Source: Hericium rajendrae (Eukaryota; Basidiomycota; Agaricomycetes; Russulales; Hericiaceae). Taken from it: a stretch of DNA of 64,000 bases. A program made the position numbers and the translations under genes. Shown piece by piece: positions 1 through 64,000 of the stretch (positions within the stretch are counted from its first letter, which is position 1; each line of letters begins with the position of its first letter). Location: positions 4,408,501-4,472,500 of the forward strand of contig CM065879.1 of NCBI GenBank assembly GCA_033439255.1. The letters run 5' to 3'. The notes beneath the pieces are model-generated. The model searched no databases. It had not been told where the DNA came from and worked only from the letters and a program-made list of their open reading frames with translations.

Positions 1-78
1 GGAAGAAAGGGAAGAGGCAAAAGCTGCATTAAAGGATATGGTTGAGGGTTTTTAAAGCGCCCCCCGGTCACGTCGTCC

Positions 79-3000
79 GTGGGTGGCAAGAAACATCTCT
101 TTGATCCGTCGAATCGCTTCTCTGTACTATCCGACCCCTGTGAGCAATCGTATCCATCGTCTTTGCGCATGTCCGCTATCACGCCCAACCGTCAGACACC
201 GTCCATTACGCTCCAGGCCAAGATTATCACTACCCCGATCAAGAAACAAATCGACGCTGAGGCACTTCTCGATAGTGGTGCAGAAGGCATCATTATGCAC
301 CCCGAGTTTGCCAAGAAACACCAGTTCCCCCTCAAGAAACTCCCTAAACCCTTTCCCGTTCGCAATGTGGACAACTCCGAAAACATCATGGGCTGGGTCC
401 GCTATTCAGTCAACCAGAACATCCGCATTTACGCCAAGGACTCGACGTCCTTCCATGAGGAGACAGCTGAGTTCTATCTCGTTGACATTGGTGACTACGA
501 CATTATCCTTGGGACCGATTGGTTACAGGAACACAACCCTGAAATTGATTGGGTCTCTCGTCGTGTCGACATGACTCGATGCCCTCCCTCTTGCACTCTG
601 AATAAACCCCGGTCAAGAACCTGTCCACTCGCACTGAACGCCGCCACTCAGCCCCTCGTCCACCAGTCCTCAGCACTGCTGCAGTACTGCTTCCCCCACC
701 TTGCCCCCTCCATTGCTCCCACTGCCCCCACCATTTGTTGCTGCTCCACTTCCCAAATACGTGATCCCTGCTCGCCGAGTCCAAGGTGTCCGCCTTCGCC
801 GCATCCACCTGTCCAAAGTCCCTGCACGTCTATTCACTGAGGACGATGACCCCCGACCTAATGTCGATGACGACTGGGTTGAAGAGGGCCTTCGTCTAGC
901 TGGTGTTCTCCCTGACTGGGACACACCACCCCCACCAGACGATGACCCCGACTATCAACACACCATCCGTATCCGTCGCTCTTTCACCAATGCTCAGAAA
1001 CTGGCGGAGCGTGTGGCCACTCGTGTTGCAGAGAAGTCCTTTGCTGAGATGGTTCCCCCTCAGTATCAGGATTTCCAACCCGTCTTCGACGAGGAATCCT
1101 CCCATCGCCTCCCCGAACGTCGCCCTTGGGATCACGCCATTGACCTGAAAGATGGTTTTGAACCCCGTTCATGCAAGGTCTATCCCATGGCTCCTACCGA
1201 GCAGGAGGACCTCGATTCATTCCTTGATGACCAGGTCAAGAAAGGCTACATCCGTCCTTCCAAATCCCCTATGGCGAGTCCCTTCTTCTTTATCAAGAAA
1301 AAAGATGGAAAACTACGCCCCGTCCAGGACTATCGCACCCTCAACAAAGGCACCATCAAGAATGAATACCCCCTGCCCCTCATCTCTGAACTCGTTGACA
1401 AACTCAAGGGTGCCAAAGTCTTCTCCAAGATGGACGTTCGTTGGGGTTACAACAACGTTCGCATCAAGGAGGGCGACGAATGGAAAGCCGCCTTCAAAAC
1501 CAACCGCGGTCTCTTTGAACCCCTGGTGATGTTTTTTGGTCTTACCAACTCCCCTGCCACGTTCCAAGGAATGATGAATGAACTTTTCAAGGATCTCATC
1601 GACACGGGCAAAGTCGTCATCTACATGGACGATATCCTCATTTTCACCGAAACCCTCGAAGAACATCGCGACCTTGTGCGCAAGGTCCTCCAACGCCTCC
1701 AGGACAATGACCTCTTCCTCAAACCAGAGAAGTGCTCGTTCGAGCAGCCCTCAGTTGAGTTCCTTGGTCTCATCGTCTCCCATAACACGCTCGCCATGGA
1801 CCCCGTCAAGGTTGCAGGCATTGCTGAATGGCCTGCCCCTCGTAACGTCAAGGACGTCCAGTCCTTTGTTGGCTTTGGCAACTTCTATCGACGCTTTATC
1901 CAGGACTTCTCCAAAGTCGCTCGTCCCATGTTTGACCTTACCAAGAAAGACCATCCTTGGGCCTGGTCTGCTGAATGTCAACATGCCTTTGAGGCTCTTA
2001 AAGCTGCGTTCACCTCGTCCCCAGTCCTTATCATGCCTGACCCGTCCAAACCCTACCTGGTTGAGGTCGATGCCTCAGACTATGCCACAGGAGGTATCCT
2101 ATCCCGGCGTGGGGAGGACGAGCAATGGCACCCTGTTGCTTACATCTCCAAGGCCTTCACCGCCCCCGAACGCAACTACGACATCTATGACAAGGAACTC
2201 CTGGCCATCATCCGCGCCCTCGAAGCCTGGCGCCACTACCTGGAAGGTTCTCCCCATACTGTGGAGATCTGGACCGACCATAAGAACCTGGAATACTTCA
2301 AGTCTGCCCAAAAGCTGAGTCGTCGTCAGGCTCGCTGGGCTCTCTTCCTCACTCGTTTCGACTTCACCCTGATCCACAAACCCGGTATTCATCACCGGCC
2401 AGATGCCATGTCGAGACGACCTGACCATAGAGAGGGGGTGGACGATGACAACTCCGATCGTGTCCTCCTCGACCCCAAGTACTTCCAGATCCGTGCTACA
2501 CGTCCAGCTGCTGTCAAGTCCATTGGCAATGCTGATCTTCGCCAACGCATTCGCAATGCCAAGACCAAGGACATTGAGGTTGTTCAAGCCCTTGATGTAA
2601 TCCTGAACAACGGTCCTCGCTCCCTCGTCAAGAACCTCCAAGAATGGAACTACGAGGATGGCCTCATCCTCTTTCGTGGCAAAGTCTACATCCCTGCTGA
2701 CAAGGACCTTCGGCGAGATATCGTCAAGCTGCATCACGACACTCCCATGGCTGGTCACCCGGACGCTACAAGACCTATGAGCTCCTCAGTCGCAACTACT
2801 GGTGGCCCGGTATGTCTGTCTTCGTTCGTGATTATGTCGATGGCTGTGCTACCTGCCAGGCCACCAAGGTTCAAAATCACCGCCCCCATGTTGAAACAAT
2901 CCCCAATGCCATCCCTACCCGTCCCTTCCAAGACATTACCTCGGACTTCATTGTCAAACTCCCAGAATGCCAAGGCTATGACTCCATCAATGTGGTCGTC

Positions 3001-4182
3001 GACCGTTTTACAAAGCACGTCTCCTTCACTCCTTGTAACGAGACCATTACCAGTGATGGCACAGTCGACATCCTTTTTGACAGGATTTATCGGAACTACG
3101 GCCTCTGGGAACGCCTCATCTCTGATCGTGGCCCACAGTACGCAGGCAAAGTCATGCGTGGCGTCTTTGACAAACTTGGTATCAAGTCCTCCCTCAGCAC
3201 CGCCTATCATCCACAGACCGATGGCGAGTCAGAACGCGTCAATCAAGAACTCGAGCAGTTCCTTCGTACCTTCTGCAACTACCGTCAGGATGATTGGGTC
3301 CAATGGCTCCCTTATGCTGAGTTCTCGCACAACCACCGTATCCACAGCGCCACTAACCGAGCTCCATTTGAAATGCTCCTCGGCTATATTCCCACTGCCA
3401 TCCCCACTGTCAACCCCACATCGTCTACACCCGCCGTCGAGGATCGTTTCCGTCACCTCGAACAACTTCGCACTGAGGTCCAGGCCAGCCTTCAAACAGC
3501 TGCTGACCTCATGAAGCGCAACAACCAGGACCATATGCACGACACCATCCACTTCCAGGTTGGTGACAAGGTCTGGCTCGATGGCAAGAACATCAAAACC
3601 ACGCGACCCAAAGCTAAGCTTGCTGATCGACGCCTGGGACCTTTCGAAATCACTGACGTCCTGGGGCCAGTCTCTTATCGACTGAAGCTACCGCCCACCT
3701 GGCGTATCCACCCGGTGTTCCACACGTCCCTGTTGTCCCCTTACAAGGAAACCGACGCTCATGGTCCCAACTTCCCTGCACCACCACCTGACCTTGTGGA
3801 GGGCGAGGAAGAGTACGAAGTTGAGTCTGTCCTCGATGCTCGTCTCACCCGGAACAAACGCGGCATTGAATATCTCGTCAAATGGGCAGGCTACCCTGAT
3901 TCGGAAAATCAGTGGCTTTCACGTACCTCCCTTTCCAATGCCCATGGTGCAATCACCGACTTCTACACCCGCCATCCGCATGCACTCAAGGCTCCCAATC
4001 TTCGTGGACTCATCTACCTCGACCCCGTCCATGCTCATCACGCACTCCAGGCGAAAGTGCGTCTTAGAGAGGGGGTGATGTCACGGATCGCTCCACTTCT
4101 CTCCGCCTTCTTCTCTGCCATCAAGGCATCGCGTCGGTCATGTGCTCCAGCAGCCCCATCACATGTTCACTTCCTCACATGA
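79..4182 (+). pseudogene. Pol remains of the chromovirus (PR-RT-RH-IN-chromodomain)
   Basis: Protease shows a DSGA active site near 280-295. Reverse transcriptase has the YMDD box near 1623-1634, after an FGLTNSPATFQ stretch. RNase H shows VDASDYATGG near 2065-2095. The integrase core is visible around 2930-3260, with an HPQTDGESERVNQ motif near 3210-3245. The C-terminal chromodomain carries the EYEVE...YLVKWAGY pattern, ending in a run of residues that reads on into the LTR. The frame is broken in about two places. Family assignment is secure from domain order and motifs; no function should be assumed for this copy. Confidence 0.9.
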
Positions 4183-4501
4183 CCTGGGGCTATCCTTCAC
4201 CCATGCCCTTGTTCCCCTTTGGGACATCCTATTGTTCTCCCTCCCATTGTTCTCCTTTTGGCCACCATTGTTCTCACTCTATTGTTCGACCCGTTATGGT
4301 GTCCATTGTTCTTTTCCCATTGTCGTCCCAGTACTTATAGTCTCCCTGTCGCTCGCCTATTTCCCTAGATTGTCCATTTCGTCTGTACCGTACTGTACCT
4401 CCAATACAGGTCACTGCGCTGCTAGTCGCTCTCTGCTCTCTCGCTCCCATCATCGCTGGTGACTTGGGTGGTTCTCTGCTGTCTACGACCGAGTCTTGAC
4501 A
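4076..4501 (+). repeat. 3' LTR of the chromovirus
   Basis: It starts TGATGTCACGG immediately after a purine-rich tract (AGAGGGGG) and ends GTCTTGACA at 4501, giving TG...CA termini. The length is about 426 bp. The left LTR lies outside the window, so neither the target duplication nor the LTR divergence can be measured. Confidence 0.8.
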
Positions 4502-5345
4502 GATGGGCCTGTCAATGATCCAATGGACGGTAGAGGATGGGCCGAGCAACTGATATCCTGCGGGATCGAGAGGGCCAGCCAATGACCCATCGGACATCAG
4601 ATGATGGGCCCGTCAATGATGAATGACCAGTAGACATTATAAGGGGACAGGCCCGTCGATGACCCAATGGATGGTAGAGAACCGGCCGAGCAATTGACAT
4701 TCCGCGGGATCGAGAGGGCCAGCCAATGACCCATTGGACATCAGAGGACAGGCCCGTCAATGATGAATGACCAGTAGACATTATAAGGGGATGGGCCAGC
4801 TAATGACCCAATGGATGGTAGAGGACAGGCCGAGCAACTGATATCCCGCGGGATCAAATGGGCCAGCCAATGATCCAATGGACATCAGAGGACGGGCCCA
4901 TCAATGATGAATGACCAGTAGACATTATAAGGGGATGGGCCAGCTAATGACCCAATGGACGGTAGAGGACGGGCCGAGCAACTGATATCCCGCGGGATCA
5001 AGTGGGCCAGCCAATGATCCAATGGATGTCAGAGGACAGGCCGGTCAATGATGAATGACCAGTAGACATTATAAGGAGATGGGCCAGCTAATGACCCAAT
5101 GGACGGTAGAGGACAGGCCGAGCAACTGATATCCCGCGGGATCGAGAGGGCCAGCCAATGACCCATCGGACATCAGAGGATGGGCCCATCAATGATGAAT
5201 GACCAGTAGACATTATAAGGGGATGGGCCAGCCAATGACCCAATGGATGGTAGAGGACGGGCCGAGCAACTGATATCCCGCGGGATCAAATGGGCCAGCC
5301 AATGATCCAATAGACATCAGAGGACAGGCCGGTCAATGATGAATA
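4502..5345. repeat. Tandem array with an exact 144-bp period (about 5.9 units)
   Basis: The landmark GATATCCCGCGGGATC, or a close variant, starts at 4552, 4696, 4840, 4984, 5128 and 5272, each exactly 144 bp apart, so units differ by substitutions but not by length. Each unit holds the 12-bp palindrome ATCCCGCGGGAT. It also holds internal sub-repeats of the form GGCCNGYCAATGA and the constant phrase GACCAGTAGACATTATAAGG. The array begins at the LTR end and trails into diverged sub-repeats up to about 5480. It is non-coding; short frames across it are repeat artefacts. Confidence 0.92.
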
Positions 5346-6848
5346 GACACTACAGATTAAATGACTAGAGGCCGGACAATGACCCATTGGTACATAGGAA
5401 GGGCAGGCCTGTTATTGGATGACTGCTACATTGTGACGGACAGGCCAGCGCAGGATGGCCAATCAACAATGGCACTTTGTCAAGCTCGCCTGGCATTCCC
5501 TCAATGCACTAAGTGACTGAACATACTTGTTCGTTTCCGTCAAGAAGGGGCGGCAGTTCATTGCTTACGGCTCTATATAATGAAAAGTCAGTATTCAAAT
5601 ACCCATTCAGAGAGACCATTACTGCGCACATCATCGTGCGGGGCTTGCGCGTAGCAGCGGGAGTGGCGGCTTCATTCCTGTGCTTACGACCTGACATACT
5701 ATAAACTGATCGATGATATCAGTTCCCATCCTCAAAACCAATGGCTTTTATACTCGCGACATGCTGACCCAAATTAGATGCACAGCATTACAAGCCGATG
5801 ACCTTCGCAGACTTCGAGAAGTTATGGCTCAGCATGACTGGACCCGGCATGCTAAGATACATCTGATTCTTAGATGTTCCTTGACCGGGAAGATGCGTTG
5901 ATGACCGAGACGATCACGGCTGGAAATCTCATTGTAAGATCTAGAATATTTATTAATGATCGCATGGTACCATTGAGACAATAACCGCTCAGCTCGGGAC
6001 TCTTGAAAGCCAGAGTCGCATTGATTCCGAAAATCCTCGATCGAGATATCTCGCTTTATCGTAGGCGCAGATAGGCACGGTACCTTGTGCTTTGTTACAG
6101 ACCGAGAGCATCTTCGGCAATTAAGAAGATGATTATCAGTCTACAGTTACTTTGAGGATGATTTGATGAACGCACGAAGTCTACCCAACGCGACCGGACC
6201 ACTCATGCTACATTGAACTTTGATTACTAGCCGACTTGCATCACCACATGGTGCATCCCCTAGCATGTGAACCCGATGGTGCAAGTCGAAGACCACCGTG
6301 CATGGATACAATGTCTCTGGCTTGCCACGTGTGTATGACATTCATACATCGAGATCCTAGGGAATACAACAAGTCAACACCATGATGCAATAATACACGA
6401 ACGATCGGTATCCGTGATAGTCTGAGTAGCTTACCTTCATCACCAGTCCGGCCAATCGATACTTTCAAAATAACCACGGGTGACTTGCCGTCGATATGAT
6501 CTCTCTCAAGATCCTGTATTTGGATCTATTTGGATTGGATTTACAGGTGGCGCATATCCGAGTTAGTTGATCTGACCCGTTATCTCTTCCGATATCAGAT
6601 AATGATAGATTCAAATCTGTCTGACGCCAATTCACCGCAGAGCCATTGCTTAGTACGGACCTGTACGGGATCTGAGATCTCGATGTTCATGATCATGGAT
6701 CCCGCTCTGATACTCAGTCGGCAAAATCAATGATACAATTTCACAATCATCATCGTGTACTTCCCCAGGCTTTATGAAATGTAGACATAGGAGGCATTTC
6801 CTGATCTCCTGATCCACGGCATCTCAATAAATGGTATATCCTTCTATT
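5346..6848. other. Degenerate repeat tail, then no recognisable gene
   Basis: Up to about 5480 there are diverged copies of the GGCC-G-CAATGA sub-repeat. Beyond that I see only short frames without splice support, no tRNA and no transposon termini. Confidence 0.5.
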
Positions 6849-6883
6849 TCAACATCTGATGATGCCTCGGTTTCGAAGAGATA

Positions 6884-7378
6884 TCAGTCTAACCGACGAG
6901 GTATGTCAATGCATATACATCTCAATATTGTAAGAGTGACAGACCGCTCGATTGCCCGCCAGGCCCAATCATCATCTCTTGCCTGCATATTCACTAACCC
7001 GAAACTATCTGAAGCCCTCCTGAACACTAGGATCTCTCCATACCATTTCTCTCTGTCCAGTTGACGATAGATGGCCTCGGAGCGTTCATATACGACCCTG
7101 TCGTATGTGAAGTACAACACAAACCTAACGGGTGTCTCTTGACCTTGACTGACTGAAATAGTCTGCTTGAACACGCACGGACGAGCCCTGTCGAAGTACG
7201 GCGTGATATCGGGCATGCTAGTGAAACCCTTGTTGAGACGTTGGTGGCTAGTAGCAACGTAGACAACGCCAGTCTCCGTACTCTGTCCGACGCGTAAAGC
7301 GCGCACGGAGCGCACCTGTAACCGTATGTCAAAGCGGATATGTGGAATGCAAAGAATAAGACCCACATTGATGGACAT
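6884..7378 (-). CDS. Uncharacterised protein, probably three exons
   Basis: The frame from the ATG at 7376-7378 is open to 6884 and encodes up to 164 residues. A good intron (GTGGGT...TTACAG, 51 nt) follows the first four codons. A weaker one (GTCTGT...GGTTAG) near the 3' end would move the stop to about 6849. The predicted protein is a compact mixed alpha/beta chain with a WYGEILVFRRA segment and a DDDWAWRAIER segment. I see no signal peptide, membrane span or known motif. Its neighbours are other lineage-restricted-looking genes. I do not recognise the family; confidence that it is a gene rests on intron signals and non-repetitive coding character. Confidence 0.5.
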   Translation of the reverse strand: MSINVGLILCIPHIRFDIRLQVRSVRALRVGQSTETGVVYVATSHQRLNKGFTSMPDITPYFDRARPCVFKQTISVSQGQETPVRFVLYFTYDRVVYERSEAIYRQLDREKWYGEILVFRRASDSFGLVNMQARDDDWAWRAIERSVTLTILRCICIDIPRRLD

Positions 7379-7392
7379 TGTACAAGTGTCAT

Positions 7393-8378
7393 GCTCGGAA
7401 CGAGCGAGACTGATCTTTATTTAAGGCAGCGACCAGGGAGATGATAGACCATATCTCTTGTTGATCTCGACCAATTGGTTCATAAATTCTCCTTAGTCGA
7501 AATTCTCCATATCCTAGTGTCCGCTGAACTACGTCATGGATGTGGAACACCAGTCGCCACGAGATTGATTTACAACCAGATCTCGATTATCGGACAGGAC
7601 CTGGACCTGATCTGGAGGAACCCGAGTCTCTCGATTCGCGTCGTACCCGATCAATCAATGTCCAGTATCAGAAAGCAGGGCAGACTGCCCAATTACAGCC
7701 ATTTGGAAAAATGATGACAGTGTCCGTCCTGTAGGAATTCTCGTGGCGTCATCGGAATCCCGCCTTTGCCAAATTGGGCGCGACGTGTGCATCGCGTGCT
7801 GGGGCCTCTCGCTTCCGTTCACTACTATTTACCTTTTACTGAGCTTATGATTATATTTTCTGAATCTACTGGCTGAAATCAGGACCGTAATAAATTAGAT
7901 TTACAAGGAATAATGCAGGGAGGATGTACAGTAAGAGGCAGCAAGAACTAATCCGAGGCGCGGCACCCCCAATTTGGCGAAGGACCGATGACGCCATGGC
8001 AAATCTTCACGTGGCGTGGACTGTCATCCTTTCTGCAAACAGCTGTAATGATTACACGCTCGTTTCAACTGGCACACTGTGATTCTAAAGATAGTATAAG
8101 GAACACGATGCAGGAGGCAGATCGGATCTCAACCGCTACGGCCGAGTTCAGAACCCGCACCGGAGGATAAGCATACGATATCGAGCCCAACCACTAACAT
8201 TCGACATATCATAGAACAAATCATATAGACCATGCGGTACCTTATTTATCCCCAGACAAATGACTGGCTTCATGTACGCGCTCCGTGATATATATGTTTT
8301 TCGTCACGTCTAACAAGAAGAAGACAAAATGAGAATGGCTCGAACGGACGTAAAGATACTCACATTGGCGCGAGCAAC
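7393..8378. other. Intergenic, no supported gene
   Basis: Only short frames lacking splice logic are present. No repeat, tRNA or transposon end is evident. Confidence 0.4.
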
Positions 8379-9387
8379 TCAATCCAGAACGCATGTAACG
8401 TCTATCTCAAAGAAAGACTGTCTGCGACAGAATCCACAGGATGCAGCGCCAAACTTCCATATGGGGGTGCACCTGTCCACCGCGGTCCCGCGGGCTCTGT
8501 CCTCGTCGAAGACCATCTGAAGACACCATTTGTCTCCGAAATGGCGCAGTTGCTGGGGACAGTACGCGTTGTCTTCGCAGTCATCTGCCACGGACCTGTA
8601 AGGGTTAAGTACGTAATCCGGGTCGAGGTCCGCAAACGGCTGCAGGGTGAATCCATGGGATGTGTATTTTGAGTACACCTCGAGAAGTCGGTGATGAGAT
8701 GATGGGATGAGGCATCCGACATTGCATACGGTGGTGGCTGGGTAGGCGATACAGAATGAATCCGCGGAAATGTAGTTCATGAGCAATGTCGTCCAGAAAA
8801 AGGCTATAGGATATAACGCTGCATCACGTGAGCTTATTATGACATCAATCTTCTGCCCGTCTTCACATCTGAGGTGGATGACGGAGGCGATACCATTCCT
8901 GTAGCTGCCGCTGACCCGTGCGGATGGGTGTCGACTGGGCGGAGTATAGCGCTGATAGTCCTCGCACTCCTCGAGGTAGCGAACGACATAACTGCCGTCG
9001 CCCCAAGGACAATACACGTCCATATCCGTGGCATGCCATGCAGTTGAAAGCAAAAACTCCACTGCTAGCGATCCGGATACAGCGGCCCGCATGAACTGCA
9101 TACAGTCCCGGAAGCCTTCTGGATTCTGTACAAATCGTCGAAGGGCGTCTGACCACTTTCTCCGCAGGTATGTCTGGACCAAGACTCGTACGTATGGCGA
9201 CATGTACACGACCATGACTATCTGCTCAATAGACATCCAGTTGAACATGGTCATCCACACATTTCCATGAAATACTTCGATGGACGCGTATATGATGGGG
9301 AGGGATGTGGATACAGGTCCACATGAATGTGAAATCGGATTTGAAGACCACAAATGACGTACCCATTGATGATATTGTGAATGACAT
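8379..9387 (-). CDS. Nucleotidyltransferase-fold-like protein, Agaricomycete family
   Basis: A long open frame (9353-8379) encodes about 300 residues. Near its first third it has SGSLAVEFLL followed about a dozen residues later by DMDVY. This is the hG[GS]...Dh[DE]h signature of the nucleotidyltransferase superfamily. Before it, VWMTMFNWMSIEQIVMVVYM resembles an F-box-like helical start. A better first exon probably begins at the ATG at 9387 (MSFTISSMG) and splices at GTACGTC. A TATATAAGG box lies about 147 bp upstream of that ATG. Proteins with this GS...DxD layout are, to my knowledge, numerous and uncharacterised in mushroom-forming fungi. Substrate unknown. The 3' end may include one more intron, since the last residues look unlike the rest. 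Confidence 0.6.
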
Positions 9388-9533
9388 CACGGTCCCGGAT
9401 AGCCTTGACAGTGAGAACTTAACTTGGACACTCTGCAACATGTTAGGCCACGACGTCACGATACCACCGTACACTCACCTCGAGCCCGTAACGAAAACAA
9501 AGTCCTGTCTCGGAACCTTCAGCGTCACCCGGC

Positions 9534-9542
9534 CCTTATATA
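9534..9542 (-). promoter_or_regulatory. TATA box for the nucleotidyltransferase-like gene
   Basis: Read on the minus strand the sequence is TATATAAGG, about 147 bp before the probable start codon at 9387. Position and sequence fit a core promoter. No transcript data are available to confirm it. Confidence 0.4.
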
Positions 9543-9570
9543 CAGTGGGACTGGGTTGCCATGCACCATG

Positions 9571-10336
9571 AGGCAAGAAAGATCATGATAGGATTGGACA
9601 CCACCTACAGGAAGATGGCACAACTGTTCAGCAAGATGTACGGTGCACATACCCAAGTCCGGAATCAAATACAACCCATAGAGCCATCTGCAACATCCAC
9701 CATTACTCTTCAGGGACTGGATACAATATCCCAACTCCATCCGGGAATGGATTCTTTCTCCATTTAGGTCCTGCGTTCGAGAAACGCCTTCGACTACGGC
9801 GGTCTACTGTCTCTGATCTGAGGTAGATCCATGACCACGAGCCGCGTTATTGACTGTTGTCGGGTACGCAAAGGATCAGATGAGTATTGGTTTTCGCGAT
9901 CGTCTAGCTGTCTCGATCTCTGATAAGGACTGTACTCATGGCATCACTGTCATCAACCCCGGAGACATAGGTACAAATTGACCTTAATGAATTGATCAGC
10001 AGCCAGGGCAGTTTCTAATGAGGCGATGACTGGCCATCATTCTCGAGGCCTCCGACGCAGAGCAAGTGCATCAGATCTCAGATCGTTGGGCGCTTAGACG
10101 GATCACTAGAGGTATTTTGATGTCATCTTGATGGTAAAATCGGGCAGACTCTGGCTCATGAGTACTCCTAGCACCAACAGATCCAATTCCGAGATAAGAT
10201 TCACGAAGGCTCAACCATGAGATTCGATTCCGAGATACAATCCACCAGGCACTACCATGCGGCACATCTCGATACACCTCCTACTGGATCGACCCCATGA
10301 TATTGGCCCGTCCCCTTCCGTCCGAGTCAGTACCGG
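9571..10336. other. Intergenic, no supported gene
   Basis: No convincing open frame, repeat or RNA gene is visible. This is the region between two minus-strand genes and should hold the terminator of the RNR gene near 10,330. Confidence 0.4.
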
Positions 10337-11530
10337 CTAAAAATCTTCCTCAAGCGAACTGAGAACGTAAAGTTAGCCCAGCGGGTAAAGTTCGTCTGAT
10401 CATGAGACGCACAATACACGGGCGGCACTGTCATCTTCTTTGTTATTGCAAATGGACGCGATGGCGTATTCGGATACGCATTTCTCGAAGAAATTTGTCT
10501 TCCCTTCCAAGGATATCATATCCATGAAGTCGAATGGGTTACTCGCATTGTACTTCTTCTTGACACCCAGTGCCGTCAGAAGGCGATCAGCGACAAACTC
10601 GATGTACCGTCTCATTAGCGTCGCATTCATCCCTATGAGCTCAACTGGAAGAGCGTCTGCGTATGATAGATTAGATCGGAACTAGATGGCGAATAGCAGG
10701 GAGTCACCTGTTAAGAATACAGTCTCGACATCTACAGCGCTGGTGATAATATCGAGAATCATGTCGGTAGGAGGATGAACCACGAGGTGCCTGTATATCA
10801 AACATGCGAAGTCCATATGGAGACCCTCGTCGCACGAAATCAGCTCGTTCGAGAACGTAAGCCCAGGAAGGACGCCCCGCTTCTTCAACCAAAAGATGGC
10901 AGCGAATGAACCGGAAAAGAATATCCCCTCCACTGCGGCAAAGGCGATCAATCTGACAGCAAAAGAAGCGTCAGCATCACCGATCCATTGAAGGGCCCAA
11001 TCTGCTTTCGTTTTGATGCACAAGATCGTCTCCGTAGCACGAAAGAGGTAGTCGCGCTCTGTCTTGTCTTGGATATACGTGTCGATCAAGAGCAAATACA
11101 TCTCGGAATGGATATTCTCCATCATCACTTGATAGGCATAGAAACAGCGCGCTTCTGGGACCTGGACCTCGTTGCAAAAGCGTTGAACCAGGTTTTCAAG
11201 GACGATGCCGTCCGATGCGGCGAAAAAAGCCAAGACACGAGAGACGAAAAAACGCTCGTCATTCGTCAACTTCTGCCAATCGTGTTGATCCTTAGCCAGA
11301 TCTACTTCTTCGACCGTCCAGAAACTAGCTTCTGCCTGTTTGTACATGCCCCAAATCTATAGTCTGTCAGGACACGGGAGTGACTAGTCATGGCGTGGAC
11401 ATACATCGGGGTATTGGATAGGGAACAGTACAAAACGGTCTGAGTTAACATCCAGAATAGGCTCTATCGACAGCGATTGTCAGCGCAAGTAGCACGATAC
11501 AGTGCTCAGATACGTACCTTGTTCCGCCAT
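10337..11530 (-). CDS. RNR2: Ribonucleotide reductase small subunit (class Ia R2), five exons
   Basis: R2 holds the di-iron centre and tyrosyl radical used by ribonucleotide reductase to make dNTPs. Five exons can be placed. Exon 1 is 11518-11530 (MAEQ). Exon 2 runs about 11407-11464 ([20 protein letters not shown]). The long third exon ends near 10731. Exon 4 starts [11 protein letters not shown] and ends at 10413. The last exon is only 22 nt (10337-10358). All introns are GT-AG, the last being 10359-10412 with a CTAAC branch site. Visible motifs are [10 protein letters not shown] (metal Asp), ENIHSEMY (metal Glu and His, radical Tyr), [10 protein letters not shown], and DEGLHMDFA. The C-terminal peptide FSLEEDF would dock onto the large subunit. 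The product is about 328 residues, short for a fungal R2 because the usual N-terminal extension of some 60-80 residues is absent. No break is seen. Confidence 0.93.
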
Positions 11531-11551
11531 GTCTTAGTCCAACAGAGATGA

Positions 11552-11902
11552 CTAGCACATATAAACAGTATCCGGATCGTATGGGGTGATGTCTGAAAAC
11601 GGCAACAATTTAAATACCTGGCCGCACAGACATATTACCCCCACGCATTGACCGATGGTATGGATGGATCTAGGTTGTACCATACAGAAATCAGAATACC
11701 ATTGAGGCATCTGCCCGGATGAAAGCGACAGAGAGTAGGAGTCAAAGAAGTCGTATAGCCACTCATCAGAAACCCTCGACACCCAGATACAATCTGGACG
11801 GGTAAATACCTGATAATAAGGTAAATCTCGCCCGACACAGTGTATCCCCCGATCTATGATAAGTTTTGATATGGCCTTGACGGAGATATTGAATCGGGAC
11901 AC
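11552..11902 (-). CDS. Uncharacterised protein, probably the 3' exon of a spliced gene
   Basis: The open frame encodes about 116 residues. It has a coherent globular pattern (YYQVFTRPDCIWVSRVSDEW, WLYDFFDSY) and no repeats. A second exon in another frame probably supplies the N-terminus, starting MALPSMLCILMHR at 11990 and splicing at GTAGTC. The join is not certain. It lies just upstream of RNR2 on the same strand, separated by about 20 bp from its start codon, so one of the two must have a very short leader or the transcripts overlap. I do not recognise the family. Confidence 0.4.
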   Translation of the reverse strand: MSRFNISVKAISKLIIDRGIHCVGRDLPYYQVFTRPDCIWVSRVSDEWLYDFFDSYSLSLSSGQMPQWYSDFCMVQPRSIHTIGQCVGVICLCGQVFKLLPFSDITPYDPDTVYMC

Positions 11903-12124
11903 GTGTGCATGGGATGCGAATCATCGGGTCCTCAATTTTTGCCTGACTACCTCTGTGCATCAGAATGCAGAGCATGGAAGGCAACGCCATGGACAGGACA
12001 TCACATAGACATGCAAGCTCATGGAATTGTCCAGAATGAGGTCGATGGTGATCGGCTTCATGATAGACCCATGGAATGATATAAAATGGTGACCAAAATA
12101 TTATGGATTACCATTGCCCCAGCG

Positions 12125-13295
12125 ATGACGTCCCTCGACGCACTTCTCAATGTCCTCGTCACAGATGGAAGTCAGAGCGAGCTCACCCAGGCATATCGGC
12201 TCTTAGGCAATAGCTTTTCCCAAGATGCTATACTCTCCTCGTACAACTCTCTTGATTATCTTCAATCTAACGCTCAGATCTTGAATGGCGCGGACGATAT
12301 CGACTACCTCGTATACCGACCTGATCATCTCAACGCAGGAGAGGAGGTCTGTTTACAGACTGTTGGGTTCCTCGCCGCGTTTCTCCTGCCGACCAACGTC
12401 AATATAAAACGGTATGACACAAAACTGTTTTCCTGATTCTTCCACTTATCTTTTCTTTTAGATGCTTGCACAAACCACAGAGCATCGTCCAGAGAGCTCA
12501 AATCATCGGCCCGCAGAACGCCGGGTTCGAATCGGCCAACTCCGCATTGTCCACCATCCGAGACTTTTTCGAATTGAATTCGTCTGATGGGGAGATTGAA
12601 CATTACAACGATCGCAAAGTTTTCGGCTTACCCACGATTGAAGCGTCCACTCGACTTCTGACAAAAGTGGACGAAAATCAGCGGTTAGAGCCTGTGCCAT
12701 TCCCAAACACGATAGACAAGACTGGGGAGCTTGCATTAGCCATCCGTCGGTCGCACGCGTTCATCTACACTGAGGACAACGAAGTCCAGTATACACAGGT
12801 CGACCGCGCCCTATCAGACACGTAAGTCAAATCTTTCCTTGTTGTATAAGACTCCCTCAGCTCACGATTGTATGCCAGAGACACTCGATTCTCGTCTCCT
12901 ATGGTCAACACAAGTCCTGGATTGTTCCAACAAGGGCAGCTGGTGAAGATGTCACTCGGGTTCCGCAGCCTCAAGACCACAAAGAATGGGAGACCGACTG
13001 CCCGTGCATTACGGCAGTTCGTACCCATGCTACGAAGCTTGACGATCTTGAGTCGTTCTGGTGCGCTGGTGAGTCAGACACGGGCTATCTTCATCTAGGC
13101 ATTCCATACTGACCTCAATTCTAGCAAGTAGCCGAGATGCGCCATCATCAAGATGCGCTTGCGCTGATCAACGTCCTGCCACAGTCGTCGGTGTCAGTCC
13201 AGACACGTTATCCTAAGAAGAGGAAGTTCGAGCCTACTGAGAGCGCCGAAGATGTAGCACAGGGTCGTATGGCTCGACTTTCTATGGAAGAATAA
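12125..13295 (+). CDS. Uncharacterised protein with C-terminal basic motif, four exons
   Basis: The start is taken at 12125 (MTSLDALLNVLVTDG). Introns are well marked: GTATGAC...TTTTAG after NIKR, GTAAGT...GCCAG after ALSDT, and GTGAGT...TTCTAG after SRSGAL. All three joins preserve frame. The spliced product is about 335 residues. Its helical N-terminal half is rich in Leu, Asn and Ser. The C-terminus contains YPKKRKFEP, which resembles a monopartite nuclear localisation signal, and the protein ends MARLSMEE. No enzymatic motif is seen. The clean splicing argues for a functional host gene of unknown role, possibly nuclear. Confidence 0.7.
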
Positions 13296-13303
13296 GCATG
13301 AAG

Positions 13304-13334
13304 TGGTAGCATTAGAGTAAAATAAATGCTACCA
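13304..13334 (+). terminator. 3' hairpin overlapping a poly(A) signal
   Basis: Nine bases after the stop of the preceding gene, TGGTAGCATT (13304-13313) pairs perfectly with AATGCTACCA (13325-13334) across an 11-nt loop. An AATAAA hexamer (13321-13326) spans the loop and the start of the second arm. The place fits 3'-end formation of the upstream gene. Confidence 0.45.
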
Positions 13335-14259
13335 AGAGAACGTAGCAAGAGTGTAAGACTGCAGTCATCTACAGCGACGAGGAATTCTTACCACAATATA
13401 TGTAAATGTTTCGAGGCTGAGCGCTGAATGCTTGTGTAAGCAAGTGTGGCACGGTGTCAATTTCGGACGCCCGCGAGCACTGCTACATGTCTGCATCACC
13501 CCAGGGTTTTCCTTCTCACCAGTGAAAGGCGGTTGCTTTCCTCTCGCCGTGTCGCTCTCGACGCGTCGTCCCTGGACCCTACCTTTCTTGGTGCTTGGGG
13601 TCAACAATGGTCAGGTCTGTGCATGACTAACGTCGTCATCTTCCTGCTACCCACCGATGCCCCTACCACCTCCCTATGTTACATCGAGAGCTGGAAACAA
13701 TTCATGGATCCGCAACTACACTGAGGTGAAGGCCATTAAACCACAATTCAACTCGTCGCCGCATCCAATAATGGAGAAGTTGTAGGCGAGATCTCCTCAT
13801 GTCCTGAGGAGAATGTCGTTGATCATTCGGTCGCAGCCAATAACATCCTTTTTCCAGCCACGGCTCGTCAAGCTGTTAGACCATATGCAATAGTACACCA
13901 CAACAGTAGGTCTATGTTCTCCGATGCTGACGAATCCTGGGTGTTGCAGGCGTACCACAGCCGGCACTCGTCGCAGAAAATTGTATATGTTCGAACGACC
14001 TCTAATCCTCAGCGGTACGAAACCATTCTACATGGAGCAGTCTATCATGTCATTCCCTGCAAAATTAGGCTATATAATACCACCAATACGACCAAAACAA
14101 TCAATTCTCGCAGTGGTAATCCTCTCCCTTGCTGTCCACGCGTCACCTGCACTACCACCACCCCCTCTCCTGTGCGAACATCCACCCATCTCCGACCCTT
14201 CATTGTCCGTTCCTCGCTGTATCACTTAACCCAACCGCTCTGTCACCCTCCCCAGACTT
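13335..14259. other. Intergenic; 3' flank of the Helitron lies somewhere here
   Basis: Short frames only. The Helitron 3' terminus (CTRR on the minus strand) should lie in or just left of this stretch, but I could not fix it. Confidence 0.35.
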
Positions 14260-14284
14260 GTATCCTGTCTTCGACTCAGGATAC
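14260..14284 (-). other. Hairpin spanning the Helitron stop codon
   Basis: GTATCCTG and CAGGATAC form a perfect 8-bp stem with a 9-nt loop. The Helitron stop codon is in the stem-loop. Helitrons carry a hairpin close to their 3' end, so this is a candidate. The CTGG a few bases further on is followed by GG rather than the expected T, so the terminus is not proven. Confidence 0.4.
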
Positions 14285-16162
14285 ATCTTTACGACCAAGA
14301 ATATACAGGTGGGCATGCCGACCGTAGAGCATTGTCCACTTCATTAATTCCTGATGATCCTGACCAGCGGGGTCATATACACCCTCCTCGATACACTTTC
14401 CTTCCGCGATCTGGCCGTCATACGTGTAAGTCTTGCCATCTATGAAGAGTCTAGCAGTAAAATGATCATCGCCGAAGTATATAATAGCGTGAAGGATATA
14501 CAAATGATCAGCATTCAGAGCCCGAACTGTCACGACAATCGACGGTAGCAGAGTCCTATGTTCCATCTCACTATCATCTAAGAACAACCATACAGGTGCG
14601 TTGACAACCTTTAATTCTTGATGTGTATGTGTGTTGCATGCAGACGAATGACCATTCTGATAGATTCTGTGCTCATGCGGTGTACAGCATCTGTTTATCC
14701 AACATTGTAAAGTATGTCTCTCCGTCGCAGGCAGTAGCATCCCGTCGCTTCTCATGGCCTCTACGTAAGGGGATATTGAGGACACTCGCCTCGTTGGAGT
14801 ACCGTCTCTTCGGGCGAGTCGAAGACACCCCGAACTCGGATCTAACATATGCCAAAGTATATCTGATGCAGACACTTTACTTCTCCCTTGACGCAAAAAC
14901 TTCCTGTCAATTACATACATATGGTCTCTGAACTTATCACGGTGCGTGTCGATAGTGTTCTGTATTAATTGTACTGATTCAAGGCTTCCAATCAATTCCA
15001 CAAATGACTCCCCTAGGGCCTGCGTGATAATATTCGCAGCACTCCATTGAGCACGATGACCATCGGAAGAGAAGAGATACATTGCCCAAAATACAACAAA
15101 AACACAATCGTAAGTGCAAGACCAGTCAGTACTATCCCATTTACAGCCGATTGTCATAGCACGCTTTCGCGGGTCAGTGACAATTAATCTAACCCTTTTT
15201 ATATGTTTAAATGACATACCCTCCTCAGATCGTTTGCGTTTCCCGATAGACTCAACAACCTTCACCTCCTTACTTTGAGCTTTACCCCTATCATTGGTAC
15301 GTCTATCTTGTTTGTCAGGTTCACCCCATTCTGCACTAGATGCCTTCTGACCATGAATCGGTGTAGGTAATAGAAACTCGTCTTCCGCGTCTGGTACTTT
15401 TCGAAGATGGCCTGAGATGACTTTATAGTGGATCATCGTATTATGCTCCATCACCTTGAATTTTTCTTGTTCCTTCTTTAAATCTAATGGTAAACGCCTT
15501 GTTAAATCACTCAGATGCACACCTTTCAAAAGGTACAAATCATCTCGTCGTCGAGCTCGTGATGCTGACACGTACGCAGCCCAGCCTTCTTTGCCATCTG
15601 TCATATCACAAACAACTTTCGGGATAGTCTTTCCTTGCGCTGAATATCCTGTCACAGCGAAAGCTGGTTGAATAGGTAGCTGATGTCTGTGAATTTTATG
15701 CTTGGTAAGTTTGCCTTCTGTAAACTGCAATCTACCCCAGAAGCTCCATGCGATCGGTTTCACAGGGAATACCTCTGCAGGCAGGTCCGATAAATGTACT
15801 TTGCTTCCTGAGAAATGAACAAGGGCCAGTTTTGTGTACGTGAATCCGTACTCGTCCACTGCAGTTTCGATCTTCTGCACAGTCCCTTGAGATCCGTTCG
15901 CGATCTTCAAATCAACTGATAAATTCTTCGTGCGCAGAATCACAGGCATACCCTCACACAACGGGATGTATCCTGGTAATGAACCCATCGTCGCTTTATT
16001 GGACATGTCTTTCGCCAGATACTGCGTGCCGAACGTGCCGAATTGGTTGTTTGGAATCAACTTGTGATCGACAAAGTCCCGCGCTGCGCATAATACTAGG
16101 TCAGTATGTTCCGTTGCCTCAGTCTTCGATTTGTAAATGTTGACTTTCTCCCGCACGTAATT
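14276..16162 (-). pseudogene. Helitron helicase C-terminal part plus putative cysteine-peptidase domain
   Basis: This continues the Helitron frame after the nested element. It shows late PIF1 helicase motifs: EGMPVILRTKN, FAVTGYSAQGKT (motif V) and YVSASRARRRDDLYLL (motif VI). A basic linker with KRKRSEE follows. Then comes a C-terminal domain with WDSTDWSCTYDCVFVVFWAMYLF and, about 200 residues later, YFGDDHFTARLFIDG. The spaced Cys and His, each in a hydrophobic setting, suggest a papain-fold (Ulp1/OTU-like) peptidase; that is inference from pattern. The segment is open to its stop at 14276-14278. Peptidase domains are known in some Helitron groups, but usually in other positions. Confidence 0.85.
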
Positions 16163-16166
16163 CCGG

Positions 16167-17186
16167 TGATGCGCCCTTTAGCGCGCCTTGCAACGGCATT
16201 GCCCACTCCCCGCCTCCTTGCCCATCCCGCTTCACTTCACCTCAGCCGCACCAAGTCCGCCCACCACGACGTTGCTCCCCGCACAGGACAAGCGCCCCCA
16301 CGGGTTCGGGACCGACCGGGTCGGACTAAAGCCGGCGTCCCGTGGTCCGATGCACCGAACGGGCAGGAGATCAACCGGCCGGACGAGTCAGCGGCACAGG
16401 AACAGAAGCGCGCCCAGAGAATCAGCCGGCTCAATCAACGCGCCCTCGAACGCCCACACGCCCCCAGATCACGAGCGGCGCCCGCGACAGTGCGCTACTG
16501 ACGTCATCCCAGCCATTCCAGCTCGACGTGCCCGCCGTTCCCGACGCACGCCCCGGGCGATGTTGTAAGGCGGCACCTTTGATTCGTTCGTACCACGCGC
16601 ACGCCCTCTGCCCTGCACGGGCCGAGCCGCAACGACTCCACTCGCCAAGGGACCCGGAGCAGGCAGGATCAGGAAGGAATTGGAGATTGGGTCAGTCAGC
16701 GGGAGGTTGTCGTAGGGAGTCGCGCCGGGCCGCCAGAGGCGGCCTTGCCCATTTGTACCGTAGCTACTGACTTAGAGAATCAGAACGGAATCTGCCTTTT
16801 TCCCCTCAGAGCTCAGATCTCACAAAGCCCGCCATTTGACGTTCTCACCCCAGTCTCTAAGCACGTCTCAGACGTAGCTCTTCTCACTTTCTCGTGTCGC
16901 TCATCATATTCGTCGTACTCATCGCCGCCCCGTTATCTACAAGCCATATCACCTAAGACCCGTGAGTCTTGTCGTACCGTCATCGTCCCTAGCAGAGCCG
17001 TGTCGGAAGTCGCCCGCGTGCAGCAAGCTCGCCCTCCGCGGCCTTGCTCCCCTACCCGTAGTACGATCACCCGTCAGCTACACGTCTCGGCGCTCCCCTC
17101 TTGAGATACTTGGTCCCCTCGCACCCCCCGGTACTCTGTTGGTTTTGGTTTTGGCTGCCGCCTCCATTCCCAGGGTCCACACATCA
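16167..17186 (+). repeat. 5' LTR of the large Ty3/gypsy element
   Basis: It starts TGATGCGCCC and ends CCACACATCA. Compared base by base with the copy at 30322-31341 it has the same length and 11 differences, all of them transitions in CpG context. Confidence 0.95.
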
Positions 17187-17189
17187 TTT

Positions 17190-17210
17190 TGGAGCCCACT
17201 GCGAGGGTTC
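17190..17210 (+). other. Primer-binding site
   Basis: TGGAGCCCACTGCGAGGG begins 4 nt after the LTR. Its complement ends GGGCTCCA, as the 3' end of a tRNA with its CCA tail would. I could not assign the tRNA. Confidence 0.65.
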
Positions 17211-17616
17211 CATACTCAAAATAGAGCCGCGTCGTACTAGGAGTAGCGCACGGTCGAATCCAGATCGTACCCTCGAACAAGAAGTCCGTGTTGCGACTCA
17301 GGACCCTCAGCAAGTTTCCCCCGACCTACCATCACCTTTCCCACCGGTTCCAACTCCCACTAGTCCCCTTACTCCCATCGACGAAGAGTTCGAAATTCCC
17401 GAGCTCGAGCGTTCCTTCATCGTTCCTACTCCACCCGTATCGCCAACCCCGGCGCCGCGACCCCTTGCCGGCCCCTCTGCTACCGCGGGTCCTAGGACAA
17501 CGCCGCACCAGGCGACTTTGCCTGCTACCCCCCGTCCCCCTTCTCCTACTCAACAACACAGCCCGCTAGCCCCTGCACGTTTCCCCTTCCCCAGGCCACC
17601 AAGTATCCAACCAGTC

Positions 17617-20124
17617 ATGCCGCCCCCCTCCATGCCTATGCGCGGCGAGAGCGGTGCTCCCAAGTTCGACACCAACTCCCCCCGCGAGCTGGGCCGTTAC
17701 TTCCTTGATCTCGAATTTTGTTTTCAGCGTTCCTCCGTGGCAGATGACACGGAGAAAAAGAGTCATGCGGTCCGTCTCCTCTCAGACGTTGACGCACAAG
17801 AGCTGTGGCGGTCCGAGGCCAAGTACGCCGCCGGCACTTGGGACGAATTCAAGAAAGCTATCCACGAACTCTACCCGGGCTCGGCTAAGGAGAATACCTT
17901 TTCGCATCAAGATTTGGAGTCACTCGTCCACCGAACTGCCGAGTCCACCCTCAGTTCCGTCGGCGAACTTGGTGCGTTCTCGCGCGAGTTCACGGTCATC
18001 ACGCGCTACCTGAAAGGCAAGAACCGCATCTCCGATATCGAGGAACAACGCTGGTTTTTGGCGGCGCTCCCCGAACGTCTTCGCCTGCGGGTAGAGGACC
18101 GCCTTGCTCTTACCAAGCCTGATCACCATCCCGACGATCCGCACCCGATCAACAACGTCTATAGGGCCGCAGAGTGGTGCATGTATGGCACTGCCATCAC
18201 CCCCGACCCGTACCTGCGTGGACCGTCGTCAACTCAAGCCACCGCGTCGTCATCAACCGCCGATGCAGGCTCAGGAATGACTATCCAGATTAAGAGTGAG
18301 CAGTTAGCGTCACTGGCCGATATCCTCTTGAGGAGCGCGCAGCAGCCGTCGCGTCAACCGATGGTCTCCGGAGGTAATCAAGGCACGCCAATGCGCGGGC
18401 GAATGGGGTCGGATCAGTGCAACTTCTGTGGGAACGTGGGGCATTTCGTGCGCGAATGCATGACAGCCCGGGAATACATGGCCGCCGGCAAGTGCAAGAA
18501 GGACGTCCAAGGCAAGATGGTCTTACCCTCTGAGGCTTGGCTCCCGCAAGGACCCCCAGGTGCGACTATGGCCGAACGGATCAACGAATACCACCGTATG
18601 AACCCCAATCAGCGAGCCACGGGTCAGCTTATGATGGGTGTAGCCGGTACCCACCAGGCAAGTTCGCCGCGGGCGGGGCTCCCTCCCTACGGCTATCGCG
18701 TCGCGCCGGCATACGCTCAGACCACCGCGTCCCCCTATACCCAGGTCCAGGCAGGGTTGTACCAGCTCACCACAGACGCGTGGATCGAGAGCCTGGAGGG
18801 CGAGCTACGGCGGTTATACCAGTTGAAGGATGCCTCGGTTGTGCCCCCACCCAATGCCGCGGCCAGCCGTGATAGAGCTAACCGGGCGTTGGAACGAGCT
18901 CGCAGGATGGAAGAGCCTGCCCGCCAACCAGCCCCTCCACGATTGCCCTGTGCGCCGCCGCGCCCGACCATCGAGGACGAACCAGAGCCGCCGCGGGCGT
19001 CCCTGCCCCCTCCGCAAGCTTCACCGGCCCCAGGCCCGGAACGAGACGTCCCCCCCCACCTTCTATCTCAACCTGCGGTACGCGACGACCTCCGCGACCC
19101 TGATGGTCCCATCCACCCATTTGCCAGAGCCCGCGACGGTGCAAGGCCCGCGCAAGTCCCAGTGATCGAAGTAGTCGAAGAGACGGGCCCAACCCATCGT
19201 GCGCAAGACTCAGTCGGGCAAGACGTGTTGGACCGCGTGTTCGCGCGCGCCATGTCCCTCCCTATCGAGGTCACCCAGGGCGAGCTCTGGTCCCTGGCTC
19301 CTGCACTACGTGCGAAATACAAGGAGGCAGTCTCACGGCGTCACACGCGTCCGGTGGCGGGACAGAACCTGTTGGAAGTCCTTAACGAGACTGACCTGCT
19401 CTCCGAGCTGCCAGGTGAAGATGCAGTCGAGGAGCTGGCCTCGCCAGCGCGTCAAGTAGAGCTCGCTGCAGGTATCCAGTTCGCGAGCGAGCCCGCCGAA
19501 GGCGACCGTGTGCAGCACCCGGCCTCGCCCCCTCATCCACGAGTATCTATCCTTTCGCACCAGTGCGCCGAGCCGCCGGAAGGTGCTGTCGTCCTCCCGG
19601 ATCCCTACGAGCAGTACCTCAAGCAACTCCGCCCGGACAAAAAGCCTAAACCCCTGATCGTCTCGCGCGAGTCTGCGGCGCTGCGTTCTATTGCAGCACT
19701 CATAGATCATCAAGAACCGGTCGAGTGCATCTTGGACCCAGGTTCTCAGGTCATCTCCATGTCAGAGAGCGTTTGCTACACCTTAGGCCTGTCGTATGAC
19801 CCCACGATTATCCTCACTATGCAATCCGCCAACGGCGAACTTGATGACTCGCTGGGCCTGTGCCGAAACGTGCCTGCAGTCTTCGGCAACATTGTTCTCT
19901 ACCTCCAAATACACGTCCTCCGGTCGCCCGCCTACGATATCCTACTCGGACGCCCCTTCGATGTGCTTACCGAGTCAGTCGTGCGCAGCTACCGCAATGA
20001 AACACAGACCATCACCATCTTCGACCCAAACACCGGCGAAGCAGCCACGATCCCCACCCACCTGCGCACTGACATTCAGTATACGCTCGTGGCAAAGGAG
20101 GATTTTCGCGCTTCGATGATTTGA
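17617..20124 (+). CDS. Gag-protease polyprotein of the large Ty3/gypsy element
   Basis: The frame is open from 17101, inside the LTR, and its first ATG is at 17617, just before the conserved part. Visible in order are a Pro-rich leader, a capsid-like helical region (around FDTNSPRELGRYFLDLEFCF to RAAEWCMYGT), a CCHC zinc knuckle (CNFCGNVGHFVREC), a long Pro-rich linker, and an aspartic protease with the active site written DPGS and a second DILLGRPF strand. The stop overlaps the beginning of the Pol frame in a different frame, an arrangement Ty3/gypsy elements are known to handle by frameshifting or re-initiation. Confidence 0.85.
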   Translation: MPPPSMPMRGESGAPKFDTNSPRELGRYFLDLEFCFQRSSVADDTEKKSHAVRLLSDVDAQELWRSEAKYAAGTWDEFKKAIHELYPGSAKENTFSHQDLESLVHRTAESTLSSVGELGAFSREFTVITRYLKGKNRISDIEEQRWFLAALPERLRLRVEDRLALTKPDHHPDDPHPINNVYRAAEWCMYGTAITPDPYLRGPSSTQATASSSTADAGSGMTIQIKSEQLASLADILLRSAQQPSRQPMVSGGNQGTPMRGRMGSDQCNFCGNVGHFVRECMTAREYMAAGKCKKDVQGKMVLPSEAWLPQGPPGATMAERINEYHRMNPNQRATGQLMMGVAGTHQASSPRAGLPPYGYRVAPAYAQTTASPYTQVQAGLYQLTTDAWIESLEGELRRLYQLKDASVVPPPNAAASRDRANRALERARRMEEPARQPAPPRLPCAPPRPTIEDEPEPPRASLPPPQASPAPGPERDVPPHLLSQPAVRDDLRDPDGPIHPFARARDGARPAQVPVIEVVEETGPTHRAQDSVGQDVLDRVFARAMSLPIEVTQGELWSLAPALRAKYKEAVSRRHTRPVAGQNLLEVLNETDLLSELPGEDAVEELASPARQVELAAGIQFASEPAEGDRVQHPASPPHPRVSILSHQCAEPPEGAVVLPDPYEQYLKQLRPDKKPKPLIVSRESAALRSIAALIDHQEPVECILDPGSQVISMSESVCYTLGLSYDPTIILTMQSANGELDDSLGLCRNVPAVFGNIVLYLQIHVLRSPAYDILLGRPFDVLTESVVRSYRNETQTITIFDPNTGEAATIPTHLRTDIQYTLVAKEDFRASMI

Positions 20125-23100
20125 TCGAAGATCAAGGAGAGGTCGCCTTCATCGTTGATTTCGACTCGGAGACGCCGCAAATCACGGCTTATGCCGCTAT
20201 ACCCCCAGAATGTTCCGAAAACCAAGAAAAATGCCAAGATCATCTTCAATCTCTTTATCTCTATGCCTGTGATGCCTCGCTTCTCGACTCTAGTCCGGGG
20301 GGTCCTTCGCTTTCGGATGCCCCCGATAAATCTAATTTGTTGTCCGCCTTTCTCTCCGCTACAGCCTGCAAGTCCGCTTCCGCTTCCAAGCAAGGTCGCC
20401 CGGGTCCGCCGCCTCCTGGCGCGACGGATACCGGTCCTCCTGTCGCCTCTTACGCCGCAAAGAAATACAAGCCAGTTGCCCAAAAAGTCCGCCCAGTATT
20501 TACGGACCTCCCCGAGCGTTTTCGGGTTCTCCGTAACATCAAAGGCGACCCTCTCCAAGACCTGCCGGAGTTATCTCCCAATCCGCCCCCGTTCGCTCCC
20601 ACCGCCCGCTATACCGAAGAAAGAAAAGCGGTTATCGATCGTGCCCATCCAGAAGGTTTCCTCTGGCCCTCCGAGCGCGACCTACTCCATCATTTCATGT
20701 GTCTCCACGATACCGCCTTCGCCTGGGACGATTCAGAGCGGGGACATTTCCGCGAAGACTTCTTCCCCTCAGTGGTTATGCCGGTGATACCGCACACCCC
20801 CTGGGTCTTGAAGAACCGTCCAATCCCGCCAGGCATCCATGACAAGGTCTGCGAGATTATCCGTACCAAGATCGCCGCCGGCGTATATGAGCCTTCGTCG
20901 TCGTCATATCGCTCACGCTGGTTCTGCGTCACCAAAAAGGATGGTACAAGCCTGCGCATTGTGCACAGTCTCGAACCACTCAACAAGGTCACCATCGCTC
21001 ACTCGGGCGTCCCGCCTTTTACCGACCAGCTCGCCGAGCAGTTCGCCGGGCGTGCTTGCGGCGGCATCCTCGATCTCTACGTTGGTTATGATGAGCGACT
21101 CTTGGCGGAGGAGTCCCGCGACATGACCACGTTCCAAACCCCGTTCGGGCCCAAACGGCTCGTTACGCTGCCCATGGGGTGGACGAACTCCGTGCCTATC
21201 TTCCACGACGACGTTACCGAAATCCTCCGGCCAGAAATCCCAGCTGTCACCATGCCCTATATCGATGATGTCCCCATTAAAGGCCCAGCTACCTGTTACG
21301 AGTTGCCCGGCAGAAATTTTGAAACTATACCCTGGAACCCAGGTATTCGTCACTTTGTCTGGGAACACTTCCAGGGCGCGAACCGTGTCGTCCAACGCAT
21401 GAAATATTGCGGTGGTACCTTCTCAGGGAAAAAGACTGTCCTTTGCACGCCGGAAATCATCGTCGTCGGCCATAGATGCACGCCGGCGGGCCGTTTGCCA
21501 GAACTCAGCAACCTCGCCAAGGTCAGCAACTGGCAACCTTGTACCGACCTCTCAGACGTTCGCGCTTTCCTCGGGACCATTGGCGTGGCCCGCATCTTCA
21601 TCAAGAACTTTGCAAAACGTGCTCACCATCTGGTACGGCTTACGCGCAAGGACACCCCATTCGAGTTCGGCCCAGACCAGTTGGCTGCGCAGGAAGACCT
21701 TAAGCAAGCGCTACTCGCATCACCCGCCCTGCGCGCGATAGATTACGAGTCTCCCGCCTCAGTGATCCTGGGCGTCGACACCTCCTATATTGCCATCGGT
21801 TACCTACTCTGTCAACAGGATGTGGACGACCCCAAAGTTCGCCGGTATGCTTGCTTCGGCTCTATCGCCCTGAACGACCGTGAGGCACGCTTCTCCCAAC
21901 CAAAGCTGGAATTATATGGCCTATACCGGAGCCTTCGCGCACTCAAACTCTGGCTCATTGGCGTTCGCAACCTGATTATCGAAGTCGACGCCCGTTATAT
22001 ATCCGGCATGCTGAATAATCCCGATCTCGCCCCTAGTGCGTCCATGAACCGGTGGATCGTCGGCATCCTCATGTTTCAATTTACCCTGGTCCACGTCCCT
22101 GGTGAGAAGCATGGGCCGGATGGCCTCTCCCGGCGCCGCCCCCAGGACGATGATGCGCCCGAACCCGACGACGACTTCGACGACTGGGTCGACCCTGCTT
22201 ATGGCTTTGTACACATAATAAATGTGCCTCGGATCGGCCACGACCGCCCTCAGCTGGCCCAACAGCTCATCTCGACCAATGTCGCCGCCGGCGATTTTGT
22301 CGCGCCTCCTCCGCAAGACCACTTGGCGTCCTACGCAGACGTTCCAAGGTCCGAAAAATCCCTCCTCACGGATGCCCGACTGCGCGCCGTCACCGACTTC
22401 CTGCTCCATCCGATCTGCCCTGACGGACTGACGGACCGGGAATACGCTCGATTCCTGCGTTATTGCCGCGACTTCTTCATGAAAGGTCGCTGCCTCTGGA
22501 AGTGCGACAAGACAAATGCGCACAAACTAGTGCTCCCGCCGACCGGCCGCTGGGCTGCTCTCGTTGAGACTCACGAGTCCGCGGGACACCGTGGCATCGC
22601 CGCAACCGCCCTCCTGCTCACGGTCCGTTTCTGGTGGCCTTTTATGGGCTCGGATGTCGCTTGGTTCGTCCGTTCGTGCCATATTTGCCAAGCGTTCCAG
22701 ATCTGCAAAGTTCTTATCCTGCCAACGGTTGCGGTGCCCGCGCCTTTATTTGCGAAAATGTACATGGATACCATGCACCTGCCGAAATCCAACAATATGC
22801 AATACCTGGTCCAAGGGCGCTGCTCGGTGTCCCACTTTCCTGAATGGCGCATGCTGCGCAAAGAACGCAGCGAGCACATTGCTGATTGGATTTACCAAGA
22901 CATCTTGTGCCGCTGGGGTATGCTCACCGAAATCGTGTCCGACAACGGCGGCCCGTTCGTTAAAGCCTTGACGCAGCTGGAAAAGAAGTACCACGTCCGG
23001 CATATCCGCATCTCGGGCTATAACTCGAGAGCCAACGGCATCGCTGAGCGTGCACACTTTGACGTACGCCAAGCCCTGATCAAGGCCGCCGACGGCGTGG

Positions 23101-23803
23101 AGAAGAATTGGAGCTACTCAGCCCACTCCGTGTTCTGGTCGGAACGTATCACCATCCGCCGGCGCATGGGCTGTTCCCCATACTTCGCGGTAACCGGTAC
23201 GCACCCCCTGATGCCGCTCGATATCGCGGAAGCCACCTACCTGCTACCACCGCCCGAGGCGATCTTGTCCTCTACCGACCTGATCGCCTCCCGTGCTCTT
23301 GCCCTGCAGAAGCGTCAAAAGGACCTTCAGCGACTTCACAGCCGCGTCTACGAGGCCCGCCTCCAGGCAGCATGAAAATTCGAACTGGAACATGAACGCA
23401 CGATCCGCGACTTTGACTTTCGCTGCGGCGAACTGGTACTTGTCCGCAATTCTGCGTACAGCACCAGCCATTCCCGGAAGACCAAACCGCGCTACCTAGG
23501 CCCGTACCTCGTCCTCGGCCGCAACAAGGGGCGTGCTTACCTCTTGTGTGAGCTCGACGGTACGTTATTCGACCGGCCCACCGCAGCCTACCGCGTTGTC
23601 CCGTATTTCGCCCGTACCATCCTCGATCACCCGCCATTGGAAGATTTCCTCGATGTCGGCATCGAGCAGTTTGAACGTTTACTCGCCTCCACCGTCACAG
23701 ACCCGGATGACGAAACCGCTGGCAGCGACCTCGGCGAATTCGACAGGTCCCGACCAAGTTCGCCCGCGGCGTCCTCTGACCACTCGACTAGCAAGGAGGA
23801 CTG
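20121..23803 (+). CDS. Pol (RT-RNase H-integrase) of the large Ty3/gypsy element
   Basis: Reverse transcriptase carries YIDD in place of the usual YMDD, near 21258. RNase H follows (VDTSYIAIG). Integrase has an HHCC zinc-binding part (22,560-22,700) and the catalytic triad in MDTM, SDNGG and NGIAERAHF. A C-terminal integrase tail with KPRYLGPYLVLG ends near 23,803. The frame is open for most of its length and has about one break. There is no chromodomain, which separates this family from the element at the left edge of the window. Confidence 0.88.
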
Positions 23804-23825
23804 AGGGCAGTCCATTTTTCAGTTA

Positions 23826-23842
23826 GGGGGAGTAGAGGCCGT
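23826..23842 (+). repeat. Left copy of 17-bp direct repeat with polypurine tract
   Basis: TTTTCAGTTAGGGGGAG lies just after the end of Pol and recurs at 30303-30319, directly before the 3' LTR. In ordinary Ty3/gypsy elements a single polypurine tract sits at the LTR. Two copies therefore bracket the roughly 6.5-kb cargo. Confidence 0.8.
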
Positions 23843-24126
23843 CAGTCAAGCGTGTCGACGACCTTGGACGCCCCACCAATACCCACACGCACGAAATAAA
23901 TCTATTGTTACTTGCATTTCGACAAACTCGCCTTGGGCGATCTTCATACCATCCACCACTCAGATTTTACCTTCACCAATCGTATAGGCCCTGACAAGAT
24001 CGCCTGGGGCGACTTTGTTTCTTTCTGGTTTTCCCCTTTAGATTCACACAGGTTCAGACTTCAAGATGGGCTCCCATTCGGCAGGAGCAACGATACAGTA
24101 GGACTCGGCGTCCCGATTACGAGCGA

Positions 24127-24291
24127 TGGAGTAGCCCAGAAGGTCACGTCGCAAGACCTCAGATAGTGGAAGGATGGGGAATGTGCTACCACATGCAGGC
24201 AGCTAACTACTCGAGTGATGACTAAGCAGCAGGGAAACTCCCGCAGATCACGTGCTCCATGGCAGTAGGGACCCCCTTGGTCCCTACTCCA
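24127..24291 (-). repeat. 3' LTR of the nested non-autonomous element
   Basis: A 165-bp repeat with 8-bp terminal inverted repeats TGGAGTAG/CTACTCCA, matching 26987-27151 except for one transition. Confidence 0.88.
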
Positions 24292-24340
24292 TCGTCCCCC
24301 CCTCAAACATGGCGACGCCCTCGTCGCCCACTAAAAGACC

Positions 24341-26770
24341 TCAACCCACAGACTTACGAACCCAGCCTAGACTCTCCAAAACCCTACTGAGCTCAACCAA
24401 ACGTGGATCTTCATCCCAACTCAGAGGCAAAGGTGGCATAGCAGAACTGGAAGGCAGACTCGAAACCTGCATGACGGATGGCCGACCTGCACAAAGGCTA
24501 GCTGGATGATGGCAGGAAATCACTGGCCCAGAAGAGACTGCTGGTCGAGAAATGTGAGATCGGGGTAAACACGATTGACGTCGATGTGAGCGACGAGCTC
24601 GATGCTGCAAGGAACTAAATGGCCGAGTTGCAAAGTCAGAACGCAAGACTGAAAAATCCCGTGGTGCAGGTAAGCATGGTGACGATGCAATCACTATGGG
24701 GAGCGAGTCACAATCATCGGCCCATGAGAAGGATGCACGCGAGGTTGCGAGCGTGGGTTCAGGCAACGCGGGGCCGACATCCTTCAAGAACGACGCGACG
24801 GCCGCGTGGGGCTTCCCTGGTTCAAATCCGGGCGTCGGCGATGGCGTGTCGGTGTGTGCTGGTCTGATGAGTGTGCGAGGGGCTGGTGGGGGAGCGCAGT
24901 GGGCAGATGGTGGGGCGTGGGCTGCTGGGCATGCGCACGGGGCATGCGTGTCGTCCTCGCGGACTTCACCGCGGTGCTGCGGCTCGTCTGCGGTCGCGGA
25001 TGGGCGTGTAGTGTTGCCAGGGAGTGCGGGTTCGTCGTGTGGTGTTTCCCTAGACGTGCGGGACACCGGAGGAACGGGGATGAGGACGTGGTGCTGCGGG
25101 GTGGTGTGCGTGGTCGTGGTGATCACGCCGTCCGTGCGGGCTTCAACGAGTCCGCTCGACTCGTTTGCGGTGGCGTTTGTGCATGTGTTGCTACCGACGT
25201 GCTCGGACACACGGCGCGGGGTCGCCGTTCGTGTGTGCGACGCATGGGGGGTGGTAATACGTACCGCGGGTGTGCCTCCACCGCGCGCGGTACTCGCGTC
25301 GCGCACGCCGTTCTTACACGGCCCTGGGCCTTCCTTCGACTCGTTTTCCGCGGCGCTGGTGCGTATGATACGTTGGGGCGGCGTATTCCAGTCGTGGGGG
25401 GTCGCGGGAGGTGTCTGGGACGTGGGCGAGGTCGTCCGGGGTTGCATCCGCGCGGACGCGCTGCTCGTGTCGTACGTGGTGTCGGCGGGCTCGTTCGCGG
25501 GGGTGCTCGGGCTCGTAGAGAGGTGGGACTGCGTGGGTACGTCGTGTCTGGTCGCAATGTGCGTGTGGGACGCGGGGAAGTCGATGGGAGGTGCGCGGTC
25601 CGTGGTTGGGGTGCGAATCTCGTGCGGTTCGCGTTCGGTTGCCGCGGGTCGGTCTGGCTCGCACGCGATCGCGAATGACGGCGCGGAGTTCCTGGGTGAT
25701 GTAGGCGCGGTATTTGGGCTCGCGGATGCAATATGGGACGCGAAGGAGGCGATGGGGAGCGCAGGGTGGGTGTTCACGCTGCGGACTTCGCGTGATTCGC
25801 ACTTGGTGGTCACAGGTGGTGCATCTGGCTCGCGGACGGTCGCGAATGTCGGTGTGGGGTGGCTGAGGGATGCGGGCTCATCGCCCGAGCTCGCGGAAGT
25901 GGTGCGTGTCGCGATAGACGAGGCACTGGGCGCGGAACACGCGTTGCTCGTATTCACCTCGTGCGGTTGCTGCATAGGCGCTGGCGTTGGGTTCCGCGAA
26001 TCGCGTGCAGCGATGGTGTCTGCTAATGCGACGGTGGCGGCAAGTACGGCGGCGGGACTCGCGGTGGTGGGTAACGGGACTGCTGTGATGTCGCGAGTAG
26101 TCGTAGTAGGCGTAGGGGAAATGAAGGCGAAAGGTGGTGCTGTGGTCTGTAATGCAATTTGCGCGACTGTAGTGTCTACGAGGACATTGCTGGCGTCGAC
26201 AGCGAAAATCGATGTTGGTGCGGCTGCATCGCGCGCAGGCTCGGCGATCGCGAGCTGAGGAAACGATGGGGCAAGCACGGGCTGGCTCACCTCGAGTTGG
26301 CCTGCCTGGTACCCATCTCTAAACCCACTGAATCGTCCCTCTCGATGACCTTCCCTGTGACCCTGCTCCAACCCTTTCTTCATACCTGCCTCCATACCCT
26401 CCAAAAATCCGACGCGCTGGCCCTCTTTAAGGCCAACCTCATGTCCTCGGTTCCGTGCATTCGTCTTGATTTCCCGGAGCAGTTTGGGTTCGATCTCCTG
26501 TAAAAATTGGGCTTGGGCAGGGGTGGGCAGTGTTTGGTCGCGGTCTGCCTGAGCAATATGCAGCATTTGTGTGCTAGGTGCGGAAGTGCTCGTCGAGCTG
26601 TAATCAACACTTGGATGCTCTATCCACATAGGAAGTTCGCTGGGATTGCTACTAGCAACTAACGCAGCCCGGGCTGCCTTCGCGCGTCGGTTCTTGCTGC
26701 CCATAACGGGTAATTCCGTATTTGGATGTCGAGCTCGAGAGTCGATGAACGAAATACGGTGTTGGGGCAT
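24341..26770 (-). CDS. Low-complexity protein carried by the non-autonomous LTR element
   Basis: An uninterrupted 809-codon frame in the same orientation as the element, starting at ATG 26770. The N-terminal part holds a Gly/Glu-rich repeat of the form EGxxxGxxEGxxxG (VGLKEGQRVGFLEGMEAG and onwards, roughly residues 110-165), faintly like the Yae1-type GxxxGxxEG pattern. The middle 500 residues are dominated by Ala, Pro, Ser and Thr. The C-terminal part has FSWADDCDSLPI and a basic segment. No gag zinc knuckle or enzyme motif is visible. I believe similar SWADD-bearing proteins recur in polypore genomes, but I cannot verify it here. A gag-like structural role and a captured host gene are both possible. 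Confidence 0.6.
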   Translation of the reverse strand: MPQHRISFIDSRARHPNTELPVMGSKNRRAKAARAALVASSNPSELPMWIEHPSVDYSSTSTSAPSTQMLHIAQADRDQTLPTPAQAQFLQEIEPKLLREIKTNARNRGHEVGLKEGQRVGFLEGMEAGMKKGLEQGHREGHREGRFSGFRDGYQAGQLEVSQPVLAPSFPQLAIAEPARDAAAPTSIFAVDASNVLVDTTVAQIALQTTAPPFAFISPTPTTTTRDITAVPLPTTASPAAVLAATVALADTIAARDSRNPTPAPMQQPHEVNTSNACSAPSASSIATRTTSASSGDEPASLSHPTPTFATVREPDAPPVTTKCESREVRSVNTHPALPIASFASHIASASPNTAPTSPRNSAPSFAIACEPDRPAATEREPHEIRTPTTDRAPPIDFPASHTHIATRHDVPTQSHLSTSPSTPANEPADTTYDTSSASARMQPRTTSPTSQTPPATPHDWNTPPQRIIRTSAAENESKEGPGPCKNGVRDASTARGGGTPAVRITTPHASHTRTATPRRVSEHVGSNTCTNATANESSGLVEARTDGVITTTTHTTPQHHVLIPVPPVSRTSRETPHDEPALPGNTTRPSATADEPQHRGEVREDDTHAPCACPAAHAPPSAHCAPPPAPRTLIRPAHTDTPSPTPGFEPGKPHAAVASFLKDVGPALPEPTLATSRASFSWADDCDSLPIVIASSPCLPAPRDFSVLRSDFATRPFSSLQHRARRSHRRQSCLPRSHISRPAVSSGPVISCHHPASLCAGRPSVMQVSSLPSSSAMPPLPLSWDEDPRLVELSRVLESLGWVRKSVG

Positions 26771-26986
26771 GGAAAGGAGAGACGTGGACCCTGGAAAAGG
26801 CTAACGGCGGCGACGAGAGAGATGATATGCAAAAGACACGATAGAGATGCAAGAGAGGACACAACGCGCAGACTCGAAGACGAAACACGAGGCACGAGGA
26901 CGCGAAAAACGGCACGAAAAGACTGGAAATCCGCAGGCACTATGCAACGCAACGCTAGTGGGCCGAATCCGCTCTCATCACCACGA

Positions 26987-27151
26987 TGGAGTAGCCCAGA
27001 AGGTCACGTCGCAAGACCTCAGATAGTGGAAGGATGGGGAATGTGCTACCACATGCAGGCAGCTAACTACTCGAGTGATGACTAAGCAGCAGGGAAACTC
27101 CCACAGATCACGTGCTCCATGGCAGTAGGGACCCCCTTGGTCCCTACTCCA
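26987..27151 (-). repeat. 5' LTR of the nested non-autonomous element
   Basis: The partner of 24127-24291, followed by GCGA of the target duplication at 27152-27155. Confidence 0.88.
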
Positions 27152-27289
27152 GCGACCTATAGTAAAAAGCCGGGCCTAAGGCCCGGGCAACACAAAACGT
27201 ATGCGACAACTTCCACGACGACAAAACAAGATAGCAAATTTAAAAGGGGAGGGTCTTTCCCTCCCCGCGCAAAGCGACAGCCCCGCTCA

Positions 27290-29170
27290 TCAGGAGTCAG
27301 CCGGCACGACTTCCTCTGACGCGGCCACCTCAGCGACAGGAGCCGCCGTCGGCTCCAACGGCTCACCAGGACCTTCGACCGAAGGAACGGGGGACTCCCT
27401 CGCGAGCGGGCGCGAAGACGGACCCGCGGTGGGACTCGCCGCGGCCTCCTCCTCTGCGTCGCTAGCAGCGTCCGCAGGCTCGTCCTTGGCGACCTTGCCC
27501 TCTTCATCCGCCTCCGCCGCGATATACTCGCCGCGCGTGCCCGTATAGAGGGCCGTGACGAGCCTCTCGACGGCGAGGATCTGGCCGTGGTTCGACATGC
27601 GTTGGAGGTACAAACCGACGAGCTGCCGCTCGGTCTCCGCGAGCAGGGTGCGGCGGAGCGACGAATCACGCGGAATGCACGCGTAGGGGTCGACGTAGTC
27701 CCAGGCCCCTGGACGGAAGCCGTCGGAGACCGGGAACGGAAGGCGAGATGCGAGCGCCTCGAACGGGGCTGTAGGACGGTCACCCGGTCAGCAAACGCGT
27801 AGCAACAGTGGGGTAGCGACTTACGGAGCGCGCCCGCGGAGTCTGGTATCCCCGGCAAGACCACGGGGGAGTCGGCCACCTGGTCGCGACCAGAAGAAGC
27901 CACGGCGGCGCGCGCGGCAACGGGATCCACGACGGGCGCACCCATCTGCGTCAGATGCGCGTTGAGGTCGACACAGGCGAGGCAGGAAGTGCGCTTCTCG
28001 CTGCACTCGCAGCATCGCTCGTGCTTCGCGCGCCCGACGTTCTTCGCAGGGAGGACCCGGCGGAGGCACTCCTTGCCCTCGTTGATGCACGCGGTGCACC
28101 ACTGCTCGGGCAGGCACTACGCAAACAGAAAATTAGCATCGAGCACAGGTGGAGGAGATGGGTACTTACCGGACCCCACTTCTCATCAGGCTCCTTGGCC
28201 TTGGCCTTCCCTTTCCCCTCGTTCGCAGCGACGGCACCAGCCGGCCCCGTACGCGCCCTCTTCGCCGGCGGGGGCACTTCGACAATCTCGTCCCCCGCCT
28301 CCTCCTCCTCGACAGGTGCTACGGCCTTGCGCTTGGCCGCGCGAGTCGCGGCGGACACTGGAGCGTCCAGAGCCGGGTCTACGTCCCGCTCGGCGGACGC
28401 GTCTACGACACCGGTGGCAGTCAACAGGGCGGCGACTTCGAGGCGGTCTTGCTCACCGGTCTGCGAGCAGGGCGGCGACGGAGCCCTGGTGCGCGTGGAA
28501 GACGAGGCCTGCGGGGTCTCGTTGGTTGGCGCGGCCGCCCTTTTGCCCTTAGGGGGCCCTGTCTTGCACGTTGAAACGGGCGCGACCTGCGCGGGCCCCT
28601 TGCCCTTGGGTGTCGCGGCCGCGAGCGGGGTGTCGTCGTCGCTCTCCTCGAGCTCGTCGGTCTCCCGGTCCTCTGTCTCGGTCGGGTCTTCGGGGGCTCG
28701 AAGACGTCGAGCACCTTGGCACCCCACTTGCGGTCGGACTTCAGCTCGAGGCGGCTGAAGACTACACGGGCATCGGCGATCCCGCGACGGAAGAAATCGT
28801 TGTCGAGGTGGGTCGGTCGACCTCAAGAGAGGGCCCTGTCAGGAGTGGTGGTCAGCGGGGACGGAAGCAAAATGTGCGCCGGCGGACTCACCAAGCAACT
28901 GGCAACCTGGGTGATCCACTCTGCCCAGACATTGCCGGGGTCGCCTTCGCGCGGGTGGCCTGACCCGAAGAGGCGTTCGAGAGCCTGAATACCCTTGGGG
29001 CGGTTGTCGACGTACGCGCGAGCCATGGGAGATGAGGTGCTGAGGAGCGAGTCGCCTCGCAACTCAGTGTTCATAAGGACTCCGCGACAAGACGGAAGCG
29101 CCTGGCGAATTGCCTCCGGAGAAGCCCCCGCGTACAGGTAGCTTCGCGCAGAAGCCCGCGATGCGGGCAC
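27290..29170 (-). CDS. Antisense cargo gene 2: Cys-rich protein, spliced
   Basis: Read on the minus strand, an N-terminal exon contains ARAYVDNRPKGIQALERLFG and VWAEWITQVASCL. It is followed by a GTGAGT...GACAG intron. An acidic and Lys-rich middle part follows (DETDELEESDDD-like, PPPAKRARTG). A cysteine cluster then appears near 28,090-27,960 (WCTACINEGKECL, then CCECSEKRTSCLAC), and a C-terminal exon ends at 27290. The eight clustered cysteines suggest a fungal zinc-binding domain, perhaps DNA-binding; that is inference. The gene lies between Pol and the 3' LTR and points against the element. The copy has about one break. Confidence 0.5.
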
Positions 29171-29371
29171 CCGGCCAAAACAGTTGTCGCTTCGGACTCA
29201 ATCAGGATCTCAGGCCCCGATTGGCGCCCATTTGTCATTTCAGCCGCGTCTCGCGAACAGGAAGCCTATTCAACGACGGGCAAGTCCCACAGACAGCATA
29301 GTGCGCCTTGGCACCAGAATAGTTCAATTGAGCGGCGAGGCATGCTCGCCACCGGCGTACATCATACTATA

Positions 29372-30124
29372 CTAATCTGCGGCCCCTCCCGCGACCCTGT
29401 CATGGGTGCCCTCCTCATCTGCTCGGTAGGGCGGAAGCCGCAGCAGCTCGGCCAAGTCGAGTGCCTCCGCCACTAGGCGGTGCATCGTCTCTAGCTCATG
29501 CGGATCCTCGCTCACCTCTCCCCCGGCGTCTTCCCACGGCAACTCCGGCGCGGAGACCGCTTGATGCAGCCTGGCGAACAACGGCTCCAGAGCCCGCTTG
29601 CAGGCCTCCGCATCTATGACGTCATACTGGTACTTGCGGCAGGTGATATCGATTTCCTCCAGGGCCACCGCGCGGCGCGTCTCCCACAGCTCGGACTCGG
29701 CCACGGACAGGCGGTCCGCGGCATCTACCTGATGGTGCTCCAGGGAATCGAGCCACTCACGCTTCAGCGACGGCATGAGGTACCAACCCCAGTCGAGCCA
29801 ACGGCGGACTTTCCCGGACGCGCGGGCGGCCTCGGACAGGAAGTGGTCCGACATCTGCGTGATGTCATCCTGCAGACCCACGTCGATGGCGCCAGCGTAG
29901 CGCTGGTAGTCCTTCTGGAGTCCCGAGAATTAGCAGGTACGCAACAATGCCGCAAACGAGCTTGGACGTACTACGGCGACCATGAGGTCTCGACCCCAGA
30001 TCTCGCGTTCCCGGATGACCGCGTCGCGCTTGGACAGCGTGGACACATCGAGCGGGGTCCACGAGCGCTCCGAAAGGAGCCAGGTCACTTTCTGGTGGAA
30101 GACTTGATCAAGGAAGGTGTTCAT
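29372..30124 (-). CDS. Antisense cargo gene 1: helical protein, two exons
   Basis: The start is at 30124 (MNTFLDQVFHQKVTWLLSER). A clear intron (GTACGT...CTCCAG with a TGCTAAT branch) joins DLMVAV to KDYQRYAGAIDVG, and the frame ends at 29372. The product is about 230 residues, predicted mostly alpha-helical, with charged amphipathic stretches (LSVAESELWETRRAVALEE). No catalytic motif or membrane span is seen. A TATAAAA box stands 65 bp upstream of the ATG. It appears intact. It could be a captured host gene or a component peculiar to this element family; I cannot tell. Confidence 0.6.
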
Positions 30125-30188
30125 CGGGACAAGACTGCCGGGCGCGAAGATGGCTCGGAGTTGAGTGCCCTCCCGGGGCGTAGATGCC

Positions 30189-30195
30189 TTTTATA
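30189..30195 (-). promoter_or_regulatory. TATA box of antisense cargo gene 1
   Basis: TATAAAA on the minus strand, inside CCTATAAAAGG, 65 bp before the ATG. It suggests the cargo gene has its own promoter and does not depend on the LTR. Confidence 0.55.
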
Positions 30196-30302
30196 GGCTC
30201 GCTGCAGCACACCCGCCCAGGGCGCCGTCGCACAATCGGCTTCACGCATGTCCGCGCCCGAATCCCTCGTGGGGCTCCAGATTAGACTACGGAGAGTCTA
30301 AA

Positions 30303-30319
30303 TTTTCAGTTAGGGGGAG
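30303..30319 (+). repeat. Right copy of 17-bp direct repeat; polypurine tract of the 3' LTR
   Basis: TTTTCAGTTAGGGGGAG two bases before the 3' LTR, identical to 23826-23842. Confidence 0.8.
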
Positions 30320-30321
30320 AA

Positions 30322-31341
30322 TGATGCGCCCTTTAGCGCGCCTTGCAACGGCATTGCCCACTCCCCGCCTCCTTGCCCATCCCGCTTCACTTCACCTCAG
30401 CCGCACCAAGTCCGCCCACCACGACGTTGCTCCCCGCACAGGACAAGCGCCCCCACGGGTTCGGGACCGACCGGGTCGGACTAAAGCCGGCGTCCCGTGG
30501 TCCGATGCACCGAACGGGCAGGAGATCAACCGGCCGGACGAGTCAGTGGCACAGGAACAGAAGCGCGCCCAGAGAATCAGCCGGCTCAATCAACGCGCCC
30601 TTGAACGCCCACACGCCCCCGGATCACGAGCGGCGCCCGCGACAGTGCGCTACTGACGTCATCCCAGCCATTCCAGCTCGACGTGCCCGCCGTTCCCGAT
30701 GCACGCCCCGGGCGACGTTGTAAGGCGGCACCTTTGATTCGTTCGTACCACGCGCACGCCCTCTGCCCTGCACGGGCCGAGCCGCAACGACTCCACTCGC
30801 CAAGGGACCCGGAGCAGGCAGGATCAGGAAGGAATTGGAGATTGGGTCAGTCAGCGGGAGGTTGTCGTAGGGAGTCGCGCCGGGCCGCCAGAGGCGGCCT
30901 TGCCCATTTGTACCGTAGCTACTGACTTAGAGAATCAGAACGGAATCTGCCTTTTTCCCCTCAGAGCTCAGATCTCACAAAGCCCGCCGTTTGACGTTCT
31001 CACCCCAGTCTCTAAGCACGTCTCAGACGTAGCTCTTCTCACTTTCTCGTGTCGCTCATCATATTCGTCGTACTCGTCGCCGCCCCGTTATCTACAAGCC
31101 GTATCACCTAAGACCCGTGAGTCTTGTCGTACCGTCATCGTCCCTAGCAGAGCCATGTCAGAAGTCGCCCGCGCGCAGCAAGCTCGCCCTCCGCGGCCTT
31201 GCTCCCCTACCCGTAGTACGATCACCCGTCAGCTACACGTCTCGGCGCTCCCCTCTTGAGATACTTGGTCCCCTCGCACCCCCCGGTACTCTGTTGGTTT
31301 TGGTTTTGGCTGCCGCCTCCATTCCCAGGGTCCACACATCA
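30322..31341 (+). repeat. 3' LTR of the large Ty3/gypsy element
   Basis: 1020 bp, TGATGCGCCC to CCACACATCA, followed by CCGG of the target duplication and then the interrupted Helitron. Confidence 0.95.
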
Positions 31342-34300
31342 CCGGTTGACTATCATGACTGCGGTCGCGTTCGCAGAATCTGCCATATCAACACCCGCAG
31401 GTAAGTCTTTTGATTTAATGACCCTGCTGTTGAATAACTCGACGTCCTTGTCGTTGCATGTCCTAGTCCGAAGTCTCCCGACTGCGTCGCCATATTCTGG
31501 ATCACTTTTCATTCGAAATTGCTCCGTGAATTCGACGACTTCATTCACAGTCTTCCAAGCCAAACGGCCAAGTCTTTTCTGTAACTCGCCACTGGTAAGT
31601 TTTCATCTATATGTGATGGATTTATATAAAGGTGTTCCTCCTATAGGCAGAAACTGGTAGAAATCCCCAGAAAACAAGACAATAATACCACCAAACCAAA
31701 TGCTCGGTTTCTCCTTAGCATATCTTAGCGCGTGATCAATTTCCGACAGACACTGCAAGCTCAATAAAGATACCTCATCAATCAAAACAACATCTACGTT
31801 CTTCCACTGTGATCTAAGCTCTACCCGACTCCGTACTGATATATCTACATGATATCCATCTCCGTCATGTGTCCGCAAGACTCCTTGATCATCTTCCTGT
31901 TTCTTTCGTATCTTCAAAGACAGAGCTTTGTGACAAGTCATGCCATCTATCAAAACGGCAGCTGATCCCGTTGGTGCGAGGAGCCACAAGCGATGTCCAC
32001 TTGCATATTCTTCCATCAGATCTCACAAAGTGAACACGGCATGACTTTTTCCAGTCCCACCTGGACCTGTCATCAATAGTCGTAGTGGTTCCGATGCCGA
32101 CGTTACGCCATCATCGATTTGGTCTGCAATTGGTCTCTGTCTTTGTGCGTGCTCCTTTAGAAATGCAGTGGCAGCGATCTTGAAAGCTAACATTTGTTTT
32201 TCATTTAGTGTATGTGCTGCTGCGACGTGCTGGATAACGGCATCCGGGCCTTCGGATACCTCAATCTGCATTTCCTCTCCAACGCTCGTGTTTCCGATTC
32301 GATAAAGTCTAGTACGATCTTCACCTTGTGCTTCTGCTGATAATTCTCTGACCCCTAGGCGAGTCTCTGACGGTGGTTGATCGTTGTCATAGGCACCTTG
32401 CACATTGGTATTCAATAGATTTGTTCGCTGGGTCTCTATGGCTGATTCTTGAGCACGTATCTCCCATTCCCATGTACTAATTCGCTCTGACGGATAGTAC
32501 TGCCTTCCTTCCTTCAGACCTTCAATCACAGTCATCAACCTGCGTCGTTCAATTGTTGACCGGTCGATCGAAAGCTCGACACTGTTTTGTTTCGCTTGTT
32601 TTTGGAGAAAACCCGAGTCAAATAACCTATTCAGTACATCAATTGCCCCTTTGTCTTTGGCTTTGATGTCTTCTGATATCTCATTGGTGTCATCCATGTC
32701 GGTATCGTCGTCAGTATCATTATCCCATTTGGCCATCGCCTGCCGCATCGTTTCCGACTCGGTAGATGCGGCCTCTCTCCGTCGTAGCTGTTCTGCGTCC
32801 CTGGCGTCTTCGCATTCATGAATCGCTTTCCAGTTCTCAATAATTTTTCGGTCCTTCTCTGTGAATTGGTATGTTTCTATGTCTTCTTCTGCCTCTTGCC
32901 CAGTATCTAACAGTCTGTTTGTTGCACTGAAAGGTTTGAAATGCACCAGAATGAACAGCGCGTATGTACTCGAATCACTCTCTCTCGGTATACTCATACC
33001 CACGACGCGAGGGATAACGCCTATTGAGTCAAGCGACGCAAGTTCATTAGCAGGACGACGCACGATTTTGTGAGTCTTTCTTAATCCGTGTGGAGCACGT
33101 AACGCGTAGTGGCCAACCTTTTTTGTCTTAGATTTCTTCTTCAAGTGAAACTGTGTTACGAAATCGAAGAAAGACAGTCCTTCTAATCGCTTGTCACGAT
33201 GCACATAGTCATCGACCTGGTGGGTATCTATCAATTCACCTCCTTCTGTAACAGTGACTCTCACTTGATCTATTTCGAGGAAGCCATCGGGGAGTTGATC
33301 CTCATTATTCACAGGAATATTCTCATCATCGTCATCGTCTGATTCGGACTCATCTGAAGATGATTCGCCTTCGTCGTCCGACTCGTCCGCATTTTCTATA
33401 TTTACATTTGATCTTTTAGACAATGTTTTCCTCACGTATCGCAGCAAGATCCCCGACATCATGGGAATAGTCTGATGGGACGAAATAGAGTCACCTTTGT
33501 TTCGGATGTAACGGACTGCCTGTTGTGCATGGATCTGCTGCTGTCGTTGGAATTGGGCCAGACATTTATGTAGGAGCATTCGAGCGCTGTCATGGTCCGT
33601 GCGCTGAGGATCGTCGGGCATTCTGAGGATGGCCTTGCACATCAAACTCAGCATTTGATTGGTATTCAGGTCCATCTTTGTGATATAGTCCGTTATGTAG
33701 AAAATGGCTGCTTTTGCGGCACGGCCAGACAAAATACATCGAATATCATGATTGTGACGACAAAAAACAAGAAGGTAGGGATTGTAATAATTGACTGTAC
33801 CATCTCGACAAACGAATACAATAGATTTATTCTCTTCGTCGTAGTAAGATGCATCTATTACCTCGTGAGGGAACAAGAACCGGCACCGGCCTTCATTCCT
33901 ATACTTATGACAGACTTGCCTGCAGGAATGTCTCTGTAATTTTTCACCACACATGCGCACTTCTGATACCATAACGTTATCCCAATCCTCCATCAGCTTT
34001 AGCGCTGTTTCTGACGAAAGGTTTGATGCCCACAGCGGAGGTGGCTGTGGAGGCCTCTCGGTAGCTGGTTCGAACTTATCCATGTCGAAACCCGGCATTT
34101 CGATCTCGGGCAGGTCATGCCTTATGATATCCTCAAAGAAAGCAAAGAACCTCTGCTTGAAATCATCATCCACTTCCATTCGCTTATGTATTTCCGATGG
34201 GTTCAAGCCGCCATCGAGCCAAATCAGAAAATGACCATGTAAGTTTCCTCGCTCGGTATACTCGGCAGTACCGTAGAAAGCATTCAAGTGCCCTAGCAGT

Positions 34301-37077
34301 CCTCCTCGTTCTGTTGATCGTCGCTTCTTGTAGTCCCATCCGAAGAGGTGTTGGAATATAAACCAGATCGACACGTCAAAAAAATCCGCGGCAGCAATCG
34401 GATCGTGGGCCAATCGCCTCGCCCTTTCAGGACCTAGTGCAAGGCATGGATAACGCTGTGCCAGATCTATCTTCTCATCGCCATACATAAGCTGGAAAAT
34501 GGGGCTATGTTGGGCACACAGGTTGATAGTCAGGAACAGGTGCGGGATTCCGATATAACCTGTATAGCTTCTAATCTCGTTTCTAGCAAAAACTTTCGAC
34601 TGTTCAGAGCCCGGGACACGAGCTGCGACAGTGTTAACTTCTCGGAGTAATGCCAATGCATCTGCCTCTTCCGGACTCATGGCCGTCAACGCAGTTTCAT
34701 TCTTGAAGTGGTGAGCCATGTTTTCAATAGTCTCTCTCGGTAACTGAGTCAATTTTCGTGCAATTTCTTCAAAGCGTGGCCTTTTCACAGTGAAGTGAGT
34801 GAACAGATGACCCTTTCGACGCTGAATTATATTCAGCATCACGAATATAAATGAATGGTGGTATCTGAATTCCCTGTCGGCTATCTCGAACAGATATTCC
34901 GCCTGGGCCTGAAAACTTAAAGCGACTCGTCGATCACCGTGCTCAAACCCTCCGATTCCATACGGAAACAATGTTGGGTACATCCCAGGGAATAAAGAAG
35001 GATTGTTATACTCAGGTAAAGCATGGATTCCACGCTTGATCACAAGACCAGGCCCGTCGTCTTCTTGACCACTGGCTTTCTTCTTTGGAAGTAGGTTTCT
35101 CAAGCCGGCTGCTACCAGCGAACGACCAGATATAGTATCCCCAGCACCGTCGAATACACCTGTCTTTTCCAGGAAAACAGTGGCTGTATTACCCTCATCT
35201 GTCACACTCTTTGCCTCGGCACATGTGTTCTGGTCAGCAGCTCGTGCAAGTAGTTCTGCAGGATGCTCGGCTGGTCTGGCTGTCTCCTCCTTGAATAGAG
35301 ACTCGGCCTCGCGCTCGTCAATATTAGCCTCTATCACTCAGTCTTCTATGCCTGGGAGGGAAGTATCATCACGGTACAGGTTCAGATTGGTTTCATCGAG
35401 TACGACGTCAGCGTACAAGGGATTATTCATCTTCAGCCATCGCAGGAACAGCCACACCTTTTGTTTTCTGACAAAGAATATCCTTCTCAGCTGTTCACTC
35501 GTAGGTTTCTTGGCACCTATGAATACTACAGACAGCATGCCGTTAACGTCTGCCGGTGCACACGGCAATACCTTCGCTGTTGACATGATGTTCATCTGGT
35601 GCGCACAAGTATTACCCTTGAATATCTTGTTATTGGTATTGTCGCTGACAGCATATAGACGTGTGACCATTGCGGTTGTGCGATACACGCAACATACCAT
35701 TTCCTCTACCCATGAAATATCATTAAATTCGTCCGGTAGCCTGCCTCGGTACAGACCGTTCGCAAGAGAGAGTCTAGGGATCGAATTTCGCCCAAATGCC
35801 CTTCTACAAGGTGAACATATATCAACTACAAGGCCCAGACTGTCATCGTCTCTGTGGCGAACTCCTCGTCAGTCGATCAATAGATCTTTGAATATTTCAG
35901 GCAAATGTTCGCGTGACATTGGGTCTTTGCTCAAGACATCAGCAATGTTACCATAGGCCTTCAGTTGGTACCAAGGGAGTGTTCGAAACTCTTCGCTGTC
36001 TGCCTTTATGGTATGATATCTTTCTCCTATTTTTGTCCTACTGCAAACACAGCATACTAATGGGTTGACCCATTGCGTTGCCGCCATATAGTCATTGAGG
36101 CACTCCAAGACGACGTCTTTACCTACCATCCTAGGCCAAGAAGAACGGCGCTCATTCATTAGGACTACATTATTGCCGTCTTCCTCGGTGCGTTTGTCTT
36201 GGAGGGCACCGATCACCACTTCGCCGTATTCATACTGTAAAAGCAAGTCAGTAAGATCTTCCTTGGACGTCGCGTCATGTCTGATGTACTTAGGGTTCCA
36301 GCATAACATGTCCTGGACGAGGTCTTTCATATCCATGGCATCAAGCTCGCGGAATCTCCTGAATAGACTTCTGATTATGATCTCAGGGGGATCCAAAACT
36401 TCTAGGCTTCTCTCTCGACGCGAGGGGTGAATTTCAGCGATGACAGTATGTAATTCTCTCAATGTAAGTTGCTTCAGCGCATCTACTCCAGTCTCAAATG
36501 TCAAATAACCAAACAGTTTTCCAGACACCTGCTCGCTTGGGTCGGAACCATTAGATGTAATGCGACCCCTGCTTTCTGGGACTCGGAGCCTGCGGCATAT
36601 ATCATAGCCCATTATATTCGCGAACAGACTGGCCATGAGCGATCCTCTGGACCAGGTGATTGCCTGCATATCCGTATTATTCCGATTCTGAGCGACACAG
36701 ACATTAATGAGTTCATGCAATCCCGCATCTTGCAATTCGGCAACCAAGTCTCTGAAATAGCAGACAATACCATGGATGCTCTCATTACGATCACGGCCAC
36801 TCTGAACCGTGGCTATCTGGAGATCATTAACTGCACGGAACAATGTTGCACTCGGTAATGCCTCTAAGGATCGCATGTGGTGAGTCACCGAAAAGTAGAA
36901 CCATGGCGGATTCTCGGCGTTCATAGTAGGATCACTTATCCCAGTACTCTCATCGGGCCCCGGTTCCTCAATCTCCATTTCAACATCAACGGGATTATGT
37001 TCCTCGGGTGCTATGTCCATCCCGGTAGTAAAAGAACACATTGAATTTCCATCGAGGGGGGCGGATCCGTCTGTCAT
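31342..37077 (-). pseudogene. Helitron Rep-helicase, N-terminal and central part
   Basis: About 1,910 codons in one frame. In order they hold an acidic N-terminal region with a CCVCSR cluster (37,077-35,872), a Helitron N-domain with DICSPCRR and KGNTCAHQMN (about 35,870-35,340), and the Rep endonuclease. The Rep shows the HGHF pair inside NLHGHFLIW and the two-tyrosine motif FYITDYITK. A PIF1-type helicase follows, with Walker A GPGGTGKS near 32,060, Walker B VVLIDEVS and motif III FSGDFYQFLPI. Four in-frame stops occur, at 35869-35871, 35338-35340, 32023-32025 and 31603-31605. All are TGA and no frameshift is present. Rolling-circle nicking and helicase activity are known for the family; this copy cannot make them in one chain. 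Confidence 0.92.
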
Positions 37078-38002
37078 GACAGACGTGAAGGAGGTATGTA
37101 ATGATTCGTCTATACGACGTAAAATGACTGTCTTAATGACCAGATAATGTACGCTTCGTGGCGTGGTATTCCCTACGATCCAGGAGACCGAGGACTACCT
37201 AGACACACTTGCTGATCGACACCTTTTATCCAGACTTCATGTCCTCATGTCCCGCAGGTCCACTTGTCCCCATGTATCATCATGGGACACTATCATACAC
37301 ATCGATGCGATGTTTCAGGGCCGATATGCTCATCTACCATCGGCGAGTCGTACCTTGTTAGTCAATGACACGATCCTTGGGCTGACTTAGGTGAAAATAT
37401 GTCGTGTCTTGCATACACCGGAACCACTCGGATCCTGGAGCCATACATCTTTCAGTGATAACGTGCTCCAGGTATCTGGTCGCCTCGGTTCCTGTGATCA
37501 CATGGAATGTAGTCAATGTTTTCCGCTTACCCACGCTCCTCGGACCATCAGATAGTGCACACATGCCATAGCCACACCAGAGAAGATGCCCACATGCGCA
37601 TCCACGACAGCTAGAACAAACCAAAAAAAAAATGGATGCAATCTCGATCCCACACATCTTCTTTAGATCTTTGCATTCTCAATCTTCGAACGCGGCTGTT
37701 TCTGATACTCGGCGCAATTATCTGGCATCGTATACCCTCCCCTGGATCCCACGACATCTTCCACCACAATTTCAATCTCGCCATGTGCTATCCTGTCCAA
37801 CCTACAGGATCTACGTAGCCCTCGTATAACGACATTGAGCAGTTCGCTTCTACTTCAGTGATTGATGCGACACTTTTACACTAGAATTACGATGATGCAT
37901 TGCAAGGCGAGAAACTGCATATGGGGTTCTTCCTGGAGGTGGAACGACGCTATTTCATCAGCATGGTAGACCCTCTAGTGTCCGTCTTCGATTCCCCCAA
38001 AG
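37078..38002. other. Helitron 5' flank and intergenic
   Basis: The Helitron 5' end (TC) must lie here but was not located. A palindrome TCTGTCATGACAGA sits over the Helitron start codon. No host gene is supported. Confidence 0.4.
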
Positions 38003-39263
38003 ATGAAGTCCGCACCCTTTCCCAAAAAATCACCTGATCTCGACTGGCGTTACCCGCATCTGCGCCTCCCCATCACTTCCGGCAGTTCACATTCGCTAGC
38101 TCTGCGATTCCAAGTCGTGCGATCCCCAGGTTACTTGCTACACTCCACCAACAAGCCTCGTGACACCCCATTTTTCCTAAATAGCCCTGCGTCGACTCAG
38201 GCGCGGTCACCGTGCAGCTTCAGCTCGCAGGGAATATATCGCGTCGTCAATGTTCCTTTGGACCACAGCTTTCGACACCTTCTATTGATCCTCCAGTTCA
38301 TTTTTAGCGACAGCATCCAACTTGCTCTCGGCGACAATGTTGACGGTGACCATGATGAACTCCATTTTAGTTTCGCCGTCCAAAAAGGTGTCATTATCTA
38401 CTCAGATGAGTACAAACCCGGTTGTATCGCATACGGAACTACATGGAGAAGAATCGGTCGGGGCCCATTACCGGTAGATCATGGCTTGACTGCACTCAGT
38501 GGCACGTTCTGCGAACAGGAGCGAAAGTTCTATCGAGCTTGGGGATACGAGATGGAGAGCGAAGTCACCTTGCGCGACGTGTGGCCGGACGGCGGTGACG
38601 TGACACGTGGGATTGTATATGTACGCGATATTTTGTCTCGGTGGGGAATATGTTACTCACTCACTCGCACGCTTTTGTTCTCAGGAGGATAAAGACATTA
38701 CAATCAATATCACGCTCAACGTGCAACCATTGTCTCCGGACGCAACTGTCTCGAGCTGCGTGTTTGTCTATCGCGCCCACGGGGACATGGTAGTCCGTCT
38801 ACCCCCTTGCATAAGTTTACCGGACATTCCATGCAACAAGTTTGAGGGTCCGGTTTCCCGACACCTACCGGACTCGACTTATCCATCGTCATTGGAAACG
38901 ACCTTGTTCCACATGTCTTTCATACGTACCATTTTATCGGAAGAGGTGAGTATCCTGCTATGAACCGTGTCTACTTATTATTGACTCACCGTGTTCTAAG
39001 ACACATGTCCGCGATGAGACTCGGGATTTTCCCACATTAGAGACGACACATTTAAACAAGCCAGACGCATTCCAGAACTATCTCCGCTCAGTCAACGGAC
39101 ATCTTCATCTTCGCCAGTTCTTCCTAAATTCGCCATCTGCATCGTCGACAAGTCAATGCATTATGGAACCAGGTCATGAACTCGTCGACTTAAAGGTGAG
39201 TGTTCTCAATCGAGACTCAAACTGGATGCTGATTGTGAGCCGAAAAGACATCGAAACAAATAG
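38003..39263 (+). CDS. pRiA4b ORF-3-like protein, four exons
   Basis: Exon 1 starts at 38003. Introns are GTACGC...TTCTCAG, GTGAGT...TCTAAG and GTGAGT...TTGTGAG, and each junction keeps frame. The last junction, giving a short basic end at 39263, is the least certain. The middle of the product has IYRVVNVPLDHSFRHLLLIL, LHFSFAVQKG, VTLRDVWPDGG and IVYEDKDITINITLNV. This order and spacing recall the plasmid pRiA4b ORF-3 domain, where a strand-helix start is followed by a YDFGDxWxHxI strand. The resemblance is by eye only. The molecular function of that domain family is not established. No signal peptide is seen. Confidence 0.55.
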
Positions 39264-40745
39264 TCTTCGCCTGCTAACAGAGAACTCCCATCCACGTCTC
39301 CCGATTCTAAAAGGCATGTACCATCGAATATTTATGAGCTCCTTACTTTCTAACTGCCATACACACAGGCATACATTCGTCTATTGTACCTTTTTTTTGG
39401 AATGTATGAGGTACCGCGGCAGTGCAAGGCCAGCGTTGTATCGAACCATGCAGTAGACAGCGCATAGGTTCAAAATAGACCGACTTGAGTTGCTGTAGCC
39501 ATCTCCTCTTCCCTCCCCCCCCAAAATCTTTTCCTCCTTCGTCATGTTTGAAGGTGAACAGCCTCTAAATCCAATATGGTCACATGACCTGTATCATATT
39601 CAAGCGGAGTTGTCCAATAACACGCAGAGTTGTCCCAGCACTCCAGTGATACGATTCATTCTGATTAGCACATGCGGGTTCCAGCATCTACAGCACGTAG
39701 AGGATTCTTTAATAAGTTTCTTGTGATGACCAAGCAAACCCCGAACCACCCACGCAAAATGGAAAATCTAATGCTAAAATTGCATCGGTCAATCCCAGGA
39801 CGTTCGCTTCCGATGGCAACTGACTCGATATAGCCATTTTCGTATATCTTTCTATAAGTAGTAGGATGCATCATGCCGAGATGCTTATCTGAGCCAAATT
39901 TTGCCCGAGAGTTTGGCCATTCCTTGTGCTTCTGTGCGCCTTTCTGTCGGGTAGTACTTGTTATACTCAGTGCTTGTATCTTATCAAACACAGTACAAGC
40001 GAGCATACCATCTCCGCGTATCAACCACTTGCTGACCTATCTTACGATAAACAGCTCACCATAACTACGCACCATAGCCCGCTTGTCCTATACATCCATC
40101 CTCATGGAGCAGAGTCTTATTCTTCCGGACTTAGATGTCAGTCTGACTTCTCGTGAGTCTATCTTCTGTAATATCAACCTTGGATATATTGAACACATGA
40201 ATTTTCAAGGCGATGGGCGACCCTTTACTGCAGGACTTTGCTCTGCAAATCCCAGGCCCAACACACACTATCTTCAAATTCCATGCATAATAATGACCAA
40301 TCTACAAGGTCCATAGATTGCGACAGTGCCTATGCCATCCCGCATCGCAGTTGGAATGTTGATACAACCATTTGCGCACCAGGAGGATGTGGTGGTACGC
40401 GGTCAGGTAGTCAGTATCACGGGACATGGAGAATTATGGGAATGCTGCAGAATTCAGAAGGAAGGAGAAATGCAGATCAATGAGGAGCGAGAAATGGAGT
40501 TGCTTGTTGTATATGATACTTGACCGGCTGACTGTGCAATGCTATCCACATGTTTTGTGATGCATTAGCTGCATTCCACAGTTGCAATACATCTCATCTC
40601 AAGACATCACAGATGCAAAGTTTCAACATATCAAGAAGTATCCTGACCAACTGATCACATTAGAAAATACATTTTATTTTCAGATGAGAATGGTTGCAAC
40701 TCATTGTCTTGGATGTGTTGCAGGCCATGCGATGAGTCTTGCCTT
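39264..40745. other. Intergenic with gene-like fragments, nothing firm
   Basis: Several 60-80 codon frames overlap without consistent splice sites. A short stretch at 39,367-39,450 continues a frame like the end of the preceding gene, but the join is not supported. Confidence 0.35.
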
Positions 40746-41664
40746 ATGGCGTGTGAATCCTCGCTTGGATTGTCGGCTCAAAGTATAAAACCTACAAGGA
40801 CACGTCGACTCGACTTGTGGGTCACCGTCATCATGCTTGGGCTCTGCCTTCCCCTCAAATGGACTCCAGCCTCCAAGATTGCGTCAGGCATACCTAGCCT
40901 CACATTCAATCATGGACCAGCAGAGATTATGGTCCACCACAGGTAATTATCTCCCTCGATTGTCATGCTGATTTGAATTCTAACTTCTACATTTTCTTTT
41001 TCCTTATAGTGTTTCTGTTTCCATAAGCGGTACAACATGCTCTTCTGTGCCCATCACCATCTCTTCAGTTACCAATCTCTTGGATGATCCATGTGAGGTC
41101 CCACCTCCCTACTCTCCACCATCGCTCGTAGAATTTGATGATGACATGGACAACACCAACGAGTTCGTCTTCCCATCTTCTTACCAAAGGGTCACAGCAT
41201 ACGCCAATCCACCGTCATTTGTGGAACCATGGTTCATCGTCAAGCATCCCATATCCCTGATCCACATCGGTTCCTTGTTGCAGATGTCTCTGAGCAGCGT
41301 CATGGTGGCTCGTGTTCGTATTGCACAGATTCTCCGACTGGGAGCAACATGGGTTCATTATCTGGCCATACGTGAGGACTGGGAAGGTGATGAGGAGAGG
41401 AAGATGGAGGTCGTTGTACCACGAATATGGAGCATTGTGAGTCTACGTACCAAGTTTGCCGCGTTAATGGGTAGGATCCCATCCACTGACATCATCGATC
41501 CATTCGACCCTGCCAGCGACAATCAAGTGGAGGCGCATCCACTCGACAATCTTCCACCCCAATATGATGCTGCCAGCGAGCATGAGAGAATGCGATATCG
41601 ACGATGGGAACGGAGGTTGAGAATCTTGGTTGGGACTGGTATTTACATCATTGGGAGACAGTGA
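40746..41664 (+). CDS. Uncharacterised protein with one hydrophobic segment and a PPPYSPPS motif
   Basis: Two exons. The first includes LWVTVIMLGLCLPLKWTPASK, a hydrophobic segment near the N-terminus, and ends VHH. A GTAATT...CTTATAG intron joins it to SVSVSISGTTCSSVPITISSV. The second exon carries PPPYSPPSLVEFDDDMD, a candidate WW-domain ligand, and runs to ILVGTGIYIIGRQ. The product is about 285 residues. The start is uncertain: 40746 is the second in-frame ATG of the exon, and an upstream exon is possible. The layout suggests a type II membrane or membrane-anchored protein. I do not recognise the family. Confidence 0.5.
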
Positions 41665-44482
41665 TGGACCTGCACGTCTCTCTATTCATCTCCCTCGTTC
41701 ATATCTATCCATCTTAGCTCAATCGTACTGCCATCACTCCTTTTTTGTTCAACAATACAGTCAGTCACCATGCTCATGCCTTACCTGTATGTCATACATT
41801 GAGTTGAACAAATTTCAAAAGACCTCTTGTGCGACATGCATATGCAGTTGAATATCCAAGTTCATCTTATAGTAATCATCCCATAAGTCGCTTTATTTTT
41901 GACGATCAACACAACAGTAATCAACCCAAGCCCAATGGTCCAAGAACACTTGCTACCTAGTCAATGTTCACAGCTTCCCATCGCATCGTAGATTCCTCGT
42001 ACTGAACATGCTCATCGTACAATAGATCTGTGTTGTCCACGTCCAAATAGCATGTAAGGTATACAAAAGCTTTGTTGTGTTGCATGATCGCCTTCACTCA
42101 ACACGATATCACCCAGGATAATGTCAAGGAAGCTGATATGAGTGTCGTACGTATCAGTCTGATATGGGAGCCGACAATCAAACACCCAAACGGCAATGAG
42201 ACACGACAAGAGCCATAATAATGATTTACAACACACCTTCACATTATGTCCCTGCGAGGTGTAAAGCGACACGAGCGGTCTCATACCCGCGGCGAGGGGC
42301 AAAACTGGCAAGGACACCGGTGATCCACATGAGAAAGGTTGAAGAGATGAAGAGATGAACTCTCACCATCCTTGCTTGATATCCCGGAGTATCGGGACTG
42401 GACAACAATCGCATGGTAAAAGGCATCCAGCCACATCAGCTCAAAATCTGACATACGACACAGTGTACCATCACCGGGATCACCGTATTGGTCGCATACC
42501 ATCCAAGGAAACAAAGAAACCAAACCCGTATGGGTTCGTCAGACCCTACAGGAGTCAGATAATTCCAGCGGTCACTCAGGTTATCACTCAAGTGCAAGTC
42601 CATTGGTACACAGGATAGACTGCACGTCTTCGTCGTTGCATCTATATAATCTACCAAAAGATCTAAATAAGGAGTTGATTAACGCGAGGGTTGCGACATT
42701 GGTGCATATAAGTACATACTATGGTTATCAACCAACCGTACCCGAACTTCAGCGTAGCGCTGAGTAAACATGTCTTGACCATCGACAGAGACATTACTGG
42801 CAGGATTGCTGAGGGCCATCGGCATGAGAACGCGACGTACCCTTCAAATGAGAGTTCTAAATCATCCGCACAGTGCCTATACAAAACTCTGAGCACCACG
42901 TGGTTCGGCTCAATACGGCACGTAAGAAATGACAGAATTACTTGTCGTATGTTATGTACGGACATATCGGGGTGATCAGCAAGGCAATGAGATGATCCGT
43001 TGTAACTCACCAATAAATGCAAGTCATGCAGCACAGGTGTACGATGCGCACGAACAAGAGGGCTAGGCCAACAAATGATTAGCACGATGAAGTCAGTAGG
43101 AAGCAAGATAGGTTCGATGCAAACCGCTCACGTAATTCACGTGTGGAGTGTTAGTATGAGACTAGGAAGCGAAAGAACAGATGTGGGTGCACTCAGTTCG
43201 GGCAAACACTAGCTGGTATGCGCGGGATAGCTCGGGTAGTCACTAAGAAAAACGGGATTTGTCGGGCGACAAAGAATTCTGCTGACTAAGCGTTACTTGT
43301 GACGATGCGCACGTGACTACCAGCCAAAAAAAACGGACACAACCCATTCGAGAGAATGGGAACGGACATCTTGAAAGCGCCTGGCAGCTGCCTCGATGCC
43401 CGTAGTTGAGGGCTCCACGCACTGCCATGGTGTACATATCGTCCTGGCAAGAATACCAGGAAGCCGCTGAGGCGCTCTATACAAAGTCTCCGAACAAGGT
43501 GCCGTGATCCTGCTATCGGAGTATTACATGACTGACGTGCGTGTCTGTGGGCGAATAGACGCGATATTGTGTGAAGTGGAAATCATCAGAGGCCAAACTA
43601 GTCCTCAAGATCACAGATGACACGACAGTGCGTGTTCTGGCTGCTTTGTTGCGCTCGTACTGACGATCTCTGGTGCGACCGATGATCTTGATCAGTGTCT
43701 CAAATTCAAAACCCACTCCTCCATCTTTCTCAACCGATTCGAGGCTCTGAATCTCTCGCTAATGCAAAAGATGATGAATGCAAGACCGCCGCCCGCGCCG
43801 AGCCCGACACCGCGCACTGCTACTGCTTCGCCTGCTCCTGGAGCAGCTGCAAAGGCAGAAACGCTGGTATCGCGGTGCCTGCGTCCAGCGTTGCTCCGAC
43901 ACCAGGTGGGCCTGCCGGGGGAGGGGTGAAGAAGAAGAAGCCGAAGAAGAAAAAGTAGATCGTTGTTAGGATTAGTGCGCAGAAATGCGAAGGGCGTTTC
44001 CAACAGTTCGCAAGGGTGACAGGTGCAGCCTCGCGAGCTCGTATACAAAATGTTCTTTTGAAATGCATTATAGCTTTAGGATCTGGATATCATATCCGCT
44101 AAGTACTGAGTCCTTCGGGTCTCTTTGAATTCTGATCCTTGTCCCCCTTTCTCAAACATCTAGCATCGGTGTGCGTGGCACGGGCAGATGGTGAAATGAT
44201 TCCCTTGCGTGTCGTGGCCAGAATTCACCAGAATTCATTTTCTTGTACCAAACATCTTCATGATTGATCCGTTGTTTGAAACACGACCAGCACCAACTCG
44301 TTGAAGCATAATGCATTGGCGGCCAGTCAGTATCAGAATGTCAGGCTGCGTAAACCGGCCGTTCATATATCGATGCTTCAGCTGAAACGTGGATACGGAG
44401 GTAAGTAAGAACCTTTCTCATTAAAACGCTCATCGCCTCTTCCTTCCGACTATACACACTCTCTTTATCACATTTACACCAC
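41665..44482. other. Mostly intergenic; possible small membrane-protein gene at 42,663-43,106 (minus)
   Basis: The minus-strand frame 43106-42663 encodes about 147 residues with several hydrophobic stretches (SAILPVMSLSMVKTCLLSATLKFGYGWLITIV). It contains GTGAGT donors but lacks a matching acceptor in frame. A plus-strand Lys-rich tail (GGGVKKKKPKKKK) ends at 43,958 and may be the last exon of an unrecovered gene. Nothing here is firm. Confidence 0.3.
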
Positions 44483-44496
44483 GGTTGCTGGCAACC
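44483..44496 (+). promoter_or_regulatory. Leader palindrome GGTTGCTGGCAACC, paralog A
   Basis: A perfect inverted repeat (GGTTGC-TG-GCAACC) ends 9 nt before the ATG of paralog A and recurs 3 nt before the ATG of paralog B. It resembles an RFX-type X-box half-site pair with altered spacing, or a small leader hairpin. Which of the two it is cannot be told from sequence. Confidence 0.5.
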
Positions 44497-44505
44497 AACA
44501 CTATC

Positions 44506-45538
44506 ATGTCTCTCACCACGCGTTTCCTCGCAATGCCACTCGTTCAAACTTTCAATCCTTACTGCCGTCTGGTATGGCTTATGCTGGAGCTCATCATGCT
44601 TGCAACTGTCGGTGCCTTCGCTGTTTTCAAGTCCGCGCTTTATGCAGAGGGCTGGTTCGCAGCCGCTAAAGGTCAGCATCATTGTCCTTAAACACCCGCT
44701 CCCGGATCGATGATCATATGCATCGAATGAATTGTAGCCGTCTTCTACTACCTGAACTCGCTGCTTCCCCCGCTCTTCGGGTGGGCTGTCATCTCTGCCC
44801 CCGAGATCGTCGTTGCCATCCCCGATATCATCGTCACCAAGGACGACGACAAGCAGCCCGATCCCCCCAGCCCTCCCCCTCCCTACTCCTCCGTCGTCCC
44901 CGTCCAGCCGGTGCAACCCGCAGACAAGAACGACAAGGCCATCTCCAAGCCCCCCACCCCCAGAGCCGCCCCCTCCCCACCCCTCCCTCGGTGCCACCGC
45001 CCTGGAAAGGCTACTCCATGATCCCAGTCAAGCACTACAAGGACGGCAAATGGTCCGTCTACGAGGCGAAATACTGGAACGGCGCGCCGCTGTGCCGCCT
45101 GCCGACCGTGACCCCGCCGAAGGAGGGCCCGCGCCGCGTGATGCAGCCGCGCGCGGAGGTCGTGCGCCTCAAGCCCGGCGGCTTCCGCTTCCTCCCCAAC
45201 CCCGACCTCCTCGCGCCGCCCCGCGCGCCGTCGGCGGGCGCGTCCTCCCCGCGCGGCTCGTCAAGGTCGTCCCCGCCATCCGCTGCTTCGCGCCGGCGGT
45301 GGGGGACGTCGCGAGGCCGGTGAGGATCCCGGCGATGCAGATCCGCTATGTGAATCTGCATGTGCCGAGGGTGAATGACCATTCGAGGCTTAAACACGAG
45401 GATGAGGTGTTTTGGTTCCCGAAGCTGGGGCGGTACTTCCCGCGTGAGCCTCAGGCTTGGGAGAGGCGAACCTCGACGCGATGCCTGGTGCTTTCCGGCT
45501 GCGCAAGGCGGTGTTCTGAGCGGGGGTGGTGGAGGTGA
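44506..45538 (+). CDS. Paralog A: small membrane protein with Pro-rich cytosolic tail
   Basis: Exon 1 (MSLTTRFLAMPLVQTFNPYC...) holds a membrane segment (LVWLMLELIMLATVGAFAVF). A GTCAGC...TTGTAG intron leads to AVFYYLNSLLPPLFGWAVIS, a second hydrophobic stretch, then PPSPPPPYSSVVPVQP, and then a globular tail with SVYEAKYWNGAPL and DEVFWFPKLGRYFP. Every part has a counterpart in the minus-strand gene at 55,790-56,874. The reading frame changes twice, once in a C-rich run near 44,980 and once in a GC-rich run near 45,220, so the copy is either decayed or carries assembly errors. The family is unknown to me; a PPPPY motif suggests WW-domain binding. Confidence 0.6.
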
Positions 45539-45995
45539 GGTTGCGGACGTCGGGGCTCAATATTCGAAAACCAAAGTACAAGTTAGGTTGGGAGCGGGAG
45601 AGAGGTAATGTGGATGGTATGTTTTCTTGAGCTGGTTCTCGAGACCTTTTTTTTTTCGCAGCTTCCTCGGGGGACGCCCCGAATCGCGGATTTTCTGGCT
45701 TGCATCTGGACTTCAACTTCAACCTCAAACTTCACACCAAGCGCCTTGGACATTGTCTTTTTATAGTTCTTGGATCTTTGGCCCTTTCTCTGGACTCTCT
45801 GGCGATGTTTCCTAGGTTCTCTGGCTGCTCTGGCTTGTGGACGTCTCGTTCCGCTCTGATCTAGGTACGTATGCATCTTCCTCTCCTCTTTTTCATGTTT
45901 TCTTCCCTTCTAGGTTGCCGTGGATCGCAGTGCGTTTCCTTTCCTATATCTCCCTCTTGTAGACTTCCGTCCACTGCTTTCGCTTTTTCCTGTAC

Positions 45996-46078
45996 CGGTC
46001 TTAAGAAACAGACCGCTTTCGATGTACTACCCGTTGGTTTTGTGGGCCTTAAGAAGTAGGCCTTGTCTTTGTACGGGT
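45996..46078 (+). other. Structured non-coding module, copy A (two hairpins plus enclosing stem)
   Basis: Hairpin 1 is CGGTCT/AGACCG with loop TAAGAAAC (45996-46015). Hairpin 2 is GGCCT/AGGCC with loop TAAGAAGT (46045-46062). ACCCGT (46029-46034) and ACGGGT (46073-46078) pair around hairpin 2. The module starts 458 nt after the stop of paralog A. The B copy lies at the same distance from its gene, with compensatory changes in the enclosing stem. A long 3' UTR element or a separate RNA are both possible. Confidence 0.6.
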
Positions 46079-46213
46079 TGGCTCGGTTTACATTCGTCGT
46101 AGATACTTAGCTTCTTCTCGTGTCTTTGGTTCGGGTGGGACGGTCATCGGGTTGGCTTGGGTTTGGGATGGGGTGGTCGGACGGGAATGCTGTGGGCGAC
46201 AGAGAGTACCCCA

Positions 46214-46450
46214 GGCTCGGGTGGGTGGGTGGGCCGTGAGTCTTTCATTCTTTGATCTACCACACCGAGCTCATCCTCCATTTATTTTCCAGCTACGGGC
46301 GCTATAAAATTTCTTGGGATCGAGAGGACTCCGGGCTCGGGTGGGTGGGTGGGCCGTAAGTCCTTCAATGTTTTGACTCACCACGTCATTGCTCAACTTC
46401 CGTTTGTTTACAGCTAGCGGTGCTACAAAATTTCTGCGATGGGAGGTCGG
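46214..46450 (+). other. Tandem exon-intron unit with GGGT runs beside 5' splice sites
   Basis: A unit repeated at 120-bp spacing. GGGTGGGTGGGTGGGCC (46219-46235) abuts GTGAGT, and an intron-like stretch runs 46236-46292 to TTCCAG. The second copy has GGGTGGGTGGGTGGGCC (46339-46355) abutting GTAAGT, with the intron 46356-46413 ending TTTACAG. The 63-nt stretch between looks like a duplicated exon (CTACGGGCGCTATAAAATTTC versus a close variant). The G runs could form quadruplexes. No long reading frame is present, so this is probably spliced non-coding RNA or UTR. Confidence 0.5.
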
Positions 46451-47082
46451 GAAGATATATCAAGGCGCGTGGACATGTTGGATTCAATCTTATTCATTTC
46501 TCTTGTTATGGCCCCCTTCGCTAACGTCGCTTGACCTAGCTTTGCTACAGATCACACATATGTCCTCCCCGCACCAAGCCTTGATCTGGGAGAAGATGTG
46601 GCGATCTGACTACTTCGTCTTTCGCTGGTTTCCTTGCTTCATGCCATGTTCTGACCTTTTTATTCCTATAGCGTGCGCTCAACGCGCCGCCCACTGTGCA
46701 TTCTTTCCAGGCCTTTTTGAGGTTGGGGCTCTGTCTCCGTCGCGTTTTGAAGGCTGCGCTGTTTGTTTATATCATGTCCATTTTCGATTCTCGCGTATAT
46801 CTGGTTCTATGTTGCGTGGTATTCGGAATAATTTCGGGCTCGATTCTGGGTAATCTTATGTGATTCTAGAGTGAAATAATACACGTCATAAGAGCAAAAG
46901 AACTGCTTTTGTAGTCCTCTTTTGAAAATCGGGGGAAATGGGGAATATATTTCACGTCACGTGCCGAGGAATATGGGCGCGTTGCCGTCGCCGTGTCCTG
47001 CAGCGAGCACGCAAGTTCTGCTCTTGACCACCTTGAAGGCATCTTTTCTCAACCGTCATATGCGCCCCAACTCCCATCAATC

Positions 47083-50000
47083 ATGACTGGGACTTCGGGC
47101 TACTCAATAGCCCGTCTGTTGTTCCTCGGACTCGTCTTCCACCTCGTCTACATCGGCACCGTCTTCGACTGCTACTTCACGAGTCCAGTGGTCCATGGCA
47201 TGCGCCCTTATAAAGTCTCCCACGCGCCAGCGAAGCGTCTGGTGCTGATCGTAGGTGTGCATGAACGGAGCTTTACTTGTGTTGCGCGTAAGGTTGACTG
47301 AATGACTGCATACAGGCGACGGCTTGCGCGCCGACTTTGTGTTCAGCGCGAATGCGACTGCGATTGTCCCACAGGCGCCTGAACGCGTCGCGCCGTATCT
47401 CCGAGAGGTAGTAGAGTCTAGGGGCGCGTATGGGATATCGCATACTAGGGTGCCGACGGAGAGCAGGCCGGGGCACGTTGCTATCATTGGTGTGTGGATC
47501 TTCCCAGAGTTTCGGATGTTCAGATGTTGAAAGTCCTTCAGCTGGAATGTACGAGGATGTATCTGCTGTAACAAAGGTCTATTCGTTGATATTTCTGGTC
47601 GGATGTGATTGCACTGAACTCTGAGAGCAGGGATGGAAGACCAATCCGGTGCGCGTCGACCGCTCTATTTCTGGGCCTGTCTTCTGAAGCAGCGATAAAC
47701 ATAGGTGGAATTTGATTCCGTATTTAACCAATCCAGCCATACCTTCAGCTTTGGGTCACCGGATATATTACCCATGTTCGCAAGAGGTGCTACCCAGGAA
47801 AGGTCAAGACGTGGTGCTATGAAGATGAGGATGAGGATTTCACTAAAGGTAAATCCCAACTTTTCATTTCCTGTCAGCGATTTTGAACCCTGAGGCAGAT
47901 GCGACCGCGTTGGATATATGGGTCTTGGACCAGCTGCAGGTTCTGCTGAAGAACGCTACGTCGGATGATACCTTGAACTCTCAACTTCGCGAAGACGGAG
48001 TCGTATTCTTCTTACATCTTTTGGGTTTGGATACCACTGGACACTCATATAGACCGCATTCGAAGGTATTTCGGAAAAGAATCACGTCCTGCTGGAATAG
48101 TGCGAGCTTACGCGGAAGTTAGGAATATATGCATAATATCGAAGTCGTGGACGGCATTGTGCGCGACGCGGAGAAGCTACTATTAGATTTTTACGGTGAC
48201 TCAGAGACAAGCTACATCTTTACCGCTGATCACGGCATGTCGAAAATCGGGAACCATGGCGACGGCGGTATGTCCTCTTCAACCCAGCAGTTGCAATGCT
48301 TATTTCAGACCGAATACAGATCCCGACAGCACTCGCACACCACTAATAGCGTGGGGTGCGGGCATCCGTGGTCCTCAACCAGCCCCTTCGCCGGAAATTG
48401 ATGAGTACTCTGCACCCTGGGAGCTGTCGCACCTTGTGCGGCGCGATGTTGAGCAAGCAGACATCGCCGCGCTGATGTCGACGCTCCTTGGCATGCCTTG
48501 GCCTGTCAATTCTGTAGGCGTGCTGCCTGACATCAATGCAACGCAATCTGGATACCTCGAGACGAGCGAGGGTGAGAAAGGCGTTGCGAGAGCCGGACTC
48601 ACGAACGCACAGGTATTCTTCGCTTCTTGTTTTCTAGCAGAGCGATTGTTCATTATTGGTTTAGGTGCTTTTAGAGCATTACCGGGTAAAGGAAAGTGGT
48701 CCTTTCCATCATTTTCTATCTTCAACTATCAACTTACTGCTTGCTTGTATTGTCACGAAGAGCTTAAGCGACAGCATGCCTTGAGATACAAACCATTTAA
48801 CGGCATCGATCATTCCACAGAGTTCCCAGGCTGGTCCGATATATCTCAAATTGAAAAGTTGATCCACGAGAGCCATTACCGAGAGGCTCGAGCGACGACC
48901 TACGAACTCGTGCAGACGACTTTACAGGGTCTGCGATATCTGGAAACGTATGACAGGACTTTTATCCGTATGATGGTCAGCGTCGCGTACACCGGCTGGA
49001 TCGCTTATAGCACTGCGTTTATTCTCGCCCCAGTCGCGTCCTCACAACGCGTATCTGGCCTTACGATCATCGCAGCCTCGATTGTCATCGTCTTCTGGTC
49101 GCTTTTCGCCATCGAGAAGGCACCATGGACCTTCTACGTCTACATCGTATTTCCCGTGTACTTCTGGCGGGGCGCTGCCTCTCGAATCTGGGATCCCCTT
49201 ATGGCGCTGGCGACGACAGGCCGGTTATCCTATGGCGGGAGGAAAGAGGTGTTCACTATGGCCGGTGGAGCTGCGTTGACGGTGGCTGCATTGCAATGCA
49301 TGGTTGTGCGTTCCATCTCTTCACATATAACTCCAGATTGCTACCTTATTGACCATCGGACTTACGCAGCTCGGGTACACGCACCGTACGTTATGGAGCG
49401 TGGGCTTTAGCATCATCGGCGTCTTGTGGCCCTTGACGTCATGGCCTTCAACTCTTTTGCAGCAAAGACCGGGTTTACTTGTTGCGTGGGCGATGTCTTG
49501 TCTCATCAGTGCGATTTTCCCGTTGTTGAGGGTAGATCCTGACGAGGGCCTTGTGACAATGTGAGTCCGCCAGTCCTTGCAGGTACATTTCTGTTTGCCT
49601 CTAACACATACCTTCGCGATGTGACCTACAGACTTGGTGGAGGATCATGCATGCTCATAGCTGGTGTGCTTGGCATCTCTGTGTTCGTACGTGGCAAGGG
49701 GAAGTCGAACGAAGCTCTGAGGCAGATGTTCGGCATCCAGGTGAGAGGAGATGGTTTCGAGGCACTCAGAATCTGATGCATTCCCTGGCTCCAGCTTGTT
49801 TTCATAGGAACAAGCATGGCTATCACGGCGAGCTCCGTCGCCAGTCTCCAAGCAAAGCTGGGTCTTCCCATCTTCAACCAGCTCGCTGGCTGGCTTGTGC
49901 TCGGTAAGCCTCTTCATTCGCATATCCCCCATTCTTATCAAATATTCCCCAACAGTGGCCGCCTCCATATACCCATTTCTCCAATCAGTGACGCATCCCG

Positions 50001-50981
50001 ATCCCCTGAGACGAAACTGCTAACGTACTTCCTCATTTTGTCCGTGCTTCGTCATCCTATCCATCCGCGCCGAAGGTCTGTTCTACCTCTCATACTGCAC
50101 AACATTGTACATCTGGATCCGCGTCGAAGAGGCCGTGCGCTCCAGCCATGTGCAGTTGAATGGAGAAGTTGCGAAGGCTAATGGGGATGCGAAGAAGGCT
50201 GGTGGCGCGGACCTTGTTGATGGGCTGGAATCGATTTCGCTTGAGAGTAAATGATGTGCGGGTTGCGCTGTTTTTCCTGTTTTTCGTGCAGGTTGGGTTT
50301 TTTGGAACGGGAAAGTGGGTGAAATTCAGTTGTCTCTTGGTGTGGTTTCTCTGACGGTATATCTCGTCTTGCAGTGTCGCGTCGATATCGTGAGTCTTGC
50401 AATTCTCTGCAGTTTCAGACGTTGACATCTTCTTGCAGGTCATTCTACCTGGAGCCCGTATACCGCCTAGTCCCCATATTCAACCCTTTCCTAATGGCGT
50501 CTCTTCTAGTAAGTCTCATTGACTTTTTGACTGTACCGCTTGCTTATCGAGCAACGTAGATTTTCAAAATCATAGCGCCATACGTTCAGCTCTCAGCATG
50601 CTTCGCCCTGCTCAACAAACGGCTCGGCATGCCCCCGTTCGCGCTCTTCCTTGTCGCGCTGGCGCTGACAGATGGTACGCATGCACGCGGCTCGTCCACT
50701 CCATCCATTCACGCGTCTGACGAATGGCCCAGGCATGACGATGACGTTCTTCTTCAACGTCACGGACACAGGTAATACATCATGCTTGCGGACTTGTTGA
50801 CGGTTGGCTGACGCATCGCGAAGGGTCGTGGCTGCAGATCGGCCAGTCGATCTCGCACTTCTGCATCACGTCGCTGCTGCTCGTGTTTTCGGCGGGCATA
50901 TCAGCGGCGGGCGAGCATCTCATGCGCGACCAGCGTGCGGGCGCGGGGGAAGGTGGATTGAGGTGGATTAAGGCATGCTGA
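47083..50981 (+). CDS. MCD4: GPI ethanolamine phosphate transferase 1 (Mcd4/PIG-N), 19 exons
   Basis: An ER membrane enzyme that adds ethanolamine phosphate to the first mannose of the GPI precursor. I can place 19 exons with GT-AG introns of 40-70 nt. The N-terminus ([21 protein letters not shown]) is a signal anchor. The alkaline-phosphatase-like domain shows [72 protein letters not shown] and GNHGDG. The C-terminal PigN domain is multi-pass and ends with [28 protein letters not shown] and GEHLMRD. Four apparent frame changes occur, near 47,793, 50,005, 50,047 and 50,229. At least two fall in C runs. Mcd4 is essential in yeast, so assembly error is more likely than true loss. Confidence 0.93.
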
Positions 50982-51804
50982 TTTATTGACATGAGTCCGA
51001 GTGCGTTCGTTCATTTTCATTTTCAATTTTGAATCATGCTACGATGGCTCATCGATCCGGATATGTTGTAGACAAGAAGTAAAGACATCGCTATTCTGTG
51101 TGTACAGATGGAGATAATCGCGAAGTCGAGATCCGTGACGCTTGTATACCAATCGCGTCGATCGAGGAGAGATTGCATCGACATCGACGCCTGCGCGGCT
51201 TCGGCGAGCCTATCGCAGGATGTGCATGGTTCCGGGTCGTGATGGGCAATTGACAAGCCTAGCATGCGTGTACGCGTGTAAGTGCTGCCAAATCATGACT
51301 GATTGAGGCATGATACGTGAAGTTTGAAGAGGGATCGTGTGGTCTTCGTTGGGCCTTCGTGACGTTTGTTGGTCCCAGAAGGTCCCAGACCGTCGTGTGA
51401 TGATCCGGACCTGGCTATGGAACGTGTTGTATTTGGAGTGCATGAGTTCATCTGCGTCGTGTTGACGCTGATCAATCAACACAGCATGTCAGCACAGAAA
51501 TAGAGCTTGTGTACACTGTTGTTAGACCAGCGAAGAGAGGGTTTTCAACAAGCTTTCGACATCAAGAAGAGCCGTTCAGATTAGTATCTCGTCTGTAAAT
51601 CTTCTGCGAGTACTATTGTTTCACATCGGGGGCGGCGCTTATAGAGAATTTCAATAGAATTGCCGATCAACGAGCGCTTATGGGAACCGGGGGCCGGTGT
51701 CCGGGGGACAATTGAACTGGTCTTCGGATGGTCTCTCGAAACAGCCGTTTCAGACGAAAAGACCCCCCTTCAAACATTTTTATTGTCCTTTACCACCGTC
51801 CTCC
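50982..51804. other. Intergenic between MCD4 and the OTU gene
   Basis: Only short minus-strand frames without splice support. It should contain the MCD4 terminator and the OTU promoter. Confidence 0.45.
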
Positions 51805-54049
51805 ATGGGCTCATCGAAGAGGCATCAGCGAAGCTTGAAAGCTCCGCCACAAAGTGAGTACGTCGCAGCCGGTCTCGAGCGTGGTGCTGATCAAGCGTGG
51901 GGTCGGCGTGCAGTGCGACGCACGACGAGGTCGAGCAAGGGCAGGGTGAGTCCCGTTAGTTCCGTACCACCGTTTTCTTATCTGACAATTGTACTATGTC
52001 CTTTATATCGTGTGGAATCGCATCGTGATGGCCCGTGCTGCCGTTGCTGCCCTTTGTGACCGTCGGGCGTGACGCGGACACAGCTCCTCAGCGATCCCAC
52101 CGAGAACACGCAGCAGCTCACGAGCCAGCTCCGCCAGCTGGGGCTCTACGCTGCGGACACGCTCGGGGATGGGAACTGCCTTTTCAGAGCCCTGTCGGAC
52201 CAGTTGTACGGGACGGAGGGCTATCATCTGCAATTGCGCAGGGATATCTGCGACTGGATAGAGAAGCACAAGACACGATATGAGCCGTTCGTCGAGGATG
52301 AACGCGGGCTCGATGTGCATCTACAGCTCATGCGGCAACCTGGTGAGTTTTGCATCATGGCGTTCCATGTTCGACGAACATTTTGGTCCTCGTGCCATCG
52401 CCGCATTCGGCTTTGTTGTCCTGGGCTACGAGCTTGTTTTCGGCTGTGGGACTGTCACTGCGTTCTCGTGGTTGGACCATAATTGGTGGACATAAAAGTC
52501 AAAAGAGTCTATGACAGGAGTGCCACAGCTGAATATCTCACAATGAATCTAGTCTGCAGACACGCTGCTTACATGCGGGACTCGGTTCCTGGCATTCCTG
52601 GAAAGTAATCAGCGTGTCCCCAGAAAGAATCCATTCTGAGCCGATCTTAGCCTGCCGGAGATATGGTGGCGTCCAATTAGCAATTGGCTTGCGAGTTATG
52701 ATCTGCAGCGTCCCCGGCCTCTGTCCGATTGTTTTCCATCAAAGGCTATTTTGTTTCCGCTTTTTCAATCTCCGTTCTTCTCCTTCGTTCTTCCTATCTA
52801 TGGCATCTTTTTCAGTGTACTCAAATTCCTCTCATCTACAGCGACATATGGCGGTCACCTAGAATTATCCGCCTTCGCACATATGGCACGCCGAGACGTG
52901 AAAGTGATCCAACCTGGCCTGGTCTACGTTATCGAATGGGCATCCGGCTGGGACCCAGCACCTCCCGATGTTGACGCATCCACGCCTTCGTCGTCATCAC
53001 CCCCAACTCCAGACGAGGCGCTCGACGATCGATTACGTCGCCCGACCAGACGCGAGCGCAAACGGGCGGAGAAAGACAAGCTTCCTCCTCCGCCATCAGC
53101 CGATGACAGCGACGACGAATCTACCGGCACAGTCTACGTTGCGTGCGTGGGGTCCTCGTTTCACTTCCGTGGACAGTACTAATTTTGATGACGTCATCAG
53201 CTATCACGATTGGGAACACTTCTCGTCCATCCGCAATTTGCGAGGCCCACATGCCGGCCCCCGAAAGCGCGAGAAACCTAGTCTCAAACGTGAACGACCT
53301 CCCACTGCCCCCTTCCAAACCGAAATCAACCTCGAAATCGAAGCCCCCATCCAAAGCGTCCTCGCGCGCCGCGTCCAAACCCCTCTCAGCCATCCGATCC
53401 CGCCCGGACCTCGAACCGGCACTATCCGCCCCACCGACTCCCTCCCAGATCCCCCTCCCGCCCTCGCGCTCCATCTCGCCCGCGCCGCGCTTGGCCTCCC
53501 AAGCCTGGCCCTCAACTCCGCATCACCATCACCATCCGCGCCCTCCGCCGATGCGCTCCCACGCATGCGCGACCAGCGCTCGCCAAAGCGGACCTTCGAT
53601 GAATCGAGCGGCTCCTCGGAGGCAACCACGTCCGAGAGCGCGCACAAGCGCAGCAAACACGCCGACGCCGACGGTGACGTCGACATGACCGCCGACGCGC
53701 TCACGGACTTGGACACCGACGACGACGACGACGACGATGAAGATGAGGGCGCGGGCGACCCGGACGAGGACACGCCCGCGCTCTCGGAGAGCGCCAGCAC
53801 CGCGTCGTCGACGTCCTCGCCGTCGCCGCCGCCCGCCGAGCGCCCGCTCACGCGCCGCCAGCGCAAGGCGCTCGGGCTGCCGAAGCCGCGGCCCGCGCTC
53901 GCGGGGCAGCGCAGCGCGGGCAAGATCGTGATCCGGGCGGGCGCTTCCGCCGCGGCGCGGTGCGGAAGCAGGAGGAGCTGCGCGAGGAGTGGACGCGGAA
54001 CGGCGTCGGGCGCATGGACGTGAGGGGGTTTAGGGAGCTGAGGATCTAG
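51805..54049 (+). CDS. OTU-family deubiquitinase (OTUD3-like)
   Basis: A cysteine protease predicted to cleave ubiquitin chains. Exon 1 (MGSSKRHQRSLKAPPQ...) is basic. After a GTGAGT...GACACAG intron the OTU core begins: LGDGNCLFRALSDQLYG gives the catalytic Asp and Cys, followed by LRRDICDWIEKH and YEPFVEDERGLDVHL. A 499-nt intron (52343-52841) precedes TYGGHLELSAFAHMARRDVKV and YVIEWASGWDP. After a short intron, YHDWEHFSSIRNL gives the catalytic His. The C-terminal half is disordered, with acidic runs (near 53,715-53,770) and a final EEWTRNGVGRMDVRGFRELRI in a frame that differs by one base near 53,933. That shift lies in a C/G run and is probably an assembly error. Confidence 0.9.
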
Positions 54050-55028
54050 CGCCTGCTGTTCCGCCCGCATACCCTCACGACAGGCTGGCGCATCATTTTG
54101 CTCGCTCTTGCCCCGCCTCGCTTCGTGGACATGGATCTAGCATCGTATTTATTGGACCAGCACGCATTGCTCACGACTTCACGATCTCGTTGTATCATCA
54201 TCCATCACCCGCCGCGACACCACCGCATACCCGCGCTCCTCGTCACGCCCCCGTACACGGACATACCCGCATGTGTCGATAGAGAGCACACCACTAGCAG
54301 CTACTTACAGTTATCGCAACCGGTTTGGCGACGTACATCTCATTGCACGGCATCTTGTGTATACATAATTCAATTTGCAATTTTGTTCTGTCTGTTTTGG
54401 GTGGTGTGTGGATCGAGTTTTGCGGTCTGATGCATGGGCTCTTTGGGTGAGCTATCATAGAAGGCGAGCTAGACTGGTGGCCGCGCGTTCCGATCTTGTA
54501 TTTGGACGTCGGAAAATCTGATTATGAGGTTATGAGCAAGTAAGGATCATCCTGACCAGGAGGCACGTTGTGCGCTTGAATTCAAGGAAACAAGCAGTTA
54601 GAGATATACGAACCAGAGCTCGAGAAGATAAGCAGAGCATACAGGGAAGACAAACCGGAATGCAGCATTCACAGAATTGCAAGTTAACGCGGCGATAGCA
54701 TTGAAAAGAACGCTCATGCGCAGTGCCGAATGCCCGCATCTGCGGAAATATTCTGAGAATCATCGGTGGCGTAAGAGAAGGGGCGGACTGACCTTGAATA
54801 GACACGATGACAGCCATGGCCGGACATCCTACTGAAGAGCCATGGTCAAGTCGCGAACAGACAGGTTAAGGCATTGATGTGAGGGTAAATACATATCTGT
54901 ATGACCAGACGTTTGCATGGGTTCGATGTCCATAATTATCGAAAATGTTAGCACTCCAGAAACAGATTGATAGGACTTATCTGTCCTTCCTGAGAGTTCG
55001 TTCAGCGTAACCATGTTTCGCCGCGTAA
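54050..55028. other. Non-coding flank; downstream part of the copy B unit
   Basis: A short minus-strand spliced frame is conceivable: MAVIVSIQ, intron GTCAGT...TCTCAG, then a hydrophobic exon ending LLELWFVYL near 54,600. It follows the copy B non-coding unit. I see no homology or motif to support it. Confidence 0.3.
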
Positions 55029-55102
55029 CTGAAAGAAAAATAGAAATGAGCATGGTGTGGCAGGTAAAAATGTTGAAAAACTCACAGGCCACCCACCCAC
55101 CC
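55029..55102 (-). other. GGGT run and intron-like unit, copy B
   Basis: Minus-strand counterpart of 46214-46450. GGGTGGGTGGGTGGCCT precedes GTGAGT at 55085, and a 57-nt intron-like stretch ends CTTTCAG at 55029. The last G run here is only two bases. It lies 147 nt beyond the B hairpin module, compared with 141 nt in copy A. Confidence 0.5.
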
Positions 55103-55248
55103 GCACCTGGTATCCTCTCTAGTCCCCGCAAACTATCCATTCAATCTCGCTCCAGCCTATCTCTATACCAAATCCTCTTCTTCTCGACTCGTACCAATGG
55201 TGGCTATGAAAAACCGCTAAGTATCTCTAACGAAACTAATCCGAGACA

Positions 55249-55332
55249 GCCCATACAAAAACAAGGCCTACTTCTTAAGGCCATACAAAACCAATGGGCG
55301 ATACATAGAAACGGTCTGTTTCTTGAAACCGT
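55249..55332 (-). other. Structured non-coding module, copy B
   Basis: Hairpin 1 (55311-55332) is ACGGTTT/AAACCGT-side pairing read as ACGGTTT with AGACCGT, loop CAAGAAAC, including one G-U pair. Hairpin 2 (55265-55282) is GGCCT/AGGCC with loop TAAGAAGT, identical to copy A. The enclosing stem is GCCCAT/ATGGGC against ACCCGT/ACGGGT in copy A, so two base pairs changed on both sides. The distance from the stop of paralog B is 458 nt, the same as in copy A. Confidence 0.6.
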
Positions 55333-55789
55333 TACAGGAAAATAGCGGCAGGGGAAGACGAAAAGCATACATGATCCACATCCTAGAAAGAGAGATAATG
55401 ACGAGGAAAGTAGAAACGCACCGTTATCTAGAAGCATCCTAGGAGATTGAAAATCCGTAGGCCAGAGAGTCCAGAAACCCAGAAAGTCGCCAGAGACAGA
55501 AAACCAGAGCCAGAGAGCCAGAGAACAGCCAGAGCAAGGGAGCGTCCTCCCACAGTCACAAGAATCTGAGGCCAGGCCAAAGGAGAAATCCGAGGTCTTG
55601 AAGGTTTGAAGACAAGCCAGAGCAGCCAGGAATCCTGTAAAAGAAAGACCGAGAACCAGCTCGGGTCAACACCTCCCAACACTCGCATCACCTGCGTCGC
55701 CGCCTTGTACTTGGATTTTCGAATGTTGCTCCCTTGACGTCCGCTGCCCTTCCCATCCGCGGCCTCCACCTGTCCTACCCGCCGCGCGC

Positions 55790-56874
55790 TCAGAACGGCG
55801 CCTCGTACCATGCCTGGTTAGCACCATACATCACGGGCTCCTCATACTCCTCCAAATCCATCATCGCCATGTCCTCGGATACCACCGCAGGCTCGAGCGC
55901 ATACTCACCCTCTGGACTGGAGAAGTAAAAGTCCTGATCAAATGGCCGCAGCCGCCCATGTCCATTCAGCTTCGGCACGTCGAGGAAATCGTACAGCACC
56001 TGTGGCGGAAGCCGCACCGGCCGCGCAGCCTCCTTGGGACCCTGCAGGGTCAGCCCCGGGCGCACGCGCACGAGGTGGTCCGGGACGACGCGGCCGCCGC
56101 GGTCGAGCGCGGGCGGCGCGAGGCCGCTCGGCGAGGGCGGGTAACGGAAGCCGTCGACGACGACCCACTCGCGCTGCGGCTGCGCGACGGTGCCTTCCGC
56201 GGGCGGGATCACCGCTGGCTCCGCGGGGAGCGGCGCGCCGTTCCAGAACTTGGCCTCGTGGACCGCGCCGTGCGCGTCTGGACCTCGACGACGGTGAAGA
56301 CGCCACCCCAGTCGGGGCCCGCGCGGTCAGGTGGGGGCGGAGGAATGGGGTGGCGGGAGGCTTCGTATGGAGGTGCAGCGGGCCGCTTATCGGAAGCACC
56401 GGTGGGCGGCCGCGAGGTGGGGATCCAACCCATGGGACTCAGCCTGTCGCTGGCCTCGTCGATCTCGTCTATGGGTTCTTGCAGCTCCTGATGGGCTGCG
56501 AACTCGGCATAGGCCGGAGGAGCGTCCTCGCCCTCTTCATCCGAAAGAACGATGGTGGGGATGGGACCGACGGGCCTGGATGACCACCCGATGAGGGGAT
56601 ACGGGAGCAGCGACTTCAAGAACGCCAGCATGGCTGAACATGATTTGCATTGTCAATGAGCGAGATGTGGGAAAATAAGTTCATGACGGAGATGCGCACC
56701 TTCGACCGCTGCGGTCCAGCCGCGGATGGAGAGCGTGGCTTTGAAGAGCAGCAGAGTGCCGAATGCAAGGGCGACAGCGAGCCTGAACATCAAGTCTACC
56801 AGACGGAAGTTTGCTGGGACCCGGCGAGCCTGTTCGACAGGCATGGCGAGCGCCGTAAGAATGAAGGAAAGCAT
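55790..56874 (-). CDS. Paralog B: small membrane protein with Pro-rich cytosolic tail
   Basis: Exon 1 (MLSFILTALAMPVEQARRV...) has the membrane segment LVDLMFRLAVALAFGTLLLF. An intron (GTGCGC...GTTCAG) at the same place as in paralog A leads to AMLAFLKSLLPYPLIGW. An acidic DEEGEDAPPAY, a Pro-rich stretch, VHEAKFWNGAPL and DQDFYFSSPEGEYALEP follow; the last two match VYEAKYWNGAPL and DEVFWFPKLGRYFP of paralog A. The frame changes once, near 56,270, in a GC-rich run. It is oriented toward paralog A, so the two form an inverted pair about 10 kb apart. Function unknown. Confidence 0.6.
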
Positions 56875-56877
56875 GAT

Positions 56878-56891
56878 GGTTGCCAGCAACC
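56878..56891 (-). promoter_or_regulatory. Leader palindrome GGTTGCTGGCAACC, paralog B
   Basis: Same 14-bp inverted repeat as upstream of paralog A, ending 3 nt before the ATG at 56874. Its identity in otherwise diverged leaders suggests constraint. Confidence 0.5.
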
Positions 56892-57680
56892 GTGGATATA
56901 ACGATCACAGATAACGGACGACAAGCGCTGCTCGTTTGTAGTAGACACTCGTTTCTTTGGTTTCGACCAGTAGTCGTACTTCTATGGCTGTGCAGCCTGA
57001 ATGTTGAACTGTATCAGCGATTTCGTTCAAACTTATTGCGAACTGACCGCGTGAATGCAAAACTGAAAACCAATGGTCATATTCATAATCCTGGACAGTA
57101 ATCAATCGAATGGTGAGACAGAAAAATTATTGACGTTGGTCAAATGAAATAGATCTTCAGGATACTAGTCTGAGATGGCATGACGGTAGCGACACGACGG
57201 CCGCGGCGGGATGTCACCAGAGTATCTGCGAGGCCGCTACAGATTGATCGATATTTATCGAAGTCTTCCTCGACATTCCTTCGAAATGACACGAAATGGT
57301 CCAAGATGAACACTTACGAGAGAGGACGGGGTGATCCAGTCGGGGACATACCAGACGGCACCATCTTCAATAAATCTCAATGAGACTGAGTCCTGGAGCC
57401 CAACGTGCCAACTCGGAAAACCGCAAGTATTAATAGTCTGACAAGTATACAGCATTACAAATACAGTTTTACAAGTATGATGACGAGATGAGGAGAGGAA
57501 AAAAGAATGGTACAGAAATGTTGGATGCAGCGTTAATATACAATGAGGAGGATGTGAAAAAATTATACAATGAAATATCAGTCCCGAGCGTGCAGCTCCG
57601 AGTGTAGATTCGTTTACAGTGCAGCAGTTGAGTGAGATCCGTGGAGATTCCTTTTGGGTGGGCATGCGCGGAGTCCGTGC
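56892..57680. other. Intergenic
   Basis: No supported gene. It holds the upstream region of paralog B and the 3' flank of the Rds1-like gene. Confidence 0.4.
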
Positions 57681-59484
57681 TTAGCCGGCCTGGTAGATCG
57701 CAGGCCCGGCGACGATATGCGGCTCCAACTGGGACAGGTTGTACGGCGTCACGTAAATCGCGGCGTCGGTCAAGGCAACGAAGCTAGCGTACACAAAGTC
57801 AGCAGTCGATCGAGTGCGCAGCGCAAGGAGGAGGAAGGATGGGACGACGATTAGGGGATGGTGACGTACACAGTCTCATTGACGAGCGGCGCAGTTAGAT
57901 TGAGCGGCAGAGACAAATTGCCGGTCGGCGCTGACACGTTGGTGAGCGGCGCAGAAAGGTTGCTAAAGACCAAGGCTTCCGGCTGGATGGCCGAACCGTT
58001 CGTGCCGGTCACGTTGTTCAGGGACGTATACGTGATGTTCACATCCGAGATCCACGCCACAAACTGTATTGCGTCAGAAGGGGCCAGGGATCGGGGAACT
58101 TAGACCGTGTGCGAACGTACCTGCGGCGTGCTGGCGTTCGAGGTCGTGTTGAACGAGTTGTTGAAACCAATTGACTGGCCAGGTGCAGCCCAGCTCAGGT
58201 TCAGCTCGCGGCCGGGGAAGGACACGCTGACCTATTCGCGGAAATCGACGGTCAGACGCGTTGTCCAGCGGAAGATCGGGCCAGAAAGGATCGTTCTACG
58301 TGACAACATGAAACAAAGTCAAGTCAGACAAGAGAGAAGAGCATACCAGGATTGTGAGAGGCGGGAACACAGTCCAGTTGACAGGCGGATTCTCCGAGGG
58401 GCAGGTCGTAATGAAGGGTGCAATCAACGACCAATGCATGCTTTGCGTGATACTGGGCACGAAATAGTACTGCGCGACGCAAACTTAGCAGCAAAATCGG
58501 GAATCTCGCAGCCGGGAGAAACGTACTGGCATAGGGAAGAGGCCTTCCATCTGACGGAATGCCATCTGTTGCCGAGCCTCGACGAGGAGGGCGCTCAGGA
58601 CGTATGAGGCACTGGCCTGCGAATCGAGGTGGTTGATCCAACCCGCCGTTCCCGACTCGCCAATACGAGTGATCTAATTCAGAAAATTAGCAAAATATAA
58701 ATCGAAAATGAGGCAGCGCAGACCGACCTTCTGAGCGAAATCCACGAACGTGCGGACATCTGTGAAATTAGGGAAAGTATAGTTGCATGGCTGGGTGATG
58801 TTAGTGGCGTTCGCTGACGGGCAGAGTCAGAAAACATGTCCTCAGCTGCAGGACGAGACTTACGGGACAATAGACCCTGCACCAACTGTACATGCGCAGC
58901 CTGCTGCTCAACCATAAACTGAACCAAGAACACATCCGCCTCGGTCAAATTGGCCTGCGTGAAATCGCTCGTGTTGAATTGCGCCAGCCCGAGCTGGAAC
59001 AGATTGAGTTCCAGCAATGACTGGTGCAGATCCAGCTGGATGCTCTGGATGTCGTAGTCGGACACCGGCTGGAAGACAGGTGTCACATTGAGACCGATGC
59101 CGCCCGGAGGAGCCGGAACACGGGTGGCGGTGGGTAGGATTGTCGGGCTCAACGATCCAGTGGGCAGCGTTGTAGTCACATTGGGGGAGACCGTGGGGGA
59201 GATCGAGGTCGTATTCGGTGGGGGACACCGAGGTCGTATTCGGACGTGGTGGGAACGACGCCTGTGGTGTTTGTGGCAGGCGCAGATGTCGGCGAGGTTG
59301 TTCCGGTTTCGGTGGTCGTTACGCTAGTAGGCGACTCTGTGACAGAAGGACTGCTGGTGGTCTCGGGCGAGGTGGTGGGTGTTACGGTGGGCGACGTTGT
59401 TTCCTGACGACGTATGGGACCTGGCCCTGCGGCCGTCACCAGAGACAGACAGGCAAATAAACTCAGGATTCCCTCGAGACGCAT
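57681..59484 (-). CDS. Rds1-like secreted ferritin-fold protein
   Basis: The start at 59484 gives a signal peptide (MRLEGILSLFACLSLVTAA) followed by a Thr/Ser/Pro-rich stretch likely to be O-glycosylated. The ferritin-like domain then shows LHQSLLELNLFQLGLAQF, FLVQFMVEQQAAHVQLVQGLLS, a NFTDVRTFVDFAQK-type helix and the ASYVLSALLVEARQQM helix. The C-terminus is ALTDAAIYVTPYNLSQLEPH, ending AIYQAG at 57681, typical of the Rds1/ferritin_2 family. The role of the family is unclear; the S. pombe founder was found as stress-responsive. Several short introns are present. In the Thr/Ser-rich part two one-base frame changes, near 59,220 and 59,250, lie in two copies of a CCGAATACGACCTCG repeat and look like lost Cs. 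Confidence 0.85.
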
Positions 59485-60571
59485 GATGGTAGGTAGACTT
59501 CTAGGAGGTGAGGGTGGTCTGTCGCAGGCGAAGGTCAGCTCGTATTTGAGGAGTAGAAAATCCAGCGCCGGAGGCCGGGACTGAACTTACCATATTCTAT
59601 GATCCGACGAAATGACGTGGGCGAAGACGCGGGGCCGGCGTCGTGTTAATTCAACGCGGGTTTGTTAGGGACATCGGAGAAATCTAGGCGGCAGTGACGA
59701 ATGTTTAGTGGAAAAGCCGACCGAATAGCTGGCTCGTAACTGAATATCGTATGAGAGGAGCGGATATCATAGAAAGTGTCGAAATGGTCGGACACAGCCT
59801 CCAATTCGACACTACGCAGGTGCCTGCCGAAAAGCTGCAGATCATTATCGAGAATAAACTAGATGATTGACGGGATATCTGAACGAATGTTGTATTAGAA
59901 CTTCAATGCAGGAGAAAGGCAAACATGTTCGACTTACAGGAGAGGTAGATCTGGGTCTGCTTCCGCGGGAAGGAATGTCTCAGACCCATCGAAAAATGAG
60001 GATCTACGAGAGCACCACGCCTTGACTCCAACTCCGCAGCGCTTCGACTTGGCGCCTCTTGGATTTTACAACAATCGCTCAGGCGTAGTCACAGAAAGAA
60101 TAAAGACAAGCAGCCCGATGACAGCGAAGGGTTGACTGAGCGCGGTGGTGGAGCTAGCATTGCCACGGCGCAGTTTGGTGCCATGCTACGTCGTGACAAC
60201 TCCTGCGCAAATGCTGGATGCAACAAGCCGGTCGGACTCTACCGCACCTTGCGATTACGCGTTTTTGTCACGAAAAAGACGGCGCTCTGTGAATAAAGAT
60301 TGCAATCAATTGAGCACCCATGCAAAGAGTGATTTAGGAGATCAAAACCGGCATGTCCGCCGCCGAAGGGCTACTGTCTCCTGTGTGGAGTCAAGAATAA
60401 AACACTGTATCACTGGCAGTGAATGGGCCTCCGCACGAGAACCTGCTGTACTTGACTAGGAGCATAGGACATGAAAGGAGTGTTCAGCCCACGATGACCA
60501 TGTTCGCGGTGTCCAGACTAAAGATAACACATATAGTCGATCTTATTGTGACAAAGCCAAACAAAGGCATC
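59485..60571. other. Intergenic, no supported gene
   Basis: It contains the promoter of the minus-strand Rds1-like gene. Frames present are short and unspliced. Confidence 0.4.
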
Positions 60572-60662
60572 GGTGAGATGGCCGAGCGTCTAAGGCGTCA
60601 GACTGGGCGCCTTTTTTAGTGCGGATCGGGCGGTTCTCCCAGTTCGTGCCAAAAAAAAAAAA
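60572..60662 (+). mobile_element. tRNA-derived SINE-like fragment
   Basis: The 5' part reads like a leucine-type tRNA 5' half: an acceptor-like GGTGAGA, A-box TGGCCGAGCGTC, D-arm ending AAGGCG, then CAGACT where the anticodon stem begins. No matching GTCTG arm or TCTCACC acceptor partner follows. A weak B-box-like GTTCGTGCC is followed directly by 12 A residues. A tRNA head with an A tail is the SINE layout. A truncated tRNA pseudogene is the alternative. Confidence 0.4.
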
Positions 60663-62960
60663 GGCGTGTCTGTCGGTCCCCCGGCCGGCCGCATTCCCAC
60701 CCCCGTCGCGTGTGTCCCATTTCATCGGCGAAAAGGTGAGAACACTAGATGGGACTATAAGGGATTATAAGGACAAAAAGCTCACCGTCCGACGAGGATT
60801 ACGTAGTTTGACATCGGGCATTATAATCATACAATGTGGATTGCCAATGTTCACAATCCTTCCCAAGGGCCGGCATCCTGACCATCCTTCTCAAGGGTCA
60901 TCGTGGCGGTCAGGCTTGCCGGTCGACATTGTATGACTCTACTGCCTTGCAACCTACTGCCGACTCGTATAAAAGCTTGCCATATGGCCGGAAAACCATA
61001 TCTTTGATTTTATTCTTTTCTCGGTTTGTAGCGGTATTCAGTATTAAAACATAACGAGAAAATCAGACAGAATATTCAAGATATGTAGGACATGTGTATT
61101 CGGAAAAAAAAACGGCACCCATTACACTTGATACTGACTATCTACCGAATGGAGAAAAGTATGCTTACTGATTGGCCTCAGTCACAAGGCTGTATCGTAT
61201 CGGTCATCGTCATCTGTGCATCGCGGCAAGACCGACCTGTCATCATACAGTATGAGACCAGATGCGGAGCTGCGGCTCATCAGCGCATCAGCGCTCAGCG
61301 CTGACATAGGCGAACATGCCGTTAGCCACGACGGGACCCCAGCGATGCGATGAGTCCAACAAGGAAATCCCTAGGCAACAGTCATAGAGTTCAATGCATA
61401 GCTTGAGGGAGTCAGCGCAGCCAGGCCTGACAATTAGCAATGCCGGCGTAGCTTCCGGCGGTGAGGTCGCAACAGAAATGGATCCACATTACCACTTAAA
61501 GGCGCAGGCGACACAGGCTTATACGGCGGCAAAACATGCCGGTATGCAAGAAGAGAACTGACCTAGGATGCGGGAGATTAGAGGCGAGTGCGGGCAGATG
61601 GCGACATTGGTTGCGGATGGCAGTGATGGGAGGGAAGATACGCAGTTGGGGGAAGCATGGGCTCGGCGGCCTGCTGTTTTAACTGTGCGAGGAATTTAGG
61701 GCAGGTGCTATGTCACCTTAAATATCTGACGTCGTCAAAACCACTACGTACTTAGACTGACGAGCGAGATGCCGTCGGCGAGAGCACTGGGCGCTGGAGA
61801 ACGGGGAGCAGGCGACCGCGTCCGAAGGCGTCGCAAGCCTTCTGGGTGTCCTGTAAGCGCTTGGATGCACTTGGATGTCAGAAGAATGCTGATAGAAACT
61901 CACCTTCAAGCTGTAGAATTGGCTAGGTGAGAGCAGACTGTTAATATCTTGGTAAACCTCGATATCGCCATGGGTTGCGCTGGTATACCCTTGTAAGGGT
62001 TTGTATACTGAGGCCGTGACGGCGACGCGTGACAAACTTCACCAGGGAGTGCCGTTTCATCACGCTTTCGCCGATGCTTCCGTCCCGCCCATCGTCCCCT
62101 GCCGTTCGCATTTCGATCACCCCAGCTCTCTCCACCGTCCTTCTTCTCTCCTCCCACCATCATGGACCTCACCCGCACTGCCGTCATGTCTCACTAAGAA
62201 CGCAAGCGACACTGGATCGCCGAAGATTCAGGACATCGCAAGACCGCCACTACCAACTTCAAGGATGTCGTTCACGTGGCCCACATTCAAGCGAGCATGA
62301 AGGAGAGCACGAAGGGGGTGCCTGATGTCTGCGCGATGTCAACCTGGAATTCAACTCTGTATGTTCACTTCAGGAACCTCGGAACCTCAAAAGGCTCGTA
62401 TTTCAGGCGGTATGATATCTTATGTTATGCATCCTGGTAGATAGCTCTAGCTCTCTGTGATCTAGTTCCGGCTCAGTTGAGCATTGGTCTCTATATATTG
62501 TCCTGCCGATCCTGCTCTCGAACGCGACAGGACGCGTCGCGTCGCGTCGCGATTGCGACACGGTCACATGGTTTCCGCAAAAGGTAACCGATCTTTGATG
62601 CGCGAGACGATGGTCGAGCCAATTGTGTTCTGGAACACATCTTCTCGTGATGCCTCCAGTCCGCTCCACCTCTGCAGGAAAGGCGGAGGACACTGAATAG
62701 ACGATATGTTGATAGTGGAATCTCGCCTTTTCTATCAAAGTGTCTGGAGGTGAGTCTATTCGTCCAAACTGAGGCGGCGGATGCTGAAGGAGCGCGTCCT
62801 CCGTCTGGTCCGGTTTTCAGTATTGTTTCGCTAGCAACCAGAATGGCCCATGCATAAGACAATAGAGATAACCCCCGGTGCACCCGGGTGTTGATTTTCG
62901 TGAAAGAGATCCCAGGTCACAAAGCGTTGGGCCCCCGCCTTTCATTTCCCGTCGCCGAGC
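60663..62960. other. Intergenic, no supported gene
   Basis: Short frames in all phases, none with consistent splicing. A stretch near 62,160-62,320 (an ATG after a pyrimidine-rich leader) could be a gene remnant, but its frame closes after 11 codons. Confidence 0.35.
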
Positions 62961-63122
62961 ATGTCAGCCGTTGCCGTTCGCAGTCCACTGCTCCCGCCCT
63001 CGTCCCAGCGCTAGCTGAAAGGCCTTTCTCCCGTTTCGCTTTTCCAAACTGGGAACAAGGGAATGAGACGGCCTGTTAGGCTTATAACTGAGCGCAAGGG
63101 CACTATTCACCTCCAACAGTGA
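62961..63122 (+). promoter_or_regulatory. Two upstream ORFs in the leader of the 63,213 gene
   Basis: uORF 1 is 62961-63014 (17 codons, MSAVAVRSPLLPPSSQR). uORF 2 is 63063-63122 (19 codons, MRRPVRLITERKGTIHLQQ). Both close before the main ATG at 63213. Such leaders are known for Gcn4/CpcA-type genes, where uORFs control re-initiation. Whether both are in the transcript is not known. Confidence 0.45.
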
Positions 63123-63212
63123 CTCGCTTCTCTACGTCAGTGACGCCCTGCTGAACTTCCTCTTCCCCGATCTGCCCTACAAACTATCAACCATCGAATT
63201 CGTCGAGGAGAA

Positions 63213-64000
63213 ATGCGCCTACCTCTCAATCTCTTCGGCTTCCATGGCGCGGACAATAGATCCGCACCATTGTCTTCAGCTGCGTTTGCAGCTGTCCCAT
63301 TCCCGGCCCAAGCGGGCCCGAGCTCAGTCTTGTTGTCCAACACCCCGCAAGCTCAGTCATATGACGCCTACAATTCGAGTTTCTCCCCAGCCGGCGACCA
63401 TGTCGACTTCTACCCCAGCCCATTCGACAATGGTATGGGCGATCTGGGACTGAACTGGAACGACAGCCTTCTGGCCGAATTAACTGGCAACACAAGTCAG
63501 ACGGCATCGCTTGAGAACACTTACCTCGCTACTCCCGGCCTTGGACACTCCACGCCTGCCTTGCCAGATCCAACTGAGCTGGTGCCATCATACTACTCAT
63601 CAAAGCCCTTGCTCCCCGACGCCACCATCAACGAAGTCGAATTCGGATTCGACACCTATCTTTCTGTCAGTGCTTTCGCCTTGTTAAACATAGTCGATAC
63701 TTACCAGTTTTTCCAGGAATCCACAAACCCTGGCTTCCTCTCTGACAGACGCGCCTGGGCCAGCCCCGCGCCAGAAGACATTCCTGCTCCAGAGGAGATC
63801 CCCGAAGAGACAACATGTCCAGATGACTGCTTCGACGTTACCAACCTTCCACTCGCGCTCCCAGAGTCGTCGCAAGGCCCGCCGCTCCGGCAGACATCCT
63901 ACGACACATCTCCGACGACGGCATCTTACGACAATAGCCTCTTTGAGCAATGCCTCGCGCTGTACTCGCCGGCTGCCACGTCCGTGGACGCCTGCTCTCC
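63213..64000 (+). CDS. Acidic Ser/Thr/Pro-rich protein, possible transcription factor, cut by the window edge
   Basis: The frame from the ATG at 63213 is open to the edge of the window. The product starts MRLPLNLFGFHGADNRSAP and is rich in Ser, Pro, Thr and acidic residues. Short hydrophobic-acidic clusters (GDLGLNWNDSLLAELTGN, CPDDCFDVTNLPLALPE) resemble activation domains. A 51-nt stretch (GTCAGT...TTTTCCAG) before ESTNPGFLSDRR looks like an intron that happens to be open and in frame. Two uORFs precede it. No DNA-binding domain is within view, so the call as a transcription factor, perhaps a Gcn4/CpcA-like bZIP, is only a suggestion. Confidence 0.55.
   Translation, partial: MRLPLNLFGFHGADNRSAPLSSAAFAAVPFPAQAGPSSVLLSNTPQAQSYDAYNSSFSPAGDHVDFYPSPFDNGMGDLGLNWNDSLLAELTGNTSQTASLENTYLATPGLGHSTPALPDPTELVPSYYSSKPLLPDATINEVEFGFDTYLSVSAFALLNIVDTYQFFQESTNPGFLSDRRAWASPAPEDIPAPEEIPEETTCPDDCFDVTNLPLALPESSQGPPLRQTSYDTSPTTASYDNSLFEQCLALYSPAATSVDACS

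Follow-up and report, generated by a model that had tools for sequence, protein, structure and literature searches.

Each of two inverted paralogous genes in the window (the whole stretch of DNA analysed, 64,000 nucleotides long) is followed on its 3' side by the same two-hairpin structure. Both copies hold the structure, compensated changes preserve its pairing, and it stands out as an island of conservation. Within our genome searches it is restricted to this gene pair. We call the two genes, and the module that belongs to each of them, A and B.

We propose that the module acts in cis, as a structured RNA element located in the 3' untranslated region (3' UTR) of the mRNAs of the two orphan paralogs. 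This reading is tentative, and our confidence in it falls slightly short of even. Its co-transcription with the gene, its binding by a protein and a regulatory outcome are what we infer.

Structure of the module

Copy A of the module spans 45986-46091 on the plus strand and copy B spans 55236-55338 on the minus strand. These intervals entered the alignment, the consensus fold and the pair counts, and the genome search finds just this pair. The predicted folds have the same layout in both copies: hairpin 1, a spacer, and then a 6-bp stem around hairpin 2. Alignment and folding agree here with the initial annotation, which had placed two copies at these sites and described them as alike in fold.

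Hairpin 1 lies at 45996-46015 (plus) in A, with the loop UAAGAAAC, and at 55331-55312 (minus) in B, with the loop CAAGAAAC and one U-G pair. Its loops differ between the copies, whereas hairpin 2 (46045-46062, plus, in A; 55282-55265, minus, in B) carries the loop UAAGAAGU in both. The arms of the enclosing stem are separated by 38-39 bases. In A they are ACCCGT (46029-46034) and ACGGGT (46073-46078) on the plus strand, in B GCCCAT (55299-55294) and ATGGGC (55254-55249) on the minus strand. The stem that carries hairpin 2 has conserved internal loops. On the 3' side of the module the alignment contains an invariant AGATACTTAGC (46101-46111, plus; 55216-55226, minus).

The two hairpins of a copy resemble each other. 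They have the common layout GGYYU-YAAGAARY-AGRCC, and in A and B alike hairpin 1 has U-A as its third stem pair where hairpin 2 has C-G (GGUCU/AGACC versus GGCCU/AGGCC). The suggestion that one hairpin arose from the other fits this compensated difference inside a shared layout with the loop YAAGAARY.

In their sequence context, hairpin 2 and the enclosing stem have a predicted formation of at least 0.83, save for a single zero value. The zero concerns hairpin 2 of B at a flank of 200 nt and is probably an artefact of the script, which matched an earlier GGCCT in the flank. Hairpin 1 of A has a predicted formation of at least 0.96, except for its outer pair (0.20-0.91). Hairpin 1 of B reaches just 0.39-0.77 and varies with the flank.

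Compensated changes

Over 102 gap-free columns, modules A and B differ by 15 substitutions, 10 transitions and 5 transversions. Five of them fall in the 34 paired columns, and no pair is broken. Fourteen of the 17 pairs are unchanged, two are changed on both sides and one goes from C-G to U-G. The two compensated pairs belong to the enclosing stem, where an A-U pair of A is G-C in B and a G-C pair of A is A-U in B. Complementarity is kept on both sides of that stem, as the initial annotation had pointed out. It had also noted that hairpin 1 keeps its pairing through a C-to-T change, and this is the U-G pair of B.

How often would chance produce such a pattern? We placed the same 15 substitutions at random, in 200,000 trials per starting copy. 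At least two compensated pairs with no broken pair arose in 0.087% of trials from A and in 0.073% of trials from B. When the partner columns are slid by 1 to 3 positions, no more than 57.6% of cells stay paired, down from 100%, and no compensated pair is left. Column shuffles match the energy of the consensus fold in 2 of 1000 cases when they preserve column classes and in 1 of 1000 when they are free (z of -3.41 and -3.99). Three or more compensated pairs appear in 9 and 8 of 1000 such shuffles, respectively. If A is instead mutated at random, the consensus energy is attained by 62 of 2000 alignments, and three compensated pairs arise in 13 of 2000. The per-pair shuffle control, powerless with two sequences, reaches the observed value in 120 of 500 cases.

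Not every predicted pair is shared. The minimum-energy fold of each copy contains some additional pairs that the other copy cannot form (2 of 24 in A's fold, 4 of 25 in B's). Columns 10 and 97 hold what may be a third compensated change, from C-G to A-U, which would close a three-way junction. We treat it as tentative, since its stem is absent from both minimum-energy folds. A conserved RNA structure with compensated pairs 3' of both paralogs, as first proposed, is what the consensus fold and the pair counts of the two sequences support. For a two-sequence case the structure of the module is well supported, and to that extent only.

An island of conservation

In windows of 60 columns, counted over gap-free columns, the identity of the module is 77-88%. 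A second, lower peak of 74-76% coincides with a G-rich unit further downstream. The remaining windows with aligned letters, coding sequence and coding intron included, have identities of 39-73%. Hence the noncoding module has changed less than the protein gene on its 5' side (77-88% identity against 39-76% elsewhere).

Recent local gene conversion could be another way to raise the identity of the module. In its strongest form, conversion between the copies would be the sole cause of the similarity and the fold would be due to chance. The identity island is sharp and the inverted paralogs are about 9 kb apart, both of which suit conversion. Yet the module has accumulated its 15 substitutions with five in paired columns and not one broken pair, for which the chance is below 0.1%. 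We regard conversion with a chance fold as very unlikely.

Strand

We read the module as a sense-strand RNA, a reading that the predicted folds favour weakly and with mixed evidence. Read from the opposite strand, the U-G pair in hairpin 1 of B would become C-A, so that its pairing holds in the sense RNA only, and B's antisense fold loses hairpin 1. The energy of the consensus fold is -27.15 kcal/mol for sense versus -21.30 kcal/mol for antisense. Against shuffled sequences, single folds are better for antisense (z of -2.96 and -2.75) than for sense, where they are unremarkable (-1.68 and -1.70). A consensus-fold scan scored 182 of 192 windows, and the module windows are high on either strand. 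In three shared scan windows the antisense strand scores as well as the sense strand or better (z of -4.90/-4.93, -4.49/-2.40, -5.71/-3.07). The ranking of the scan was set aside, since its top z of -7.11 belongs to a window with 29 gap columns whose gaps were scattered by shuffling.

The strength of the antisense windows, which match or beat sense against shuffles, is what would be expected if the module were conserved as DNA, for example as transcription factor sites or an enhancer, with an incidental RNA fold. The stems are also short near-palindromes. Such a DNA element, however, does not account for two pairs changing in concert in stem arms that are 38-39 bases apart, nor for a U-G pair kept in the sense RNA only. 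We give conservation as DNA very little credence.

Host genes and neighbourhood

Gene A, which encodes an orphan PPxY protein, runs from its first ATG to the aligned stop at 44506-45519 (plus) and has three frame breaks in the assembly. Its inverted paralog, gene B, occupies 55790-56874 (minus) and has one. The similarity of the two proteins persists across the frame breaks, which may be either sequencing errors or recent decay. As read from the translations, both proteins combine a hydrophobic N-terminal part with PPxY motifs. For four open reading frame (ORF) pieces of the two genes, Pfam gives no match at E 0.1, and the joined protein B has no match at E <= 1 among 7219 candidates.

Copy A is followed on the same strand by a PIG-N gene that starts near 47083, according to ORF reading and a domain match. 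Among the named matches of one ORF of this gene, located between the two sites, the best-scoring one is from Hermanssonia centrifuga, with 45% identity across 82% of the query, and other mushroom-forming fungi come next. We take this to point to a basidiomycete, probably one of the Polyporales. Copy B faces the 3' side of an OTU-type gene. The downstream neighbours thus differ, and the common factor of the two sites is the paralog upstream.

The initial annotation had both modules start 458 nt from the stop codon of their gene. This distance holds for B (stop at 55790-55792). For A it relies on a stop in another frame (45536-45538), whereas from the stop that aligns with B's (45517-45519) the distance is 477 nt. 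For a fungal 3' UTR, some 460-480 nt between stop and module is a long distance.

The long distance between stop and module favours another reading, namely an independent noncoding RNA (ncRNA) gene 3' of each paralog. It would have been duplicated together with the paralog, and the module would form the structured core of this RNA, with spliced G-rich exons after it. In line with this, the module and the G-rich intron-like units outdo the coding sequence in conservation. The intron-like parts of the units, of the form GTRAGT...YAG, are 57-58 nt long and have branch-like sites. Against a separate gene, no known ncRNA family matches, and shared elements before the ATG and directly after the stop fit one transcription unit. 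We consider an independent ncRNA gene unlikely.

Companion elements of the gene pair

The elements shared by A and B begin upstream of the coding sequence. A palindrome, GGTTGCTGGCAACC, lies 9 bases before the ATG in A (44483-44496, plus) and 3 bases before it in B (56891-56878, minus). Its 22-base context, with at most 3 mismatches, occurs at two places in the genome, A and B, and at none in the control. The palindrome could be an RNA hairpin with a CUGG loop or a DNA site. As RNA, its predicted formation in B is 0.13, and it is also a plausible DNA site of the RFX type.

Past the stop (106 nt in A, 126 nt in B) follows a companion hairpin with a CUGGUU loop. In A it has 7 bp (45625-45644, plus) and a predicted formation of 0.92-0.98, and a candidate intron at 45617-45661 could remove it. 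In B it has 5 bp (55649-55664, minus) and a predicted formation of just 0.17-0.32. A lone CUGG hairpin is unsurprising, because the window contains 20 CUGG-type hairpins of at least 5 bp on its two strands.

Between stop and module lie clusters of CTCTGG (about 45690-45840, plus; 55465-55640, minus) with the highest counts of the window. The 3' regions hold 4 copies in A and 7 in B, where an 800-nt window has 0.25 on average.

UGUA sites lie around the stems of the module, at 45958, 45991, 46023 and 46070 in A and at 55371, 55336, 55305, 55287 and 55257 in B. Their counts are moderately above those of shuffled sequences, being reached by 44 of 500 shuffles for A and 9 of 500 for B. The genome encodes a CFIm25-type domain. 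A general role of UGUA after genes found no support: of 59 ORF ends 19 were kept, with 14 loci that overlap or lie near A and B left out, and 3' of these 19 UGUA is no commoner than its reverse complement.

Downstream of the module come the G-rich units, two in A (46219-46292 and 46339-46413, plus) and one in B (55029-55102, minus). All are intron-like. In the first unit of A, GGGTGGGTGGGTGGGCC abuts a candidate intron at 46236-46292; the candidate introns of the second unit and of B's unit lie at 46356-46413 and 55085-55029. In each unit a perfect or near-perfect G-quadruplex motif, GGGTGGGTGGGTGG, stands immediately 5' of a candidate 5' splice site (46219-46241 and 46339-46361, plus; 55080-55102, minus). 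The motif followed by GTRAGT occurs at three places in the genome, two in tandem in A and one in B, and at none in the control.

Taken together, A and B share an ordered set of elements that starts upstream of the ATG and ends about 760-775 nt beyond the stop, as expected of one transcription unit.

The module itself may hold a splice site as well. Candidate introns of the form GTAGGC...TAG begin inside hairpin 2, at 46056-46102 in A (47 nt) and 55271-55227 in B (45 nt). Hairpin 2 would then mask the candidate 5' splice site AAGAA|GTAGGC, which spans its loop and the 3' side of its stem, and its unfolding would let an intron of 45-47 nt be removed. The fungal TPP riboswitch governs splicing in this general way (PMC8216456). 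Nevertheless the candidate site lacks the GTRAGT form of the neighbouring units, no branch-like site was found in the 45-47 nt introns, and hairpin 1 has no equivalent site. Splicing control by hairpin 2 is, in our estimate, quite improbable.

Comparison with known RNA elements

No Rfam family fits the module, in agreement with the initial annotation, which knew of no described RNA element that matches. Rfam 15 gives no match at gathering score in the window. With lax settings, one match below the cut-off appears in 45540-46640, outside the module (TCL6_1, 15.8 bits versus 60), and none in 54950-55790. No tRNA identity was found.

H/ACA snoRNAs also consist of two successive hairpins, of which the second has a large internal loop. 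Their H box ANANNA lies between the hairpins and their ACA box after the second. By eye, the spacer contains no ANANNA in either copy, and the sequence after hairpin 2 is TTACAT in A and TTAGTT in B, so an ACA is present in A only. We rejected an H/ACA identity. The fungal TPP riboswitch resembles the module in having a structure through which splicing could be affected. Its host genes are thiamine genes, whereas those of the module are orphans, and the window has no Rfam match.

The conserved structures in fungal 3' UTRs are comparable as well. In a screen that reports 17 conserved RNAs (PMC8216456), these are, like the module, structured, carry compensated pairs and lie 3' of a coding region. 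They are mostly single copy per genome and mostly of unknown function, and those tabulated in the portion consulted stem from ascomycete queries with about 48-170 sequences each. The module differs from that set in coming from a presumed basidiomycete, in having two copies in one genome and in having orphan host genes. It is described neither in that portion of the screen nor in the excerpted text of a survey of long noncoding RNAs in two brown-rot basidiomycetes (PMC6525899). Among the titles listed for open-access literature on covarying RNA, UTR structure, basidiomycetes or Polyporales, and AAGAA hairpin loops, there was no such element. A structured 3'-UTR element is a known kind of element, and this particular one appears to be new.

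A possible mechanism

Under the preferred 3'-UTR reading, the look-alike stem-loops GGYYU-YAAGAARY-AGRCC would probably give a single RNA-binding protein two sites to bind. Once bound, this protein would tune how stable both mRNAs are, how their 3' ends are processed or how they are translated. For the AAGAA loops, splicing factors of the Tra2 type are at most a conceivable partner.

For the CUGGUU companion hairpin the candidate partner would be a Vts1-type SAM protein encoded in the genome (L036). Its SAM domain matches solved Vts1 chains (E 9e-15) and Smaug (1.3e-5). The Smaug family recognises loops with the consensus CNGGN0-3 (PMC4053848). It is the companion hairpin, with its CNGG-type loop CUGGUU, that resembles the Smaug recognition elements described there, and not the module. 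The loops of the module are YAAGAARY rather than CNGG, and for B the prediction of the companion hairpin is weak. The Ccr4-Pop2-Not deadenylase is believed to be recruited by yeast Vts1 (PMC3468468). The idea of a Vts1-type partner is weakened by the low predicted formation in B of both the CUGGUU hairpin and the palindrome. It is weakened further by the candidate intron that spans the hairpin of A and by the palindrome being a plausible RFX-type site.

The 3'-UTR reading has its own weak points: two sequences only, mixed strand evidence and the weak hairpin 1 of B. Two distant family members without the module and folds that add mutually broken pairs also count against it.

A more far-reaching version is rather doubtful in our view, if conceivable. 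The module would exemplify a twin-loop class of regulatory RNA, lineage-specific in mushroom-type fungi, in which paired YAAGAARY hairpins recruit one RNA-binding protein in duplicate. It would act within a multi-element 3' UTR consisting of the CUGG-loop hairpin, the CTCTGG cluster, the twin-loop module and the G-quadruplex motif at an intron edge. The proteins would diverge faster than the RNA, and 3'-UTR splicing might be coupled to mRNA decay.

Either way, a module that is better conserved than its gene and presents one loop in two copies offers a clear handle for fishing an RNA-binding protein. Should the module belong to a 3' UTR that is spliced and has a G-quadruplex motif at the splice site, a compact fungal system for splicing-decay coupling would be at hand.

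Further copies and distant family members

The genome (46.8 Mb, 19 contigs) yielded two copies of the module. The 1.08-kb region has no third place in the genome, with search counts being lower bounds. With two copies found in these searches, we rejected a transposable element or repeat. The exact core of hairpin 2 is absent from the viral contigs searched. With at most 3 mismatches the core has 16 places in the genome, and its reversed control has 36. When one mismatch is allowed to the general pattern of the hairpins, there are five places (the four module hairpins and one on contig C15), and eight for the reversed control. There is no sign of a wider use of the hairpin, because the reversed controls give more places than the hairpin patterns. 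A protein search with the three open frames across the module returned two candidates, none at E <= 10.

When the genome is searched at the protein level with the C-terminal portion of B, two more distant places (E 1.8e-5 and 1.1e-3) come up besides A. By BLASTP, B matches C2:4357473 at E 4e-8. A covariance model of the module, which is weak for distant copies since it was built from two near-identical sequences, has no match at two other family members in the same genome (C2:4357473 and C2:2893073). We rejected a family-wide element on this ground. Nor does the model match at a weak fifth protein match to the same query on C14 (L034, E 0.4). In the 900 nt 3' of the stop, the two distant relatives have no CUGG hairpins and no G-rich units, and CTCTGG occurs once in one and not in the other.

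The distant members have features of their own past the stop. A GTGAGT, like a 5' splice site, directly follows the stop in L033 (from 2837, plus) and L032 (from 3953, minus). By eye, these two share their own conserved stretch 3' of the stop, around GGAGACRTCKCGACGCRCYATTGCC.
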